Shown here piece after piece: positions 1-64,000 of a stretch of DNA of 64,000 nucleotides. The DNA comes from Armatimonadota bacterium (GTDB lineage: Bacteria > Armatimonadota > UBA5829). Position numbers and translations under genes: made by a program. The number at the start of each line of letters is the position of its first letter. The stretch's first letter is position 1. The notes under the pieces were generated by a model. The model had not been told where the DNA came from. It worked only from the letters and a program-made list of their open reading frames with translations, and did no database searches. The DNA lies in the NCBI GenBank assembly GCA_023474015.1, contig JAMCYN010000165.1:1-64000 (forward strand), in the 5' to 3' direction.

Positions 1-83
1 TTGAGCGCGGAGAGCACGGCCTTGGGGTTCTCGGTCAGCAGAACCCAATCGCCAGGTTGGACATTTGTTTCCACATAACCCAC
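1..83 (-). CDS. 5' end of an unidentified gene leaving the window
   Basis: On the reverse strand an open frame follows tandem TAA stops at about 125 and runs off the left edge. A GTG at 83 would give a start reading MGYVETNVQPGDWVLL, followed by TENPKAVLSAL. The pattern of a proline-glycine-aspartate turn followed by hydrophobic residues and an NP motif resembles N-termini of adenylating or medium-chain dehydrogenase enzymes, but I cannot assign a family from 27 residues. It lies divergently from the LacI regulator, a common arrangement for a regulated target. The start codon has no convincing ribosome-binding site, so the true start could be elsewhere. Confidence 0.3.
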   Translation of the reverse strand, partial: MGYVETNVQPGDWVLLTENPKAVLSAL

Positions 84-213
84 TTCGACACCACATACAA
101 AAGTACCTGTGTCTAAAATGAGTTATTACATGGATACTTCATGGAGCATTGCCCCTGCCCCAACAGTGGATACCTACAAACGATGCTCCTGGGATTTCAC
201 CCTGCTTTGTGTG

Positions 214-242
214 TTGACATCCACGACTTGATGGGGTATTAT
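214..242 (+). promoter_or_regulatory. sigma-70 type promoter for the LacI-family gene
   Basis: A perfect TTGACA (214-219) is separated by exactly 17 bases from TATTAT (237-242), about 50 bases upstream of the regulator start. The 84-292 interval holds nothing else that I recognise. It is the natural place for a divergent operator, but no clear LacI palindrome stands out. Confidence 0.75.
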
Positions 243-292
243 GCTGAAAATAGCTGATCTACAACGATTGAGGCGACTGGAGCAGGCGAGGT

Positions 293-1324
293 GTGGTAAC
301 ACTCAGGGATGTGGCGGAAGCGGCAGGTGTGTCGGTAACTACGGCATCGGTGGTGCTGAGTGGCAAGGCCGATGAGCGGGGAATTGCGCTCGCTACTCGG
401 AAGAAGATTCTGGAGGCCGCAGGCAGGCTGCACTTCTCACATAATCCTATGGCCCGCGCTCTTCGCACTGGCCGGAGCAATCTTATAGGCATAGTTGGGG
501 TCCGTCTGGATGAGCCCATCCCGATTGCGAATATCAGGCAGACCACCGGCGCTCTTCTAGAACACGGCTATGATATATCACTGCATGACTTCGCCTGGCA
601 GCGTAATACTCGAAATGGGCAGTCCGACCTGCACGGCAGGAGAGTCGACGGATTGATCGTGATTCCGCCCGTCACTGACGATGCACTTCAGTTATTGCGC
701 CGGATCGCCTCAAATCATGTTCCCGTCGTGGCGCTGGATGAGATCGCGCTTCCCGAGGCGGATATTGTCACCGTCGACCGTGAGGACGGCGCACACCAGC
801 TCACACGCCATTTACTTGAACTCGGGCACAAGAGAGTAGCTTTCAACGTTGCCTCCGGGGAAGTGGACAGGCTCCTGAGCGCCCGGCTGCGGGGTTACCT
901 AAAGGCGCACCAGGAGATGGGGGTCGCGGTTGACGAATGCCTGCTTCTGGAGCGGGCGAAGTCAGGCTCGATGTTCGCTGACGGCATGGACTTCGTCTTG
1001 CGCCTGCTCAATCTCAAGGACCCGCCAACCGCGATCTTTTGCAGCAATGACCAGATAGCCATCGGGGCACTGCGGGCGCTTTTCGAGGCGGGCAAGAGAG
1101 TTCCTGATGATATTTCTTTAGCGGGCTTCAACGGAACCGAGGACACTGAATACACGGTTGTTCCCCTGACCACGGTTCAGCAGCCAATTGTCGAAGCGGT
1201 GGAGGTTGCCGTTTCGACGTTGATGGAGCGTCTGAACAATGGTGAGTCGGACTATCACCGCCGCAAGACGGTGATCTCGCCGAAGCTGATTGTCCGCCGT
1301 TCCACGGGCCCCGCGCCCGCTTAA
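293..1324 (+). CDS. LacI-family transcriptional regulator
   Basis: A 343-residue repressor of the LacI/GalR family. Residues 2-50 form the helix-turn-helix (TLRDVAEAAGVSVTTASVVL), followed by a hinge helix with the NPMARALRTGRS motif. The periplasmic-binding-like effector domain runs from about residue 60 (IGIVGV) to the end and includes the usual IFCSNDQIAIGALRAL and VPDDISLAGFNGTE segments. The start is GTG at 293, preceded by GGAG and GGCGAGG. It sits 60 bases ahead of the M20 peptidase and the same-strand catabolic genes, so it most likely controls them and perhaps itself. Effectors of this family are usually sugars or sugar derivatives; the ligand here is unknown. Confidence 0.93.
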   Translation: MVTLRDVAEAAGVSVTTASVVLSGKADERGIALATRKKILEAAGRLHFSHNPMARALRTGRSNLIGIVGVRLDEPIPIANIRQTTGALLEHGYDISLHDFAWQRNTRNGQSDLHGRRVDGLIVIPPVTDDALQLLRRIASNHVPVVALDEIALPEADIVTVDREDGAHQLTRHLLELGHKRVAFNVASGEVDRLLSARLRGYLKAHQEMGVAVDECLLLERAKSGSMFADGMDFVLRLLNLKDPPTAIFCSNDQIAIGALRALFEAGKRVPDDISLAGFNGTEDTEYTVVPLTTVQQPIVEAVEVAVSTLMERLNNGESDYHRRKTVISPKLIVRRSTGPAPA

Positions 1325-1384
1325 ATCCTGGAAGCTAAAACGTCGGTGATATCTGCCGACAATCTCAAACGATTGAGGAACTCT

Positions 1385-2653
1385 ATGGAGAAAATAACCA
1401 TGCTGAGTCCGAGTTTATGCCTGGATTCCTCTGCTCAGGAGATACAGGAGTTCCTGAGTGAACTCGTTGGATTCCGAAGTGTCGCTGGAAATGAGGGCAA
1501 TGTCCAGGACTACCTCTTCGACTATCTGGAACAAAGCGGGTGTTCGCCCGTCCGAGCCGCGGTCGATGAAGATATAGTCGAAGACCCGGACTATACGATT
1601 GTTGTCGGCCACGAAAGCTACGCCGGCCGAGACAACCTTCTCGTCGATATAACTGGCAGTGGAGGTGGACGCAGTCTGATCATCAACTCGCACTCGGATG
1701 TCGTCCCCGGTCCGGATGATGCCTTTGAGCCGAGGTGTGAGAACGGGGTTGTCTACGGCCGGGGCGCATGCGATGCAAAGGGGCAGGTCGCCACGGTCCT
1801 GCTTGCTCTGAAAGCCATCAAGGAGCTTGGAGTAGAGCTGAAAGGCAACCTGCAGGCCCAGATCGTTATCGAAGAAGAGGTCGGGGGCAATGGTGCGCTG
1901 TCTTTGCTCAGGCAGGGCCACAAGGCCGACGCCGCGCTGATCCTGGAGCCCACCTCCCTTGCCGTGCATCCGGCCAACCGCGGCGCCGTCTGGTACAAAC
2001 TCGGCGTTACAGGCAAGTGCGTACACATGGGCAGGTACTGGGACGGCGTCAACGCCGTCAAGGAGATGGTAGGGCTCATTGATATTCTCGGGCAATACGA
2101 GGCCTATCTCCGTGAAGAATCCAGGGGCAATCCGCTGTTTGCATTCGAGCCGAGCCCTGTGAATGTCAACATCGGCCAGATATCGGGAGGCAACTGGCCC
2201 GCCACGGTGGCTGGCGACTGCACAATCGAGGGCGGAATAGCATTCCTGCCCAACCGACGCATCCGCGAGATCCACGATGAGCTCACCAGCTTCATTGAAA
2301 GCCGGGCAAGTGACTGGGCAAGAGAGCGCTACAGCTTCGAGTTCGGCCGGCTTCACAACGAGGCGTTCGAGACCCCGGTAGACCATCCCGCTGTGGTGAG
2401 TATGCTCGAGTCGGTCGGGTCGGTGCTGGGGCCACAGATACCCACGGGCTGGATTGCCTCATGTGATGCCCGGCTCTTCTACCATCGGGGCGGGATGCCC
2501 ACTATCGTCTTCGGACCCGGAGACCTCACCCATGCGCATTCACTCAATGAACAGATAAGGATAAATGATATCCTCCGCGCCGCTGAAGTGCTGGTGCGCT
2601 TCATTATGGACTGGTGCGGTGTGGAGAACCAGGAGGAAACAGATGTCAGTTAG
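1385..2653 (+). CDS. M20-family metallopeptidase / N-acyl amino acid deacylase (ArgE/DapE-like)
   Basis: A cytoplasmic zinc hydrolase of the ArgE/DapE/CPG2 group (422 residues). Visible signatures are the first metal histidine in SHSDVVPG, the bridging aspartate in YGRGACDAKGQ, the general-base pair in IEEEVGGNG, a dimerisation lid domain in the middle, and the final metal histidine in LTHAHSLNE. I prefer ATG 1385, which has TTGAGGAA upstream, over GTG 1346. Its last 11 bases overlap the next gene, indicating translational coupling. Such enzymes release amino acids from N-acyl amino acids or dipeptides. With a dehydrogenase and an aminotransferase next door, it probably unmasks a substrate for them. 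Exact substrate not inferable. Confidence 0.9.
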   Translation: MEKITMLSPSLCLDSSAQEIQEFLSELVGFRSVAGNEGNVQDYLFDYLEQSGCSPVRAAVDEDIVEDPDYTIVVGHESYAGRDNLLVDITGSGGGRSLIINSHSDVVPGPDDAFEPRCENGVVYGRGACDAKGQVATVLLALKAIKELGVELKGNLQAQIVIEEEVGGNGALSLLRQGHKADAALILEPTSLAVHPANRGAVWYKLGVTGKCVHMGRYWDGVNAVKEMVGLIDILGQYEAYLREESRGNPLFAFEPSPVNVNIGQISGGNWPATVAGDCTIEGGIAFLPNRRIREIHDELTSFIESRASDWARERYSFEFGRLHNEAFETPVDHPAVVSMLESVGSVLGPQIPTGWIASCDARLFYHRGGMPTIVFGPGDLTHAHSLNEQIRINDILRAAEVLVRFIMDWCGVENQEETDVS

Positions 2654-3716
2654 AGTTGGTGTAGTTGGAGCGGGCAAGTTCGGGGTAATGCACCTCGACG
2701 CGTTCACCCAGCTTGGTTACACCGGGGCCGCCGAACTTGCGGCCATAGCCGAGGCAAACCCTGCAAGGGCCGGGGAACTGCGGGCTCAATACGATTGCCC
2801 GGTGTATACGGACTACCGGGAAATGATAGAGAAGGCGGACATCGACGCCGTGACCGTAGCTACTCCCGACCATCTCCACCGAGAGATAGCAGTTGCCGCA
2901 GCCAGGGCGGGTAAGCACGTCTTGGTCGAAAAGCCGCTGGATGTGACTATCGAGGGCTGTGATGAGATGGTCCAGGCCGCGAAGGACTCCAACGTCCTTT
3001 TGCAGGTAGACTTCCACAAGCGTTACGACCCCGACCACCAGGCCATTGAGCGGCGGGTGCAGGCAGGGGACCTGGGAGATATCCTCTACGGCAGCGTCCA
3101 CATGGAGGACCGTATCGAGGTGCCGAGCCAGTGGTTCCCGCATTGGGCGCCGAACTCCTCGCCCGCATGGTTCTTAGGCGTTCACTTCTACGACCTCGTC
3201 CGCTGGGTCATCAAGAGCGATGTCAAGAGCGTCTACGCGACCGGCAGCAAGAATACCCTGCTCAAGGACTACGGTGTCGACACCTACGACTGCGTAAATG
3301 CCAAAGTCGAGTTCGAAAACGGGGCAACATTCGCATTTGATACAAGCTGGATCATCCCGCAGGGCTTTGAGTCCGTGGTTAATCAGACGCTGCGGGTCGT
3401 CGGCACCAGGGGCGTCTTCGAGTGCGACAGCCAGTACCGCGGCTCGCGTTCCTGCATCAAGGACGAAGGAATGGCCACCTACAACAACAACTTCCGGCGC
3501 GACGGCGTCGATAAGCTCGGACGGAGGATCGCCAAGGGTTACGGCATCGAGAGCATCGAGGACTTCGCCTACAACGTCGCGTTCCTCAAGGAGGGCGGAA
3601 GCATCGACCGCATCAATGGCTGCTGGGCATCAGGCGAGGATGGGCGCGAAGTGACCCGCATAGCCGTTGCCGTGCACGAGAGCATAAAGACCGGCTGTAT
3701 AATGAGGCTGAGATAG
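2643..3716 (+). CDS. Gfo/Idh/MocA-family NAD(P)-dependent oxidoreductase
   Basis: Translation begins at ATG 2643 behind AGGAGGAAAC and overlaps the end of the deacylase gene by 11 bases. The 357-residue product opens with a Rossmann fold (VGVVGAGKFGVMH), has the conserved EKP motif in GKHVLVEKPLDVT, and continues into the alpha/beta C-terminal domain of the family. Members oxidise or reduce sugars, inositols or imino compounds (for example opine-like adducts). The context, between a deacylase and an aminotransferase, points to processing of an amino-sugar or N-substituted amino acid, but this is inference. The stop lies 10 bases before the aminotransferase start. Confidence 0.92.
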   Translation: MSVRVGVVGAGKFGVMHLDAFTQLGYTGAAELAAIAEANPARAGELRAQYDCPVYTDYREMIEKADIDAVTVATPDHLHREIAVAAARAGKHVLVEKPLDVTIEGCDEMVQAAKDSNVLLQVDFHKRYDPDHQAIERRVQAGDLGDILYGSVHMEDRIEVPSQWFPHWAPNSSPAWFLGVHFYDLVRWVIKSDVKSVYATGSKNTLLKDYGVDTYDCVNAKVEFENGATFAFDTSWIIPQGFESVVNQTLRVVGTRGVFECDSQYRGSRSCIKDEGMATYNNNFRRDGVDKLGRRIAKGYGIESIEDFAYNVAFLKEGGSIDRINGCWASGEDGREVTRIAVAVHESIKTGCIMRLR

Positions 3717-3726
3717 GAGAAACAAG

Positions 3727-5109
3727 ATGGCAGTCTATGACCTTACCCCGGTGGATGTGCCGGCGGTCCAGACGAAATATAGAACGATAAAGACAAAGAT
3801 CCCCGTTCCGGAATCCATCCCCATATTCGAGGCGCTCAAGGCAAGCGAGCCTCAGTCGATGATGGGGCAGCCTCCAGTTGTCTGGCACAAGGCGGACAAC
3901 TTCACGGTGGAGGACAGGTGGGGCAACCGCTGGATAGACTGGTCGAGCTGTGTGCTGGTGGCTAACGCCGGACACTGCAGGCCGGAGGTCAAACAAGCTA
4001 TCCAGGAGATTATCGACCAGGGACTTTTGGCAAGCTATGTCTTCGTCCACGAGCAGAGAGCCCAGCTTTGCCGCATGCTTCAGGATATGGCTCCCGAGCC
4101 CGAAAACTACCAGGTGTTTCTTCTTTCGACCGGCAGCGAGGCCACGGAGAACTGCATCAAGCTTGCCAAGACCTACGCCGTGCAGAAGTATGGTACAACT
4201 CGGAAGTACGTCATCAGCTTCCGAAACGGCTTCCATGGCCGCACGATGGGCGCACAGCTTGCCGGCGGTATGGATAAGCAGAAGGCCTGGATGGTGGACC
4301 GGGATGCCACGTTCGTCCAGGCACCGTTTCCTGACGGGTTCAAGAACGAGGACACATCGTTTGACTTGTTCCTGAGCACCCTCGAAAGCAATAATATCAA
4401 GCCCGAACAGATAGCCGGGGTGATGTCTGAGAGCTACCAGGGCGTGGGGCCGGATTTCTTCCCCGTCGAATATGCAAGAAAGCTGGAAGCGTTCTGCCGG
4501 GAGCACGACATCGTCCTGATAATGGACGAGGTGCAGGCCGGCTTCGGCAGGACCGGCAAGATGTTCTGCTATCAGCACTACGGGATCAAGCCGGATCTCA
4601 TTCCATGCGGCAAGGGCATATCTTCCTCGCTCCCGATCTCCGCGGTTATTGGCCGGGACGACATCATGGGCCTTTATGCACCGGGCTCCATGACAAGCAC
4701 GCACTCGGCGTCTCCTCTGCCTGTTGCCGCCGCGATAGCTAACCTGAATATCCTGAAAAATGACAAGCTGGTGGACCGAGCGGCAAGAATGGGCGAGATA
4801 CTGATGCCCGAACTCGACAGAATCCAGAAGAAGCATCCTGACCACCTCGGATGCATGCACGGCAAAGGGCTTGTGGCGGGCATTCAGGTAGTCAAGCCCG
4901 GGACCAGGGAGCCCGCCCCCGAGACCGCCACGGCAATAAACGTCAAGTGCCTGCACAAGGGCCTGCTGATGTTTGCGCCGGTAGGCATAGCCGGGGAGTG
5001 CCTCAAGGTAGGGCCGCCACTCACCATCGCCGAGGATGCCTTACTGGAGTCGATTGAGGTGTTCGAAGAGGCGGTCAACGAAGTCATCTCCTATTCGGAT
5101 CGGCAATGA
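3727..5109 (+). CDS. Class III PLP-dependent aminotransferase
   Basis: A 460-residue aminotransferase of the omega-amino acid/4-aminobutyrate type. Conserved segments include STGSEATENCIKLAK (phosphate binding), the substrate pocket around RNGFHGRTMG, the cofactor aspartate in MDEVQAGFGRTGK, and the Schiff-base lysine in PCGKGISSSLP. The start ATG follows TAGGAGAAACAAG. It is the last gene of the LacI-associated operon. The family moves an amino group from a distal amine to 2-oxoglutarate or pyruvate. A 4-aminobutyrate, taurine or amino-sugar substrate would all be possible. After it come 75 bases without a clear terminator and then a decayed transposase. Confidence 0.92.
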   Translation: MAVYDLTPVDVPAVQTKYRTIKTKIPVPESIPIFEALKASEPQSMMGQPPVVWHKADNFTVEDRWGNRWIDWSSCVLVANAGHCRPEVKQAIQEIIDQGLLASYVFVHEQRAQLCRMLQDMAPEPENYQVFLLSTGSEATENCIKLAKTYAVQKYGTTRKYVISFRNGFHGRTMGAQLAGGMDKQKAWMVDRDATFVQAPFPDGFKNEDTSFDLFLSTLESNNIKPEQIAGVMSESYQGVGPDFFPVEYARKLEAFCREHDIVLIMDEVQAGFGRTGKMFCYQHYGIKPDLIPCGKGISSSLPISAVIGRDDIMGLYAPGSMTSTHSASPLPVAAAIANLNILKNDKLVDRAARMGEILMPELDRIQKKHPDHLGCMHGKGLVAGIQVVKPGTREPAPETATAINVKCLHKGLLMFAPVGIAGECLKVGPPLTIAEDALLESIEVFEEAVNEVISYSDRQ

Positions 5110-5228
5110 TGCGGAGATGTTTCCAGAGCCTGGGTAGTGCCCCAGTGTCGACTTCAAAAACTAGATCCGTGCTCAAACTGCACGTGTGGTAACTGTTCGG
5201 GAAACCGAAATCATGATAGTCTATCGAT

Positions 5229-5452
5229 ATGGCAGAGTGGTTCGACTATGTGATTTTGGCTTTGCGCGGTCCCTCATCTCACGCGCCGCACTCATCAAAG
5301 AGAATGTTGCCTTGAGAAGTCAGCTTGCGCTGTTTGAGCATGAGGTTCTCTCGGACAAACGCCCCAGATCAACGCCGGCATTCCGCCAGCTCTGGGTGAT
5401 CCTGTCCAGATACTGGGCCGATTGGAAGGCGGCGCTGGTCGCGGGAGCTTAG
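5229..5452 (+). pseudogene. Truncated, frameshifted integrase-core (rve) transposase N-terminus
   Basis: Two frames together recover the N-terminal end of a DDE integrase-type transposase. ATG 5229 reads MAEWFDYVILALRG, then the frame shifts near 5265-5275 and continues SRAALIKENVALRSQLAL, then RQLWVILSRYWADWKAALV. The block 'R..L..EN.ALR.QLA' followed by 'FWVLLSRLW..W' is typical of these proteins. The reading stops at 5452, where the family normally continues with a P-x-T-V-x-x-W-H-R motif, and the DDE catalytic core is absent. It is therefore a fossil rather than a working gene. Confidence 0.7.
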
Positions 5453-5727
5453 GTGAGTAAGGCTACCATCCAGGAAGTGTGTGCGTACATCGTCCAGACT
5501 CAGCCCGTCACCGAGTGCCCCACAGTACGCGCTGTGCACAATATCACCCTTTGATGTATTGCGGGCACTGTAGGTACCGCTATTTCCAGCCTGAGTGGTG
5601 AGCGTTTCTCGGCGGAGAAGGCGTCATCCGATCCGCAACCGCCGATTCGTGCTCAGAAACACGCGGAAAGCCTGCCGGAAGATCGGCAGGCCGATTAATT
5701 GAAGAGGGCTATTCGGTTTTGAGAGAT
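5453..5727. other. Gene-free stretch between transposase remnant and tRNA
   Basis: No supported gene. A 15-codon fragment near 5562 (MYCGHCRYRYFQPEW) resembles the zinc ribbon of some transposases but is isolated. Probably further decayed mobile DNA beside the tRNA. Confidence 0.4.
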
Positions 5728-5803
5728 TGGCTGCCGACCTAGGACTCGAACCTAGAACCTACTGATCCAGAGTCAGTCGCTCTGCCAATTGAGCTAGTCG
5801 GCA
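5728..5803 (-). tRNA. tRNA-Gln (anticodon CUG)
   Basis: The reverse complement folds as a complete cloverleaf. The acceptor TGCCGAC pairs with GTCGGCA, the D-arm is GCTC/GAGC, the anticodon arm ACTGA-CTCTGGA-TCAGT reads CTG, the variable loop is AGGTT, and the T-arm is CTAGG-TTCGAGT-CCTAG. The discriminator is G and CCA is encoded. The U1-A72 opening pair is usual for tRNA-Gln. Mobile-element remnants lie on both sides. Confidence 0.95.
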
Positions 5804-5858
5804 GCACCACGTCATATTACCATTCACTGCACCAAACGTCAAGTGCGGTAAGGGCGAA

Positions 5859-6128
5859 CGGTCGTGTCAACTGAAGTGTGTAAATTGGTTTTTGGCTCCT
5901 GTCCCGCGATTTGCCTATTCCGTTCTATGCAGCCAGTGAACGCACTTTTCGCCGCAGTCTTATGAGCGGCTGCGTAGATCGCTCTTAGACCTTCTATCAT
6001 AGCGGAGCGGCCACTCTTGTCGACAGCCTTGAAGATATTGCGCACCCGGTGTGCCCAACAAAGCTAGTGACTGACATCCCCGAATACCTCCCCCGCTGCT
6101 GCCGACAGTCCTTTATGCTCATCGGAAA
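5859..6128 (-). mobile_element. IS256-family deletion relic (second copy of the element at 49.6 kb)
   Basis: This stretch is near identical to the left end and central coding part of the element at 49561-50680. It begins with the same terminal sequence (GTCGTGTCAACTGAAG, then GTGTAAATTG), but the segment matching about 49640-49945 has been deleted. The junction is at a shared TG. The remaining frame (minus strand, about 5839-6045) encodes RNIFKAVDKSGRSAMIEGL, then RAIYAAAHKTAAKSAF, from the catalytic part of an IS256 transposase. The match ends near 6128. It cannot encode an active transposase. Confidence 0.85.
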
Positions 6129-6156
6129 TCGTCCGAGACCGTCAGCGAAGCCGATG

Positions 6157-6600
6157 CTAGTCCCCAGTGTCCTCTCCGGGCATGAACTTGCGCGGCATCA
6201 CCTCTAAGGACTCCTCGTCGGTCACCTCATCGGGATTCATGTGCCCCATCTCGTGGACCTGTTCCTCGGTTACTTCGTCCGCATCGTCCGTAGCGTGGGT
6301 GCTGATGGCCTCCTCATACGCGTGCTCATAGTCCGACGGCTGAATGTCCTGATCGGCCCAATCCTCGTCCATGTCTTCTTTGTGCGGCGTGTCCATCAGG
6401 TCTACATCCTGGGTGGGCTTGTGCTTGGGGTGTGGGAAGGTCAGCGCCTCGTCAACGTCGATGTCCTCGGAAATATCCATGTCCGCTTCGAGTGAATCCC
6501 TGTCGGCCGCAAAGTGCGAGGTATATTCGTCTCGCGCCTCTATCAGGTCTTCCAGGTTATGTATCTCATCGCTGTCGTTGCGAAGTCTATCGTGTTTCAT
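6157..6600 (-). CDS. Highly acidic protein of unknown function
   Basis: A 147-residue protein with a very high proportion of Asp and Glu and many His and Met residues, no signal peptide and no membrane segment. It starts at ATG 6600 behind GAGGAGTTACCCAA, a strong ribosome-binding site, so it is probably real. Low complexity (for example DEDWADQDIQPSDYEHAYEE) suggests an extended or disordered chain. The IS256 relic ends only 28 bases after its stop codon. It is divergent from clpB, sharing about 220 bases of upstream DNA. I recognise no family; nucleic-acid mimicry, metal binding or a chaperone-like role are only guesses. Confidence 0.6.
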   Translation of the reverse strand: MKHDRLRNDSDEIHNLEDLIEARDEYTSHFAADRDSLEADMDISEDIDVDEALTFPHPKHKPTQDVDLMDTPHKEDMDEDWADQDIQPSDYEHAYEEAISTHATDDADEVTEEQVHEMGHMNPDEVTDEESLEVMPRKFMPGEDTGD

Positions 6601-6719
6601 TTGGGTAACTCCTCTACAATAAGGTTACCCGACCACGTTCCGCGTTGAAACGAAGCAAGGATTGGGTAACGATAACGCCGACGACGGTTTAGTTTCCGCT
6701 CAGGTGTGGAATAACTGAC

Positions 6720-6748
6720 TTGACAGCAATGCACTCAAGCCGTATACT
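6720..6748 (+). promoter_or_regulatory. sigma-70 type promoter for clpB
   Basis: TTGACA (6720-6725), a 17-base spacer, then TATACT (6743-6748), 70 bases before the clpB start. No CIRCE inverted repeat (TTAGCACTC-N9-GAGTGCTAA) is present, only a lone GCACTC in the spacer. Confidence 0.8.
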
Positions 6749-6818
6749 GTAGTAGCTGTAAAGACACCTTGGCTGAAACGCGCGATGACCTTGGACGTCG
6801 CTCTTCAGGAGAACAATC

Positions 6819-9455
<2,637 letters not shown>

Positions 9456-9475
9456 CCCGGGGTGTACAAAGCAAA

Positions 9476-9502
9476 CGGGCGGCGCCAACGTGACGCCGCC
9501 CG
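9476..9502. terminator. Hairpin between convergent clpB and response-regulator genes
   Basis: CGGGCGGCG (9476-9484) and CGCCGCCCG (9494-9502) form a 9-pair GC-rich stem with a 9-base loop. There is no strong T-run on either side, so efficiency is uncertain. Its position suggests a bidirectional terminator. Confidence 0.6.
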
Positions 9503-9523
9503 AATAATATCTCCGAGGTCAGA

Positions 9524-9558
9524 ACTCCAACCTCTAACTTCTTACATCTAACTTCTAA
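9524..9558. repeat. Degenerate heptamer tandem repeat, tract A
   Basis: Five consecutive 7-base units (ACTCCAA, CCTCTAA, CTTCTTA, CATCTAA, CTTCTAA). The last unit contains the stop codon of the minus-strand response-regulator gene. Related heptamer tracts lie at 20772, 24973 and 55152. Confidence 0.8.
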
Positions 9559-10298
9559 AGAGCTACCGCCGGCTCCCTGATCTCGAACTTGTAGCCTACG
9601 CCCCAGATCGTGGTGATCCGGCATGGGCTGCCGTTGACTTCGATCTTCCTGCGGAGCCTCTTGATGTGCTGATCTACGGTCCGCTCGTCGCCGTAGAACT
9701 CCTGATAGGCCCACACCTGCTCCAGAAGCTGTTCGCGAGTGAAGACGCGGTTACGGTTGGAGGCGAGATACCACAGGAGATCGAACTCCTTGGGAGTGAG
9801 GTCTACTCTCAGATCGCCGACAACCACCTCTCTGGAAATTCTGCTGACCGCGAGACCCGGCAGATTCAGCACCTGCTGCTCATCGGGACTGGGGACGTAG
9901 GCGGCTCTGCGTAGAACGGCCTTCACGCGGGCGAGAAGCTCTCTCGGGGAGAACGGCTTTGTGACATAATCGTCCGCGCCGATCTCCAGGCCAAGCACGC
10001 GGTCGACTTCGTCTACCCTGGCGCTGAGCATGATGAGCGGAACGTTGCTGGTCTTGCGAATTTCCTTGCAGACATCCAGCCCGTCCACGCCGGGCAGCAT
10101 AAGGTCAAGGATAACAAGGTCCGGTTTCTGAGTTCGGATCATATCCACGCCCTCGGAGCCGTCGCCGGAGCAAAGTACCTCATACCCGGCCTTCTCGAAA
10201 TACAAAGTAATAAGTTCGCAAACGTTCTCTTCATCGTCAATCACAAGCACCCTGGGTTTGCCGGTGCCCGTCTCGTCCTTCTTGAGTACGTTTTCCAT
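9555..10298 (-). CDS. OmpR/PhoB-family response regulator
   Basis: A 247-residue two-domain regulator. The receiver domain (about 16-130) has the acidic pair DD at 21-22, phosphoacceptor Asp65 in LVILDLMLPG, and the conserved lysine in YVTKPFSPREL. A winged-helix DNA-binding domain (150-240) follows with LTPKEFDLLWYLA and the recognition helix RTVDQHIKRLRRKIE. No histidine kinase lies in the window, so it is an orphan whose signal cannot be guessed. The stop codon lies inside a heptamer repeat. It has a good promoter and is transcribed separately from the upstream gene. Confidence 0.95.
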   Translation of the reverse strand: MENVLKKDETGTGKPRVLVIDDEENVCELITLYFEKAGYEVLCSGDGSEGVDMIRTQKPDLVILDLMLPGVDGLDVCKEIRKTSNVPLIMLSARVDEVDRVLGLEIGADDYVTKPFSPRELLARVKAVLRRAAYVPSPDEQQVLNLPGLAVSRISREVVVGDLRVDLTPKEFDLLWYLASNRNRVFTREQLLEQVWAYQEFYGDERTVDQHIKRLRRKIEVNGSPCRITTIWGVGYKFEIREPAVAL

Positions 10299-10361
10299 GC
10301 TTAAGGTTACCTCGACTGTTCCTATCAGTATTTTGCCTTCCGGCTAAACTCATCCGGACTT

Positions 10362-10390
10362 AGTATAAGCGGTTTTACCTCGGATGTCAA
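10362..10390 (-). promoter_or_regulatory. sigma-70 type promoter for the response regulator
   Basis: On the reverse strand TTGACA (10390-10385), 17 bases, TATACT (10367-10362), 64 bases before the start codon. Just upstream on the same strand, near 10410-10440, a weak hairpin followed by seven T residues probably ends the preceding transcript. Confidence 0.8.
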
Positions 10391-10509
10391 TGGAGAAACA
10401 AAAATCCAGCAAAAAAAGTCTTTCTCAGCACAGAATAGCACCGAGTACGGCATTAAACGGCCTTTTCCGCTTCGTGTTTTCTTGGTTGATTCCCTTGCCC
10501 GGGCGTTGT

Positions 10510-11217
10510 CTAGTCGTGCGCCCTGGCGGCAAGGCCAATCATGAGCAGCTTGCTCACGCGGCTGGCTACCTTGGCCCACTTCGCGTCCGGGTGATTGTAA
10601 CGGTAGGTGTCCAGGACCGTCGGCACCAGGATCATCGCTCCCACCCATCGCTCGTTCCAGCCCAGGGCATCCGCCATTCCTTTCGTGTCGCGCTCGTTGG
10701 GGCCGGTTCCGGCAAAGGCGGTGGCGGCGTAACCCATCGTCAGCCAGAAGTTGAATGTGACCAGGCCCTTAAGAAACGGTTTGTCTTCTTCGCGCAGGTT
10801 GGGGTGTTCGTCAAGCACCCATTCGTTGATCATATGCTGTGCGTTGAAGCCCGCCGAAGCCGTGATGTAGTGTTCGTGCCGGTTCAGGGGCCGCCCCGGT
10901 TCGATAGTAAAAAAAGGGATCGGGCCGTAGTGAACGGGTTTCGTGCCGGGGTCGGTGTCCTGGGCGAAATTGGTGTTGAGATGGCCGCACTCATGCCCCA
11001 GCAACGCAACGAATGCGCCCTCGAAAAACTTCGTGGGACTACCCGCCCACAGACCCTGTCGGGGAGACACGGCAACGGGCGTCTCATCTACCTGAGCCGC
11101 GATTAACCTGTCACTCCCCGTGAGCGAGACTTCGCCCTTGTCTTCGGCAAGACACGGGCTGAACAAAAATCGGGCCACCGCAAGCGTGACGGCCATAACA
11201 ACAACTGCTGACTTCAT
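10510..11217 (-). CDS. Secreted or membrane HExxH-motif protein of unknown family
   Basis: A 235-residue protein with an N-terminal hydrophobic signal (MKSAVVVMAVTLAVARFLF, then cleavage near CLA). It has a zinc-protease-like HECGH at about residues 75-79 followed by N-T-N, and hydrophobic stretches further on (FNFWLTMGYAATAFAG and WVGAMILVPTVLD). The HExxH pattern could make it a metallopeptidase, but no third ligand is obvious and I recognise no family. The start ATG 11217 (or TTG 11220) follows GGAGAATAGG. It stands alone between the enolase terminator region and the regulator promoter. Confidence 0.65.
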   Translation of the reverse strand: MKSAVVVMAVTLAVARFLFSPCLAEDKGEVSLTGSDRLIAAQVDETPVAVSPRQGLWAGSPTKFFEGAFVALLGHECGHLNTNFAQDTDPGTKPVHYGPIPFFTIEPGRPLNRHEHYITASAGFNAQHMINEWVLDEHPNLREEDKPFLKGLVTFNFWLTMGYAATAFAGTGPNERDTKGMADALGWNERWVGAMILVPTVLDTYRYNHPDAKWAKVASRVSKLLMIGLAARAHD

Positions 11218-11250
11218 CAATGGGCCTATTCTCCGTGGCTCATACCCGTA

Positions 11251-11293
11251 ACGCTGAAGGAGATGAATGAAGCGAACTCGGGGACTTCAGCGT
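11251..11293. terminator. Inverted repeat downstream of eno
   Basis: ACGCTGAAG (11251-11259) and CTTCAGCGT (11285-11293) are perfectly complementary around a 25-base loop. The sequence lies just after enolase on the minus strand and before the next minus-strand gene. A further copy of the TTCAGCG word is at 11313. No T-run, so the terminator role is uncertain. Confidence 0.45.
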
Positions 11294-11332
11294 CTCACTC
11301 CATTTCATCCCTTCAGCGGTTCTGGAGGCGTA

Positions 11333-12631
<1,299 letters not shown>

Positions 12632-12692
12632 TCACCTCGTATTGCGTCATTATTAACATGTAAGTCTCCGGCTGCCCGCCAAAAACCGTGTA

Positions 12693-12701
12693 ATTATAGC
12701 A
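12693..12701 (-). promoter_or_regulatory. Extended -10 promoter for eno
   Basis: Reverse-strand TGC-TATAAT, a perfect -10 with the extended TGn element about 70 bases before the start. No good -35 is seen. Confidence 0.65.
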
Positions 12702-12817
12702 CGGGGAGTAACATACAGGGAATACTACCCGTTTGCGCAAGTTTAGGTTACGGAACTGAAACAAAGGACGTATAGTCTAACTGACCAGTAGAGTTTCTTT
12801 GAAGGGAGAGTACTGAC

Positions 12818-13780
12818 TTGGGACTCAAAACGCTGCTTGTAATAACTATCACCACCGCGAGGATCATTTTTCCCAACGTGCCTATGACGACAGACGCCTC
12901 CTCCGCGCCGAACTCGAGCATGGCCTCGAAGTCGGTTACCATTAGCCTGTCGAGCGACAAGAAGACCGCCGAGATCCCGTCGGCGCAGGTCGCGGTACCC
13001 GAGGGGCTTGGGATGGAAGGCCCCGTGAAGCTCAAGGTCGAGTTCGCTGAGCCGAAGAAGACCGACGAGCCCGCGAAGGATAAATCCGCCGACTCCGCCA
13101 AGTATGCGTCGATTACCTACTGGGGATCGACGGAGACGGTCCCGCCGGGGCAGCCCAAAGTTGTTACGAGCGCATCCGATAGCTCGGCCACAACCGAACC
13201 CGAGCCGGCGTCATACGCCTACTGGCCGATCGGCTATCGCGGCGAGAAAACGCCGAAGCAGGATGCAAAGGCCACCGGGACTTACACCCTCACCACCAAC
13301 TACACGGGCGGCGCGTCCGTTACCGTCGATCCGGAACAGGAGTATATGGCCCCCATCAACGTGCTCTCTCCGGTCGGATCATCAGACCTGAGCAAGCCGA
13401 TCAAGGTCCAGTGGGAGAAAGTTCCGAAGGCGCTCGGTTACTTTGTTGCCGCTTACGGCGGCAATGATAAGGGGTCGATCACATGGACTTCCAGCGCCGA
13501 GCCGAACGCGGCGGACGGCCTCGAGGAAAAGGCGGTTTGCAAGAAAGACCTGGATGGCTATATCGAGCGGAAGGTCCTGCTTGGTCCCGATGTCACGACC
13601 ATCACCATCCCAGCGGGCATCTTCAAGACTTCGAACAGCGTGATTATCACAATCACCGCCTTCGGGCCGGACAAGATTCAATCCGGCGATATCGAGAGCC
13701 AGGTGATCGTGCGCTCCACATTGAGCCTGCCCCTGCACACGGGGGTTGCCTCGTCGTCGCACGCCGGGGACAAGCAATGA
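12818..13780 (+). CDS. Hypothetical, probably exported, Thr/Ser/Pro-rich protein
   Basis: 320 residues from TTG 12818, preceded by GGGAGAG; a TATAGT -10 lies at 12771-12776. The first 20 residues are hydrophobic (LLVITITTARIIF), a possible signal. The middle is low-complexity and rich in Thr, Ser, Pro and Lys, followed by a fibronectin-like stretch (LSPVGSSDLSKPIKVQWEKV, then ALGYFVAAYGG) that may be a beta-sandwich. The C-terminus returns to low complexity. No enzymatic motif and no recognised family. It is separated by about 90 bases from the S66 peptidase gene, so co-transcription is possible but not shown. Confidence 0.6.
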   Translation: MGLKTLLVITITTARIIFPNVPMTTDASSAPNSSMASKSVTISLSSDKKTAEIPSAQVAVPEGLGMEGPVKLKVEFAEPKKTDEPAKDKSADSAKYASITYWGSTETVPPGQPKVVTSASDSSATTEPEPASYAYWPIGYRGEKTPKQDAKATGTYTLTTNYTGGASVTVDPEQEYMAPINVLSPVGSSDLSKPIKVQWEKVPKALGYFVAAYGGNDKGSITWTSSAEPNAADGLEEKAVCKKDLDGYIERKVLLGPDVTTITIPAGIFKTSNSVIITITAFGPDKIQSGDIESQVIVRSTLSLPLHTGVASSSHAGDKQ

Positions 13781-13871
13781 ATCGCATCCGCAATCTTGAC
13801 ATGCGCGGCAGGAATCTTGGTACCTAACAAAGTATATTGAACTTAATAACGCCCGACGGAGGAAAAACATT

Positions 13872-14924
13872 GTGTCATCTCCGGATTTGCGGTTCAAGCA
13901 ACTCACCAAGCTGAAACCGGGCGACAAAGTAGCGATACTGTCGCCGTCCTTTGCCGCTCCCGGTCGCTGGCCGCATATCTACGAGCTGGGATTGAGCCGC
14001 TTGCGTGAACGGTTCGGACTGGAGCCAGTTGCATACCCGGCTACTGCCAAACTTGGTGCTTCCAAGCAGGAGCGTTCGGCTGACCTTATTTCGGCGTTCG
14101 AGAACCCCGATATCAAGGCTGTCATTAGCTCTCTTGGTGGCGATGACCAAGTGACATATGTCAAAGACCTACCAGATGAACCGTTTCAGGATAATCCCAA
14201 ACCGTACTTTGGTTACAGCGACAACACTCATTTCATGAACCATCTCTGGCTAAATGGGATACCTTCATTCTATGGGGGTGCCTTGTTCACTCAGTTTGCC
14301 CAGACCCCGGATATAGACCCGATGACCGAGCATTACCTTCGCCTTGCCTTGTTTGAGGAAGGTGAAGTAGAACTGACTACTAGCGAGCGATTCAATGATG
14401 TGGGAATTAGTTGGGATGCCCCGGACAACTTCACGCAAGAGAAGTCATTCGAGGCTAATCTGGGCTGGCAATGGGACATGGCTGCGGATAGCCAGGGAAT
14501 CACCTGGGGCGGCTGCCTTGAATCCATCGACGAAATCCTGCGCCACGGCGTAAGGTTGCCAAAGCCTGAACAGTTCGAGGGCGCAGTGCTGATAACAGAG
14601 ACATCGGAAGAAATGCCAGACCACGAATATGTGCGTCGGGTATACCGTGCGCTAGGAGAGCGTGGCGTGCTAGCCTGTATTAGAGCAGTGCTGGTTGGCC
14701 GCCCGAAGGCATGGGAGTTCCATAAACAGCGTTCGGTTGAGGAAAAGCTGGAATATCGTAAGTGTCAACAGGAAACAATCCTGGCGACAGTCCGTCAGTA
14801 TAACCCCGACGTAACGGTGGTGCAAAATCTGGACTTTGGTCACACCAATCCTCAGATTTGTTTACCCTACGGTTCGCAAGCAAAAATCGACGGGACTAAG
14901 AGGAAGATTTCCGTCACGTTCTGA
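13872..14924 (+). CDS. S66-family peptidase (LD-carboxypeptidase / MccF-like)
   Basis: A 350-residue serine peptidase of the LD-carboxypeptidase A/MccF group. The family N-terminus KLKPGDKVAILSPSFAAPG, the nucleophile elbow GYSDNTHFM with the catalytic serine, ITWGGCLESIDEIL, and the catalytic histidine in LDFGHTNPQ are visible, giving a complete Ser-Glu-His set. The insert length fits MccF-type enzymes rather than the shorter LdcA. MccF homologues cleave the aminoacyl-nucleotide warhead of microcin C; LdcA trims murein tetrapeptides. Which applies here cannot be told. The start is GTG 13872 behind GGAGGAAAAACATT. The protein is cytoplasmic, with no signal peptide. Confidence 0.9.
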   Translation: MSSPDLRFKQLTKLKPGDKVAILSPSFAAPGRWPHIYELGLSRLRERFGLEPVAYPATAKLGASKQERSADLISAFENPDIKAVISSLGGDDQVTYVKDLPDEPFQDNPKPYFGYSDNTHFMNHLWLNGIPSFYGGALFTQFAQTPDIDPMTEHYLRLALFEEGEVELTTSERFNDVGISWDAPDNFTQEKSFEANLGWQWDMAADSQGITWGGCLESIDEILRHGVRLPKPEQFEGAVLITETSEEMPDHEYVRRVYRALGERGVLACIRAVLVGRPKAWEFHKQRSVEEKLEYRKCQQETILATVRQYNPDVTVVQNLDFGHTNPQICLPYGSQAKIDGTKRKISVTF

Positions 14925-14983
14925 AATCGTCCCACCTGGGGTCGGTTTCAATGCTTCGGCACGAGCTCCCGCAGCCGCCGGGC

Positions 14984-15059
14984 ATGCTTCGGGCAAAATG
15001 CCTCCCGAAGCATATCTATCCACGAAGGGCAAGCGTCGGAGTAAACTGCTTCCCGACGC
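14984..15059. terminator. Two tandem hairpins between convergent genes
   Basis: Hairpin 1: ATGCTTCGGG (14984-14993) with CCCGAAGCAT (15004-15013), a perfect 10-pair stem. Hairpin 2: GCGTCGG (15033-15039) with CCGACGC (15053-15059). They lie between the S66 peptidase (+) and the LarA-like gene (-) and could end both transcripts, although neither has a T-run. Confidence 0.55.
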
Positions 15060-15082
15060 ATCTGTACGCAGGGGCGTTCGCA

Positions 15083-16360
15083 CTAGAGCCTTTCATGATT
15101 CCCCACTACCGGCAGCGCCTCTCCTCCGTGCCTCAGGACCGCAACCGTCGCGCTCCGTCCCGCGATCTCGAACGCCTTCTCCAGTGCCTCCTGAGGGGTT
15201 TCGACGGATATGAAGCCGAGGCGCTCCTGGTCGGGGCGCGGGATGCCGTTTCTGACCATTATCCCGGTCGCTTTGTCTTTGATCAGCCGGCCGACCCGAA
15301 GGCAGTGCGACGCGACCGAGAGGTTCGTGAGCTGTCCGGATTCGATCTCGCAGAGGGTCTGCTGCTCGGAGGTGTAGCCGTGTTCGAGGATTAGCGGATG
15401 CGCGCGGGATACACCCTCCACACAGGGCGAAACCAGGATTACCACGCCGCCTTTCTTCACCATCAGGTCCGCCGCATAAAGAGCTTTCGCCGCCTGCCAC
15501 AGCTCGATGTCCTTAGGGTACGAGTCTGTGATCACAATGTCGGCTTGCTCGGGCACATTCACTCCGAAGACATCGCGCGCTAGTTCGCAGCCCTTCAGGT
15601 GCGCCTTCACCATATCCCCCGCCACCATGCCGATCAGCGCGCCTTCCGGGTCGCAAATCGCATTAATGATGAAATCCAGGCCGGCCATCCTCGCGCAGGC
15701 GTTCATTTCCTCCCGCACGGGATTGACCGCGAAGCCGAGCATCTTCTCGCCATCCTCAAGGCCGCCGATCCAGTGCGTATGGGCGGTCGCTTCCGCGCCG
15801 CAGACCCCAGGCAGTATTATCTTCGCCCCACCGGAGAACCCGGCGATCCGATGGGGAGCGATCTGCCCCAGGCCGATCACCAAATCCGCTTCGACCACGG
15901 CCTTATTGACCTGGAAATGCGTGCCGCGCGGCGTAGTGCCCAGATCGATTAGCTGGTCCGGGTTCTTGTAGAGGTGGTTGATGATCTCGAACCGCGAGCA
16001 GATGTCCGCGCCGAATCTGTGTAGCATCTCCTCTTCGGTCATCGGCCTGTGTGTGCCGAGCGCGACCAGTATTCTTATCGTCTCCACCCCGGCTGCGATG
16101 AGATGCCGCTCGATGATAGGGATGATCACGTGCACGGGGGTCTGGCGGGTGTAGTCGTCCGATATGATAAGCGCGGTCTTCTTGCCCCCCGCAAGTTCGG
16201 CAATTGAAGCAGAGCCAATGGGATTGTCTATGGCCTCATTGACGCATGCGATCACATCCGGCACGGGTTCGAGCCGTGCGGGCTCATAGACCCCGAGCAG
16301 GTTCGCGTCGGGGATGTTGACGGGCGGAAACTGGTCGCCGTAGGGGAATGAGATGATCAT
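15083..16360 (-). CDS. LarA-family nickel-pincer cofactor enzyme (lactate racemase superfamily)
   Basis: 425 residues of the LarA/DUF2088 family, which use a covalently bound nickel-pincer nucleotide to racemise or epimerise 2-hydroxyacids. Compared with the Lactobacillus plantarum enzyme (His108, His174, Lys184, His200), the equivalents are all present at a constant offset of four: His104 (GTHRPM), His170 (APHRIAG), Lys180 (SGGAKIILPG) and His196 (HTHW). The entry motif ISDDYTRQTP is also present. The start codon follows the GH123-like stop by only 3 bases, so the two are co-translated. LarA homologues act on varied hydroxyacids, including sugar acids. No larB, larC or larE cofactor genes are in the window. 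Confidence 0.9.
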   Translation of the reverse strand: MIISFPYGDQFPPVNIPDANLLGVYEPARLEPVPDVIACVNEAIDNPIGSASIAELAGGKKTALIISDDYTRQTPVHVIIPIIERHLIAAGVETIRILVALGTHRPMTEEEMLHRFGADICSRFEIINHLYKNPDQLIDLGTTPRGTHFQVNKAVVEADLVIGLGQIAPHRIAGFSGGAKIILPGVCGAEATAHTHWIGGLEDGEKMLGFAVNPVREEMNACARMAGLDFIINAICDPEGALIGMVAGDMVKAHLKGCELARDVFGVNVPEQADIVITDSYPKDIELWQAAKALYAADLMVKKGGVVILVSPCVEGVSRAHPLILEHGYTSEQQTLCEIESGQLTNLSVASHCLRVGRLIKDKATGIMVRNGIPRPDQERLGFISVETPQEALEKAFEIAGRSATVAVLRHGGEALPVVGNHERL

Positions 16361-16363
16361 TGC

Positions 16364-17983
16364 TCAGCTGCCCATCTGATGTTCCGCGATCGGTATAAGG
16401 AGCCTGCGGGCGATCTCGATATCGCCCGTAGACTTCGTCCGCCCGTCAACGTTCCTGCAGGCGAGGGTGATGGCCTGTTCGTAGTCCACCATCTCCTCCC
16501 CGGACCGTATATTGGCCGAGGCGATCATCGCAAGCTCGTAATCCTGTATGCCCTCTCGGAGCTGCTCCCAGCGCAGGCTCGATACTGGCCCGTTCAGGTC
16601 GGGATATATGAGGCCGCCGGTGGGCATACATGCAGATTCATTGTACGATCGCCCCGTGAACCCGTCGAACCCGCCCTGCACCGCCAGGAACGGGAGCATG
16701 CGCGCCTCAACAAGTGGCGAATGGACGAACAGATTCGGGTGCTCCGGCTCGCGGCAGACGTGGAACGTGGTCGTAGTCTTATCCGGGCACGACTTGGAGA
16801 CAGCGCATACGTTGTCGGGGTCCAGCAACTGCACCACGCCTATAGCGGAGCGCTCCGGCGGCGCGGGCTCGCCGATGCCACGGTCCTCGAACGGTATGAA
16901 CAGGCTCAGGTCATCGACTTTCTCATACGCGCCGTGGTCGGTCGTCGCCACAAGCGATACCTTGAACTCGGGCGCGTACTCGGATAAGAACGCGTGCAAT
17001 CGCTCCATCACATCGTCCGGCTTCTCATCGAAAGCAATAAAGGTCTTATCCAGCCAGCCCTTCCGCACCAGGTGGCCCTTGAACTCCTTAAAGAACGACC
17101 CCCACGCCTTCACATACTCCGGGTCCCCGACGGTCATCTCGATCCGCCGGTCTTGGCCCGTCTCGACGTCCAGGTACGCGATTGTGCTCTTGTCCGAATC
17201 GCCGGGCTGGACTATCGAGTGGCAGTGGATCGCCCGGTCGATGCCAAGCTCCTGATGCAGCTCGACGAACCTGTCGAACACGGAGAAATCGAACTCGTAG
17301 TTGTCGCCGTCTTTTTTCCAGATGATCGCGCTGGAATAAGGGGCAAGTGCGTGGCAGGAGTCGTAACTTATCGGCACGACCACAGCCTTCTGCCCATGAG
17401 CCGCCAGGTCCTCGATGTAGGGCCGGAGAAAACGGAAATGCTCCTCCGACCATACCGCGGCCCCGTGCAGGCTCGCAACTTTCGATGGGTTCAACCATAC
17501 GTTGAGGAAGAAGCTCCAGTCGTGAGGGCCCGGCAGGTCGACCGCGGCGACCTCGATCTCCATACTGTTCCGCGCCACCTCGACTCCGCCGACTATCAGC
17601 CGCACCTCGCCCCTATACGTTCCGGGCCTGACGCCTTTCGGCACGCGGACCGTAATATACAACGCGGCGGATTTGTCTATATGAAATTCGTCCACTTCAT
17701 ACAGCGGATCGCATACCATTCCGTGCTCGGTGGTCGGGACAGCGCCCACGAATCGCGCGGAGATCGCCTCCGATGTGATGACGCCGCCCGGGCAGGTAAG
17801 GTCGCTGAATACCAGGCGGGCGGCCCTGACAGGCGTGTCCGAGGTGACGAGCGCGGACATCGACGCCACCGCGTTTCCGCATGTAATTGCCTTCAGGGCA
17901 ACGTCAGGCACGGCAGGCGGATTCTCGTAAGGTAGCGGAGGTCTCATGAGCGGCTGCCAGGCCGATATGGCGCATTGGGGCAT
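16364..17983 (-). CDS. GH123-like / DUF4091 protein
   Basis: A 539-residue protein with the DUF4091/glycoside hydrolase 123 architecture: an N-terminal beta-sandwich (about 30-150, ending YRGEVRLIVGGVEV) and a TIM-barrel-like catalytic domain. The Asp-Glu pair of GH123 is present as D319-E320 in TFIAFDEKPDD. The C-terminal signature GGLIYPDLNGPVSSLRWEQL, then REGIQDYELAMI, is the DUF4091 hallmark. Characterised GH123 members are retaining beta-N-acetylgalactosaminidases, but DUF4091 is broad. There is no signal peptide at the chosen ATG 17983, which is preceded by GAGGATATCC, so it appears cytoplasmic. It has its own promoter and leads a two-gene operon with the LarA-like protein. Confidence 0.85.
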   Translation of the reverse strand: MPQCAISAWQPLMRPPLPYENPPAVPDVALKAITCGNAVASMSALVTSDTPVRAARLVFSDLTCPGGVITSEAISARFVGAVPTTEHGMVCDPLYEVDEFHIDKSAALYITVRVPKGVRPGTYRGEVRLIVGGVEVARNSMEIEVAAVDLPGPHDWSFFLNVWLNPSKVASLHGAAVWSEEHFRFLRPYIEDLAAHGQKAVVVPISYDSCHALAPYSSAIIWKKDGDNYEFDFSVFDRFVELHQELGIDRAIHCHSIVQPGDSDKSTIAYLDVETGQDRRIEMTVGDPEYVKAWGSFFKEFKGHLVRKGWLDKTFIAFDEKPDDVMERLHAFLSEYAPEFKVSLVATTDHGAYEKVDDLSLFIPFEDRGIGEPAPPERSAIGVVQLLDPDNVCAVSKSCPDKTTTTFHVCREPEHPNLFVHSPLVEARMLPFLAVQGGFDGFTGRSYNESACMPTGGLIYPDLNGPVSSLRWEQLREGIQDYELAMIASANIRSGEEMVDYEQAITLACRNVDGRTKSTGDIEIARRLLIPIAEHQMGS

Positions 17984-18020
17984 GGATATCCTCTTTCAAT
18001 CTCACATTTTATACAGTCGT

Positions 18021-18049
18021 ATTCTGACCGATGTGACGCCGGTTGTCAA
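18021..18049 (-). promoter_or_regulatory. Promoter of the GH123-like/LarA operon
   Basis: Reverse-strand TTGACA (18049-18044), 17-base spacer, CAGAAT (18026-18021), 38 bases before the start codon. The rest of the 17984-18353 gap holds the two hairpins listed separately and no convincing gene. A 31-codon ORF at about 18201 (+) has its purine-rich stretch too far upstream to be believed. Confidence 0.7.
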
Positions 18050-18102
18050 TGGTGGAGGCGAGCATAGGCTGGAACAAGTTCTCTGGGCTCAGCCCTTGAG
18101 AC

Positions 18103-18137
18103 AAAAAAATACCCGCCCGGCCATTTCGACCGGTGGG
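18103..18137 (-). terminator. Intrinsic terminator with T7 run, downstream of hsp20
   Basis: On the reverse strand CCCaCCGG (18137-18130) pairs with CCGGgCGGG (ending 18112) and is followed by TATTTTTTT (18111-18103). It ends the long 3' region of the Hsp20 transcript just before the GH123-like promoter. Confidence 0.75.
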
Positions 18138-18290
18138 CCCGCCGTCTCCGGCGGCAATGCATCTATCACAACACTCGAAAGGAGAAGAAAGAAGAAAGAT
18201 GTTCTTCGATGGGAACCGTCAACATATGCGTCTTCCGGCTACCCGTTTGTTTATTCCCATCTCACGGCCCACTGCAAACCATAATATCAA

Positions 18291-18325
18291 AGCGAGCGAA
18301 ACGCGTTGAGCGCTCCGCTCGCCTT
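18291..18325 (-). terminator. Hairpin directly after hsp20
   Basis: GCGAGCG and CGCTCGC form a 7-pair stem around a 17-base loop. On the minus strand it is followed by TTTGATATT. Either a first, weaker terminator or a 3'-end stabilising structure. Confidence 0.5.
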
Positions 18326-18353
18326 GTTTTGCCCTAGCTCGCTATTGGGACCA

Positions 18354-18848
18354 TTAACCTTCTACTTTGACATCCACCTTGTGTGCCTCGGTCACCTCCG
18401 CCTTCGGCATCAAGACTTCGAGGACACCGTTCTTGTAGGTCGCCTTCACCTCGTCCGGTCTCACCTCGACCGGCAGCGCATAGGAGATCGTGAATGAGCC
18501 GTAGCTCTGCTGGCGGATATGATACTTCTCGCCGGGTTTCTCCTCTGACGACTTGCGCTCACCGGTGACAGTGATTGTGTCCTTCGTAACGTCGATGTTG
18601 AAATCGTCCTTGTTCAGCCCCGGCAGGTTGGCTGAGAGGACAAGCTCCTTGTCCGTCTCTTTCAGATCGACTTCAGGAATCACGTCTAACCTGAGCTCCG
18701 TGGGCCACCATCTGGGCTGCCTGAGCATCGGTAGCGGTGAGATGAAGAAGTCGCGGAACATCCTTTCCATATCTCTGAACGTATTCCACGGCTCGTAGCG
18801 CTCCAACTCAGGCCTTTCTGCCTTAGCAAGACTCTTCTCGCGTGCCAT
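18354..18848 (-). CDS. Hsp20/alpha-crystallin small heat-shock protein
   Basis: A 164-residue cytoplasmic holdase that binds unfolding proteins and passes them to ClpB/DnaK. The alpha-crystallin domain spans about residues 52-150 (PEVDLKETDKELVLSANLPG, ITVTGERKSS and the closing GVLEVLMPK, matching the usual G-x-L motif). The N-terminal arm has WNTFRDMERMFRDFF, a standard amphipathic segment. ATG 18848 follows GAGAGGTGACATGCC. The C-terminal I-x-I tail is replaced by VDVKVEG. Followed by two hairpins on its strand. Confidence 0.96.
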   Translation of the reverse strand: MAREKSLAKAERPELERYEPWNTFRDMERMFRDFFISPLPMLRQPRWWPTELRLDVIPEVDLKETDKELVLSANLPGLNKDDFNIDVTKDTITVTGERKSSEEKPGEKYHIRQQSYGSFTISYALPVEVRPDEVKATYKNGVLEVLMPKAEVTEAHKVDVKVEG

Positions 18849-18973
18849 GGCATGTCACCTCTCTTGATAAGATTGCTCTTGCGAATGCCTCTATTCAATT
18901 TATACCCTACATGGCAGCGCACCAAACACATAACCTTATAGATATCCTGCATTATGACTTGATAACAATGGAC

Positions 18974-19429
18974 TCAATCATTTCCCGCCACTAGCGGCAC
19001 ACTCCCACGATAGACGTATATGAAGATCAGGGCAAGGATGATGTTAATAGCCTGAGCGGTGAAACACAACGGACACAGGGCCCGCATCCGAAATATCAGA
19101 GCCCACGCCAGCACTATGCTGAACGCGGCGACCACTATCGACGATCCGATCAGCAGCGGCAGCATGGGCCACTCATGGAATGCCATACGCACAATGGAAG
19201 CCGCGAATATCATTAGGTAGAATATCATCCCGAAGATGCTGTTAGGCACTCCGAACGCCTCCGCCCACGGGGTAGACGCAATCGCGCTGCATTCCCCGAC
19301 CTCGATCCGGCATACTGTCGATACAAGCGGCGACCCGATGCCAAAATATCCATAATGGACGAGCGTGAAATAGAGGCTGTCCAGAAAACCGACTATCGAA
19401 AGTACAAGCGTCACAATCGCGAGTACCAT
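18974..19429 (-). CDS. Vitamin K epoxide reductase (VKOR) family membrane protein
   Basis: A 151-residue four-helix membrane protein that reoxidises periplasmic disulfide-forming proteins by passing electrons to quinone. The conserved elements are the loop cysteines Cys40 and Cys47, the Ser52 region (STPWAEAFGVPNSIFG) and the active-site CPLC at 119-122 in the last helical hairpin. There is no fused thioredoxin domain, unlike many bacterial VKORs, so a separate DsbA-like partner would be needed; none is nearby. The gene is on the same strand as and 48 bases downstream of mntH, so they may share a transcript. Disulfide management may matter for exported cytochromes, but this is inference. Confidence 0.93.
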   Translation of the reverse strand: MVLAIVTLVLSIVGFLDSLYFTLVHYGYFGIGSPLVSTVCRIEVGECSAIASTPWAEAFGVPNSIFGMIFYLMIFAASIVRMAFHEWPMLPLLIGSSIVVAAFSIVLAWALIFRMRALCPLCFTAQAINIILALIFIYVYRGSVPLVAGND

Positions 19430-19477
19430 TTTCTATCACCCATCTATGTATTACCCGGAATAGACTGCGTGGTCTAC

Positions 19478-20764
19478 TTAGAACTTCCCGCCGAATACCT
19501 GGTAGATCAGCAGCACGTTCAGAACGACGATGATCAGCCCGGATATGGTCATGAGGGTGGTTTCAAGCCAGCCGTTCGCGAACTTGCCCATCACACGCCG
19601 ACTCTTTGTCAGGAGAAAAAGAGGGAGCATGGTTAGGGGAAGCTGGACGCTGAGGCAGACCTGGCTGATGATCAGCGCCTGGAACGTGTCTTCGATTGCC
19701 AGGATCAGCAGGCAGGCAGGGATCAGGGTTATCACGAGGCCCGCGCGGAACCATTTGCTGTCCATGGACGTCTCTTTACCGCAATAGCCGCTGAAGGTGG
19801 TTGCGCCCGCGACTCCGGCGGTAATCGAGGATGATACCCCCGCGAACAGCAGCGCGATGCCGAAGACCACGCTCGCGAGTTTGCCGGCGAGTGGTTCGAG
19901 CGTGGCGGAAGCTTGGGCGAGATCGGTCACATGAACATGATGCTTGTAGAAAACCGACGCGGCGACGATCACCATGGCCGCGTTAATGGCAAAGCCTACA
20001 AGCATCGCCACGAGCGTGTCGACGAACTCGAATCTCAGCAGCCTGCGGGTTTCTTGTTCGGATTTGCCCGTCCACTGGCGGTTCTGGATGACCTCGGAGT
20101 GCAGATACATGTTGTGCGGCATCACGACTGCGCCCAAGACCCCCATCGCGATGATTATGCTCTGCGAGTTAAGCTTGGGAACCACCGTGTGCACCGCCGC
20201 GGCGCTCCAGTCAGGCTTGACCAGGTAGAGCTCTATCAGGTAACAGAGACCGATGGCGCTCACAAACCCGACAATCAGCTTCTCCAGTGAGCCGTATCTC
20301 TGGGAAAGAATCATCGTCAGCACAAATCCCATGGCTAGGAAAGCGCCTGCCCGAATCGGTATGTGGAAGAGGAGTTGGAGCCCGATGGCGGCCCCGAGGA
20401 TTTCGGCGAGAGCGGTCGCGACGCACGCGGCCATGGCGGTGGAGCCGTAGATGAATGCGGGGACCGGCCTTACGTGTTCGCGCACCGCTTCCGCGAGGCA
20501 CTTACCCTTGACTATCCCGAGGTGGGCGGACATGTGCTGCCATAATATCAGTATCGCAGTGCTCAACGCGACCACCCAAAGAAGGTCGTAGTTGAAATCC
20601 GAGCCCGCGGCGATGTTGGTGGCCCAGTTGCCGGGGTCGATAAACCCTATCGTGACAAAGAATCCGGGCCCGATATACCCGAGTATCTGCGTCAGCGACC
20701 GCACTCCCTGGCATACGGGTATCCCCGAGCGATCAAGTATAGAGGGGCAGGTAATTTTCATCAT
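19478..20764 (-). CDS. mntH: Nramp-family divalent metal transporter
   Basis: A 428-residue inner-membrane importer of Mn2+/Fe2+ coupled to protons, with about 11 predicted helices. The metal-binding motifs are intact: DPGN at 43-46 in helix 1 and MPHNMY at 215-220 in helix 6, including the selectivity methionine. The start is ATG 20764 (or the adjacent ATG 20761). It lies between the ROK kinase and VKOR genes on the same strand. A heptamer-repeat tract separates it from the ROK gene. No Fur or MntR box was recognised upstream. Confidence 0.95.
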   Translation of the reverse strand: MMKITCPSILDRSGIPVCQGVRSLTQILGYIGPGFFVTIGFIDPGNWATNIAAGSDFNYDLLWVVALSTAILILWQHMSAHLGIVKGKCLAEAVREHVRPVPAFIYGSTAMAACVATALAEILGAAIGLQLLFHIPIRAGAFLAMGFVLTMILSQRYGSLEKLIVGFVSAIGLCYLIELYLVKPDWSAAAVHTVVPKLNSQSIIIAMGVLGAVVMPHNMYLHSEVIQNRQWTGKSEQETRRLLRFEFVDTLVAMLVGFAINAAMVIVAASVFYKHHVHVTDLAQASATLEPLAGKLASVVFGIALLFAGVSSSITAGVAGATTFSGYCGKETSMDSKWFRAGLVITLIPACLLILAIEDTFQALIISQVCLSVQLPLTMLPLFLLTKSRRVMGKFANGWLETTLMTISGLIIVVLNVLLIYQVFGGKF

Positions 20765-20771
20765 TTGTTTC

Positions 20772-20840
20772 GGGTTACGGGTTAGCGAGTTACGAGTTGA
20801 AGGGAAATCCCCCCAACCCCCAACTCTCTAACCCTCAAAC
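20772..20840. repeat. Heptamer repeat, tract B, forming a long hairpin
   Basis: Left arm units GGGTTAC, GGGTTAG, CGAGTTA, CGAGTTG. Right arm units CCAACCC, CCAACTC, TCTAACC, CTCAAAC. The arms are largely complementary around a GAAGGGAAATCC loop. The stop codon of the ROK gene lies inside the last unit. Confidence 0.8.
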
Positions 20841-21818
20841 CCTCCCTAGCGCCATCGCCGCGCCGCCGAGGACACCGGCGTCGTCCCCGAGTTGCGCCGG
20901 GACGATTTCACAGGCTTGCAGAGGCGCATATATAGCGTTGACCTCGACCGTCCGCCTGATCGGTGCGAAGAGCAGTTCGCCCGCCTGCGCGATTCCGCCG
21001 CCGATGATGACCTTGTCCGGGTTGAGTATGTTGATCGCGTTCGCTACGCCAATGCCGATGTAGTAGCCGGTTTCATTAAGGGTTTCGATGGAGATGGCGT
21101 CGCCCTCGGTGGCGGCCTCGGCGATCATCGCGGGGGTGATGCGGCGGAGGTCGTGTTCGGATTTTTCGAGCAATGACGTGTGACGGCCCAGATGCGCCTT
21201 TCGGGCCGCTCGGTCGATGATGGCGTCGCGCTGCGCCAGGGCTTCCAGGCAGCCGTATCTGCCGCAGCCGCACCTGGGGCCGTCCGCGACGATTATGTGA
21301 TGCCCTATTTCCGGGGCGGTCTCGCTGACGCCGGTGTAGATTTCGCCGTTCAATATCAGCCCGCTGCCTATGCCGGTGCCGAGAGTGAACATCACCATGC
21401 ACTTCGCCCCGCGCCCCGCGCCGAACGCATACTCTCCGAAGGCGGCCACGTTAGCGTCGTTGCCCATGAAAACGGGGATGCCAAGCTCGGCCTTGATGGG
21501 AGCGAGAAGCTGGACGCCGTCCCAACCCTTGAAGTTGGGTGCCCACAGCACGATGCCTTCCGCGCTCCTGTGCGTTCCCGGGACTCCCATCCCCATCCCG
21601 GCGACCCGGCTCGGCTCCACATGAGCATCCGCCAGCGCACCTCGAACGGCAAGGAGAATCTGGCCAATGGTGGCGCTCAGCCCCTCCATGGCGCGGGAAT
21701 CGGTCCTGGCCTCGCCGATGATTAATCCTGCTCGGTCGACGACGGCCGCGCGGACGTTGGTGCCACCAAGGTCCACGCCTATCACGTATTGCGAATTGTT
21801 GTCAGTCCTCATAGCCAT
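20835..21818 (-). CDS. ROK-family sugar kinase (glucokinase-like)
   Basis: A 327-residue cytoplasmic kinase. The ATP site VIGVDLGGTNVRAAVVD is at the start, the sugar-binding aspartate is in GNDANVAAFGEYAFG, and the ROK zinc signature CGCGRYGCLEALA is complete (CxCGxxGCxE). The absence of a DNA-binding domain marks it as a kinase rather than a repressor. Glucose is the usual substrate, with N-acetylated sugars as alternatives. Its ATG shares a base with the stop of the upstream beta-barrel gene (TAATG), showing coupling. The C-terminus runs into the heptamer repeat. Confidence 0.94.
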   Translation of the reverse strand: MAMRTDNNSQYVIGVDLGGTNVRAAVVDRAGLIIGEARTDSRAMEGLSATIGQILLAVRGALADAHVEPSRVAGMGMGVPGTHRSAEGIVLWAPNFKGWDGVQLLAPIKAELGIPVFMGNDANVAAFGEYAFGAGRGAKCMVMFTLGTGIGSGLILNGEIYTGVSETAPEIGHHIIVADGPRCGCGRYGCLEALAQRDAIIDRAARKAHLGRHTSLLEKSEHDLRRITPAMIAEAATEGDAISIETLNETGYYIGIGVANAINILNPDKVIIGGGIAQAGELLFAPIRRTVEVNAIYAPLQACEIVPAQLGDDAGVLGGAAMALGRV

Positions 21819-22444
21819 TAGAACCGAATAGTCCGCAATTCCGCGCCGAAGTAGAAGTTGTCGCGAAGGGTGTAAGCCTTGAATCTAAGCAGGCTGATCG
21901 GCTGCCAGCCTACCGCGCCGTTGAAGTCGTGGCTGTCGTACTCTGCCTGAAGGAATATACCCATGGGCAAACGTGCTTCCACTCCGGCGAACGGCCCTTT
22001 GATTCCGCCGGCCCCGATGCCGCCGGTTAATGAGAGTTCCTTCACGAACGGGTTAACGGCTCCTGTCCGCAGATGCTTGGTGACAACTGCGTATCCGCCG
22101 ATCCCTTCGTGGGACTCCGAGGCGACATCCGTCACTCCAAAACCAACGGCGGGAGTAATGGAGGTTTCCGGCAGGAAGCTCCACTGCGCCCCTACCCGAT
22201 TCTCGGTCTTCTCGCTGCCGGGGTTGCCGACCGCGATCACGTTGAGTTCAAGCTGCATCAGGCCCGTGCCGAGCCAGAAGAACTTGCCGTCATCGTTATT
22301 GGGGCTGAAAGCCGCCTCCGCCCGGACCTGACCGGTGCTCAGCGTAGTCCCGCTTGGCGCAAGCAGGATGTAGTTGGCAAGAACGGGGCCGGTCGCGAAG
22401 ACCAACAGCGCCATCGCCGCACAGAGTAGTTTCTTCATGTTCAT
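21818..22444 (-). CDS. Exported beta-barrel-like outer-membrane protein
   Basis: 208 residues with a clear signal peptide (MKKLLCAAMALLVFATGPVLA). The rest alternates short glycine-rich and aromatic beta strands (AEAAFSPNNDDGKFFWLG, VGAQWSFLPETSITPAVGFG, GIFLQAEYDSHDFNGAVGW) and ends in an aromatic residue (RTIRF), as is typical of outer-membrane barrels. This supports a diderm envelope. No specific family recognised. It is coupled to the ROK kinase, which may be accidental. Confidence 0.75.
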   Translation of the reverse strand: MNMKKLLCAAMALLVFATGPVLANYILLAPSGTTLSTGQVRAEAAFSPNNDDGKFFWLGTGLMQLELNVIAVGNPGSEKTENRVGAQWSFLPETSITPAVGFGVTDVASESHEGIGGYAVVTKHLRTGAVNPFVKELSLTGGIGAGGIKGPFAGVEARLPMGIFLQAEYDSHDFNGAVGWQPISLLRFKAYTLRDNFYFGAELRTIRF

Positions 22445-22509
22445 CTTCTCCTGTTCTGGTTGCTAGGGGAAGCGCCTTGTTTCTGTATGAGCCTGTCGAT
22501 GGGCGAAGA

Positions 22510-22564
22510 ATCTGCTTTGAACCGAAGGTCGAGACTGCCACCAATCCTTCAGTTCAAAGCAGAT
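22510..22564. repeat. 13-bp perfect inverted repeat with CGAAG/CTTCG flanks
   Basis: ATCTGCTTTGAAC (22510-22522) and GTTCAAAGCAGAT (22552-22564), flanked by CGAAGA and GCTTCG, followed by TCCTCAGCATGACA. The layout resembles dispersed palindromic elements ending in 'CTCAG.ATGACA' found in several bacterial groups. It lies downstream of the methylase gene on the minus strand and may also act as terminator. Confidence 0.65.
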
Positions 22565-22597
22565 GCTTCGTCGTTTCTCCTCAGCATGACAAGATTT

Positions 22598-23821
22598 CTA
22601 CGTTCGTGCACAAGAAAACAGCGTCCCTTGCTGACCGAGTGCTGCGATATCGGAACTCTTCATTATTGATATGACGGCATGTTCGACCTCAGATGGCCGT
22701 CCAGGCGCACTTGTATCGACAATCGCCACAAACTCGGTAGTATGCGGCTTCGGCGACGGCCTTTGGCTGCTCACTCGATATCGTTTGTATTTCCGCACCA
22801 CCACATCCAAAGCGCCGCGCTCGCCCAGTATCGAGAGCATGTCTTCAACTGGCATCAGCCCTTCCGTCGAGTAGCTCACAAGTATATAACGCGCGCGAAG
22901 CCGCGATACGACACCGGCTAAGGCATCGAGCGCCGTTGATTTGTAACAATACTCGCTGCGCCTCTCGGTGCGCCAGTCCTTGCGGATCGCGGCCTTGTCC
23001 TTGTGGCCGTTGCCCGATATCTGTTCGCTGATCGGCGGCTTGTCCCACAGTGCCACCGTGTTCAGCAGGTGATAGTTCGCGCCGTATTGATGCTGATTAT
23101 ACGGCGGGTCGAGATAGGCGATGTCACTGTCAATCTTATCCGCGATCAGGGCCGCATCCTCCCTGATTACGATATTATCCAGGCCATTGTCGTGCAGAAT
23201 CGGCGAATCGAGCGTGAGGTGGCTGCGAATACGATACCATGCTGTCTTTGTCGCGCCGCCCCATCCTCTATGAAAACCCTTGAAAACACCCGAAGTATTG
23301 CTGCAATACGAAGCCTGATAAATCAGCGGTGCCAGGAGAGTCGCTTCCTCGGTGGCGTCGATCCGACCCGACTCGCGCCACTCGCTTATCCGCTCGCGCA
23401 TGGCGTCGATCCGGCGGCCGTTTTGCTGAGTGTAAAACATGCGCTCCGTGTCGACATCGTAGCGTTCGTCATCCGCGGGGCAGTAGTGCGATGCGATGTA
23501 ACCGCGCACGCCGGAAAGATTGTTGAGAAGCGCGATGGCGTTCTCAAGCCCCCCGAGAGCTCGGAACTCCGGCGCGGCATTGGCGGCGATGTAGGCCTTG
23601 TTGATAATCTCGGAATATGGCTCCCAGTCGTTGGCGATCACTCGAAACCCAAGGAGCTTTGCTAGGCGCGCGACCACCCCACTGCCCGAGAACACATCGA
23701 AGAACGTGCCCCCGCTCAGACCGGTCTTGCGGACGGCCTCGTGAACCAGCGGCAGCAGCTTTCTCTTGTTGCCGATATACGGTATGAGCTGATCGGTGAG
23801 ATATGGATGATTAAGTCGCAT
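22598..23821 (-). CDS. D12-class N6-adenine DNA methyltransferase
   Basis: 407 residues. The order fits the D12 (alpha) class: a SAM-binding motif I region (YIGNKRKLL, then TFFDVFSGSG) near the N-terminus, an internal target-recognition region (about 70-220), and the catalytic DPPYNQHQY near residue 238. The C-terminal part contains YILVSYSTEGLM. It methylates adenine in DNA; the target is unknown. No restriction endonuclease is adjacent, so it looks like an orphan methylase. ATG 23821 overlaps the stop of the TolB-like gene (TAATG). Confidence 0.9.
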   Translation of the reverse strand: MRLNHPYLTDQLIPYIGNKRKLLPLVHEAVRKTGLSGGTFFDVFSGSGVVARLAKLLGFRVIANDWEPYSEIINKAYIAANAAPEFRALGGLENAIALLNNLSGVRGYIASHYCPADDERYDVDTERMFYTQQNGRRIDAMRERISEWRESGRIDATEEATLLAPLIYQASYCSNTSGVFKGFHRGWGGATKTAWYRIRSHLTLDSPILHDNGLDNIVIREDAALIADKIDSDIAYLDPPYNQHQYGANYHLLNTVALWDKPPISEQISGNGHKDKAAIRKDWRTERRSEYCYKSTALDALAGVVSRLRARYILVSYSTEGLMPVEDMLSILGERGALDVVVRKYKRYRVSSQRPSPKPHTTEFVAIVDTSAPGRPSEVEHAVISIMKSSDIAALGQQGTLFSCART

Positions 23822-24948
23822 TATTCTTCCGAGGACGGTGACCAGATCGCGTTGAAGCTGCCGCCGTCGGTGGTAAGCTGCTTCACATTGCCAGTGGACA
23901 CGTCGATGGACACCACGTCGCGCTTGTCCTGGGCGCTGTCGACTTGCGTGGCCAGTATACGGTCCCCCTTGGCGGAGAATTGTAGGTTCTCGAACTCGCC
24001 CTTGGCCAACAGCCCGCCGTTCTGCGATTCAAGGTCGATTTTCAGCAGCCCTCCCGGATCTCCCTTGACGAATGATTTTCCCGGGACCACCAGCACGGAG
24101 CCATCAGGTGACAGCGCCGGCTTACCGAACTCGATGCCCTTTTGCACTGTCACCGGCTGGAGCTGCTTGGACTCAGCGTCGAAGATCGCCAACGCGCCGC
24201 TCTTTCCGATCTTGATGCTCGCAGCCAGCATCGGTTTCTTTGCCGCCCAAGCGATGCCGTTCACCCTCACCCCGCGCATCGACGGAGGAGCCAGCGCCAT
24301 CCTTACGGGCTTGCCTTCGAGCTCGGGCAGATAGACCAGCACGTCGTTTTCTCCGTCCTTGGTCACGCCCATCAGGCTTCGGCTGTCGGGGCCCCAGGCG
24401 TAGCCGGTATATGCGGGCATCTGGTTTCGCCCGACCATTGCCGCGTGGGTTTCCTCATGAGATGGAAGAACGGGGTCGAGGTTGCCGCCGTCCAGGTCCG
24501 CTACATATACTTTGCCGCTGACTATAAACGCGGTTCTCTTGCCGTCGGGGCTGTACGATGGCTGAGACTTGGGGCCGGTGGCAGTGGTAAGCTGCTCCGG
24601 CGCTCCGCCGCCCGCGCTTACGGAGAGCACCTGCACCGCGTTTCCGAGTATGCCCGTAAAGGCTATGCGACTCCCCGTGGCGGATATGGCGGGGACGGAG
24701 GTAACCCTGGCCCCACTGGTGAGCCGCCTCTGCCCATACCCGTCGAGGTTCATACTATATATCTCGTTCGTGCCTGAGCGGTCCGAAACGAATATGATCT
24801 TGTCGAGTACACGAGGGCCGGAGAAGAGCGTGATCCCAAACCACTGCTCCAGCTTGCCCGTGCTTCCCGCCAATATCCCGGCAAGCAATACGACGATCAG
24901 GATCAATACCAATATCCCCCGCAGTTCGGGGTTGCGAATGATTGCCAA
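23821..24948 (-). CDS. Membrane-anchored TolB-like beta-propeller protein
   Basis: 375 residues. One N-terminal membrane helix (GILVLILIVVLLAGILAG) anchors a periplasmic propeller of PD40/WD40-like repeats, seen as repeated 'S-D-R-x-G..EIY.M..DG....RLT' units (FVSDRSGTNEIYSMNLDG, YSPDGKRTAFIVSGKVYVAD, LSPDGSVLVVPG, IWSPSSEE). There is no Pal/Tol neighbour, so it is not TolB itself. It starts at TTG 24948 with GGAGG eight bases upstream, and its stop overlaps the methylase start, an odd pairing of a surface protein with a DNA modifier. Confidence 0.85.
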   Translation of the reverse strand: MAIIRNPELRGILVLILIVVLLAGILAGSTGKLEQWFGITLFSGPRVLDKIIFVSDRSGTNEIYSMNLDGYGQRRLTSGARVTSVPAISATGSRIAFTGILGNAVQVLSVSAGGGAPEQLTTATGPKSQPSYSPDGKRTAFIVSGKVYVADLDGGNLDPVLPSHEETHAAMVGRNQMPAYTGYAWGPDSRSLMGVTKDGENDVLVYLPELEGKPVRMALAPPSMRGVRVNGIAWAAKKPMLAASIKIGKSGALAIFDAESKQLQPVTVQKGIEFGKPALSPDGSVLVVPGKSFVKGDPGGLLKIDLESQNGGLLAKGEFENLQFSAKGDRILATQVDSAQDKRDVVSIDVSTGNVKQLTTDGGSFNAIWSPSSEE

Positions 24949-24972
24949 ACGTCAAACCTCCAAGAGGCGATC

Positions 24973-25058
24973 AATTATGAATTCTGAATTTTGAATTATG
25001 AATTGAAGGGAGGGCTTCCGTTTCCCAATTCAAAATTCACAATTCAACATTCAAAATT
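24973..25058. repeat. Heptamer repeat, tract C, forming a long AT-rich hairpin
   Basis: Left arm units AATTATG, AATTCTG, AATTTTG, AATTATG. Right arm units CAAAATT, CACAATT, CAACATT, CAAAATT. The arms are complementary around GAAGGGAGGGCTTCC. The stop codon of the amidohydrolase gene is inside the right arm. It looks like cyanobacterial short tandem heptamers. Confidence 0.85.
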
Positions 25059-26640
25059 TTCTGCTCCGCAGCACTTTCCCCGCCAGCACACCGGTCAATC
25101 GACCGTGCTCGACAGCGATACGGCCGTTCACGAAGACGCAGCGTATGCCGTGCGAAATCTGATGAGGGTCCTGATAGGTGGCCGCGTCGATGATCTCGCT
25201 GGGATCGAACAGCACGATATCCGCCCAGGCGCCCTCCGCGAGAATGCCTCTGTCTTTTAGGCCGAGCTTCGCGGCGGGCATTCCGGTCATCTTGTGAATG
25301 GCCGTCTCCAATGGTATCAGCTTCTGCTCCCGGACATAGCGCCCCAAGACCCTCGGGAATGCGCCGAACGCGCGCGGGTGAGGCTTGCCCGTTGAGAGAG
25401 GCCCGCTAGTGCTCCGCGCGGAAGCGTCCGTGCCGAACATCGCCGCGTCGCTCCGCATCACGGTCTTGATGTCTTCCTCGCACTGCGAGAACTGCACCAT
25501 CGATGCGGACAGCTTCTCCTCTACCAGCAAGTCCAGCACGGCCTCCGCTGGGTCCATTCCACGCTCAAGACCGAGCTGGTCGAGAGTCATACCCTCCAGA
25601 TGCCGGTTGTGCTCCGTATGCACACTGCTTATTACTACGCTGGACCAGCCCCCAGCGTCAGCGAGTATCCCGCCTTCCCGTCCCACGCCCAGGTAGTCGA
25701 GCAATTCGCTCCGCCTGGCCGCGATCCGCTCCACGGCGGCTTCCGTGCCTCCCTCGTGCACCCAGGCGGGAAGCAAAGCGCCGAGCGAAGTCGCGCCTGC
25801 TATGTATGGATACTGGTCGACGCTCAGGTCCATCCCAGCCTCGCGGGACTCCCGGATCATCGCCAGAGTCATCTTTACCTTGCCCCAGTTGGGCTTGTTG
25901 CATGCCTTATGATGCGAAATCTGCACGCTTGCGCCGCTCAGGCGGCCTATGTCGATTGCCTCCTGAACGGCGTCCACCAGACCGTCGCATTCGCTTCTGA
26001 TGTGGCTGGCGTAGAACCCGGCGGTCTTAGCCAGTTCGACAAGCTCAGCGGTCTTCGCGTAACAGCTTGGCGGATAGATGAGGCCGGACGATAGGCCGAA
26101 CGCGCCCTGCTCCATTGCCTGGGCAGTGAGCGCCTTCATTTCGTCGATCTCGCGCGGAGAGGCGTCGCGGTTCACCAGGCCGACCACGGCCGCCCGCAGG
26201 TTCGAGTGGCCTACCAGGGTGGCAAAGTTGACCCCGATCTCGCGCTTCTCCAGGGCCGAGAGCATGTCGTCGAGCGTGTGCCAGTCCTCTTCGATTGCAT
26301 ACTTGCGCCGCCAGCCCTCGAGTTCGGCCCGGCCCGACTCATCGAGAACAGGTGCCGCCGAAAACCCGCAGTTCCCGCAGATTTCGGTGGTAATACCCTG
26401 GGTAATCTTGCTTTCGGCGCGCGGGTCGATGAAAAGCGCGGAATCGGTGTGCGAATGGATATCGATAAGACCTGGCGCGGCGACCAGCTTCCCGGCGTCG
26501 ATGAGCACGGCGGCTTTGCCTTCCACCTTGCCTATGGCGGTGATACGGCCGTCCTTGATGGCGATATCCCCCCTCGAAAGCTTTCGAGGCGCGCCGGAGC
26601 CATCGATGATCTCCGCGTTGGTGATGATGTAGTCGAACAT
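25051..26640 (-). CDS. N-acyl-D-amino-acid deacylase-like amidohydrolase
   Basis: 529 residues of the D-aminoacylase branch of the amidohydrolase superfamily. Metal-site motifs are LIDIHSHTD (HxH), the conserved cysteine in EICGNCGFSAAP that bridges metals in this branch, QISHHKACNKPNWG and FGTDASAR. The C-terminal strand set (GILAEGAWADIVLFDPSEI) belongs to the composite beta domain. It would hydrolyse N-acyl-D-amino acids or a D-aminoacyl peptide in the cytoplasm. ATG 26640 is chosen; GTG 26649 in the same frame is possible. The stop codon falls inside heptamer tract C. Confidence 0.9.
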   Translation of the reverse strand: MFDYIITNAEIIDGSGAPRKLSRGDIAIKDGRITAIGKVEGKAAVLIDAGKLVAAPGLIDIHSHTDSALFIDPRAESKITQGITTEICGNCGFSAAPVLDESGRAELEGWRRKYAIEEDWHTLDDMLSALEKREIGVNFATLVGHSNLRAAVVGLVNRDASPREIDEMKALTAQAMEQGAFGLSSGLIYPPSCYAKTAELVELAKTAGFYASHIRSECDGLVDAVQEAIDIGRLSGASVQISHHKACNKPNWGKVKMTLAMIRESREAGMDLSVDQYPYIAGATSLGALLPAWVHEGGTEAAVERIAARRSELLDYLGVGREGGILADAGGWSSVVISSVHTEHNRHLEGMTLDQLGLERGMDPAEAVLDLLVEEKLSASMVQFSQCEEDIKTVMRSDAAMFGTDASARSTSGPLSTGKPHPRAFGAFPRVLGRYVREQKLIPLETAIHKMTGMPAAKLGLKDRGILAEGAWADIVLFDPSEIIDAATYQDPHQISHGIRCVFVNGRIAVEHGRLTGVLAGKVLRSRKF

Positions 26641-26695
26641 AGGTGACACCCAATGAGGGGTTCGGCGGCTCGCAAAGGAAATCCTTGCCCGATTC

Positions 26696-26704
26696 TGCTA
26701 TAAT
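26696..26704 (+). promoter_or_regulatory. Extended -10 promoter for the prs operon
   Basis: TGC-TATAAT, a perfect -10 with TGn extension, 59 bases before prs. The -35 is poor. Confidence 0.65.
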
Positions 26705-26762
26705 AGGCATAATGCGGTGAACCTGTATAAGATTTCAGTTGTAAGATAATGGGGATCAGGCG

Positions 26763-27725
26763 ATGAATGAACTCAGGCTATTCTCGGGGACTGGCAATCC
26801 CGATCTGACACGAAAGATCGCGGAGCGAATGGGGGTCAACGTCGGCAACATGACCGTTCAGCGGTTCTCCGACGGCGAAGTCCACGTGCTGGTGGATGAG
26901 AGCGTGCGCGGTGACGACGTATTCATCGTACAGTCGATGCCGACTCCCGTGAACGAATATCTTATGGAACTGCTGATTATGGTGGACGCGTTTACTCGGG
27001 CTTCGGCGCGGAGAGTGAATGTCGTGATACCGTACTACTGCTATTCTCGGCAGGACCGGAAGGTGAAGCCGCGGGAGCCGGTGACCGCCAAGCTGGTCGC
27101 AAACTTGATCACGGCGGCGGGGACAAGCCGTCTGCTCACCGTAGACCTGCACGCGGGCCAGATCGTCGGCTTCTTCGACCTGCCGGTGGACAACCTCTAC
27201 GCCGGGCCGATCATCGCGGACTATTTGATGAAAAACGTCTGCGTGGGGCCGGACACAGTGGTGGTTTCGCCCGACGTCGGCGGCGTGCCTCGGGCAAGGG
27301 CGCTTGCAGAGGTACTGGGGACCCCGATAGCGATCATCGTCAAGCGCAGGCCCGAGCCGAACAAGTGCGAGGTGATGGAAGTCATCGGCGAGGTGGCGGG
27401 CAAGACCGCGATAATGCTCGATGATATGATCGACACCGGCGGCTCGATAATCGGCGGCGCCAGGGCTCTGCTCGATAGGGGTGCGAAAGCGGTCTACGCG
27501 GCGTGCACCCACGGCGTGCTCTCGGGAGGCGCACCGGAACGGCTGGTAGCATCGCCGATCGAGAAAGTCATCATCACCGACACAATCCCGTTGCCGGAGA
27601 ACAAGCGCGACGGCAAGATCGAGGTGATATCGGTGGCGGACCTTCTCGCGGACGCCATTATGCGAATCCACGAAGACCGCAGCGTCAGCGAAATCTTCAG
27701 CAAGGCGTGGAAAGGCCAGTCGTGA
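26763..27725 (+). CDS. prs: Ribose-phosphate pyrophosphokinase (PRPP synthetase)
   Basis: 320 residues. Makes PRPP from ribose 5-phosphate and ATP for nucleotide, His and Trp synthesis. Visible are the ribose/ATP loop IPYYCYSRQDRK, the metal-binding VDLHAGQIVGFF, the flexible loop VKRRPEPNK and the PRPP-binding signature IMLDDMIDTGGSI. Class I length. First gene of an operon of overlapping reading frames. Its stop overlaps the pth start. Confidence 0.98.
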   Translation: MNELRLFSGTGNPDLTRKIAERMGVNVGNMTVQRFSDGEVHVLVDESVRGDDVFIVQSMPTPVNEYLMELLIMVDAFTRASARRVNVVIPYYCYSRQDRKVKPREPVTAKLVANLITAAGTSRLLTVDLHAGQIVGFFDLPVDNLYAGPIIADYLMKNVCVGPDTVVVSPDVGGVPRARALAEVLGTPIAIIVKRRPEPNKCEVMEVIGEVAGKTAIMLDDMIDTGGSIIGGARALLDRGAKAVYAACTHGVLSGGAPERLVASPIEKVIITDTIPLPENKRDGKIEVISVADLLADAIMRIHEDRSVSEIFSKAWKGQS

Positions 27726-28282
27726 GGCTGATCGTGGGCCTGGGCAATCCCGGAAGGGAGTATGCTCACACCAGACACAACGTCGGGTTCGATGTGGTGG
27801 ATATTTTCGCCAAGAAGCGTCGGGCGCGAATCTTGAGCAGGCAGTGCCGCGCACTCGTCGGCAGCTTCGACCACTACGGCGAGCAGATCATCATCGCCAA
27901 GCCGCAGACCTACATGAACGAGAGCGGAATGGCCGTCGGTGAACTGGCGCGAAAATACCGCCTGGAGCCCTCGGATATACTGGTGGTATACGACGATTTG
28001 GACCTGCCGCTCGGCAAACTTCGGATCAGGCCACAAGGGTCCTCCGGCGGCCACAAGGGAATGACTTCTATTATTCGCCACCTCCACTCCAGTGATTTTC
28101 CCAGGATACGCATCGGCATTGGCCGCAATGGTGAGGCGATTAACCACGTGCTGTCCCGATTCAACCGAAAGGACCGGCAGGTGATGGACGTCACACTGCA
28201 GGAGGCCGCCGACGCGCTGGATATGATATTGGAGGAAGGGATCGAGGCGGCGATGAATGTTTATAACCGGGAGGAGAGGTAA
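27722..28282 (+). CDS. pth: Peptidyl-tRNA hydrolase
   Basis: 186 residues from GTG 27722, which overlaps the prs stop (GTGA). It rescues tRNA from peptidyl-tRNA drop-off. Catalytic and binding residues are present: GLGNPGREY (Asn at 9), TRHNVGFD with the catalytic His, YMNESG, the aspartate in VVYDDLDLPLG, and GGHKGMTSII. The longer in-frame upstream extension overlaps prs and has no ribosome-binding site, so GTG 27722 is the start. Confidence 0.97.
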   Translation: MRLIVGLGNPGREYAHTRHNVGFDVVDIFAKKRRARILSRQCRALVGSFDHYGEQIIIAKPQTYMNESGMAVGELARKYRLEPSDILVVYDDLDLPLGKLRIRPQGSSGGHKGMTSIIRHLHSSDFPRIRIGIGRNGEAINHVLSRFNRKDRQVMDVTLQEAADALDMILEEGIEAAMNVYNREER

Positions 28283-29613
28283 TGCCTGGCCAGTTCGACA
28301 AACTTCCCATAGCGCTCGACACAACCTATCTCGAACCGAACGTTACCCCTGAGATGGTCAAGCTGAAACAAGACCTAATCAGGGAAGTGGACCATTCTCT
28401 GCGCTCCGGCGCTTGCCCCGGCTGCGAGTTCACCGGGTGGCTAAAGCCGGACAAGATCCTTGGCCTTTACGAGCTGCTCAAGCTGAAATCGACCGCTGAG
28501 CGCCTCGAGCGTGAGACGGATGTATTGCTCGTAATAGGCATCGGCGGGTCATATTTGGGCGCGCGTGCCGTGGTCGAGGCGCTTTCGGAGAATCCGGAGA
28601 GGGTCGTCTACGCGGGCCACAACCTCTCGGCCCACTACATGACGCGGCTCAAAGCACGGCTCGCGGGCAAGAAGGTCGCGGTCAATGTCGTGTCAAAGTC
28701 CGGTACCACGACCGAACCCGCCGTCGCGTTCAGGGTCGTGAAGGAGCTGCTGGAGAAGAGCATCAGGAAAGAGTGGGTGGTCGCCACCACCGACCTGGAC
28801 CGGGGCGCCCTGCTGCGGATGGCGAAGAAGGCCGGTTATGAGACAATGGTCGTGCCGGATGATATCGGCGGGCGATATTCGACGCTTTCGGCTGTCGGGC
28901 TGCTTCCCGCCGCCTACGCGGGGGTTGATGTCGATGCGATGATCTCCGGGGCGAAGACATGCGCGGACCTCTGCTCCAACACCGACCCCACAGCGAACCC
29001 CGCATACTACTACGCGGCGGCGCGGAACATACTTTATTCGCAGGGCACGGCGGTCGAGATACTGGCCTCGTTCGAGCCGCGCCTGCACTACTTCGCTGAG
29101 TGGTGGAAGCAGTTGTTCGGCGAAAGCCAGGGCAAGGAGAACATGGCCCTCTACCCGGCCTCCGTGGACTTCACCACCGACCTCCACTCGCTCGGTCAGT
29201 ACATCCAGGAGGGACGCAGAATACTCGCGGAGACATTCCTGATAATCGACGAGGGTGAGCCCTCGATCGAGATTCCGTTAACCGAGGATGACGCCGACGG
29301 CCTGAACTACCTCGTCGCGCGCGAGGTCAGCTACGTTAACTCGATGGCCTATAAAGCGACCGCCAAAGCACACCGCGACGGCGGCATACCGAACATGACG
29401 GTCCACCTGAAAAAGCTGGATGCATTTTCCCTGGGCGCTCTCATCTACTTCTTCGAGATTGCCTGCGCCGTCGACGCGCTGATGCTTGGGGTAAACCCGT
29501 TCGACCAGCCCGGCGTGGAGGCCTATAAGACCGAGATGTTCAAGCTCCTGGGCAAGCCGGGATTCAAACTCGAAGAGGGCGAAGAGCGGGAGCGCACCTA
29601 CATTCAATTCTAG
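28282..29613 (+). CDS. pgi: Glucose-6-phosphate isomerase
   Basis: 443 residues, the shorter form of PGI found in Firmicutes and related lineages. Sugar-phosphate motifs are IGIGGSYLGARAV, SKSGTTTEPAVAFR, the catalytic segment FGESQGKE and LKKLDAFSLGALIYF. It interconverts glucose 6-phosphate and fructose 6-phosphate. ATG 28282 overlaps the pth stop as TAATG. Its presence with eno and a glucokinase-like ROK gene indicates an ordinary glycolytic route. Confidence 0.98.
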   Translation: MPGQFDKLPIALDTTYLEPNVTPEMVKLKQDLIREVDHSLRSGACPGCEFTGWLKPDKILGLYELLKLKSTAERLERETDVLLVIGIGGSYLGARAVVEALSENPERVVYAGHNLSAHYMTRLKARLAGKKVAVNVVSKSGTTTEPAVAFRVVKELLEKSIRKEWVVATTDLDRGALLRMAKKAGYETMVVPDDIGGRYSTLSAVGLLPAAYAGVDVDAMISGAKTCADLCSNTDPTANPAYYYAAARNILYSQGTAVEILASFEPRLHYFAEWWKQLFGESQGKENMALYPASVDFTTDLHSLGQYIQEGRRILAETFLIIDEGEPSIEIPLTEDDADGLNYLVAREVSYVNSMAYKATAKAHRDGGIPNMTVHLKKLDAFSLGALIYFFEIACAVDALMLGVNPFDQPGVEAYKTEMFKLLGKPGFKLEEGEERERTYIQF

Positions 29614-29625
29614 ACGAGGAACCGA

Positions 29626-29955
29626 ATGTCCAAGAACACACCAGCACAATTCGACGGCGTCAGCGTCGTCTGCAAGGCCAATGTCTACTTCGACGGCAAA
29701 GTCGTCAGCCACACCATTCTGTTCCCGGATGGCACCAAGAAGTCTCTCGGCCTGATCTATCCGGGAACCTATACGTTCAACACCGGCGCGCCGGAGAATA
29801 TGGCGATCATAGCGGGCTCATGCCGGGTCAGGGTCGCGGGTGCGCCAGACTGGGTCGCCATCCCCGCTGGGGAGGCCTTCGATGTGGTCGGCAACTCGTC
29901 GTTCGAGATAGCCGTGGACGCAGAGATCGCGGAGTACGTCTGCTCGTTCGGCTGA
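29626..29955 (+). CDS. ppnP: Pyrimidine/purine nucleoside phosphorylase PpnP
   Basis: A 109-residue single-cupin protein matching the YaiE/PpnP family: YFDGKVVSHTILF, PGTYTFNTGAPENMAIIAG, the cupin core WVAIPAGEAFDVVGNSSFE and a C-terminal YVCSF. It splits nucleosides to base and ribose 1-phosphate. Starts 12 bases after pgi behind ACGAGGAACCGA. Compared with the E. coli protein there are about 15 extra residues at the N-terminus and in an early loop. Confidence 0.92.
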   Translation: MSKNTPAQFDGVSVVCKANVYFDGKVVSHTILFPDGTKKSLGLIYPGTYTFNTGAPENMAIIAGSCRVRVAGAPDWVAIPAGEAFDVVGNSSFEIAVDAEIAEYVCSFG

Positions 29956-29987
29956 TCTATCCAACTCTTGATCTCAACGAGGTGCGG

Positions 29988-30515
29988 ATGACTGGCAAAC
30001 GGCGAATACTGATCTTCACCGGTAACGGTAAGGGTAAGACAACGGCCGCGATGGGAATGGCGCTCAGAGCGAGCGGTCATGGTATGCGCGTGAAGATAAT
30101 CCAGTTCGTGAAGGCGGATTCGTCGACCGGCGAGATAGCCGCGATAGAGCATCTGCCCGAAGTGGAGATCATTCAGACCGGGCGGGGTTTTCTGCCCGAG
30201 AACTCCAGTCCCGCGATTGAAGCGCATCGCGAGGCGGCTCTAAGGGGCCTGCGAATAGCTGAAGAGGCGCTGGACTCCGGCGACTACGACCTGGTCATAC
30301 TAGACGAAATATGCTTCGCGGTGGCGAGGAAGCTGCTGAATGAAGAGCAGGTCGTTGCAGCCGTGGAGCGAGCAAATCCTCATACGACCGTGGTAATGAC
30401 CGGCAGAGGCGCAACCGATCGGCTGATCGAGATCGCGGATACTGTGACGGAGATGCGGGAGATAAAGCATGGTATGTTGGAGGGGCGGCCCGCACGGAAA
30501 GGTGTGGAGTTCTGA
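29988..30515 (+). CDS. cobO: Corrinoid adenosyltransferase, CobO/BtuR type
   Basis: 175 residues. Transfers the adenosyl group from ATP to cob(I)alamin or cob(I)yrinate diamide to make coenzyme B12 forms. Visible are the P-loop IFTGNGKGKTTAAMGMALRA, IIQFVKADSSTGE and VILDEICFAV. The start ATG 29988 follows CGAGGTGCGG. Last gene of the prs operon, followed at once by a perfect hairpin. No other cobalamin genes or cobalamin riboswitch are in the window, so a salvage role is likely. Confidence 0.95.
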   Translation: MTGKRRILIFTGNGKGKTTAAMGMALRASGHGMRVKIIQFVKADSSTGEIAAIEHLPEVEIIQTGRGFLPENSSPAIEAHREAALRGLRIAEEALDSGDYDLVILDEICFAVARKLLNEEQVVAAVERANPHTTVVMTGRGATDRLIEIADTVTEMREIKHGMLEGRPARKGVEF

Positions 30516-30521
30516 AAACAA

Positions 30522-30551
30522 TGGCGACCCCTAAAGCTTTCGGGGTCGCCA
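30522..30551. terminator. Hairpin ending the prs-cobO operon
   Basis: TGGCGACCCC (30522-30531) and GGGGTCGCCA (30542-30551), a perfect 10-pair stem with a 10-base loop. It is not followed by T residues but by ACATCGAAAGGAGAGAAGG. Confidence 0.65.
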
Positions 30552-30570
30552 CATCGAAAGGAGAGAAGGT

Positions 30571-30684
30571 ATGCTATCACATATAAGACGCAGCAAGTGC
30601 CCGATATGTTCGCCGGTTCCCGTGATTATTTTCACGAATGTTGTGGTGAGCCTATTTCCTCTCCATTCCGCTCACGAGTTTTGA
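30571..30684 (+). CDS. Possible 37-residue small protein with a CxxC motif
   Basis: ATG 30571 stands eight bases after a strong AAAGGAGAGAAGG, and the frame reads MLSHIRRSKCPICSPVPVII, a basic start with Cys-x-x-Cys, then a hydrophobic stretch (VVVSLFPL). It overlaps the 3' end of the opposing membrane-protein gene by 33 bases. The ribosome-binding site is the main evidence; no homology is claimed. It could equally be a chance frame after the operon terminator. Confidence 0.3.
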   Translation: MLSHIRRSKCPICSPVPVIIFTNVVVSLFPLHSAHEF

Positions 30685-30933
30685 GAACAAACCCAGTGCC
30701 AGGAACGTCGGCGCCCAGTGGCCCACAAAGATGGCGTCCTCTTTTTTCCTGAGTCCGTAAAGGATCAGAGACAGGAGTATCGAGCCCAAGGTCATCCCCA
30801 GGTAGAACGGGGATGGAGCATTCTCGGGAATCGCCATCGCCGCCTTGAGGGGACCCCTGCGTTCTTTCATCGTCTCCGCGGCCTCTTCCACCGTTTCCTT
30901 GGCCTTCTCTTTCATAGCCGTTGCTACCGTCAT
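30652..30933 (-). CDS. Small two-helix membrane protein
   Basis: 93 residues from ATG 30933, chosen because GGAGGTGCTTT lies directly upstream; the longer frame to 31026 has no such site. An N-terminal charged, probably helical amphipathic region (KEKAKETVEEAAETMKERRG) is followed by two membrane segments (FYLGMTLGSILLSLILYGL and HWAPTFLALGLFSKL) joined by a charged RKKEDA loop. No recognised family. It resembles small envelope-stress or anchoring proteins only in general layout. Confidence 0.65.
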   Translation of the reverse strand: MTVATAMKEKAKETVEEAAETMKERRGPLKAAMAIPENAPSPFYLGMTLGSILLSLILYGLRKKEDAIFVGHWAPTFLALGLFSKLVSGMERK

Positions 30934-31043
30934 AAAGCACCTCCACGGGGCTAATATCGTTTCGGTATTAAAATGCCGAAACACCGCACCTCTCCGTACA
31001 ACTTTCTTTACCCCGAGCCGTGCCACCGGAAAACGGGAGCCCT

Positions 31044-31784
31044 CTACGGCACGTGCGGATCGTGCGGAGGATCGGGGAGCCCGAACCCGCGGTTGGGCTG
31101 CAAGAAACCTCGATCTATGTAGGTCGCGTAATCCCTGAACTCGTAGTTCGCGTTGATAGCCCGAACCGCGTCCGCCAGGACCTCATAATTGGCTATACCG
31201 TACCTCAATGGCGGCTCACCGCCCAGGACACGATCCGCCATGTCCAGGACCTGCCCCACTGTCCGGCCCTTGAACAACCCGAATCTGACAATGAACTTCT
31301 CCAAGTCGTAACCCGGGTGCCTCGGCATAACTCGGACATCATTGAACGCCACATTCATAGTGAGCGCGATCACTTCCCCGGCCAGCGCGCCGCCCTGCGA
31401 CTGCAGCGGAGCCGGAATTCTGAAGTCCTGCGTGAAGACGAGTGGGCCGGACGGGCCGGTTCGCGGCAGGAACCGGATGAGATTGGTCAGGCCGGACCTG
31501 GAACCCTCCACGGCCATCGTTCGCGCTCCACCCACATATAACCAGTTACGACGCACGTGTCCGTAGAACGAGAAATTGTTGAAGGCGTATCGCCAACGGC
31601 TGTACATCAGGTTCTGGCCGATGGGCGAGCGCCAGTTCTCCTGAGTGAGTGTAACAGGTCTGTAACGCTGCCGGCTGTTGGCACTGTCCTGTCCGAATGC
31701 CGGCCACGTCGTGAGAAAAACGATGGCGCCAAATAGGATGGCTGTCGCCAGACACATCGTGCGCTTTCGAGACGAGTCAAGCAT
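31044..31784 (-). CDS. Secreted protein of unknown function
   Basis: 246 residues from ATG 31784, which has GGAGGG nine bases upstream. A signal peptide (MCLATAILFGAIVFLTTWPAFG) is followed by a mature domain rich in Arg, Tyr and Phe. The middle shows possible beta strands (LVFTQDFRIPAPLQ, IALTMNVAFNDVRVM) and a helical stretch (VGQVLDMADRVLGG). No catalytic motif seen. It is separated by 110 bases from the small membrane protein on the same strand, so co-expression is plausible. Confidence 0.65.
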   Translation of the reverse strand: MLDSSRKRTMCLATAILFGAIVFLTTWPAFGQDSANSRQRYRPVTLTQENWRSPIGQNLMYSRWRYAFNNFSFYGHVRRNWLYVGGARTMAVEGSRSGLTNLIRFLPRTGPSGPLVFTQDFRIPAPLQSQGGALAGEVIALTMNVAFNDVRVMPRHPGYDLEKFIVRFGLFKGRTVGQVLDMADRVLGGEPPLRYGIANYEVLADAVRAINANYEFRDYATYIDRGFLQPNRGFGLPDPPHDPHVP

Positions 31785-31993
31785 GTGAACGTTCCCTCCT
31801 GATGGCTGAATCGGTTGCACGCCATACGTACCCGCCCGGCTGCCGTCGAAAACATCAAAATGCGGCCGAGTGTCAGGTTAGGTAACACCGCCTCGGCGGG
31901 AGCCTCGCCCTCCCTTCGGTCGCCTGTTGCCTGATTCACTCCTTGACCCGTCTCCACTCCTCGTGATACCCTGTCCCGTGGAGGACAGCAGAG

Positions 31994-33835
31994 TTGCCCA
32001 AGGATAAGACCCGCACTCCCACGTCGCGCGACAACGCCCGGCTCGCCATCTGGCTCGCATTACTCGTCGTGGTCGCGGTCGCTCCCTACGTTCCCTCGCT
32101 GTGGGGCCAGTTCACGCTCGACGATTGGCCGCTGATCGTGAGCGACCCGTTCGTCCACAGCCTGGCCAATGTGCCTCACGCGTTCGGAAGGGACTTCCTC
32201 CACGGCCATCTCGGAGACACCGTGCCTTACTACTATAGGCCGCTGATCACAATCTCGTTCATGATCAACTACGCTATCTCCGGCCCGAACCCGCTGCCGT
32301 TCAGAGTCACCAACCTCCTGCTGAATACCATAGCCGTGTTGCTCGTGTTTGTGATCGGTAGGCGATTGACGAAGAGTACGGTGATCGCGGGTGTTGCCGG
32401 ACTTGCTTATGCCGTACTGCCGAGCCATGCTGAGGCGGTCGCCTGGATATCCGGACGGACCGACGTTATGGCCACCGTGTTCCTGCTGGGGAGCTTCGCC
32501 GCGTTCTGCGCCGCCTATGAGTCGATTGGCAAGTTCAACTGGCTGATGGCGGGCCTTTGTGCCTTGCTCTTCACCTGTGCGCTCTTCTCCAAGGAAAGCG
32601 GCCTCACTCTCCCGCTGCTGTTCGCGCTCTATGCATGGGTGTTCGGCGGCAAGGCACGCAAGGGCGATTTGCTCAGATGGACCGCGCTGCTCCTGCCGCC
32701 GCTGGTGGTCTATTTGGTCATGCGCCGGCACGTGGTCGGCACTGCGATGGAGCAGTATGTGTTTTTCATGCTCAGGCAGAGGCTGATGGGCATCGGAATC
32801 GCGTATGCGGCATATCTGAGAATGCTGTTCTTCCCGCAAGAGGCGCGGGTCGTGTATGATGTCTTCCCCATCGGCATCAAGTATCCCCTCGTCGCTTTTG
32901 CCGCATGGCTGCTGCCTGTAGTATTGGTCGCACTCACGATTTGGGCGAGAAAGCGCGCGCCGCTGATCTCATTCGGGTCGATGTGGATATTCCTGGCGCT
33001 GCTTCCGGTGACGAACCTGCTTCCGACGATAGGCCCGGTACCGCAAGAGCGATTCGTATACCTTGCGAGCGTCGGTTCGTCGCTGATATTCGGCTGGCTT
33101 GCCTGCCGCATGGTCGAGTTCAAGCCGACATCGATACGCATCTGGCCGGCGGTCAGCAGGGTCATCATCTGCTGGTTGGTTCTCTATTGCGGAGCCCTGA
33201 CAGCGGGTGGCTGCCGATGCTATCAATCGAACGTGGCCTGGGCGCGCGCCGTCGGTAACACACGGTTCGCGGCTTATAACTGCGTGGCGGGGAAGTACTT
33301 CATGCAGGCAGGTTACTATAAAGAGGCGGATGCAAGCTACAGGAAAGCTATGGCCCAGGCGAGGAAGGGCGATCTCGACGCAAGCGATTTCGTCGGCTAC
33401 GCGGTGGTCAAGCGGCATCTCGGACGACCCGATCAGGCTGTCGAACTGCTGAAGACAGCCAAGACGATGTTCGGGGACACGGCCGCGATCGAGTACCATC
33501 TCGGAGTGTCATATGCGGAGGCCGGTAACATCAGGCGCGCCGCAGCCTCGTTTGTCCGTGCCACCGATATCGAGCCGAGGATGGCGTTTTCCTGGCGCAA
33601 TCTCGGCAGGGCGCGCCTGGAACTGCGGGAATTCCGGGGAGCGGTGGAGGCTTACGAACGGGCGTTCTCTACTATCAAGCCCAATGTGAAGGATAGATTC
33701 GCACTCGGCCAGGCGTACCTGGGGGCGGGAACTCGCGATAAGGCCCGGCACGAGTTCGAATACGTGGTGTCCGTTGAGCCGGATAGCGTGATCGGCAAAG
33801 AGTCAGCACGCAAGCTCAAGTCACTCGCGCGCTGA
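31994..33835 (+). CDS. Multi-spanning membrane protein with C-terminal TPR repeats (TMTC/PMT-like)
   Basis: 613 residues from TTG 31994 behind GTGGAGGACAGCAGAG. About 11 membrane helices (35-410) carry an early luminal loop with DDWPLIVSDP, the kind of acidic motif seen in GT-C mannosyltransferase-like proteins, followed by ISGRTDVMAT and FSKESGLTLPLLFALYAW, which are TMTC/DUF1736-like. Residues 430-610 form at least four tetratricopeptide repeats (YKEADASYRKAMAQAR; AAIEYHLGVSYAEAG; FSWRNLGRARLELREF; KDRFALGQAYLGAG). Likely attaches sugars from a lipid donor to an exported substrate held by the TPR domain, by analogy with the family. Monocistronic and convergent with the FKBP gene. Confidence 0.85.
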   Translation: MPKDKTRTPTSRDNARLAIWLALLVVVAVAPYVPSLWGQFTLDDWPLIVSDPFVHSLANVPHAFGRDFLHGHLGDTVPYYYRPLITISFMINYAISGPNPLPFRVTNLLLNTIAVLLVFVIGRRLTKSTVIAGVAGLAYAVLPSHAEAVAWISGRTDVMATVFLLGSFAAFCAAYESIGKFNWLMAGLCALLFTCALFSKESGLTLPLLFALYAWVFGGKARKGDLLRWTALLLPPLVVYLVMRRHVVGTAMEQYVFFMLRQRLMGIGIAYAAYLRMLFFPQEARVVYDVFPIGIKYPLVAFAAWLLPVVLVALTIWARKRAPLISFGSMWIFLALLPVTNLLPTIGPVPQERFVYLASVGSSLIFGWLACRMVEFKPTSIRIWPAVSRVIICWLVLYCGALTAGGCRCYQSNVAWARAVGNTRFAAYNCVAGKYFMQAGYYKEADASYRKAMAQARKGDLDASDFVGYAVVKRHLGRPDQAVELLKTAKTMFGDTAAIEYHLGVSYAEAGNIRRAAASFVRATDIEPRMAFSWRNLGRARLELREFRGAVEAYERAFSTIKPNVKDRFALGQAYLGAGTRDKARHEFEYVVSVEPDSVIGKESARKLKSLAR

Positions 33836-33848
33836 CCGTTTACCCATG

Positions 33849-34358
33849 TTATTCGCTGATTTTGAGAAGCTCCACCTCGAAGTTCAGCGTCGAGTTCGGC
33901 GGGATCTCGCCCATGTCCTGATCGCCATAGCCGAGCGGCGGCGGGACCTTTAGCTCTCTGACGCCGCCTACCTTCATCCCCCGCAGGCCTTCGTCCCAGC
34001 CCTTGATGACGGACCCTTCGCCGACGGTGAACGAGAACGGCTCGCGGCCCGGCTTCTTGGAACTGTCGAATACCGTGCCATCATCCAGCTTGCCCGTGTA
34101 GTTGACCGTGACGGTATCCCCTTCCTTGACGGCGGGACCCGTGCCGACTTTTTTGTCCCTGTATTTCAGCCCGGACTTGGTAGTAACCCATTTTCCCGGC
34201 GCGGCGGCAGGCGCACCGGCTACGGGCATCTCGGTCTGCGTTTCGGTTTGTGGCTGGGTTTGCGTCTCTACTTCGGTCTGTGGCTCTTCTTTCTTTCCGC
34301 AGCCGATAAAGGCAAGCGCAAGCGTCAACCCGATAAGAACAACTAATGCAAGTTTCAT
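33849..34358 (-). CDS. FKBP-type peptidyl-prolyl isomerase lipoprotein
   Basis: 169 residues from ATG 34358 with GAGAGGAAAT upstream. The N-terminus MKLALVVLIGLTLALAFIGC is a lipoprotein signal with the acylated cysteine at 20. A Thr/Gln/Glu-rich linker of about 30 residues follows, then one FKBP domain (about 60-169) with VNYTGKLDDGTVFDSS, the conserved VIKGWDEGLRGMKVGG, and PPPLGYGD. It should fold proteins in the periplasm while anchored to a membrane. Divergent from argC. Confidence 0.93.
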   Translation of the reverse strand: MKLALVVLIGLTLALAFIGCGKKEEPQTEVETQTQPQTETQTEMPVAGAPAAAPGKWVTTKSGLKYRDKKVGTGPAVKEGDTVTVNYTGKLDDGTVFDSSKKPGREPFSFTVGEGSVIKGWDEGLRGMKVGGVRELKVPPPLGYGDQDMGEIPPNSTLNFEVELLKISE

Positions 34359-34427
34359 GGCACGATTTCCTCTCTGCGTTCTGGTGTGCATGTTAACCCC
34401 GAGCGAGCGCGGCGTCAAGCCCGCGGT

Positions 34428-34457
34428 TTGCCAAGTCGCTCGGGGCGCTGGTATAAT
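34428..34457 (+). promoter_or_regulatory. Promoter of the argC-argJ operon
   Basis: TTGCCA (34428-34433), 18 bases, perfect TATAAT (34452-34457), 40 bases before argC. No arginine-repressor box recognised. Confidence 0.7.
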
Positions 34458-34496
34458 TCACTTGAGTCAAGGCTGATTCGAAAGGTTATGTGAGCG

Positions 34497-35549
34497 ATGA
34501 TCAAGGTCGGAATAGTGGGCGCTTCGGGTTACGCCGGAGCGGAGCTGATACGGTATCTGCTGGGGCATCCTGGGGCGGAGATCACCTACCTTGCCTCGGA
34601 TACATACGCAGGCAAGCATATTTCGCACGCATATCCCGGCTTTCTGGGACAGGATCTGCCTCTGTGCGAAAGGTTCGATGCCGGGAAGGCCGCTGACAAG
34701 GCCGATTTATTCTTCCTGGCGCAGGGCAACGGCAATGGGATGAAAACGGCGCCCGCCCTGATCGAATCCGGCAAGAAGATTGTCGATGTGCCCGCCGACT
34801 TCAGGCTCAAGGACCTCTCGGTTTACAAGAAACACTACGGCATCGAACATAGCGCGCCCGAGCTGGCAGCCGAGGCGGTCTATGGCATATCCGAACTCCA
34901 TCCTAAGGAGATCGCCAGGGCGAGAATAGTCGCCAATCCCGGCTGCTATGCCACCAGCGCCATACTCGCGCTCGCGCCGCTTGTAAGCCGGAAGATGATA
35001 GACCTTGAATCGCTCATCATCGACTCGAAGTCCGGCGTATCGGGAGCCGGGCGGTCGAAGATCGAGGTGTCGGGGCTGTTCTGCGAGATCAACGAGGGCT
35101 TTAAGGCTTACGCGGTCGCCACCCACCGCCATACTCCCGAGATCGAGCAAGAGCTTTCGGCGCTTGGCGGAGAGAACGTGAACCTGAGCTTCACCCCTCA
35201 CCTGATCCCGATGAACCGGGGCATCCTCACGACGGCTTATGCAAGCGCGCCTCGGGGCAAGAGCATGCCGGCGACTTCCGAGCTGATCGCGATCTACAGG
35301 GAGTTCTACGTGGGCAAGACGTTTGTAATCGTATTGGACGAAGGCAGCCAGCCCTGCACGAAAAACGTATTCGGCGCCAATTTCTGCCATATTGGATTGG
35401 TAACCGACAGTCGCACGGGCCGGGCCATAATCACGTGCGCGATAGACAACATGGGCAAGGGCGCAGCCGGGCAGGCGGTTCAGAATATGAACCTGATGTG
35501 CGGCTTGGACGAGACCACGGGGCTAATGAGCCCGGCGATTTATCCGTAG
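34497..35549 (+). CDS. argC: N-acetyl-gamma-glutamyl-phosphate reductase
   Basis: 350 residues. Third step of arginine synthesis, NADPH-dependent reduction of N-acetylglutamyl phosphate. The Rossmann start IKVGIVGASGYAGAELIRYL, the catalytic cysteine in ANPGCYATSA, the DSKSGVSGAGR loop and the THRHTPEIEQEL region are present. It is followed 25 bases later by argJ, the usual order. argB and argD are not in the window; the class III aminotransferase at 3.7 kb is not near enough to be assigned as ArgD. Confidence 0.97.
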   Translation: MIKVGIVGASGYAGAELIRYLLGHPGAEITYLASDTYAGKHISHAYPGFLGQDLPLCERFDAGKAADKADLFFLAQGNGNGMKTAPALIESGKKIVDVPADFRLKDLSVYKKHYGIEHSAPELAAEAVYGISELHPKEIARARIVANPGCYATSAILALAPLVSRKMIDLESLIIDSKSGVSGAGRSKIEVSGLFCEINEGFKAYAVATHRHTPEIEQELSALGGENVNLSFTPHLIPMNRGILTTAYASAPRGKSMPATSELIAIYREFYVGKTFVIVLDEGSQPCTKNVFGANFCHIGLVTDSRTGRAIITCAIDNMGKGAAGQAVQNMNLMCGLDETTGLMSPAIYP

Positions 35550-35574
35550 CTGAAACGATATGGGAGCGTAGCGC

Positions 35575-36774
35575 ATGAAGCAGATTTCGGGCGCCGTGAC
35601 CGCGCCGAAGGGGTTCCAGGCCGCCGGGGTGAGGTGCGGAATCAAGCAAGATGGGACCGACCTCGCGATCGTCTATTCGGAGGTCGAGTGTTCAGTCGCG
35701 GCGGTTTTTACGAAGAACGCCTTCAAGGCCGCATCGGTGGTCCGGAACCTGGAGAAGCTGCCGGCCGGCCGCGCGCGGGCCATTGTCGCAAACAGCGGCA
35801 ACGCGAACGCGTGCACGGGTGAGAAGGGCCTGAAAGATGTGGACTACATCTGCAAGTTCGCCGGTGAGCTTCTGAATGTTCCCCCGGAACAGGTCTTCAA
35901 CGCGTCCACCGGCATAATCGGCGTGCCGCTTCCGATGGACAAGATCGAAATAGGCATAATGGACGCTATAGCCGAGCTTGCGGAGGATGGCGGTGATGCG
36001 GCCTCGGTCGCCATCCTGACCACCGATACCGGCCCCAAGACCTCGGCATATGAGATCGGAATCGGTGGCGTCCCGGTGCGGATCGGAGCGATGTGCAAGG
36101 GCGCGGGGATGATCTGCCCTAACATGGCGACGATGCTCTGCTTTGTCACAACGGACGCGGTAATCGATTCGCCGACATTGCAGAAAACACTCTCGTCGAG
36201 CGTGGAGCGCAGCCTGAACTGCCTCACGATTGATGGCGATATGAGCACAAACGACTCCGTGATCGTTCTCGCCAACGGCCAATCCGGCTGTCCCAAACTG
36301 ACCGAGGGAACGGCGGACCACGACGCGTTCGCGAAGGCGCTCGATCATGTTTGCATGGACCTCGCCCGTGCGATAGCGAAAGATGGCGAGGGTGCAACTA
36401 AATATGTCGAGGTACGCGTAATAAACGCGGAGAGCTACCAGGATGCGAAACTGGCCGCGATGAAAATAGCCAATTCCCCGCTCGTGAAAACCGCGATCTT
36501 TGGCCAGGACCCAAACTGGGGCCGGGTGCTGTGCGCGGTCGGCGGATCGGGCGCGAAAGTGGTCCCGGAAAAGGCCTCGCTTTTCTTCGGAGATGTGAAG
36601 ATAGTCGAAAATGGGGAGCCCGTGAAGCTGCGGCCCGAGGCCGCGCGAGAGCCGATGCTCGGCAAAGACCTCCGGATAACGGTGGACCTGGACCTGGGCA
36701 ATGAAGAAGCGACGGTGCTCACGTGCGACTTCTCGTACGAATACGTTAAGATCAACGCCGAGTACCACACGTAG
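35575..36774 (+). CDS. argJ: Bifunctional glutamate N-acetyltransferase ArgJ
   Basis: 399 residues. Moves the acetyl group from N-acetylornithine to glutamate, recycling the arginine pathway. The self-cleavage site is conserved in KGAGMICPNMATMLCF, where the threonine becomes the new N-terminal nucleophile of the beta chain. Other signatures are the oxyanion region ASTGIIGVPLP, DGDMSTNDSV, and IFGQDPNWGRVLCAVG. ATG 35575 follows GGGAGCGTAGCGC. Operon partner of argC. Confidence 0.97.
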   Translation: MKQISGAVTAPKGFQAAGVRCGIKQDGTDLAIVYSEVECSVAAVFTKNAFKAASVVRNLEKLPAGRARAIVANSGNANACTGEKGLKDVDYICKFAGELLNVPPEQVFNASTGIIGVPLPMDKIEIGIMDAIAELAEDGGDAASVAILTTDTGPKTSAYEIGIGGVPVRIGAMCKGAGMICPNMATMLCFVTTDAVIDSPTLQKTLSSSVERSLNCLTIDGDMSTNDSVIVLANGQSGCPKLTEGTADHDAFAKALDHVCMDLARAIAKDGEGATKYVEVRVINAESYQDAKLAAMKIANSPLVKTAIFGQDPNWGRVLCAVGGSGAKVVPEKASLFFGDVKIVENGEPVKLRPEAAREPMLGKDLRITVDLDLGNEEATVLTCDFSYEYVKINAEYHT

Positions 36775-36825
36775 ATTGCCGGTGCGCGGGATACGGCGCG
36801 GCCGGATAGTAAGGAATCCGAGCAA

Positions 36826-37623
36826 ATGAAATCCGGGCACGCTATGTTCCTGCTCATCATCGTCGCTACTCTGGCCCATGCCTCGTGCGTAAGCGCCCAG
36901 GACACGGCATATGTCGACAACTCCGTGCTGGACGCCGCCTTCCAGGGCGCTCAGAGGATCGATCTGGCAACGAGTAAGGCCCCGTCCGTGGTCACGCTGC
37001 GGGACAAGGTCAAAATACCCCCGCCGAAGACCCTGGTGCTGGTCAAGACGTTCAAGAAAGAGTCGCTGCCGGATGTGCTGCAGCCGGCGTTTGCGAAGCC
37101 GGGAGTGATGGGCGTCACTATCAGAGGCAGGTATGTGGCAATCCTGCAAACCGAGTTTCCCAAGGAATACCAAGATGTTTTAAGCCACGAACTCGTACAC
37201 GCCTACATCAGCCAGGCATCTCCGAAGCCGCTCCCATTTTGGTTCCAGGAGGGCAGCGCGGTACATTTCTCGACGGATAAGGGCTGGAGGTTTTACGGGA
37301 AGCCGTCGGACACGCAAACCGGGGTTATGGAGGGCCGCATAGTGAACCTCTCCGATACGTACAAGCAGAAACTCCAGAGCTTTCACTTCCTCATCGAGAA
37401 GGCGGGCGACAAGAGGTTCAATGAGTGGTTCAGAGAGACGGTGATGAGCGGCAATGTGGAACCCAGGACGCTTCTGGGGCTGCCACCCAAGGCGGATACC
37501 GAGGCACGCTTCCCTCGCAGGCCGCTCGGACTCTGGCTGGGCGCGGTGGTAGGAGTTGTGGTGCTGATCGTTGTTATCGCCGGCTTCCATACGGTTAGGC
37601 GCGAAGGCAGTTTTCCGAACTGA
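36826..37623 (+). CDS. Membrane-anchored gluzincin-like (peptidase MA-like) protein
   Basis: 265 residues. Signal peptide (MFLLIIVATLAHASCVSA), a zinc-protease motif HELVHAY at 121-127, and a downstream FWFQEGSAVHFS in which Glu142 is a plausible third ligand, as in peptidase MA-like families. A single C-terminal helix (LWLGAVVGVVVLIVVIAGF) holds it in the membrane with a short basic tail. Likely a periplasmic metallopeptidase of unknown substrate. It follows argJ by 51 bases but is functionally unrelated. A sigma-28 promoter starts right after it. Confidence 0.8.
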   Translation: MKSGHAMFLLIIVATLAHASCVSAQDTAYVDNSVLDAAFQGAQRIDLATSKAPSVVTLRDKVKIPPPKTLVLVKTFKKESLPDVLQPAFAKPGVMGVTIRGRYVAILQTEFPKEYQDVLSHELVHAYISQASPKPLPFWFQEGSAVHFSTDKGWRFYGKPSDTQTGVMEGRIVNLSDTYKQKLQSFHFLIEKAGDKRFNEWFRETVMSGNVEPRTLLGLPPKADTEARFPRRPLGLWLGAVVGVVVLIVVIAGFHTVRREGSFPN

Positions 37624-37667
37624 CGGAGGTTGCGGAAAAATATCTGAAAATATTTCTTTCCAAGCCC

Positions 37668-37695
37668 TAAAGAGGCTCGGGACTGGCGCCGATAA
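37668..37695 (+). promoter_or_regulatory. sigma-28 (FliA/SigD) flagellar promoter upstream of flgM
   Basis: TAAA (37668-37671), 16 bases, GCCGATAA (37688-37695). The -10 element is identical to the enterobacterial sigma-28 consensus, and the spacing fits the FliA/SigD range. It lies directly before the c-di-GMP riboswitch and flgM. Confidence 0.8.
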
Positions 37696-37712
37696 TTTGG
37701 ACTGATAACAAA

Positions 37713-37811
37713 TATTGGCGATAAAGGCAAACTCTTCGAAAGAAGGGGACGCAAAGCCTTCGGAACTACAATCCGCTTGCGGATCAGGTTGGCCGGGCTG
37801 CCGTTTCCAAG
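37713..37811 (+). ncRNA. Cyclic di-GMP-I (GEMM) riboswitch upstream of flgM
   Basis: The sequence carries the diagnostic GEMM-I core in the right order: GGCAAAC at 37726-37732, a P2 hairpin capped by a GAAA tetraloop (CTTC-GAAA-GAAG), then GGACGCAAAGCC at about 37747-37758, a P3 arm (ATCCGC-TT-GCGGAT), and the tetraloop-receptor/closing part AGGTTGGCCGGGCTGCC ending near 37802. An outer TTGG/CCAA pairing can close P1, and its 3' strand overlaps the terminator hairpin. That overlap gives a simple way for ligand binding to change termination. Confidence 0.88.
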
Positions 37812-37830
37812 CTTCGGGGTTTGCTTTTTT
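37807..37830 (+). terminator. Riboswitch-associated terminator
   Basis: CAAGC and GTTTG/GCTT form a short hairpin with loop TTCGGGG, followed by six T residues (37825-37830). The 5' arm overlaps the 3' strand of riboswitch P1, so binding of c-di-GMP should favour or block it. The on/off direction cannot be settled by eye. Confidence 0.6.
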
Positions 37831-37893
37831 GTTTGTACAGGCGTAACATGGTGACAGCTCCGAGGCGTGTGGACCACACGGGAGGGCAGACAA

Positions 37894-38196
37894 ATGAAGA
37901 TTTCGCGGATCGAATCTGGTAAGGCATCGATGAGGGTCGGCGCGGCCGAGTCCAAGATTCTGCCGGAGGGCAGGCCACGCGGGTCGATTTCATCCAGAAC
38001 CGAGGGAGCAAGGCACCTTTCACCGCTGGAGAAGGGAATGGCAGTTGCTGAAGAGGCGATGGCCAGGATTCCTGAGACCAGAGAGGACATCGTGAACGAC
38101 CTTAAGGAACGCATCCGGAATGGTGAGTACAAGATCGACGGCAAGGAAGTTGCCGATATGATGCTCAGACGGCTGGAGGCTGACCGAATCAGGTAG
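37894..38196 (+). CDS. flgM: Anti-sigma-28 factor FlgM
   Basis: 100 residues from ATG 37894, preceded by GGGAGGGCAGACAA. The first half is Ser/Gly/Arg-rich and likely disordered. The C-terminal half (REDIVNDLKERIRNGEYKID, then GKEVADMML) is the FlgM sigma-binding domain with the characteristic 'I..G.Y.ID...VA' signature. It holds sigma-28 inactive until the hook is finished and FlgM is exported. It is transcribed from what looks like a sigma-28 promoter, giving negative feedback, and through a c-di-GMP riboswitch. No flgN, flgK or other flagellar gene is adjacent. A strong terminator follows. Confidence 0.88.
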   Translation: MKISRIESGKASMRVGAAESKILPEGRPRGSISSRTEGARHLSPLEKGMAVAEEAMARIPETREDIVNDLKERIRNGEYKIDGKEVADMMLRRLEADRIR

Positions 38197-38220
38197 ACAT
38201 GTGTATAGTGTCCACCCTTG

Positions 38221-38257
38221 CCAGGGTACACGCGCAAGCCTGAGCCCTGGTTTTTTT
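38221..38257 (+). terminator. Intrinsic terminator after flgM
   Basis: CCAGGG (38221-38226) and CCCTGG (38245-38250), followed by seven T residues (38251-38257). Confidence 0.85.
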
Positions 38258-38327
38258 ATGTACCGGGTCGGAGGAGTTGCGGAGGTTGTTGGCTAAGATA
38301 TGGATATGCAGAGTGTAGGTGGATAGC

Positions 38328-39104
38328 ATGGCTAACATATTTGCTGTAGTCAATCAAAAGGGCGGGGTCGGTAAGACAACGACAGCGGTCAATTTGTCAG
38401 CGTGTTTGGCCGTGGCAGGAAAGCGGGTCCTGCTTGTTGACACTGATCCGCAGGGCAACGCAACCAGCGGAGTCGGAGTGGTAAAGTCAGACCTCGACCA
38501 CTGCATCTACGATGTGCTGATCAATGATGAGCCGTTGGAGCAGGTCATTGTTCACACTGAGATAGGCGGCCTACACTTGGTTCCCGCCAAGCTTGATCTC
38601 GCGGGCGCTGACATAGAACTGATGTCCATGATGTCAAGGGAGACAAAACTCAAGGCCGCGCTGGCGCGTATTGAGGGCAGCTACGACTTCGTGATTATCG
38701 ACTGTCCTCCTTCACTGGGGCTGCTGACTGTCAACGTCCTCGCCGCCGCGAGATATGTGATCATGCCGATCCAGTGTGAGTACTACGCGCTTGAGGGAAT
38801 CAGCCAGTTGCTGCGAACAATCGATCTGGTTCGGCAGCACCTTAATCCGGGGCTTGAGATTGCCAAAGTCCTGCTGACGATGTTTGACTACCGAACTAAC
38901 CTCTCGCAACAGGTCACGGAGGAAGTCTACCGTTTCTTCGGGAGCAAGGTAGCATGTGTAGTTGTGCCGAGGAACGTGAGGTTGAGCGAGGCGCCCAGTC
39001 ACGGCAAGCCGATCATCACTTACGATCCGAAGTCTAAGGGCGCGGAGGCCTACACGAAGTTTTCTGAGGAGGTAATATCCTTTGGAGAGAAAGAGTCTGG
39101 GTAA
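38328..39104 (+). CDS. parA: Chromosome-partitioning ATPase ParA (Soj)
   Basis: 258 residues from ATG 38328 with AGGTGG upstream (GTG 38319 is an alternative). The deviant Walker A KGGVGKTT at 11-18, the A' motif LLVDTDPQGN and Walker B FVIIDCPPSLG are intact, and the short N-terminus without a helix-turn-helix marks the chromosomal Soj type. It binds DNA as an ATP dimer and moves ParB-parS complexes. It overlaps parB by 23 bases. Confidence 0.97.
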   Translation: MANIFAVVNQKGGVGKTTTAVNLSACLAVAGKRVLLVDTDPQGNATSGVGVVKSDLDHCIYDVLINDEPLEQVIVHTEIGGLHLVPAKLDLAGADIELMSMMSRETKLKAALARIEGSYDFVIIDCPPSLGLLTVNVLAAARYVIMPIQCEYYALEGISQLLRTIDLVRQHLNPGLEIAKVLLTMFDYRTNLSQQVTEEVYRFFGSKVACVVVPRNVRLSEAPSHGKPIITYDPKSKGAEAYTKFSEEVISFGEKESG

Positions 39105-39951
39105 GGGGCTGGGGGCATTGATTCCCGGAGCTGAGCGAGATGATCGGCAATCCGGGAGCGACATCGACGTCCGCCGCATCAGTGTAAATCCCTATCAGCC
39201 TCGTGAAACATTCAACGACGAGAAGTTCCAGGAGCTGGTAAGCTCGGTTCGGGTCCACGGCGTGCTTCAACCGGTTGTTGTCCGTTCCAAAGGTGAGGGC
39301 GACTACGAACTCGTCGCGGGCGAGCGGCGACTGCGGGCGGCCATAGCTGCCGGCCTCACGCGCATCCCCGCTGTAGTGAGGGAGCTGACCAACGAGCAGA
39401 GCCTGCAAGTCGCGCTGATTGAGAACATCCAAAGGGAAGACATAAACCCGGTCGAGGCCGCTGCGGCTTACCGCCGCCTGGCGGAAGAGTTCGGTCTTTC
39501 TCAAGAAGAGCTGGCTTTCACTATCGGCAAGAGCCGCTCCGCGATCGCGAACACCATGCGTCTACTTGGCCTTCCCGAGGAGATCAGGGAGTGCGTACGT
39601 TCTCGGCGGATCAGTGAGGGGCACGCTCGCGCCATCCTCTCCATTGAGAACGAGGATCGGCAGGTGGAGTTGTGCCGCCGTATCGCAGGCGCCGGACTCT
39701 CGGTGCGCGAAGCTGAGCGATTAGCGAGGCAGTGGTCAGCGAGTCGGACAGCTCCGGCGGCGGGTACTGTTTCACGTGAAACAACTCCGACGGCCCAAGA
39801 CCCCAACATTCTCGAACTTGAAGGGCGTCTGCGGGAGAGGTTTGGTACAAGAGTCAAGATCGTCAAGAACAAGGATCACGGACGGGTAGAGATCGAATTC
39901 TACTCCGACGAAGATATGGACCGCATACTCACGATGCTTACCGAAGGCTGA
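39082..39951 (+). CDS. parB: Chromosome-partitioning CTPase ParB (Spo0J/Noc family)
   Basis: 289 residues from TTG 39082 behind GAGGAGGTAATATCC. Contains the N-terminal ParA-activating tail (LGKGLGALIPG), the CTP-binding ParB/Srx fold with GVLQPVVVR and AGERRLRAA, the NIQREDINPVEAA arginine-rich region, and the helix-turn-helix that reads parS (LSQEELAFTIGKSRSAIANT). A C-terminal dimerisation domain follows a linker near residues 220-240. The parS site itself is encoded in that linker (codons GTVSRET). Chromosomal type. Confidence 0.97.
   Translation: MERKSLGKGLGALIPGAERDDRQSGSDIDVRRISVNPYQPRETFNDEKFQELVSSVRVHGVLQPVVVRSKGEGDYELVAGERRLRAAIAAGLTRIPAVVRELTNEQSLQVALIENIQREDINPVEAAAAYRRLAEEFGLSQEELAFTIGKSRSAIANTMRLLGLPEEIRECVRSRRISEGHARAILSIENEDRQVELCRRIAGAGLSVREAERLARQWSASRTAPAAGTVSRETTPTAQDPNILELEGRLRERFGTRVKIVKNKDHGRVEIEFYSDEDMDRILTMLTEG
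39768..39783. promoter_or_regulatory. parS: Perfect parS centromere site inside parB
   Basis: TGTTTCACGTGAAACA is an exact match to the 16-base palindromic parS consensus bound by ParB. It sits within the parB coding sequence, in the interdomain linker. Confidence 0.95.
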
Positions 39952-40391
39952 CCGCGCTTCCTCAAGCCTATAGGCCACCTCGCTTCCACGTTCTGAGCAT
40001 CTCTGGCTCGTACGCGTTCTTGTACGCCACCACAGGCCCCCTTATCTGAAATCTCCGCCTACATACGCTCGAACTTCCATATGCGTCCGGTGTCTAACGA
40101 TTGTCACAGGTGCCCAACCTGTGGTCGTGGCACCTCACGTTAACGTTGAGGAGCCGCGCCAAGAACTTCCCGTCATCAATTTGAGCCGATGTATCGCTCT
40201 TTGCACCCCTTTGCCAAGTGCGTGCGTCGAAGAGCCGGTTACACTGCATTGGGAACGATATCCCTGCACCGACACCTACTCTGTAAGCGTTTATCGGCCC
40301 TGTCTACTCACCGGACTCGATGTCTCAACGCTAATCAAACTAACGAACCTGCTGGGCTCGCTCTGGCATACGTTCCATCACCGTCACCAAC

Positions 40392-40580
40392 ATGCTCCAC
40401 GGCAATGGATTGCTCATACTATTTACAGACGGGCACACGAAGGTCTTCCACACGACGTACTTCCCGCAGACAAGAAGCAGCCAGGACATCAACTTCGACG
40501 GCAATGACAGCCAGGCTTGGTGGAACTTCTACTATGGCGCTAACCCGAATGCGTCTCAGAAGGCAAGGCACTGTCAATAG
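40392..40580 (+). pseudogene. Remnant of an H-x9-DG pseudopilin-like (DUF1559-type) protein
   Basis: The frame reads MLHGNGLLILFTDGHTKVFH and then TTYFPQTRSSQDINFDG. His followed by nine residues and Asp-Gly-His is the C-terminal hallmark of the prepilin-type proteins common in Planctomycetes and Armatimonadota. The expected N-terminal methylation motif and body are missing or frame-broken upstream (39952-40391), so it is a decayed gene. The rest of the parB-to-40604 gap shows only a small inverted repeat (CACAGGT near 40108, ACCTGTG near 40120). Confidence 0.5.
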
Positions 40581-40604
40581 GAATCTCACTGTGGCTTGTA
40601 CACG

Positions 40605-40638
40605 AAAGTCCGCCGGGGTGCTGCCCGGCGGACTTTCT
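40605..40638. terminator. Very strong bidirectional hairpin
   Basis: GAAAGTCCGCCGGG (40605-40618) and CCCGGCGGACTTTC (40625-40638): a perfect 14-pair stem with a six-base loop. It sits between the pseudogene remnant (+) and the C-terminus of the CBM9-like gene (-). The terminal AAA/TTT pairs leave short T-tracts on each strand. Confidence 0.75.
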
Positions 40639-40708
40639 CCCGCGCATAAACCATTGCTGCTAGTAGACGTGTGTCTATCTTTGTGCTCGGTCCCTGACGG
40701 CTTACCCG

Positions 40709-42082
40709 TTACGGGTTTACGATGACGATCTTCCCCTCCGCCGTCTTCGTCAGCCCATTCACGGTCACTTGCACTTTGACCGGCACGTCCCCCAGGATTC
40801 CGAGCGGCGGCTTAGCCTTGAACCCAGCCGAGGAAACCGCGTCGCTGGGCACCTCGAACTCCCGCGTGTCGGCGTTTCTCCATAGCTCCCAGCCGGTGGG
40901 CAGGGTGATCTTGGCGGTACCCCGGATGTCGCGGCGCATGTTGTTCCTGATTGCCACTCCGAACGTTACGTCCTTCACATCTGCTCGCACGTCCTTTGCC
41001 GGAAGCCGCAGTTCGATCTCGAACGGCTCGACAACATCGAAACTGACCAGCGCGCTTCCGAGCCTCTCCGTGCCTGAGCGTACTTCCGCCCCGACCGCCC
41101 AGCTACCGGTCCGCATGTCGCTCGGTATCAGCGACCTGACATCGTGCGAGAAGTGCTTTTTGGGGCCGACACCCTCGACTCTCACCTTCTCACTGCTCAG
41201 ATAATCTCCTGCCTTTCCTTCGCCCGCGACGACAATAGTGCGCGCGTCGACGGTCTCGGTCCCGGCGTTCGTGAGATGCAGCCGCCCGATAAGGTCCTCT
41301 CCGCGCGCGATCCTGCCGTACCTGAGATCGAAGCCCATATCGAGCGGCTTAAGCGATGCGAACTTCTTGGTCACCAGGGTGCATTCCTTAGTTTCGCCCG
41401 GCTGCGACGAAGGCACCCACCCGAGCGCATCCAGGCCGGCGCTCAAATCGATCTGGAACCCGATCTTTCTGCCGGCGGCTAGCTTAAGGCCGCGAACGAG
41501 CAGCGTGGGCACTCGCATTTCGATCATATAAGCCGTCGCGGTGCGAGTGCTCTTCACTTCCACCATCGCGGTCTCCTCGGGGGTTACCGGAGTGGCCACC
41601 GGGGACTTCGAGTTCTTGGACTCGTAGCGGGCCACGGTCACAGTGAGGGCATCGGCCGCCGCGCGGACCGCTCTGAACTCGTAGTTATCCTCGCCGTGGA
41701 ACCATCCGTCATCGTGCGCGTCCAGGACGATCATCATGTCCACCGGCTTGTTGGACTTGGCCGCGACATAGAGATTCCCGGAATCCCAGTCAGCGAAAGT
41801 CGTGGCTTCCCAGCCGCCGGTGTTGAATGTATAGAACGCATCCCACTCACCGTCCTCAACGACTCCGTCAATTATCGGCGTGCGCCTGAAAAGCTCCGTA
41901 TCGGGCGTTAGGGCCGGCATTGTAATTGCAGGCGTCTGCGGGTCTGCCGGGGCCGCCACGGGCGCGGCAGGGGCCACGGGCGCCGGGGGTGCGGTCGTAT
42001 CCGCATCGGCAAACGCCGGGGCGTCGCTCAAGCACAATTGGGAGATGACAAGGAAAGCCAGCATGTATGGTAATCTTCTCAA
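40709..42082 (-). CDS. Secreted protein with CBM9-like and NEW3-like domains
   Basis: 457 residues. Start TTG 42082 (AGGAGGAGAAAA upstream) or ATG 42064. Signal peptide MLAFLVISQLCLSDAPAFA, then an Ala/Pro-rich linker (APPAPVAPAAPVAAPADP). Residues about 65-230 resemble the family 9 carbohydrate-binding/DOMON-like fold (PIIDGVVEDGEWDAFYTFN, LDAHDDGWFHGEDNYEFR, AYMIEMRVP). The remaining part contains two immunoglobulin-like segments (RLHLTNAGTETVDARTIVV; VAIRNNMRRDIRGTAKITLP), as in NEW3-type alpha-galactosidase-associated domains. No hydrolase domain is present, so it probably binds surface or plant polysaccharide. Confidence 0.75.
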   Translation of the reverse strand: MRRLPYMLAFLVISQLCLSDAPAFADADTTAPPAPVAPAAPVAAPADPQTPAITMPALTPDTELFRRTPIIDGVVEDGEWDAFYTFNTGGWEATTFADWDSGNLYVAAKSNKPVDMMIVLDAHDDGWFHGEDNYEFRAVRAAADALTVTVARYESKNSKSPVATPVTPEETAMVEVKSTRTATAYMIEMRVPTLLVRGLKLAAGRKIGFQIDLSAGLDALGWVPSSQPGETKECTLVTKKFASLKPLDMGFDLRYGRIARGEDLIGRLHLTNAGTETVDARTIVVAGEGKAGDYLSSEKVRVEGVGPKKHFSHDVRSLIPSDMRTGSWAVGAEVRSGTERLGSALVSFDVVEPFEIELRLPAKDVRADVKDVTFGVAIRNNMRRDIRGTAKITLPTGWELWRNADTREFEVPSDAVSSAGFKAKPPLGILGDVPVKVQVTVNGLTKTAEGKIVIVNP

Positions 42083-42241
42083 TTTTCTCCTCCTGAGGTA
42101 TTACCGGCTCTGGGATGCCCGCCGGTGTCGTATTACTATCCGGGAACGATGGTTTGATTATAGTCCAGCCTCGGCGCCGCGTCAACGCCGGGAAGGTAAC
42201 CCGCCGCGAATCCTCGAAGAATATCCTGAGTGTAATGCCTT

Positions 42242-43246
42242 ATGCCCCTGATTTCCGTCCTGATTCCCGCTTACAACGCGGAATCCACAATCGAAGCCGC
42301 GATAGCCAGCATACTGCGCCAGACCTGCCGGGATTTCGAGGTCGTGGTGGTCGATGACGGCTCCATCGACTCCACGCCCGACCTGCTCGACTCCTTCTCC
42401 GCCGCCGACTCTCGCGTCCGCGTGATTCACTCTCCAAAGCGCGGCATAATCAGCGCTTTGAACACCGGACTCGAAGTTTCCAGCGGCGAGCTTATAGCGC
42501 GGATGGACGCGGACGACATCTCTCATCCGTCGCGCCTCGAGATGCAGGCCCGTCTGATGGAAGCTCAACTCCATCTGAGCGTATGCTCTTGCCTCGTGCG
42601 GCAATTTCCCCGCGATGGCCTGCTCGGCGGGCTGCTGCATTATGAAGACTGGCTCAATTCGTTGACCTCCCACCAGGACATCTCCAGGGACATCTTTATC
42701 GAGAGCCCCGTGGCACACCCAAGCGTTATGCTCAGGCGGCGGGAGCTTGTCGAGATCGGCGGCTATCAGGAGCGCGGCTGGGCGGAGGACTATGATCTAT
42801 GGCTGCGATACCGCGAGGCGGGTAAGCATTTCGCCAAAGTGGAGAAGACGCTCGTGTTCTGGAGGCAGAGCGAGGGGCGGCTGACGTTCACCGACCGCCG
42901 CTACTCCGTCGAGAACTTCCTTCGCGCGAAGGCCCACTACCTCGCCCGGATCCTTAAAGGCAGCAACCGCCCAATCGTGCTTTGGGGCGCGGGCAAGACC
43001 GGGCGGCGGATAATCAAGCATCTCTTGCGCGAGGGGATGGATATTGAAGCAGTCATCGACATCGACGCCAAGAAGATCGGCCACACTCTTCGTGGCAGGC
43101 CGATAGTTGGCCCGGATTACCTGATCGGCCGTCCAGAAGCGTTCGTCATCGCGGCTGTAAGTTCTCGCGGCGCACGGGGGCTGATAAGGGAACATCTACG
43201 GCAGATGGGGTTCGCCGAGGTGCGGGACTTTGTCTGCGCGGCGTGA
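42242..43246 (+). CDS. Family 2 glycosyltransferase with C-terminal Rossmann-like domain
   Basis: 334 residues. Residues 1-215 are a GT-A glycosyltransferase: ISVLIPAYNAESTIEAAIAS, VVVDDGSIDST, the metal-binding ELIARMDADDISHPSR and the acceptor motif GWAEDYDLWLR (E-D dyad). Residues about 240-334 add an unusual nucleotide-binding-like domain (RPIVLWGAGKTGRRIIKHLL, then VIDIDAKKIGHTLRGRPIVG), similar to the N-terminal lobe of PglD/UDP-sugar binding acetyltransferases. Cytoplasmic. Isolated from other polysaccharide genes. Confidence 0.9.
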   Translation: MPLISVLIPAYNAESTIEAAIASILRQTCRDFEVVVVDDGSIDSTPDLLDSFSAADSRVRVIHSPKRGIISALNTGLEVSSGELIARMDADDISHPSRLEMQARLMEAQLHLSVCSCLVRQFPRDGLLGGLLHYEDWLNSLTSHQDISRDIFIESPVAHPSVMLRRRELVEIGGYQERGWAEDYDLWLRYREAGKHFAKVEKTLVFWRQSEGRLTFTDRRYSVENFLRAKAHYLARILKGSNRPIVLWGAGKTGRRIIKHLLREGMDIEAVIDIDAKKIGHTLRGRPIVGPDYLIGRPEAFVIAAVSSRGARGLIREHLRQMGFAEVRDFVCAA

Positions 43247-43519
43247 GGGAAGGGAGGGCTTAAGCCCAATAGTCCCAGCAATTACATCACCGGAGCTTTT
43301 GGGAGAGAGAATCTTTGTATTCAGTTGTTTGGTGGAGGAGACGTTACCTCCGCAAGAACATTCTCCGTTTTTCTCCAGTCCAAAGAACAGCAAGAAGGCA
43401 GACAGCCTGCTTGCCACCGTCAAAAGGGCCGACTATGCTACCTGGACAATTCATCATAAGGGCTGACAAGTAATACTTGCATGTCTCTGTTACACTGGTA
43501 ATCAGGGAAGGTGATCATC

Positions 43520-44869
43520 TTGAATTGGGTTGACAAAGTAACAGAAGCGATTGCCTACATCGAGGATAATCTATTTGAGCCAATATCCGCTGAATCTGTG
43601 GGCAAAGCGATAAACTACGCTCCATCTTCGTTCTCCAACATTTTCAGCGCTATTACCGGATACTCCGTAGGTGAATACATTCGCTTCCGGCGTTTGTCAT
43701 GGGCGGCGGGCGAGCTTGAGAAGGGCAAGCATTCGGTTACCGAACTGGCGTTTGAGTGTGGATATGAGACGGTCGAAGCTTTCTCCAAAGCTTTCAAGCG
43801 TCTGTTTGGTTGTCCGCCTTCCAAGACAGAAGACTCAGGATATCATAGCTTCTCTCCCATATCTATTGAGTTCAGACTGTTAGGAGGATTCACCATGAGA
43901 AGGAACCTGATACCAGATTTGTTGAGGGTGGACTGGTCGGATACCCAGAGGCAGAACGAGTTCGTCAACAGCGTCGTCTCGGCGCTCAACGCCCTCGGAG
44001 AGAAGATCGACTATGATTATGTCTGCGCGGTTTCGGGAAATGCATTCCGCACTTCCTTCTCAATGCCGTCAGTGAACAGGTGGAATCATGGCAACTATCA
44101 CGTCATTAACACGCCAATCGTTATCGAGCACACGTTCAGAATGCTGGGCTATAAGGTATCGCACCACGTTCGGGGGGACCGCGAGGCCGACAGCAGGCTT
44201 ATTATGGACAGCATAGACAGGGGCGTTCCCGTCATCACGCTTGAGGGTGTGATCAGCTGTGCTGACGCTTGTGTGATCTCTGGGTACGACAACGATGGCG
44301 CCGTGCTTCTTGGTTACAGTCCGTTCATGTATATTGAGGACGACCATAAAGAAGCGCCGGACGATACGGGTTACTTCAGAAAATCAGACTGGCACAACGG
44401 GTTCTTTGCGAAAGCCAACGGAAGAATACTCATCATTGAAGGACCATGTGAGAAGCCTGACACGAAGGCCGTATTTGCAGAAACTCTAAAGCTGATCTCA
44501 CGCCTTATCCGAGAGGAAAGCCTAGCGCCAGGTCAGTATAATGGCCTGGCCGCACACAAGGCTTTCGCCGATGCATTGCTGACTTATACGTGGGACGACA
44601 ATTTCGAGCCGTACCTCAATGTCATGTGCAACGAGAAGCAATACTTGGACAGGCAATACGCTGTGAAATTCTTCCGGGATAACGACAGAGGGGACCTGGC
44701 TGATCGTTATGAGGAGATAGCGGCACTTTCCGCGAAGCTGATGCAGATTATCCCGCAGGATTTCTCCGCATCCGATATGTTCAGTGACAAAGATAAGCTG
44801 AAACCGTTCTGCGATGTATTGCTGCAGATACGCGATTTGGAAGAGAAAGCGCTTGCTCTGCTTGACTGA
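43520..44869 (+). CDS. AraC-type DNA-binding domain fused to a BtrH/C39-like domain
   Basis: 449 residues from TTG 43520, with GGAAGGTGATCATC upstream, which suits this start better than GTG 43511. Residues 1-100 are the two-helix-turn-helix AraC/XylS DNA-binding domain, placed N-terminally (PISAESVGKAINYAPSSFSN; VTELAFECGYETVEAFSKAF). From about 120 the sequence resembles the peptidase C39-like/BtrH N-terminal fold: YDYVCAVSGNAFRTSF, GVPVITLEGVISCADACVIS, VLLGYSPF. Such fusions occur in Firmicutes. Base composition is lower in GC than its neighbours, suggesting transfer. The 43247-43509 gap before it shows no clear promoter. Confidence 0.85.
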   Translation: MNWVDKVTEAIAYIEDNLFEPISAESVGKAINYAPSSFSNIFSAITGYSVGEYIRFRRLSWAAGELEKGKHSVTELAFECGYETVEAFSKAFKRLFGCPPSKTEDSGYHSFSPISIEFRLLGGFTMRRNLIPDLLRVDWSDTQRQNEFVNSVVSALNALGEKIDYDYVCAVSGNAFRTSFSMPSVNRWNHGNYHVINTPIVIEHTFRMLGYKVSHHVRGDREADSRLIMDSIDRGVPVITLEGVISCADACVISGYDNDGAVLLGYSPFMYIEDDHKEAPDDTGYFRKSDWHNGFFAKANGRILIIEGPCEKPDTKAVFAETLKLISRLIREESLAPGQYNGLAAHKAFADALLTYTWDDNFEPYLNVMCNEKQYLDRQYAVKFFRDNDRGDLADRYEEIAALSAKLMQIIPQDFSASDMFSDKDKLKPFCDVLLQIRDLEEKALALLD

Positions 44870-45036
44870 CAGTATTTTGTTGTTCCGTTGCACCTTTGGA
44901 CTCGCCCAGAGAACATTCGAGAGAAAACAGAGAAAACTGCGCGAAAGAGAACCGGTTAAGAGCGTTTTGGGGCAACATCCTCCTCCACCCAGTCCAATGG
45001 AGCTTGTCACAGAATCGGGCGCCATATAAAGCAAAA

Positions 45037-45067
45037 CCACGCTCACATCATCACAACATGAGCGTGG
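45037..45067 (-). terminator. Hairpin with T-rich tail in the 44.87-45.26 kb gap
   Basis: CCACGCTCA (45037-45045) and TGAGCGTGG (45059-45067). On the minus strand it is followed by TTTTGCTTT. Second of two terminators for the cytochrome operon. Confidence 0.7.
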
Positions 45068-45177
45068 TGCAGTTCATATGCATGAACATTAATAAGTCCC
45101 GAATATGTTGGAGCACCGGAACTCGAACGCGGGTCCAAGAAAGAGTGATCGCAGAGTCTCGCCCTCCCAAAATCAAG

Positions 45178-45204
45178 CGAGAGGACAGAAATCCTGCCCT
45201 CTCG
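45178..45204. terminator. Bidirectional hairpin between AraC-like gene and cytochrome operon
   Basis: CGAGAGGaCAG and CTGcCCTCTCG pair around AAATC. Followed by CCATTTTT on the plus strand and CTTGATTTT on the minus strand. It ends the cytochrome operon and can also stop read-through from the left. Confidence 0.75.
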
Positions 45205-45261
45205 CCATTTTTCCCTATATTCGATTCCGACCCAGCGCACTGCCGGTCCTGAGTCGCTTAC

Positions 45262-47064
45262 TTAGTTGTCGCCGTGACACATCTTGCACTTAGACGCTTC
45301 GTGGCACTTCAGACACACGGAGCCGGACTTGCGGCTTGCCGCCTTCGAGTTCTTGTGCTCCATGGTCCAATTCGACGGATGAGGCATCTGCAGGCCGCCG
45401 TGACAGTTGTCACATGACTGCTTCGAGTGGCACTTCCCGCACGAGTTCGGCGATTTCTTGCCCGCGTCCCCGTGCTTCTTGCGCCAATCGCCGCCGTGTG
45501 ACAGAGGCATGGTGGAGCTGTGGCACGCGTTGCAGAATACCTTGGTATGGCATTCCTCGCACTTGTTCGAGCGCCGCGCTTCCGAGCCGTGGTTTCTTAC
45601 CCAACCCGTAGAGTGGCTCGATGGCCGGTTGCCGCGGTGGCACGAGAGGCAGAAATCCCGCTCGTGACAGCGCTCGCAGAGAGCGCGATTCTTCTTCGCA
45701 TAGGTCGGGTGCTTCTGCCGGAAGTCCTTGGCATGCGGCATCGCCATCCCGTGACATGTGTTGCACGCCCCCGGGGTGTGGCAGGTGTTGCACGCCTTCA
45801 TGCTCATCTTCGCCTGGATCGGGTGCAGCTTGACCCAGTTGACCTGATGCGACGCAGGTTTCTGCTCCCGATGGCATTTCAGGCAGAAGTTGGAATTGTG
45901 GCACTGCTGGCAATTAGCATCGGTTCTCGATACTTGTTCGCCATGCATACGCAGCCAGGTCGCGTGAAGGTGCGAGGACGGTGTCTTGCCCTTGTGGCAA
46001 TTGATACAGAAGCTCTCCTCATGGCAGGTCTTGCAGTTGCCCGGGTTCGCGTTCGCCGACTTGGCATGCTTTGTCACCCAGTCCTCGGGGTGTGGGCGGT
46101 AGCGAGCATGGCAGTCGGAGCAGAATGTCCGCTCGTGACATTGATCGCACGCGGCCGGGTCGCGCCTGAACTCTTCCTGGTGCCTGTTCATCCAGCCCAG
46201 CTTGTGGGCCTGCTTGATCTGGTGGCAGTCCGAACAGTACGTGTCGGAGTGGCACGTTCGGCAGTCCTGCTTCTTCTTATTGAACGCCTCGGGATGCTGC
46301 TCCACCCAGTTGGCCGGATGGGGCGTGGACATACGGTGACAGTTGTCGCAGAAGTCCGACTGGTGGCAACGCTTGCACGATTCCTTATCCCCCGCGACCT
46401 CCTGCTTGTGGCCGGCCACCCAGTCCTTGCTGAAAAGCCCCGGCTTCCGGATGCCGAGAGTCTCATGGCACAATCCGCACGTGTTGGGGACCTTCTTGCC
46501 GTCGTGGCACTTGAAACACGTTTCCATGGCCGGGGTGTTCTTGGTGGACGCGTTCTCGCCGTGAACGACGCGAGAGTGGCAGAACGTGCAGCCAACCCCC
46601 ATCTCCCAGTGCTTCTTGTGCGTGATCTTCAGCCCATGGTAAACCACGATATCCCGGGCCTCGGTGTGGCACTTCTTGCAGTTGACATCCGGCACGTGGC
46701 CCTGGATCTCATGGGGCTTTACGTTACCCTTTACATGCAGGTAAACCAGCCTCAACGCCGATATCTTCGATTTGACCATGTTGGTCATGCCCGGCATGAG
46801 GTGGCATTGCTCGCATTCGACATCTTTGTGTGATGACATCCGCCACGTGGTGCACTGCACCTTCATCTCATGGCACGACGAGCAGAAAACGGACCTGTTG
46901 GTTACCGCAATGCCCCCGACGGAGCCAAGGCCGATAACCGCGATGACCAGGAGCACGACCCATAGGCTGATTGTCTTACGGAGCAAAGGTATCGTCACCT
47001 TCGACCGCAGCCTTTCCTTTATGCCCCGTCTAAACCCACTCAGCCCTATGTGAGGAAACTTCAC
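45262..47064 (-). CDS. 26-haem NapC/NrfH-like membrane-anchored multihaem cytochrome c
   Basis: About 600 residues from GTG 47064 (AAGGAG nine bases upstream; TTG 47070 is the alternative). One N-terminal membrane helix (LWVVLLVIAVIGLGSVGGIA) is followed directly by FCSSCHEMKVQ, the quinol-dehydrogenase start of NapC/NrfH. I count 26 CxxCH haem sites. The first six are irregular. The other twenty form ten pairs of the exact pattern CxxCH-x4-CxxCH, spaced about 38 residues apart. Each repeat is followed by a W-x3-H element (NWVEQH, GWMNRH, DWVTKH and so on) that could supply a distal haem ligand. It would form a long periplasmic haem wire fed by the membrane quinol pool or by the neighbouring cytochrome b. 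Confidence 0.93.
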   Translation of the reverse strand: MKFPHIGLSGFRRGIKERLRSKVTIPLLRKTISLWVVLLVIAVIGLGSVGGIAVTNRSVFCSSCHEMKVQCTTWRMSSHKDVECEQCHLMPGMTNMVKSKISALRLVYLHVKGNVKPHEIQGHVPDVNCKKCHTEARDIVVYHGLKITHKKHWEMGVGCTFCHSRVVHGENASTKNTPAMETCFKCHDGKKVPNTCGLCHETLGIRKPGLFSKDWVAGHKQEVAGDKESCKRCHQSDFCDNCHRMSTPHPANWVEQHPEAFNKKKQDCRTCHSDTYCSDCHQIKQAHKLGWMNRHQEEFRRDPAACDQCHERTFCSDCHARYRPHPEDWVTKHAKSANANPGNCKTCHEESFCINCHKGKTPSSHLHATWLRMHGEQVSRTDANCQQCHNSNFCLKCHREQKPASHQVNWVKLHPIQAKMSMKACNTCHTPGACNTCHGMAMPHAKDFRQKHPTYAKKNRALCERCHERDFCLSCHRGNRPSSHSTGWVRNHGSEARRSNKCEECHTKVFCNACHSSTMPLSHGGDWRKKHGDAGKKSPNSCGKCHSKQSCDNCHGGLQMPHPSNWTMEHKNSKAASRKSGSVCLKCHEASKCKMCHGDN

Positions 47065-47070
47065 TCTCAA

Positions 47071-47865
47071 TTACTCCTTTCGGTCCGCTCCCTGGAACGG
47101 CAACGCATCCTTGGTCTCCCGATTGACATCCACGCGCTCCCGCTTGACTTCTTCCTTTTCCCGCGCGGCGGCCTCTCGCTCCATGATACGCGCATACTCG
47201 ATAGGGTGCAACGTTTTCATCTCATGCTCGGATATCTCGCCGTTCAGCCATACCCGGCTCATCGGGAAAACCTCCGGGTTAAAGTGGACGTGGTAGAAAT
47301 GCCAGATGATGATCGCCAGAAACGCAAGCAGTGCCTCGTAGCCGTGTATCACCTTGGCCACATCGAGCGTCCATTTCGGCGCAAGGGCCATTGCCTGTTC
47401 CTCGAACCAAAGGAGGAACCCCGTCGCGATCATTACCACCGATCCCCACGCCAGCGCGAGATACTCGAACTTCTCGATGAAGTTGAACCGGTCGAACTGG
47501 GGCGGCTTGGGCGCCAGGCCGAAGTAGAACTTCATCATGTGCACGGCGTCGAACGCGTCCTTTAAGTTCGGCGCGAGGGCACGAAGTTCCGACCTGCCAT
47601 GGCGGCTGAGCACCATGTAAAACAGGTGATAGATAGTCAAGCAGATCAATACCGTGGCGGCCATCCGGTGGATTGCCGACCTCATCGTGAACCCGCCCAG
47701 CATGTGGATGATTCCCGACGCGGCGGGCGACGAGGAAAAGGTTACCGGAAATCCCGTCAATACCAGCGTGAAGAAACTCGTCATGAGAACGATGTGTTGG
47801 ATGCGCTGATTGAGCGTCATTCTCCTGAAGTGGCGCTCAGGCGCCATAACTGATGCGTCCGTCAT
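47071..47865 (-). CDS. Cytochrome b561/formate-dehydrogenase gamma-like diheme membrane subunit
   Basis: 264 residues from ATG 47865 (GAGGAGGTCATCAGAA upstream), sharing ATGA with the preceding stop. Four membrane helices with histidines placed as haem b ligands: RIQHIVLMTSFFTLVLTGFP, SAIHRMAATVLICLTIYHLFY, and near the C-terminal side KVIHGYEALLAFLAIIIWHF, YHVHFNPEVFPMS. The last segment is typical of FdhI/gamma subunits. It should exchange electrons between quinone and the two multihaem cytochromes encoded on either side. A long charged cytoplasmic tail (EAAAREKEEVKRERVDVNRE) is unusual. The next start codon follows its stop immediately. Confidence 0.9.
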   Translation of the reverse strand: MTDASVMAPERHFRRMTLNQRIQHIVLMTSFFTLVLTGFPVTFSSSPAASGIIHMLGGFTMRSAIHRMAATVLICLTIYHLFYMVLSRHGRSELRALAPNLKDAFDAVHMMKFYFGLAPKPPQFDRFNFIEKFEYLALAWGSVVMIATGFLLWFEEQAMALAPKWTLDVAKVIHGYEALLAFLAIIIWHFYHVHFNPEVFPMSRVWLNGEISEHEMKTLHPIEYARIMEREAAAREKEEVKRERVDVNRETKDALPFQGADRKE

Positions 47866-49148
47866 TTCTGATGACCTCCTCTTCTCCAAGGTAATCGACC
47901 GATCCATCGGGCACGCAGGTCCAGGATTATGTAGCCACAGAATGAACCTATCAGCCCGACCACAAACAGCATGTAGAACGCGCGGACCCAGAACACGACC
48001 GCGTCGTGCTTAGGCGTGGGTACCACGTGGATCGAACCGACCGCGAAGTTCTTGCTTGCTCCTGGGTGGCACTTGCCGCAAGTCGTCGGCAGGTTTTTCT
48101 TACTGATCGCCGACTTCGGGTCGCTTGAGGGCAGCACGTCGTGCGCCCCGTGACAGGTGGAGCAGTTGGCAACCGTGATGTCTCCGTACTTGTTCGCGAC
48201 ACCATGGTAGCTGCTTATATATGAGGATAGCCGGTTAGCGGGCAGGCCGTACTTGCGTTGTATCTTGATATTCTCGTGGCACTTGGAGCAGGTGGCCACG
48301 ACGTGCGTGGGGTAGACGGGTGACTCGGGCTGCGACTGCGCCATGATGAGATGCTCGCCGTGACAATCGTTGCACACGGGGGCGCTCTTCACGCCTTTCG
48401 CGGCGGCCTTGCCGTGAATGCTTGCCTCATACTGCTTGAGGACCTCTTTGTGGCATCCTCCGCACGTACTTGGCAAGTGCGACCTGCTGACTGACGAAGC
48501 CAATTCTTTCGGCGCTCTTATGTCATGCACTCCGTGGCAATCGGTGCATACCGCCGCGGTCTTGAGCCTGTTCTTGAGGACAGCAACCCTCGCGTGCACG
48601 CTGTCGGTGAAACTCTTCACGCTAAGCAGTTTGTGCCTCTCGTTAAAAGCCGCGTCAAAGTGGCATTTGCCGCAGGTCTTCGGTATGTTTTCCCGGCAGA
48701 TGGTGGACTTGGAGTTGCTCGCGGGCCTGATGTCGTGGGTGCCGTGGCAGGTCTTGCAGGCAGGAGCGTCCGGGTCACCTTTTCTTAAGGCGTCTCCGTG
48801 CACGCTGTCCGCATACATGTCGATATGCGAATGGTCAGGAGCGCCGACTTGATTGCCGTTATGGTGACAGCGCGCGCAGTCGACCGGCTCGGCCGACTGC
48901 TTGTGCGGCATCTTCTGTCCCTGAAAGTCCGCGTGGCAATCGACGCATCTCTTGCCTTTATGGGCTGAAGCTGCCAGAAGGTCCGCGTCGACGAAGAGTG
49001 ATTTCTCCTTGCCCTCGATCCCCGCCTGGCGGAAACCCGGTGCGCTGTGGCACGTCAGGCACGCCAGGTCCGCGGCGCGCAGCCGCTGAGCGCCCGCAGT
49101 TAAGCCTAGCAACACAGCCAGAGAGCAAACTACCAGGTTACGAGCCAT
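47862..49148 (-). CDS. 11-haem cytochrome c with C-terminal membrane anchor
   Basis: 428 residues, first gene of the operon, ATG 49148 (GTG 49151 alternative) after AAGGAAAGGG. A cleavable signal peptide (VVCSLAVLLGLTAGAQRLRA) is followed by 11 CxxCH motifs, several in the recurring form CxxCHGxHDI(R/L)P (CKTCHGTHDIRP, CTDCHGVHDIRA, CSTCHGAHDVLP) alternating with T-C-G-K-C-H sites. A final helix (AFYMLFVVGLIGSFCGYIIL) and basic tail anchor it to the membrane, leaving the haems in the periplasm. This resembles cytochromes next to cytochrome-b subunits in anaerobic or metal-reducing respiratory chains. The terminal donor or acceptor cannot be read from sequence. Confidence 0.92.
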   Translation of the reverse strand: MARNLVVCSLAVLLGLTAGAQRLRAADLACLTCHSAPGFRQAGIEGKEKSLFVDADLLAASAHKGKRCVDCHADFQGQKMPHKQSAEPVDCARCHHNGNQVGAPDHSHIDMYADSVHGDALRKGDPDAPACKTCHGTHDIRPASNSKSTICRENIPKTCGKCHFDAAFNERHKLLSVKSFTDSVHARVAVLKNRLKTAAVCTDCHGVHDIRAPKELASSVSRSHLPSTCGGCHKEVLKQYEASIHGKAAAKGVKSAPVCNDCHGEHLIMAQSQPESPVYPTHVVATCSKCHENIKIQRKYGLPANRLSSYISSYHGVANKYGDITVANCSTCHGAHDVLPSSDPKSAISKKNLPTTCGKCHPGASKNFAVGSIHVVPTPKHDAVVFWVRAFYMLFVVGLIGSFCGYIILDLRARWIGRLPWRRGGHQK

Positions 49149-49310
49149 CACAAATCCCTTTCCTTAAACTAAGTGCGTAATTTCACAAATGCTCTCACAC
49201 GTCGTGTCCCTTGCAGGGATCGATACTGAGCACGTTTCATCGCTATAATCACGATCAGCGCCGTGCCAGGCGCTTACGGCGCGCCCGGATGTTAAGTGTA
49301 TCACTAACTT

Positions 49311-49326
49311 TGTGAAGCTATTCACT
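49311..49326. promoter_or_regulatory. CRP/FNR-family operator-like palindrome upstream of the cytochrome operon
   Basis: TGTGA-AGCTAT-TCACT matches the CRP/FNR-family pattern TGTGA-N6-TCACA at nine of ten positions. It lies 163 bases before the first cytochrome gene. A second, overlapping TCAC-N6-GTGA arrangement is at 49301-49314. The rest of the 49152-49560 gap has no gene. Confidence 0.5.
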
Positions 49327-49560
49327 AACCCCTTCACGCTACTTGCTCCGAATGTGCAGGAGATTACAGGTGGGGAGAGGACTATGCACTTACTTGTCCA
49401 ATTGAGACATGCTGGGCTTCGCGTCCACAAAGCTCCTAATTATTGTATTACCCGGACGCAAACCGACAGAAAACGCAAAATTACCGCTCACGCCATCCAG
49501 ACACTCTACAGTACCAGTCTATACGCATTTATACAGTATGTCAAGACGTTCTTAAGCGTT

Positions 49561-50680
49561 CGGTCGTGTCAACTGAAGTGTGTAAATTGGTTTTTGCTCC
49601 TGTCCCGCGATTTGCCTATTCCGTTCTATGCGGCCAGTGCTATACTGCTTGTCTTTTTTGCTTTCCTGGCACGTTGCTGCCAGATGTCTTTGCCTTTCCA
49701 AATTCGGTTAAGTCATAAGAACACCCCGAATACGATTCGGTCTGACTGGTCGCGGTTTGCGAAAGCGCCGCAGCCAAACCGGCGTCGTCTGAGTTCCACG
49801 AACACTCGCTCAATTGGATTGGAGGTTCGCAGATACTTCCAGTGCAGCTCAGGGCAGTCGTAGAATGAGAGCAACTGGCCCAAGTCTTCCTCCACGCTGG
49901 CTACCACGTTCGGATACTTCACGAGCCACTTGACTTTCCATGCTCTGAACGCACTTTTCGCCGCAGTCTTATGAGCGGCTGCGTAGATCGCTCTTAGACC
50001 TTCTATCATAGCGGAGCGGTCACTCTTGTCGACAGCCTTGAAGATATTGCGCGCCCGGTGTGCCCAACAAAGCTGGTGACTGACATCCCCGAATACCTCC
50101 GCCGCTGCTGCCGACAGTCCTTTATGCTCATCGGAAATCACCAACTTGAGCAACCGCGGGTCCAACCCGCGTTCACACCCGACTGGCATTGATGCCAACG
50201 ATGTCTTTAACCCAAGCGGCATCAAGGAAAAGATAGACATAACGGCCTTTCAAACGCCGCTCTTTGAACGACTTGGCTTGCCGGTCCAAATCCTCCTGCA
50301 CCCGAACTATAAGCTTGTCGGATGGACGACAGCCCGTCGTCTCCTCCATGAACCGAATGATGTCGGCACGGTGCATACCAACCAACAGGGCCTTGGAAAC
50401 CCACTCCTCTACCTCAGATATCGCACGATGTCCCGCGCCGCTCCACCTCCGAAAGGGCGATCCTCTCAAAAAGACACTTTATCGCATCCGCCATGGATGC
50501 GTCCAGATCGCCATAGAGTCGATCTTCCGGATCGCTCACCAAATCACGCGTTTGCTCCATTACTTGCTTCAGAGTTATACTTGCCATAATGCTCCTCTCT
50601 CGTCGGTTCGTTCTGTTCAAACAAACTCTACGAGATCAGGAGCATCTCTTGCAATTTACACACTCAAAGTATACGCCACC
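49561..50680 (-). mobile_element. Degenerate IS256-family insertion sequence
   Basis: The ends form an imperfect inverted repeat: left GAAGTGTGTAAATTG...GCTCCTG and right (reverse complement) GAGTGTGTAAATTG...GCTCCTG, sharing GTGTGTAAATTG exactly (49578-49589 and 50652-50663). The element is about 1.1 kb, shorter than the usual 1.3-1.5 kb, and its transposase is broken. A smaller relic of the same element lies at 5859-6128. No target duplication is evident. Confidence 0.85.
49713..50587 (-). pseudogene. Broken IS256-family (Mutator-like) transposase
   Basis: Three reading frames are needed. The N-terminus MASITLKQVMEQTRDLVSDP runs from ATG 50587. A central piece includes SEVEEWVSKALLVGMHRADI and RYVYLFLDAAWVKD with the first catalytic Asp. 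The C-terminal piece includes LVISDEHKGLSAAA with the second Asp, HQLCWAHRARNIF, and LRTSNPIERVFVELRRRR with the catalytic-Glu region. About 100 bases of the usual sequence between the first and second catalytic segments are missing. Not functional. Confidence 0.88.
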
Positions 50681-50737
50681 TTCGCTCGGTGTCTATGCAG
50701 AGCGATTATGTCCCCCCACGCGCTTCGCTTCGAATTA

Positions 50738-50766
50738 TTGACACATTGGGGATTGCATGCCATTAT
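50738..50766 (+). promoter_or_regulatory. Promoter of the aldolase gene
   Basis: TTGACA (50738-50743), 17 bases, CATTAT (50761-50766), 40 bases before ATG 50807. Confidence 0.7.
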
Positions 50767-50806
50767 TAATGTATCTTAAAGGCTGTGCTTGCCCGGAGTT
50801 GGATTA

Positions 50807-51811
50807 ATGCCGATGGAACATATCAAGGACCAGACGGCCAAGGGTACGTGGCTCACGTACCGGCCTGAAATCAAAATTATGGACTGCACGATTCGCGACG
50901 GCGGTCTCATCAACGATCACGGTTTCGAGGATGGATTCGTGAAGGCCGTCTATCAGACTTGCGTCGCGTCGGGAATAGACGCGATGGAGTTCGGCTACAA
51001 GGCCGACAAGAAGCTCTTCGCGCCCTCGCAGTTCGGACAATGGAAGTTTTGCGATGAGGACACGCTGCGCCACATAGTCGGAGACAACCCCACCGACCTC
51101 AAGATCGCCGTTATGGCCGACGCCGAACGGACCGATTACCACGTGGACATCCTCCCCAAGTCCGAGAGCGTGATCGATATCGTCCGCGTGGCCACATACA
51201 TACACCAGATTCCGACGGCTCTGGATATGATCAAGGATGCTCACGACAAGGGCTACCGCGTGACTGTGAACCTGATGGCGGTGTCGGTCATTCAAGAGCG
51301 TGAACTCGCGGAAGCTCTTGAAATACTGGCCCAAAGCCCCGTTTGCGCCATCTTCATCGTCGATAGTTTCGGGGCCTACTACTCCGAGCAAATAAGAGAC
51401 CTCACTCTTATGTTCCTCAAGGCGACGGAAGGCAAGGGCATAGAGGTCGGAATTCACGCCCACAACAACCAGATGCTCGCCTACGCCAATACGCTCGAAG
51501 CGCTGATCGTCGGCGCGAACAGGCTGGATGCAACGATCAACGGCATGGGTCGAGGCGCGGGAAACTGCCCCCTCGAATTGCTCCTCGGTTTCCTCAAGAA
51601 CCCGAAGTTCCAGCTTCGACCGGTGCTTGAGTGCATACGGGACCACTTTCTGCCGCTCGAAAAGAAGGGCGAGATGGAATGGGGCTACCGAATCCCTTAC
51701 ATGATCACCGGCCAGATGAACCAGCACCCCCGCACGGCAATCAAGATGAGGGCGGGCGAGAACCCCGACGACTACGTGGCGTTTTACGATCAGATGGTCG
51801 AGGAAGAGTAG
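50807..51811 (+). CDS. DRE-TIM metallolyase / HMG-CoA-lyase-like aldolase
   Basis: 334 residues from ATG 50807, with CCGGAGTTGGATTA upstream; TTG 50789 is possible. The TIM barrel shows the superfamily signatures IMDCTIRDGGLIND (metal-binding Asp, catalytic Arg), IDAMEFGYK, GIHAHNNQMLAYANT (metal His pair) and GMGRGAGNCPLELLLG. The family includes 4-hydroxy-2-oxovalerate aldolase, HMG-CoA lyase and isopropylmalate-type synthases. The short length and the GRGAGNCP motif fit aldolase-type members often found in polysaccharide or nucleotide-sugar loci. Stands alone between the IS and the arsenic locus. Confidence 0.88.
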   Translation: MPMEHIKDQTAKGTWLTYRPEIKIMDCTIRDGGLINDHGFEDGFVKAVYQTCVASGIDAMEFGYKADKKLFAPSQFGQWKFCDEDTLRHIVGDNPTDLKIAVMADAERTDYHVDILPKSESVIDIVRVATYIHQIPTALDMIKDAHDKGYRVTVNLMAVSVIQERELAEALEILAQSPVCAIFIVDSFGAYYSEQIRDLTLMFLKATEGKGIEVGIHAHNNQMLAYANTLEALIVGANRLDATINGMGRGAGNCPLELLLGFLKNPKFQLRPVLECIRDHFLPLEKKGEMEWGYRIPYMITGQMNQHPRTAIKMRAGENPDDYVAFYDQMVEEE

Positions 51812-51832
51812 CCCTTACCTATGTAGGCAGAC

Positions 51833-51864
51833 AGCCGTGAAGAACTTGCCAATCCTTCACGGCT
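51833..51864. terminator. Hairpin between convergent aldolase and arsM genes
   Basis: AGCCGTGAAG (51833-51842) and CTTCACGGCT (51855-51864), a perfect 10-pair stem that can be extended by an outer GGCAG/CTGCC pairing. Confidence 0.75.
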
Positions 51865-51883
51865 GCCTTATCGGTACGCTTTC

Positions 51884-52744
51884 CTACGCCTTGATGGCAC
51901 TTATCTTAATACTCGATACCCTCCCGGCCAGGCTGGGCGCAAGGCTGGCGAACTCGTCGGGAATCGACTCCGTTTCGCAGACAATCGCGCTGATCGTCTG
52001 CTCGTCGTAGTCGATCCGGGCGACTATCTCAACATCCGAGAATCCAGCCCCACGGATGGCGTCGAGATAATCATCCTCTTCAAGGGCGCCCGCGACGCAG
52101 GATGCCCAAGCTTCTAGACTTCGGCGAATCTCCTCCGGCAGGTCGTGGGTCACGATGTCCGAGACCAGTATCCGTCCACCCGGCCGCAACACTCGGTAGG
52201 TTTCTCCGAACACCTTCGCCTTGTCCGGCGCGAGGTTGATCACGCAATTGCTGATAATCCAGTCCACCGTGGCCGACTCGACCGGCATGTCCTCCGCATC
52301 TCCCAGGCGGAACTCGACGTTTGTCGCGCCCGCGTCGGAGGCGTTTTTCTTCGCCGCCTCGATCATCTCCGGGGTCATGTCAAGGCCGATCACTCGCCCA
52401 TCCGGGCCGACTTTCCGCGCGGCCAGAAGCACGTCGATGCCCGCGCCGGAGCCGATGTCGAGCACTGTCTGGCCCGGTTGGATGCCGGCCAGGGCCACCG
52501 GGTTGCCGCAGCCGAACGAATGCTCAGCCGCATGCGCGGGCAGCCCCGCAAGCTGCTCTTCGGTATATCCCGCCGATAGCGCGATCTTCGCATCGACCTG
52601 CGCGCTCGTCCCACAACAGCACGAGCATGGAGCGGGTTCTTTGACTCTGCCGCCGTAACGCTCCTTCACGAATTCCTTGATCTCTTCCGGCCGCACGGTG
52701 GCAGCCTCGCTTGTCCCGCAACAGGATGTCTTCTTGAATACCAT
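51884..52744 (-). CDS. arsM: Arsenite S-adenosylmethionine methyltransferase
   Basis: 286 residues. Methylates arsenite to volatile or less retained methylarsenicals. The SAM site VLDIGSGAGIDVLLAA and the three arsenite-binding cysteines of ArsM are present: Cys79 (SFGCGNP), Cys167 (ISNCVINL) and Cys216 (WASCVAGAL). Extra Cys clusters at the N-terminus (SCCGTS; PCSCCCGTS) are common in bacterial members and may help capture As(III). ATG 52744 follows AAAGGAGCAACAAAA. It is the second gene after the Cys-rich MarR regulator on the same strand. Confidence 0.95.
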   Translation of the reverse strand: MVFKKTSCCGTSEAATVRPEEIKEFVKERYGGRVKEPAPCSCCCGTSAQVDAKIALSAGYTEEQLAGLPAHAAEHSFGCGNPVALAGIQPGQTVLDIGSGAGIDVLLAARKVGPDGRVIGLDMTPEMIEAAKKNASDAGATNVEFRLGDAEDMPVESATVDWIISNCVINLAPDKAKVFGETYRVLRPGGRILVSDIVTHDLPEEIRRSLEAWASCVAGALEEDDYLDAIRGAGFSDVEIVARIDYDEQTISAIVCETESIPDEFASLAPSLAGRVSSIKISAIKA

Positions 52745-52832
52745 TTTTGTTGCTCCTTTCTTGTTCTAGCGATCTACTGCTTCAGCTCAGGAATATTAAG
52801 ATATGAAGCATCACCTCGAAAAAAGTGACGCA

Positions 52833-53291
52833 CTAGGCCATTGCGGCAATGAGCTTCTCCACGATACGACGAAGCTCAGACTGCTCATCTCGGTCCAGGA
52901 CGCCATCGAGCCTCATCCCACAGCACCCGCCGTGCGGGACACCGTTCCACACCTCTTGACCCTTCTCGGTCAGACCCAGGAGGATCACTCTTCGGTCCTC
53001 GTGGCTGCGCTCGCGCTTGACCAGACCGTCACGTTCCAGGCGATCCACTATGCCGGTAACGTTGCTGCAAGCGCAGCAGAGACGTTCGCTCAGCCTGTTG
53101 AGGGGAATCTCACCCTCCTCGGACAGAACTGTCAGTATCTCAAACTGCGAAGGTGTCAGGCCATAGGCGGCGAGAAACCGATCAGCCTGCTTGTACATAG
53201 CCTTGCCGAGTGCGATACACAGGTCCGAAAGGTCTCCGGTCTTCACATTTGGCTTGCACTGGCACATCTCGAAAAGCATTCCCTTAAGCAC
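52833..53291 (-). CDS. Cysteine-rich MarR-family regulator of the arsM locus
   Basis: 152 residues (GTG 53291; ATG 53279 and ATG 53267 are in-frame alternatives). The winged-helix core is visible as LTPSQFEILTVLSEEGEIPL, LSERLCCACSNVTGIVDRLE and the wing KRERSHEDRRVILLGLTEKG. Unusually for MarR it has three cysteine groups: CQC near the N-terminus, CCAC inside the DNA-reading helix region, and GGCCG in the C-terminal helix. These are plausible As(III)/thiol-reactive sites. It likely represses itself and arsM and is released by arsenite, by analogy with other metalloid sensors. An operator-like palindrome overlaps its start. Confidence 0.85.
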   Translation of the reverse strand: MLKGMLFEMCQCKPNVKTGDLSDLCIALGKAMYKQADRFLAAYGLTPSQFEILTVLSEEGEIPLNRLSERLCCACSNVTGIVDRLERDGLVKRERSHEDRRVILLGLTEKGQEVWNGVPHGGCCGMRLDGVLDRDEQSELRRIVEKLIAAMA

Positions 53292-53295
53292 TTAA
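53284..53295. promoter_or_regulatory. Operator-like palindrome at the MarR start
   Basis: TTAAG-CA-CTTAA, perfect 5-base arms, located 10-21 bases after the predicted transcription start, where a bound repressor would block initiation. Confidence 0.5.
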
Positions 53296-53311
53296 TACTT
53301 CAGGCACTAAC

Positions 53312-53340
53312 AATATACCATGGGCCTGCACGGTTGTCAA
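53312..53340 (-). promoter_or_regulatory. sigma-70 promoter of the marR-arsM operon
   Basis: Reverse-strand TTGACA (53340-53335), 17 bases, TATATT (53317-53312). Start of transcription predicted near 53305. Confidence 0.8.
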
Positions 53341-53427
53341 CCATGAATTTTACTGCTTCGCAGATACAGGGCTACTCAGGGCCTACGGTGTGCTGCTCCA
53401 TTCTTGCGATAATACGCAGGCCGCCCA

Positions 53428-54399
53428 TTAGTCGAGATTCATCGCCTGTCGCACCTCGGCCATCGTCTCCCGCGCGACTTTGCGCGCCTTCTCTGCTCCG
53501 GAGGCGAGGATTTCGTCGAGGTGTTTCGGATGCTGCTCAAGTTCGTTGCGGCGGTCGCGGATAGGCGCGAGCTTCTCGTTCAGATAGTTGGCGAGGCGCA
53601 TTTTGCACTCCACGCAGCCGATTATGCCCGCTTCACAGTCCTTGTGCATGTCCGCCTGGCCGTAGACGTCAAGCAATCCATAGACAGCGCAGCCTTCGGG
53701 GTGGCCGGGGTCGTTCTTGTGGATTTTCAAGGGGTCGGTATACATCGTGCGGACCTTCGCCACGGTCTCCTCGGGCGTGTCGGCGATGTAGATGGCATTG
53801 TTGTAGCTCTTGGACATCTTCCGGCCGTCGAGGCCCGGCATGGCGGCGTACTCGGTCAGCTTCGCCTCGCAGTCAGGGAAGATTTCTCCGTAGATGTAGT
53901 TGAACCGTCTCCCGATCTCTCGCGAGAGCTCCAAGTGCGGGAGCTGGTCCTGGCCCACGGGGACCACGTTCGCCTTATATATGAGAATGTCGGCGGCCTG
54001 CAGAACGGGATACCCCATCAGCCCGTAGCTGACGGTCTCCAGGTGAAGCTGCTCCTGCTTCTCCTTATACGTGGGCACGCGCTCCAGCCAGGAGACCGGC
54101 GTCACCATCGAAAACAGCAGGTGCAGCTCGGCGTGCTCCTTGATGTGAGACTGCACGAATATCGCGCATTTGTTCGGATCGAGCCCGGCGGCGAGGAAGT
54201 CGATCGCGACCTCCCGAGTGTATTTCTTGACGAGGTCCGTCTTGTCGTACATAGTGGTCAGGGCGTGCCAATCGGCCACGAAGTAGAACGCCTCATACTC
54301 GTCTTGGAGCTTCACCCAGTTCGCCAGCGCGCCCTCGAGATTGCCCAGATGCAGCATGCCGGTCGGCTGCATGCCCGAAAGAAGTCTGCCTTTGCTCAT
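53428..54399 (-). CDS. trpS: Tryptophanyl-tRNA synthetase
   Basis: 323 residues. Class I synthetase with the HIGH-equivalent MLHLGNLEGAL, the tryptophan pocket (YPVLQAADILIY; VPVGQDQLPHLELSREI) and the KMSKS loop. The length is standard for bacterial TrpRS. It begins 12 bases after the site-2 protease gene ends on the same strand, so they are probably co-transcribed. Confidence 0.98.
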   Translation of the reverse strand: MSKGRLLSGMQPTGMLHLGNLEGALANWVKLQDEYEAFYFVADWHALTTMYDKTDLVKKYTREVAIDFLAAGLDPNKCAIFVQSHIKEHAELHLLFSMVTPVSWLERVPTYKEKQEQLHLETVSYGLMGYPVLQAADILIYKANVVPVGQDQLPHLELSREIGRRFNYIYGEIFPDCEAKLTEYAAMPGLDGRKMSKSYNNAIYIADTPEETVAKVRTMYTDPLKIHKNDPGHPEGCAVYGLLDVYGQADMHKDCEAGIIGCVECKMRLANYLNEKLAPIRDRRNELEQHPKHLDEILASGAEKARKVARETMAEVRQAMNLD

Positions 54400-54411
54400 T
54401 TCACCTCGATT

Positions 54412-55083
54412 TCAGAACCGCAACCCGCCGGTAACCAGGTTCCAAAGGAAATCCCTCGGCGGACCAAGCACTGCCGGCAATACCTCGCCGCCGGCGACTA
54501 TCAGGCCCACGAACATCAACATCCCGAATTGCCCCATAAAGCGGTCATACTTTCGCGCCATTTCATAGGGCAGCAGCGCCGACAGGATATGCGACCCATC
54601 CAATGGAGCGATAGGGATCAGATTGAACACCGCCAGCCCGATGCTGATGAGGGTGAGCATCATCACGAACTCCGTCACGTTCATCATCACCGGCGTGGGA
54701 GTCACGCCCCCGGTGCGCAGTCCGTGGAAAAGGAATCTCAGCACCGTCCCCGTGACAACCGCGGTCAGCACGTTCGACAGCGGCCCCCACAGCGACACCC
54801 TCAAATTGTCCCATCGGGGATGACGGAAGTTGTGTGGGTTTATCCCAACAGGCTTGCCCCAACCGATGCCGAACCCCGCGAGGGACGATACCACCATCAT
54901 CACCGTCCCCATCGGGTCCAGGTGGTCCAGTGGATTCAGCGATATCCGGCCCGCCTGCCGCGGGGTATCGTCCCCAGCCCGCCAGGCCGAGTAGGCGTGC
55001 GCAAACTCGTGGATAGTGATGCAAATGATCAGCGCCGCCATCATAATCAGAAACTCGTGCAAATCGAATCTGGGAAAAGTCAT
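54412..55083 (-). CDS. Site-2 protease family (M50B) membrane metallopeptidase
   Basis: 223 residues, about five membrane helices. Zinc motif ITIHEFAHAYSAW (HExxH) in the first hydrophobic region and the second metal-site motif NLIPIAPLDGSHIL (N-x2-P-x4-DG) near 165-178. This compact form without PDZ domains belongs to the group typified by YwhC rather than to RseP. It cleaves within membranes; substrate unknown. Just upstream of trpS and downstream of the lysA terminator. Confidence 0.93.
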   Translation of the reverse strand: MTFPRFDLHEFLIMMAALIICITIHEFAHAYSAWRAGDDTPRQAGRISLNPLDHLDPMGTVMMVVSSLAGFGIGWGKPVGINPHNFRHPRWDNLRVSLWGPLSNVLTAVVTGTVLRFLFHGLRTGGVTPTPVMMNVTEFVMMLTLISIGLAVFNLIPIAPLDGSHILSALLPYEMARKYDRFMGQFGMLMFVGLIVAGGEVLPAVLGPPRDFLWNLVTGGLRF

Positions 55084-55112
55084 GTGTTCGGTTTGTTACT
55101 TAAGGAAACGCC

Positions 55113-55135
55113 CGTCCGGGGTCCAAACCCCGACG
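55113..55135 (-). terminator. Hairpin downstream of lysA
   Basis: CGTC-CGGGGT and ACCCCG-ACG pair with one bulged base around CCAA. It lies between lysA and the protease gene on the minus strand. Followed by GGGCGTTTCCTT. Confidence 0.55.
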
Positions 55136-55151
55136 CACACGGTCCGTTCCC

Positions 55152-55186
55152 TTCTAACCTCTAACCTCCAACCTCTAACTTCTAAA
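55152..55186. repeat. Heptamer tandem repeat, tract D
   Basis: Units TTCTAAC, CTCTAAC, CTCCAAC, CTCTAAC, TTCTAAA. The stop codon of lysA falls in the last unit, as in the other three tracts. Confidence 0.85.
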
Positions 55187-56507
55187 TCCTCAGTCTCTCC
55201 GGCAGCACATCGCACTTTATCAGATCCTCGAGCGTTTCACGCCGTGCGACTATATCCGCCGCGCCGTCCATAACAAATACGACCGCCGGCCGCGTGAAGC
55301 GGTTGTAGTTCGAGGCCATTGAATGGTTGTATGCGCCAGTGGTCTGCACGGCCAGCAGATCGCCGACCCTGGCCTCGGGTAGTACTACGCTCGGAATGAG
55401 CATATCGGTTTCACAGTGCTTCCCGGAGACAGTATAGGTCTTCGTGGGCGCGTCGCCTGCGCGGTTCGCAAGTATCGCCGAATAGAGGGCGTCATAGAGC
55501 GCCGGGCGCGGATTGTCGGACAGCCCGCCGTCAACCGGCAGGTAGGTCCTCGTGCCCGGCTCCTCCGGGATGCTGACTTCCTTCGGCGCGCCGATGGTGT
55601 AAATGGTCGTCCCGGCCTCGCCGGTGATCGATCTCCCCGGCTCCAATATCAGCATCGGCTTGTCGATACCCGCTGCCGCGACGGCGCATATCACGGCTTC
55701 GCTCACGACCTTGGCGAACTCCTCGATGCTTGGTGGGTTGTGCGACTCGAGATATCTCACCCCAGGCCCGCCGCCCAAGTCCAATATCTCCATCCCGGCG
55801 CCGGTTTCTTCGCGCACCTGCCCAATAAATCGCGCCATCACCGGGGCCGCCTCAGCGAACGGCGTGAAATCGAGCAACTGGCTCCCGAGGTGGCAGTGTA
55901 TGCCGCTCAATTTTAGCGACTTCGATCCCAGTGCCTTCTTCACGGCTTTCATGGCGAGTCCGTTCTTGATGTTGAACCCGAACTTGCTGTCTTCCTGGCC
56001 CGTGCTGATCAGGCGGTGGGTGTGTGGGTCGACGCCCGGGTTACACCTGAGCAGTATCTCCTGGGTCTTGCCTGCGTCCTCAGCTATGGCGCTCAATACA
56101 TCGAGTTCCAGGAAGCTGTCCGCCACGATATACTTTACGCCGCACTCGAGGGCCATCTCCAGCTCGTCGGCGCTCTTGTAGTTGCCGTGGAAGAGCACAT
56201 GGCCCATAGGGAAGCCGGCGCACCTGGCCGTATAAAGTTCTCCGGCACTCGCGACGTCGAGCCACATCCCTTCCTGCGCAGCCAGCGCGCACATCGCTGT
56301 GAGCGTAAACGCCTTGCTCGCATAAGCAATTGCGGACTTGCCGTATTCGCTCTCGAACGCGGACTTGTAGGCGCGGCAGTTTTCTCTGATCAACTGCTCG
56401 TCCATAACATACAGCGGCGTGCCGAACTCGGCGACGAGGTCCACCGCATCGCACCCGCCTATCTCAAGGTGATTACTAGCGTTGATCTTCTGTGTTCCAA
56501 GCAGCAT
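55182..56507 (-). CDS. lysA: Diaminopimelate decarboxylase
   Basis: 441 residues. Final step of lysine synthesis, meso-DAP to L-lysine. Fold-type III PLP enzyme with the Schiff-base lysine at 65 (AYASKAF), the GIHCHLGSQ and LGGGPGVRY motifs, the phosphate-binding EPGRSITGEAG, and the catalytic cysteine in SGKHCETD. ATG 56507 lies 36 bases from the carD terminator hairpin. Presence of DAP metabolism fits a murein-containing cell. Confidence 0.96.
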   Translation of the reverse strand: MLLGTQKINASNHLEIGGCDAVDLVAEFGTPLYVMDEQLIRENCRAYKSAFESEYGKSAIAYASKAFTLTAMCALAAQEGMWLDVASAGELYTARCAGFPMGHVLFHGNYKSADELEMALECGVKYIVADSFLELDVLSAIAEDAGKTQEILLRCNPGVDPHTHRLISTGQEDSKFGFNIKNGLAMKAVKKALGSKSLKLSGIHCHLGSQLLDFTPFAEAAPVMARFIGQVREETGAGMEILDLGGGPGVRYLESHNPPSIEEFAKVVSEAVICAVAAAGIDKPMLILEPGRSITGEAGTTIYTIGAPKEVSIPEEPGTRTYLPVDGGLSDNPRPALYDALYSAILANRAGDAPTKTYTVSGKHCETDMLIPSVVLPEARVGDLLAVQTTGAYNHSMASNYNRFTRPAVVFVMDGAADIVARRETLEDLIKCDVLPERLRI

Positions 56508-56544
56508 GGCTTTTCCACCCGGTAATTGTTCTGTACAAACAAAA

Positions 56545-56583
56545 CGAACCCGCTCACCGCCACATTAGTGGTAAGCCGGTTCG
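56545..56583 (-). terminator. Intrinsic terminator of carD
   Basis: On the minus strand CGAACC...GGTTCG closes a longer stem with ACCAC/GTGG and loop TAAT, followed by TTTTGTTTG. It separates carD from lysA. Confidence 0.75.
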
Positions 56584-56659
56584 AAAATAATCTAACACAA
56601 GCCCCGTCCGATGTCAAATGGCGCCCGGAGCCCCGCACACCGGACCGCCGGACTTCCCC

Positions 56660-57154
56660 CTAAGCCGTCTGAAGCACCGGGGTCTTGCCGACGGTCTTGC
56701 CGACGGTCCCGGCCTCGATCAGCGCGGTAATGTTCTCGTCCGACAGACCCAACACGACGGAGATCTCCTCGGCCAGGAGTTTCTTTGCTCGCTTCAACTG
56801 GTGCTGCTCGCTCACCTTCGGGTAGCGGGACTTGGGCTCCGCGGCCACACGCCTGATAGCGCCGGCCAGTTCCAGCGGGTCATTCCAGCACAGATTTCTG
56901 AGACCGCCATCCGCGCAGGGCTCATCCGTTTCGCCCGAGAGTATCCTGATAGCTTCATTCAGCTTGTCCGGAGTAGACACGGGCCTGAGGCCGAGCTCAT
57001 CGGCGGCATCGACCGGAACGAAAATGGTGGAGCAGATTGATGGTTTGGGGATTACGTAGTATGCGCGGCATTCACCGTCCTGCACGCGCTTCTCGATGGC
57101 ACCGATAGTCCCGACACCGTATCTTGGGTGGATGACTTTGTCGCCGATCTCCAT
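56660..57154 (-). CDS. carD: CarD-family RNA polymerase-binding transcription factor
   Basis: 164 residues. The N-terminal RNA-polymerase interaction domain (GDKVIHPRYGVGTIGAIEKR, YYVIPKP, IFVPVDAADELGLRPV) is the CarD/TRCF fold. The helical C-terminal domain contains PKSRYPKVSEQHQLKRAKKL, with a DNA-contacting basic region. It stabilises the open promoter complex, notably at rRNA and housekeeping promoters. Own promoter and terminator, so monocistronic. Distribution of CarD (Actinobacteria, Firmicutes, spirochaetes, Deinococcus and others) argues against Gammaproteobacteria. Confidence 0.95.
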   Translation of the reverse strand: MEIGDKVIHPRYGVGTIGAIEKRVQDGECRAYYVIPKPSICSTIFVPVDAADELGLRPVSTPDKLNEAIRILSGETDEPCADGGLRNLCWNDPLELAGAIRRVAAEPKSRYPKVSEQHQLKRAKKLLAEEISVVLGLSDENITALIEAGTVGKTVGKTPVLQTA

Positions 57155-57248
57155 GTGGAAAACAGTCCCCTTTCAAAGTCCCTAAACTCACAGCCCAGTT
57201 ACCAAAGTGCTAGCTGAGAGGTTGACTCGATCCGCAACCTCCTGATAT

Positions 57249-57277
57249 AGTTTAGTCCTAACCGTCAGGTCTGTCAA
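57249..57277 (-). promoter_or_regulatory. Promoter of carD
   Basis: Reverse-strand TTGACA (57277-57272), 17 bases, TAAACT (57254-57249), about 95 bases upstream of carD. Confidence 0.65.
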
Positions 57278-57322
57278 GCTCGGCAGGCATACAAATCCCC
57301 CTAACCGAGCGTGCAAAAAGAA

Positions 57323-57351
57323 AAAGTGGCCCCAACTTCCGAGGCCACTTT
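57323..57351 (-). terminator. Intrinsic terminator of the ferredoxin gene
   Basis: AAAGTGGCC (57323-57331) and GGCCACTTT (57343-57351), a perfect 9-pair stem. On the minus strand it is followed by TTCTTTTTGC. Confidence 0.8.
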
Positions 57352-57393
57352 CAATCATTTATGCTCCAGCCGCGCATACCGCGGCGCGGTGCA

Positions 57394-57567
57394 TCAGTCT
57401 ACCGAAAGGGCCTCGCTCGGGCATGCGTCCACACACTGCCCGCAATCGATGCAGGTATCCGCATCCACGATAGCGAGGTTCTCGTCGATCTTGATAGCCT
57501 CCACCGGACAGGCCTCAACGCACGGCCCGCAGCCGGCGCACTTATCCTTGTCAACTTTAGCTGCCAT
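57394..57567 (-). CDS. 2[4Fe-4S] bacterial-type ferredoxin
   Basis: 57 residues, the classic clostridial-type ferredoxin with two CxxCxxCxxxCP clusters: CAGCGPCVEACP (10-21) and CIDCGQCVDACP (39-50). It starts MAAKVDKDK and ends SEALSVD. A small soluble low-potential electron carrier. Its presence fits an anaerobic or facultative metabolism, consistent with the cytochrome operon. Its own terminator follows. The 57568-57728 gap upstream has a TATAAT on the minus strand near 57653-57660 but no clear -35. Confidence 0.93.
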   Translation of the reverse strand: MAAKVDKDKCAGCGPCVEACPVEAIKIDENLAIVDADTCIDCGQCVDACPSEALSVD

Positions 57568-57728
57568 ATCTTTCTTGCTCTATCCTCCGACTTTATACTT
57601 AAGAGTATGCCGCCTGCTCGCCACAATCCGGCTCAGGCGGCGGGAACAACAATTATATTACTTCTCCATCCACTGCCTTGGTTCCTTGATCAATTTTGAT
57701 TTTCATCCTAGACTCAGTAGTTTAAGCC

Positions 57729-57757
57729 TTGACCGATGCCCGCAAAAATGGGATACT
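57729..57757 (+). promoter_or_regulatory. Promoter placed almost on the start codon of the next gene
   Basis: TTGACC (57729-57734), 17 bases, GATACT (57752-57757). Transcription would begin near 57764, only about three bases before ATG 57767, implying a leaderless or nearly leaderless mRNA. Confidence 0.55.
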
Positions 57758-57766
57758 ATCGGTGCA

Positions 57767-58159
57767 ATGCAAACACCGGATGCCCGCGTTCGGACCTCGG
57801 ACATCCATGGGAGGCTTTCCTTGGAAAACAGCGGCAGGACACAGTTCAAGCTATCGCGCCTTGTGCGGACGGCGGCCTCTGAGATATACATCATATGGGA
57901 GGGGGAGACGCGTGTCGGTCAAGTCCATCTGCACTACGCGCACGATACCATCCACGCCGCCCTGCTCCTTGAGACGGATCTGACCGTGAATGAGGAAGAA
58001 GACCTCCTTGAGACGATAGACGAAGACATCGTTTCCTCCTACCTGCCCAGCTTTGAGAGAGAAGACCTTCTGATCACGGTCTTCAGGGCGGAGGAGGTCA
58101 GTTCCTTCAGCTACGCCAACGATATGGACGCGCTCGGCCCGGACGACGAAGAGGACTAG
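57767..58159 (+). CDS. Conserved-looking acidic protein of unknown function
   Basis: 130 residues from ATG 57767. A compact alpha/beta sequence (GRTQFKLSRLVRTAASEIYI, IWEGETRVGQVHLHYAHDTI, HAALLLETDLTVNEEEDLLE, YLPSFEREDLLITVFRAEEV) ends in an acidic tail (MDALGPDDEED). No ribosome-binding site is seen, consistent with a leaderless start. The stop codon shares a G with the GTG of nfo, so the two genes are coupled. No family recognised; possibly a small regulatory or repair-linked protein by context. Confidence 0.7.
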   Translation: MQTPDARVRTSDIHGRLSLENSGRTQFKLSRLVRTAASEIYIIWEGETRVGQVHLHYAHDTIHAALLLETDLTVNEEEDLLETIDEDIVSSYLPSFEREDLLITVFRAEEVSSFSYANDMDALGPDDEED

Positions 58160-59064
58160 TGCGCCTCGGGGTACACATCCGCATAGCGGGAGGTCTGATC
58201 AAGGCTCTTGACCGCGCGGTCGATCTCGGCTGCGAGACGGTACAGCTCTTCTCGGGCAACCCCAACAGTTGGGTAAGAAAGCCTCTGGACCTCGTGGCGG
58301 CGGACCTATTCGCCTCCAAGGCCGCCGAGCTCGACATACGCCCAATCATCCTGCACACCCCTTATCTGGTCAATCTGGCGTCCCCCGACGATGCCACCTG
58401 GGAGCACAGCCGCGTCGCCCTGGCGGATGCGGTCAGCCGCGCGCCTTACCTGGGAGCGACGCTGATAGTCACCCACATCGGCAGCCACAAGGGCGCGGGG
58501 TATGATCTTGGGGTGAGCCGCATCGCTGAGTCGGTGAGGTTCGCGCTGGAGGCTGATCCCAGGCCGATGATCGCGCTCGAACTCGGGGCCGGGGCAGGAA
58601 ACACCATCGGCTCCCGATTCGAGCACCTGGCCGACATACTCGAACGCCTCCCCAATGCCGCCGACCGCGTGAGCATCTGCATCGACACCGCCCATCTCTA
58701 CGGCTCCGGGTACGATATCTCAACAGCCGAAGGCGTCCACGCAATGTTCGCGGAGCTTGACCGCCACGTCGGCCTTGACAAACTCAGAGTAGTCCACCTG
58801 AACGACACTCTCAAAGACCTCGGCTCCCACCACGACCGACATCACCATATAGGCAAAGGCAACATTGGCGAGGAGGGCTTCCGGGCGATAATCAACTACC
58901 CCCGCTTGGAAGACCTGCCGGGGATTATCGAGACGCCGGGGGAGACGATTGAGCTTGATCGGGAGAATTTGAGGGTGCTGCGGGGGTTGCGTAGCTGCAG
59001 TATTGCAGGAGAGAGCGCGGAATGCGTACAAGCAGATGCTGTTGGGAGTCCACCCAAAGACTAA
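58159..59064 (+). CDS. nfo: Endonuclease IV (AP endonuclease)
   Basis: 301 residues from GTG 58159, which overlaps the preceding TAG. A TIM-barrel tri-zinc enzyme that cuts DNA at abasic sites. Family segments: LGVHIRIAGGLIKALDRAVD, CETVQLFSGNPNSW, ILHTPYLVNLASPD, VTHIGSHKGAG, ALELGAGAGNTIG, CIDTAHLYGSGYD, VVHLNDTLKDLGSHHDRHHH and ETPGET, containing the nine metal ligands. A 30-residue C-terminal extension after LRVLRGLR is extra. Downstream DNA changes in composition at the TIR gene. Confidence 0.96.
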   Translation: MRLGVHIRIAGGLIKALDRAVDLGCETVQLFSGNPNSWVRKPLDLVAADLFASKAAELDIRPIILHTPYLVNLASPDDATWEHSRVALADAVSRAPYLGATLIVTHIGSHKGAGYDLGVSRIAESVRFALEADPRPMIALELGAGAGNTIGSRFEHLADILERLPNAADRVSICIDTAHLYGSGYDISTAEGVHAMFAELDRHVGLDKLRVVHLNDTLKDLGSHHDRHHHIGKGNIGEEGFRAIINYPRLEDLPGIIETPGETIELDRENLRVLRGLRSCSIAGESAECVQADAVGSPPKD

Positions 59065-59141
59065 GGATAAAAAGGACACAGGCGATCAACGGCTTAGAGC
59101 CCGAGCATAGGAATGAGTATCAATAAGGTGAGAGGTATGCT

Positions 59142-60005
59142 ATGGCAACACTAAGGGATTATTTTGATACTGACAATAGCGATGCGCTGAGGCTGAACAA
59201 CCAGGTGGCTCTGGCCAACGACCAACATAGCACTCTTGATATCCCAGTGAGAATGCATGTTGATTTTCCATCGCACGCAAAGCACCTGTCATTCTTCATC
59301 GCGTGCGAGGCATCTGTAGAGTGGGCGTGCGTTGGCATATTGGAGAATCTAGCTCATGTAATATCTATATTTGATGCCATCAACATCGAACAGGGCTATC
59401 TGACAGACATCAAGAAGTCTCTTCAACAGATCCCCTTTACGAATAATGTTACTTTCTATGTGGATCAGTTCATGAATCTTGATTTGAAGGAAAGATTACA
59501 TCAATTGGGTGGAAGCGCCGGCATTTTTGTGCAACTCCGAGATCGGAATTACGTAGCAGCTAGGCTGGAGATCGAGCGCCCCGTTGCGTTTATCAGTTAC
59601 GACTCCAGAGATAAGGATGAGATTGCTCGTCCCATCGCTTTTGAGCTTGTGCGGCGTATGCAAATGGTCTGGTTTGATGAGTTCTCTCTCAAGGTTGGTG
59701 ATAGCCTGCGCGGAAGCATCGAGAAGGGGCTCAAAGAGTGTGGTAGGTGTATCCTGATCCTCTCTAAGAACTTCCTCTCGAATGAAGGCTGGACGAAGAC
59801 AGAATTCAACTCAATCTTCACACGCGAGATCATTGAGAAGCAGTATTTGGTACTACCCGTTTGGGTTGATGTGACACAGAAAGACGTGTACGAATACAGC
59901 CCTTCCCTTGCAGACAGATTCGCGACCAACTGGAGCAAAGGGGTGGAAAACGTGGCTGCTGAGCTAACAGGGGCACTTCTAGCCGAGAGGCAACACCGGG
60001 ATTAG
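59142..60005 (+). CDS. TIR-domain protein with an unrecognised N-terminal domain
   Basis: 287 residues from ATG 59142 (GAGAGGTATGCT upstream). Residues about 147-280 form a bacterial TIR domain: RPVAFISYDSRDKDEIARPI, MVWFDEFSLKVGDSLRGSIE, CGRCILILSKNFLSNEGWTK. Glu221 in TKTEF corresponds to the NAD-hydrolysing glutamate of catalytic TIRs. The first 140 residues have no known motif; they may sense a trigger. The gene is richer in A and T than its neighbours and stands alone beside tandem repeats, consistent with horizontal acquisition. Bacterial TIR proteins often serve in antiphage defence by depleting NAD or making a signal from it; that role here is inference. Confidence 0.87.
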   Translation: MATLRDYFDTDNSDALRLNNQVALANDQHSTLDIPVRMHVDFPSHAKHLSFFIACEASVEWACVGILENLAHVISIFDAINIEQGYLTDIKKSLQQIPFTNNVTFYVDQFMNLDLKERLHQLGGSAGIFVQLRDRNYVAARLEIERPVAFISYDSRDKDEIARPIAFELVRRMQMVWFDEFSLKVGDSLRGSIEKGLKECGRCILILSKNFLSNEGWTKTEFNSIFTREIIEKQYLVLPVWVDVTQKDVYEYSPSLADRFATNWSKGVENVAAELTGALLAERQHRD

Positions 60006-60125
60006 CATAATCCTCGAATGCAAAGACTAATCTGTGTAGGGCAATTTGACGTGCCAGACTCCGAAGCGCCGCCCGGTAACTCCTATGTTGTAAGTCAGGG
60101 AGGACGGGTTGGCAAGATTCCTAAA

Positions 60126-60248
60126 ACGCAAGTTGGCGCAAGTCTGGACGTGATTCTAAATCAGTGTTTAGGCTAATTGAACTCAAACGAAGCCGATTCC
60201 GGCACGTTTATTGACGCAAGTTTTGACGCAAGTTTGGACGCAAGTCTA
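60126..60248. repeat. Tandem GACGCAAGT repeats
   Basis: Three exact-length 12-base units at 60213-60248 (GACGCAAGTTTT, GACGCAAGTTTG, GACGCAAGTCTA), and two or three degenerate units at 60126-60150 (ACGCAAGTTG, GCGCAAGTCTG, GACGTG). They lie in the 247-base gap between the TIR gene and the pirin gene. No gene or terminator was seen in that gap. Confidence 0.8.
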
Positions 60249-60252
60249 GCCT

Positions 60253-61161
60253 CTACCCGTGCTTGATAAACGTCCCCTTCTGCAACTCCTCATAGGCGAT
60301 CCGCAGCTCTTCGCGGGTGTTCATCACAATCGGGCCGTACCAGGCGATGGGCTCGCCGATGGGTTTGCCGGAGACCAGCAGGAACCTGACCGGGTCCGCC
60401 CCCGTTGAGACTTTCATCTGGTCGCCGTCGCCGAAGAGCACCAGGCTGCCGTTGCCTATGTATTTCTCCAGTTCGGTGTCGAAGTAGTTGGCGCCCTCGA
60501 TCTCGTAGCTGAAGGGGTCGTTCTCCTGGCAGAACTGGCCCTTGCCCGCGATTACGTATGCGAACACAGTGTGCCCCTGTGGAATGAGCCGCGCGAACTC
60601 CGAGTCCGACGGCACGTTCACATCCAGATACTCCGGGTCGGTGACGATGTCCCGCACCGGCCCCTGCACGCCGTCGACAGCCCCACAAACCACGCGAATC
60701 ACGGTCCCATTCTCCAGCGTAACCACGGGTATATCCGCGCTGTGCACATCGCGATATCGGGGGTCCATCATCTTGTGCGACGCGGGCAAGTTCGCCCAGA
60801 GCTGGAAGCCGTACATCCTGCCTCCGGCGTCGCCTTTGGGCATCTCCTGGTGGATAATCCCGCTCCCGGCGGTCATCCATTGCACATCCCCCGAGCCGAT
60901 TATGCCCTTGTGGCCCAGGCTGTCGCCGTGCTCGACATCGCCCTCCAGCACGTAGGTGATCGTCTCGATACCTCGGTGAGGATGCCAGGGGAAGCCGTTC
61001 AGGTAATCGGCCGGGGTGTCCGAACGGAAATCATCCAACAGCAGGAACGGGTCGAACATGCTCGCCTCGGCGTTGCCGAACGCCCGCTTCAGGTGGACCC
61101 CCGCGCCCTCGATTGTCGGCTTGCTCCTCAGAACTTTCCGTATCTGTCTGTGCTCGCTCAC
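60253..61161 (-). CDS. Pirin-family bicupin protein
   Basis: 302 residues. The N-terminal cupin shows the pirin signature FDPFLLLDDFRSD, the metal-binding GFPWHPHRGIETITYVLEG, and DVQWMTAGSGIIHQEM with the histidine and glutamate ligands. The second cupin (residues about 170-290) ends PIAWYGPIVMNTREEL. Bacterial pirins act as quercetin 2,3-dioxygenases or bind regulatory partners; no function can be fixed from context. Divergent from the PtsI-like gene. Confidence 0.94.
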   Translation of the reverse strand: MSEHRQIRKVLRSKPTIEGAGVHLKRAFGNAEASMFDPFLLLDDFRSDTPADYLNGFPWHPHRGIETITYVLEGDVEHGDSLGHKGIIGSGDVQWMTAGSGIIHQEMPKGDAGGRMYGFQLWANLPASHKMMDPRYRDVHSADIPVVTLENGTVIRVVCGAVDGVQGPVRDIVTDPEYLDVNVPSDSEFARLIPQGHTVFAYVIAGKGQFCQENDPFSYEIEGANYFDTELEKYIGNGSLVLFGDGDQMKVSTGADPVRFLLVSGKPIGEPIAWYGPIVMNTREELRIAYEELQKGTFIKHG

Positions 61162-61240
61162 TTACAGCCCTCTCTTTACTCTCGCCCCACCTATTCATAC
61201 CCTGTTTCATATATCTCAACCGTTGGAGAAACCATCAAAT

Positions 61241-61281
61241 TCCGCCGCGAAACCTAGCGGCACGAGGAAAGTTTCTCAGGT
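61241..61281. repeat. Inverted repeat in the pirin/PtsI-like divergent region
   Basis: GCGAAACCT and AGGTTTCGC (9 pairs) are separated by about 22 bases and lie just before ATG 61300. It could be a regulatory hairpin or an operator; no promoter stands out. Confidence 0.4.
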
Positions 61282-61299
61282 TTCGCTAAGTAAATAACT

Positions 61300-62406
61300 A
61301 TGATAACTATCGAAGGCAAGGCAAAACGAGATGGGGTCGCGGTGGCGGTGGCCGCCTCCGTGAACTCCACGACCGGCATAAACGGTGTGGCCCCACACAT
61401 TCTTGAGGACGGCATTCGCTCGGTGAAAAAAGGCTTGACCCGGGTGGACTATCCCGAGGTGGTGGTCGCCTGCGATAACATCGCGATGGGGGTTTCCATC
61501 AAAATCCCCGGCATAAATACAATCGGGATCGCCGCCGAGGGCGAAATGGATATCCCCGGGCTTGAGGCCGATGTTCCGTGCGTACTCGGCCTGCCGAAGC
61601 TGTTGGAGTCGGTTTCTCAAGGAGACCTGATGGTCATCGACGGCAACCGGGGCGTCGTCTACATCGATCCCGACCCGGAAATCCTGATCCACTACCAGCA
61701 ATTGGAAGACGAAAGGATGAGCCGGGGCAAAGTGTTCATCGCGTCGGAACACATCCCGGCGCGCACGCAGACCGGCGAGACCGTGCATGTCTACGCGCAT
61801 ATATCCAACGAGGGTCAGGTTAACCAGGCCCTGGACGAAGGGGCCGATGGGCTGATGGTAGACCTGCGCTGCGCGGAAGAAGATATCGCGAACTACGCCA
61901 AAGCCCTGCTCCTAGCCGCGCCAGGCAAGCCCATCGCGTTCGCGGTCGATTTCCCGTGCCGGGACCTGCTGGAGACCGCGGCCCGCTACTCGGCGCCGAG
62001 CCAGGTGACAATCATGCTTCCTCTCACCAAGTATGAGTACTTAATGCCGGATATCGAGTCGGTCCTGGCCGACATCGAGGATGATCCCGACCTGGCGCCG
62101 GTCAACATAGGCGTTGTGCTCACTGAAGCCGAGTACGACCCCGAGAAGTTCGCCACCTGCCATGTCGCCATAGACATTCGGAAGTCTCCCACGCTGAAGG
62201 AGAAGACGGCGCCGGAGCTTGGGCTGCGGCTGAAGCACTCCGGCTGCGAAAGGGATGCCGAGTTCGTCGTGCTTATGATAGGCAAACATATTAGCGCCAT
62301 TGAGCCGCTGGTTCGCGCCGGAGCGCGGAGCGTGGCCGTCGCGCCGGACAGGGTGGAAGCGTCGAAATATGCCATTCGTTCGATGGGAATAGAGGGAGAG
62401 GATTGA
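61300..62406 (+). CDS. Truncated, degenerate PtsI-like (PEP-utilising) protein
   Basis: 368 residues. The part around 85-130 matches the mobile phosphohistidine domain of PEP-utilising enzymes (DVPCVLGLPKLLESVSQGDL, then MVIDGNRGVVYIDPDPEIL), but where the family has G-G-x-x-[ST]-H the sequence is INTIGIAAEG, with no phosphorylatable histidine. The C-terminal half (about 150-365) reads as a shortened TIM barrel (VHVYAHISNEGQVNQALDEG; VTIMLPLTKYEYLMPDIESV; FVVLMIGKHISAIEPLVRAG). The N-terminal HPr-binding domain is absent. It is unlikely to be Enzyme I of the PTS; a non-catalytic regulatory or re-purposed barrel enzyme is possible. Its stop overlaps the next start (TTGA). Confidence 0.65.
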   Translation: MITIEGKAKRDGVAVAVAASVNSTTGINGVAPHILEDGIRSVKKGLTRVDYPEVVVACDNIAMGVSIKIPGINTIGIAAEGEMDIPGLEADVPCVLGLPKLLESVSQGDLMVIDGNRGVVYIDPDPEILIHYQQLEDERMSRGKVFIASEHIPARTQTGETVHVYAHISNEGQVNQALDEGADGLMVDLRCAEEDIANYAKALLLAAPGKPIAFAVDFPCRDLLETAARYSAPSQVTIMLPLTKYEYLMPDIESVLADIEDDPDLAPVNIGVVLTEAEYDPEKFATCHVAIDIRKSPTLKEKTAPELGLRLKHSGCERDAEFVVLMIGKHISAIEPLVRAGARSVAVAPDRVEASKYAIRSMGIEGED

Positions 62407-63377
62407 AGCTCGTTGCGTGGATGAGCTACCATCTCGAGTCGCGCGGGATAGTGGACGACTACATCGCGCGAGTGCGGAGCTGCCTCCAGGGGCACGAGTT
62501 CGTCGTGTGCGAGGACCTGGAATCGATAAAACGCGAAATAGCCGATGCGGACGCAATGATCTGCTGGCGCATAACTCCCGAAGTGTTCGCCGAGACGCGG
62601 AAACTAAGGTGGATTCAGTTCGGCAGCGCCGGGATCGACCATACCCTATTCCCCGAACTCATCGCGAGCGACGTGATCCTCACAAACCTGAGCGGTATCC
62701 ACTCCATCCCCGTGGCGGAGCATGTGCTCGCGCTAATGCTGGCCCTGACCCGTGGGCTGGACGTGGCGATGCGGCTGAGGGCGGAGCGCCGATACGAGCG
62801 CGCGGAGCTCGCGGCCACAAGCAGCGAGCTTGCCGGGAAGACCCTGGGAATCGTGGGCCTCGGCAAGATCGGCCTTAATATCGCCCGGCTGGGAAAGGCG
62901 TTCGAGATGCGGGTGATCGGGACGAAAAAGACTCCAACGGGTGTCTTGCCAAACATCGACGAGGTTCTTGCCCCCGGGGACTTACGCGGGATGCTGCCGG
63001 AGTGCGACTTCATGGTCCTAGTGGTGCCGCTGACCTCGGGAACGAAGGCGTTGATGGGCAGGGGCGAGATCGAGTCGATGCGCCGGGGGAGTTATCTTAT
63101 TAATGTGGCCCGCGGCTCGATGGTGGACCTCGATGCGCTCGCCGACGCGCTTAAGAGCGGCAAGCTCGCGGGCGCGGCGCTGGATGTCTTTCCCCAGGAG
63201 CCTCTGCCGCCGGACAGCCCGATATATGATATGCCGAATGTCATCATCACACCCCACACCGCCGGCTCGAGCCCCCGCTACGGCGAGCGGGCCGCCGCGA
63301 TATTCAAGCACAACTTCGATGCGTTTCTGAGCGGCGGGCGGATGGTGAACGTGTATGACAGGGACCGCGGGTATTGA
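62403..63377 (+). CDS. D-2-hydroxyacid dehydrogenase
   Basis: 324 residues from TTG 62403, with AGAGGGAGAGG upstream. NAD-binding signature TLGIVGLGKIGLNIARLGKA, the catalytic arginine region LINVARGSMVDLDALADAL, the catalytic glutamate in ALDVFPQEPLP and the histidine in VIITPHTAGSSPRYG. The first 100 residues form the substrate domain. It reduces 2-oxoacids such as pyruvate, glyoxylate or hydroxypyruvate to D-hydroxyacids. Coupled to the PtsI-like protein, an odd pair that hints at phosphoenolpyruvate/pyruvate-linked chemistry (inference). Confidence 0.95.
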   Translation: MKLVAWMSYHLESRGIVDDYIARVRSCLQGHEFVVCEDLESIKREIADADAMICWRITPEVFAETRKLRWIQFGSAGIDHTLFPELIASDVILTNLSGIHSIPVAEHVLALMLALTRGLDVAMRLRAERRYERAELAATSSELAGKTLGIVGLGKIGLNIARLGKAFEMRVIGTKKTPTGVLPNIDEVLAPGDLRGMLPECDFMVLVVPLTSGTKALMGRGEIESMRRGSYLINVARGSMVDLDALADALKSGKLAGAALDVFPQEPLPPDSPIYDMPNVIITPHTAGSSPRYGERAAAIFKHNFDAFLSGGRMVNVYDRDRGY

Positions 63378-63403
63378 CACCGGGTACAATCCAATGCTAA
63401 TAT
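63374..63403 (+). promoter_or_regulatory. Promoter of hrcA
   Basis: TTGACA (63374-63379), 18 bases, TAATAT (63398-63403). It overlaps the end of the dehydrogenase gene. No CIRCE palindrome is seen around it. Confidence 0.6.
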
Positions 63404-63431
63404 CCATTTAGAAGCGCATCATGGTAATAGT

Positions 63432-64000
63432 ATGAAAAGTACTCCAATTACCCCGATTGATGTCCGCAAGCAGGTTATCCTCAAGGCGGTTGTGACTGAC
63501 TACGTGCGCACCGTCGAGCCCGTCGGCTCGCATACCCTGATGACGCGCTACCAGTTCGGGGTCAAGTCCGCCACTATCCGCAACGAACTTGCCGAGCTTG
63601 CCGAATTGGGCTACCTGCGCCAGCCACACACATCCGCCGGACGCATACCCTCCGATCTCGGCTACAGGTTCTATGTGGACCGGCTGATGGAAGCCGTGAA
63701 CCTCGGTACGCTCGAAGCCGCGAGTGCGAAAGACCGCCTCGCACCGCATCGGACCGAGGTCGATATCATCATCGAGCAGACCTGCCGGATCCTCGCGGAC
63801 CTCGCGCATTACACCTCGATTGCGACCAGGCCGATGGCCCGGGATGCGGTTGTTAGCCACATAAGCGTGGCAAATGTCGGGCGGAGCAAGTTGCTGGCCG
63901 TGTTGGTGCTCAGTAACGGCAGGGTGATCCACGAGCTGCTGGAGTTCGACGCAAGCTTGGTCCAGCCCGAGCCAATCCGCGCGACCAATTTCCTCACGCG
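63432..64000 (+). CDS. hrcA: Heat-inducible transcription repressor HrcA (cut by window end)
   Basis: The open frame from ATG 63432 continues beyond the window with at least 189 residues. The N-terminal winged helix carries the HrcA signature: VRKQVILKAVVTDYVRTVEP, VGSHTLMTRYQFGVKSATIR, NELAELAELGYLRQPHTSAG, RIPSDLGYRFYVDRLM. HrcA binds CIRCE operators to repress groE and dnaK operons. Usually grpE and dnaK follow, which would lie outside the window. The clpB promoter at 6.7 kb has no CIRCE, so it is probably controlled differently. Confidence 0.95.
   Translation, partial: MKSTPITPIDVRKQVILKAVVTDYVRTVEPVGSHTLMTRYQFGVKSATIRNELAELAELGYLRQPHTSAGRIPSDLGYRFYVDRLMEAVNLGTLEAASAKDRLAPHRTEVDIIIEQTCRILADLAHYTSIATRPMARDAVVSHISVANVGRSKLLAVLVLSNGRVIHELLEFDASLVQPEPIRATNFLT

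Follow-up and report, generated by a model that had tools for sequence, protein, structure and literature searches.

A three-gene operon of Armatimonadota encoding a 26-haem cytochrome with a NapC/NrfH-like head and ten di-haem repeats: a candidate periplasmic electron wire

Introduction

Membrane-anchored quinol dehydrogenases of the NapC/NirT/NrfH/CymA type commonly carry four or five haems (PMC12285233). Larger quinone-linked cytochromes are known from extracellular respiration. ImcH has three membrane helices, with 6-10 haem motifs in its homologues, and CbcL is one polypeptide whose homologues carry 3-23 haem motifs (PMC6295460). The PCC3 periplasmic cytochrome is built of repeats with many haems and a low number of residues per haem, and it may, as its authors suggest, be long enough to reach from one membrane to the other (PMC5566968). 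A 20-haem putative Q-oxidase of Carboxydothermus ferrireducens has a membrane-anchor domain and is proposed to oxidize quinol (PMC7829351). Even in Geobacter, the route of electrons through the periplasm has yet to be settled. A 2025 review describes a wild-type-like current in a mutant devoid of PpcA-E and PgcA, deduces that further trans-periplasmic paths await identification, and suggests that nanowire cytochromes might be attached to, or in contact with, the two membranes (PMC12307469). Here, we analyse an operon in a window of 64,000 nucleotides (the whole stretch examined, contig JAMCYN010000165.1 of a bacterium of the sparsely studied phylum Armatimonadota), in which the family of the third gene product, C, offers a concrete, sequence-defined candidate for a fixed trans-periplasmic path.

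Results and Discussion

Organization of the operon

The genes A, B and C follow one another on the minus strand of the window and all three reading frames are open (Table 1). The reading frames and motif counts agree with the original prediction of an 11-haem anchored cytochrome, a cytochrome b and a 26-haem cytochrome in one operon, and the ATGA overlap of A and B that it described, with C beginning at the next codon, fits an internal ATG of B that overlaps the stop codon of A and a TTG directly after the stop codon of B. For C, the GTG two codons further is better placed behind AAAGGAG. No CxxCH motif occurs in the other reading frames picked in the window, and a PCC3-type cluster, which would combine a porin and a conserved inner-membrane protein with multihaem cytochromes of extracellular and periplasmic location, was not encountered, the cluster consisting of A, B and C only. 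The hairpin downstream of C comes from a consensus scan of positions 44900-49700, which returned 9 such sites versus 4.4 expected from shuffles.

Table 1. Features of the operon and of the protein encoded by gene C.
Feature	Coordinates	Strand	Description
Gene A	47862..49151	-	429 aa, 11 CxxCH; GTG start 49151, ATG also at 49148
Gene B	47071..47907	-	278 aa, no CxxCH; possible internal start ATG 47865
Gene C	45262..47070	-	602 aa, 26 CxxCH; start TTG 47070 or GTG 47064
C membrane anchor, residues 35-57	46900..46968	-	single hydrophobic segment; AF2 helix 36-57
C head, residues 63-202	46465..46884	-	NapC/NrfH-like, six CxxCH
C haem wire, residues 232-599	45274..46377	-	ten CxxCH-x4-CxxCH units
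Terminator-like hairpin	45176..45206	-	14 pairs, downstream of C; consensus scan only

A and B together resemble CbcL

The hydropathy profile of A contains two hydrophobic segments, an N-terminal signal-like stretch and a C-terminal anchor, and the protein exceeds the Pfam gathering thresholds for Cytochrome_C7, Paired_CXXCH_1 and Cytochrom_c3_2; it is 41-56% identical to 8 aligned relatives. B is a b561-type cytochrome b membrane protein (Pfam Ni_hydr_CYTB, 49.6 bits versus a cut-off of 30.1) in which His 38, 80, 94, 188, 203, 208 and 234 are invariant among 10 aligned sequences. Sequence searches of solved structures gave nothing useful for A (a single zinc-finger match, E 0.035) and no match for B. 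In pairing a b-type cytochrome with a multihaem c-type cytochrome, A and B resemble CbcL/MtrH/MtoC and CbcBA, the latter being composed of subunits of these two kinds. In CbcL, however, the b and c parts are fused, whereas here they are separate genes accompanied by C. Fusions of the CbcL kind do occur in relatives (confirmed for locus L005), and in 14 of the 17 headed loci that were read, the gene for C is closely preceded by A and B, as a pair or fused. Identification of C itself as a CbcL was rejected, the b-type cytochrome being the separate gene B; C has no match to a cytochrome b family of Pfam.

C begins with a NapC/NrfH-like head

The NapC/NrfH-like membrane start proposed for C is borne out by a match of residues 34-171 to NapC/NirT (PF03264, 38.5 bits versus a gathering score of 24.1), by alignment of the head with NrfH (2j7a chain C, E 4.2e-8) and by one N-terminal hydrophobic segment. 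The six CxxCH motifs of the head begin at residues 63, 86, 131, 161, 185 and 198, and 59 of 65 headed proteins likewise have six haems ahead of their first tandem. The first motif is a CxxCHxM (residues 63-69; C63, C66, H67 and M69) whose Met aligns with that of NrfH, a haem ligand in that protein; M69 is invariant in 32 aligned homologues and absent from the relatives L113 and L141. The quinol site of NrfH contains an Asp, which is absent from C, where L108 occupies the aligned position. The single N-terminal anchor, CxxCHxM first haem and PF03264 head are traits shared with NapC/NirT/NrfH/CymA, but the 26 motifs of C exceed the four-or-five-haem norm of this family and its score against the NrfH equivalog (TIGR03153, 41.3 versus 134.2 bits) rules out a standard NrfH. 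Geobacter ImcH is likewise a membrane multihaem quinol oxidase, in part NapC-like, that serves extracellular respiration; in contrast to its three helices and 6-10 motifs, C has one hydrophobic segment and 26 motifs with periodic di-haem units, and an assignment as ImcH was dismissed. The suggestion that the layout of C belongs to no named family stands, in that no NCBIfam model reached its own cut-off and no description was found in the open-licence PMC papers to which the searches were confined.

Ten di-haem units form the remainder of C

Exact CxxCH-x4-CxxCH units, ten in all, begin at residues 232, 270, 308, 346, 387, 427, 465, 504, 544 and 586, with a period of 38-42 residues, in agreement with the ten copies at a spacing of about 38 residues originally proposed, and the wire holds about 18 residues per haem. 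The W-x3-H said to follow each unit is found behind 8 of the 10, but unit 6 has F-x3-H instead, and the last unit, of 17 residues, has neither. At least two His beyond the CxxCH motifs are present in all 506 of 506 inner units of the 65 headed proteins, and exactly two in 433, such that nearly all units may supply their own two distal ligands. Chance clustering of motifs is ruled out because the majority of the haem Cys and His are invariant or almost invariant across 32 aligned homologues and because the layout is common to 65 sequences. Like the PCC3 cytochrome, C is repeat-built with many haems and few residues per haem, but whereas in PCC3 it is paired with a separate inner-membrane protein, C has its quinone-linked head covalently fused. 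The Carboxydothermus ferrireducens protein is similarly a multihaem cytochrome with a membrane-anchor domain; its host is Gram-positive, and the text consulted mentions no such repeat layout.

The shape of C may be considered in this light. An AF2 model calculated from a 32-row alignment is weak (mean pLDDT 67.8, pTM 0.36) and Foldseek retrieved nothing from the PDB at E<=0.001. The lack of a confident structure, together with the range of 5 to 13 units across headed proteins and the existence of 435-aa members with only 18 haems, would be consistent with C acting mainly as an electron store or adopting a compact fold by which the periplasm is not spanned. We regard this as highly unlikely, as the strict period, the ~18 residues per haem and the two distal His per unit would rather suit an extended chain. 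Rises of 47, 34 and 58 Å are given for cytochrome filaments (PMC12954529). For haem numbers of 6, 4 and 8 (OmcS, OmcE and OmcZ), this amounts to about 7.3-8.5 Å per haem, at which a 20-haem wire would extend over about 14-17 nm.

C represents a family whose repeat module also occurs behind other heads

Head and repeats occur together in 64 of the first 68 database matches, giving at least 64 relatives, and C is thus a member of a real protein family rather than a one-off. The notion that C is a frameshifted remnant was discarded, the reading frames of the window being open and an internal stop appearing in just 1 of 28 family match rows (G211, a bc-head protein). The repeat module also follows heads of other kinds, namely b561 and bc-type cytochrome b. 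The bc-type heads carry only 4-7 units and therefore the wire is not always envelope-sized.

Relatives of C co-occur with MtrA/MtrB-like conduits

It had been proposed that orthologous loci be inspected for porin and cytochrome genes. Many relatives do possess MtrA/MtrB-like conduit genes, within the locus itself or in other parts of the genome, but genomes G230 and G231 are without a strong MtrA-like match. The DmsE/MtrA-like model TIGR03508 matches in 13 of the 13 genomes reached from fetched loci (best E <=1.4e-35; 8 over cut-off), versus 2 of 14 control genomes, none over cut-off. Across 291 genomes of the phylum, 17 of the 22 that have a family match contain a strong MtrA/DmsE-like match, versus 20 of the 269 that have none (Fisher 2.2e-13, kinship ignored; the threshold of E<=1e-40 was set after the list was seen). 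Where the family match spans both head and wire the proportion is 13 of 16, a set from which shorter headed proteins, among them L097 (G225), and the head-like protein L141 (G234) are missing. The decahaem match shares a contig with C in G002, G005, G007, G008, G009, G012, G204 and G205, and a strong match lies on another contig in G001, G003, G004, G010, G208 and G227. For the porin model neighbouring C in L002, the best PDB match is MtrB of the Mtr complex (6r2q_B, E 3.9e-8); a search for porin homologues returned 4 proteins.

These observations bear on where the electrons go. The quinol electrons of C and A may instead be passed to a soluble periplasmic reductase, as by NrfH or NapC, with the wire as a docking or branching bus, since the head belongs to the family of reductase partners (Pfam and the NrfH alignment; PMC12285233). 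In support of this, G230 and G231 have the same stand-alone layout of C with B and an 11-haem A, yet no decahaem match better than 7.9e-9, which lies in gene A itself, and neither a porin family match nor a porin-decahaem conduit was recognised among the 33 window reading frames scanned. On the other hand, decahaem and porin-like genes co-occur in the other relatives, often on the same contig, and even G230 has a multihaem-porin pair, in which an MtrC/F-like gene with 8 motifs precedes a Porin_O_P gene. A respiratory reductase was recognised in 0 of 20 scanned neighbouring proteins, which are a minority of the neighbours. Transfer to a soluble reductase is on balance unlikely.

An inward flow, in which extracellular Fe(II) or another donor would feed a conduit and the head of C or B would reduce quinone, agrees with the occurrence of CymA and CbcL/MtrH/MtoC homologues in organisms that reduce Fe(III) as well as in those that oxidise Fe(II) (PMC6295460) and with MtoAB-like genes reported for an Armatimonadota MAG (PMC9671151). 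The direction cannot be set from sequence, and ImcH, NapC-like in its role, was encountered in Fe(III) reducers only (PMC6295460). We consider such a reversal very unlikely.

Proposed path of electrons

We favour, as somewhat more probable than not, the reading that the operon specifies a quinol:cytochrome module of the inner membrane whose covalent periplasmic wire supplies electrons for extracellular transfer. B and the anchored A would constitute one quinol-oxidising unit, and a second point of contact with quinol would be the NapC/NrfH-like head of C. Electrons would enter the six-haem head and pass along the ten covalently linked di-haem units, which may extend over a large part or the whole of the periplasm and replace or supplement small diffusing cytochromes. 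The recipient would be a porin-cytochrome conduit of the outer membrane, which is MtrA/MtrB-like in most of the relatives examined; such a partner may likewise be present in the source organism. A path from the quinone pool to an extracellular acceptor, as originally suggested, is partly supported, by the NapC-type head, the module on other quinone heads and the conduit genes of relatives. It is weakened by G230 and G231, by the decahaem matches that lie on another contig than C, by the lack of a recognised conduit among the scanned reading frames of the window, by L108 in place of the quinol-site Asp, by the haem-1 Met missing from two relatives, by the weak model of C and by the short wires of bc-type heads. 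A bolder version, which we put forward tentatively and would not yet call probable, is that one polypeptide, anchored in the inner membrane, spans the periplasm as a wire between the quinone pool and the outer-membrane conduit and renders shuttle cytochromes unnecessary. The di-haem repeat would then be a portable domain that evolution has joined to quinone enzymes of the NapC, b561 and bc types, the number of units setting the length. The portable unit could also serve as a template for designed molecular wires. Finally, relatives of C are common in environmental genomes, and those with names are mostly named from the head or as 'hypothetical'.

The operon and its three genes

Genes A, B and C all lie on the minus strand, with neighbours overlapping or abutting, and their motif counts together with the PF01292 match of B agree with the original prediction of an 11-haem anchored cytochrome, a cytochrome b and a 26-haem cytochrome in one operon (Table). 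Seven His of B are invariant across ten aligned sequences, consistent with b haems. CxxCH is absent from all other picked ORFs of the window, and a Pfam scan of 33 ORFs recognised no multihaem or porin gene beyond A and C. A 14-pair hairpin lies 3′ of C, where the scan gave 9 such sites versus 4.4 expected.

Table. Features of the window and of loci from relatives (L numbers)
Feature	Position	Strand	Description
Gene A	49151-47862	minus	11 CxxCH, signal-like N-terminus, hydrophobic C-terminal anchor
Gene B	47907-47071	minus	b561-type cytochrome b, PF01292 49.6 bits (cut-off 30.1)
Gene C	47070-45262	minus	26 CxxCH
Mutator-family transposase	49716-50240, 50176-50469	minus	split between two reading frames; upstream of operon
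AraC-type HTH protein	43511-44869	plus	long C-terminal part without Pfam match; convergent with operon
Cys-rich methyltransferase adjoining MarR-type regulator	51884-52744, 52833-53291	minus	methyltransferase resembles ArsM
287-aa protein	59142-60005	plus	TIR domain at C-terminus
bc-type cytochrome b + mono-haem c domain + wire	L013:12583-14706; L099:127-2226; L106:124-2454		4-7 units; also P0072, P0074, P0136-P0139 (7 units), P0150 (4 units)
Decahaem-porin fusion	L013:1792-4716; L109:3793-6891; L110:4324-7329; L112:5346-8273		MtrA/DmsE-like domain and porin-like region in one polypeptide, 975-1032 aa; assigned by profile in L013, by similarity to L013 in the others
MtrC/F-like cytochrome	L138:4984-7826		genome G230; 8 CxxC(H/K) motifs; Porin_O_P gene immediately downstream
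Protein with PCGU-tail match	L002:4405-6363		tail of UshA-like PCGU model matched, below cut-off; grouped with the L139 protein
Metallophosphoesterase-like protein	L139:5022-6452		weak match, joined to C554-type multihaem tail
Cytochrome cluster	L137:2176-6504		7 CxxC(H/K); adjoins ResB, NHL, cytochrome c assembly genes (by Pfam)
Cluster	L109:7001-10298		resembles L137 cluster, by layout only

A family built of di-haem units

The wire of C (residues 232–599) contains the ten predicted CxxCH-x4-CxxCH units, at successive spacings of 38, 38, 38, 41, 40, 38, 39, 40 and 42 residues (38–42; about 38 proposed); W-x3-H, which had been expected after every unit, follows eight of the ten. Units 1–9 are each followed by 2 or 3 further His. 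A protein search returned 391 relatives of C at E ≤ 0.001, the best 120 of which were examined, and 64 of the best 68 (all except P0054, P0060, P0062 and P0066) pass both layout tests set here, namely at least 5 exact x4 tandems and CxxCHxM within the first 110 residues; the 64 include incomplete sequences (P0053 is labelled partial). As the layout is common to many relatives, C is a member of a real family and not an accident. In public sources most of these relatives go by the name NapC/NirT family cytochrome c, tetraheme-type subunit or hypothetical protein. Among the 65 sequences formed by the 64 and C, haem counts run from 18 to 32 (even in 60, most commonly 28 and 26), and six haems precede the first tandem in 59. 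With terminal units and gaps >60 residues omitted, at least two His outside CxxCH occur in 506/506 inner units (exactly two in 433) and aromatic-x3-His in 453/506. Given these extra His, each unit of ∼40 residues appears to carry the requirements of two bis-His haems.

Varied heads and a proposed mechanism

The head of C (residues 63–202) matches PF03264 (NapC/NirT) and aligns with NrfH of PDB 2j7a, which bears out the NapC/NrfH-like start, and the NrfH equivalog cut-off is not reached. Judged by sequence, head and wire are separate modules. A wire-only query (residues 232–602) gave 61 proteins at E ≤ 1e-20, for which precomputed Pfam lists place PF03264 in 47, a bc-type cytochrome b in five and neither in nine. 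P0071 joins a b561 head to 7 units; bc-type heads (Table) also occur by Pfam in genomes G004, G012, G208 and G209, and G211 and G234 resemble this layout, judged by haem position. Wires with an N-terminal hydrophobic stretch and no NapC-type first haem are found in L007, L011, L016, L098, L100 and L102. Conducting electrons is the function that best fits a domain found after three different types of quinone-linked enzyme.

From known family roles, we suggest a quinol-oxidising role for B with A, in line with b561/multihaem modules, and one for the head of C, in line with NrfH and CymA. The first-haem Met of C is invariant in 32 aligned sequences and absent in L113 and L141, and residue L108 of C stands at the position of the NrfH quinol-site Asp; for both reasons the quinol step of C is one that we infer. 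Published filament rises, taken with the haem numbers of those filaments, would give the 20-haem wire an estimated length of about 14–17 nm, the scale of a periplasm.

ImcH and CbcL homologues carry 6–10 and 3–23 haem motifs, respectively (PMC6295460), repeat-built PCC3 cytochromes are suggested to be able to bridge the distance between two membranes at 22–39 residues per haem (PMC5566968), compared with 23 overall and about 18 within the wire for C, and multihaem and MtoAB-like genes are already noted in Armatimonadota MAGs (PMC9671151). Searches of open-licence PMC papers gave no account of a periodic di-haem wire joined to a NapC-type head, nor of head-swapped forms, in line with the earlier claim that no named family with this layout is known.

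Neighbourhoods and decahaem genes in relatives

We read 17 loci in which the C match covers head and wire (L001–L010, L013, L109–L111, L113–L115). CxxCHxM is present in 16 (CxxCHxK in L113), and an A-B pair or fusion lies directly upstream of C in 14, with one unassigned ORF separating A from B in L001 and fusions in L005, L109, L110 and L113; L009 and L013 have no A-B upstream of C, and L010 has an A-B fusion downstream. L114 and L115 hold a stand-alone operon of 11-haem A, B and C, as in the window. Close to C in L002, L005 and L009, an MtrA/DmsE-like cytochrome gene is followed by a porin-like gene of ∼540–555 aa, and L013, L109 and L110 carry decahaem-porin fusions of ∼1000 aa elsewhere in the locus of C. 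Matches to TIGR03508 (DmsE/MtrA-like decahaem cytochromes) are above cut-off in L005 and L013 and below in L002 and L009. Evidence for a porin is uneven: the L002 porin scores 22.7 bits with MtrB_PioB, just below the cut-off of 23; the L005 and L009 genes have no Pfam match and were grouped by similarity to the others. For the L002 porin, AF2 on an alignment of 7 rows gave a many-stranded barrel (pLDDT 76.5, pTM 0.65) with 6r2q_B of the Mtr complex as top PDB match (E 3.9e-8, query TM 0.48, rmsd 10.2), among 139 chains at E ≤ 0.001 that include TonB-type and LptD barrels.

In the phylum of L001, a family match at E ≤ 1e-60 occurs in 22/291 genomes. TIGR03508 at E ≤ 1e-40, a threshold picked after the list had been seen, is found in 17/22 of these versus 20/269 others (Fisher 2.2e-13), and at E ≤ 1e-30 in 18/22 versus 75/269 (7.8e-7); for head-plus-wire genomes the counts are 13/16 versus 24/275 (1.2e-10) and 14/16 versus 79/275 (3.7e-6), all uncorrected for kinship. 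The decahaem match shares the contig of C in G002, G005, G007 (∼20 kb from C), G008 (weaker, 1.4e-35), G009, G012, G204 and G205, and lies on another contig in G001, G003, G004, G010, G208 and G227. MtrB_PioB at E ≤ 0.001 occurs in just 15/291 genomes; either the model misses most of these porins through their divergence, or porins are present in fewer genomes than would be expected from the number of decahaem matches. G230 and G231, with the stand-alone operon, have weak decahaem matches only.

TrpRS identity between the window and its relatives is 87% for G240 and 79–82% for G246–G249, in the phylum of L001. The block from trpS to lysA is common to G240 and the window, and the two stretches compared gave no DNA match to the operon in G240. 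A C match at E ≤ 1e-5 occurs in 1/9 near relatives tested (G234). As eight lack it while G004, outside the nine and at similar TrpRS distance (71%), has a C, the operon (45262–49151) is patchily distributed, through gain or loss.
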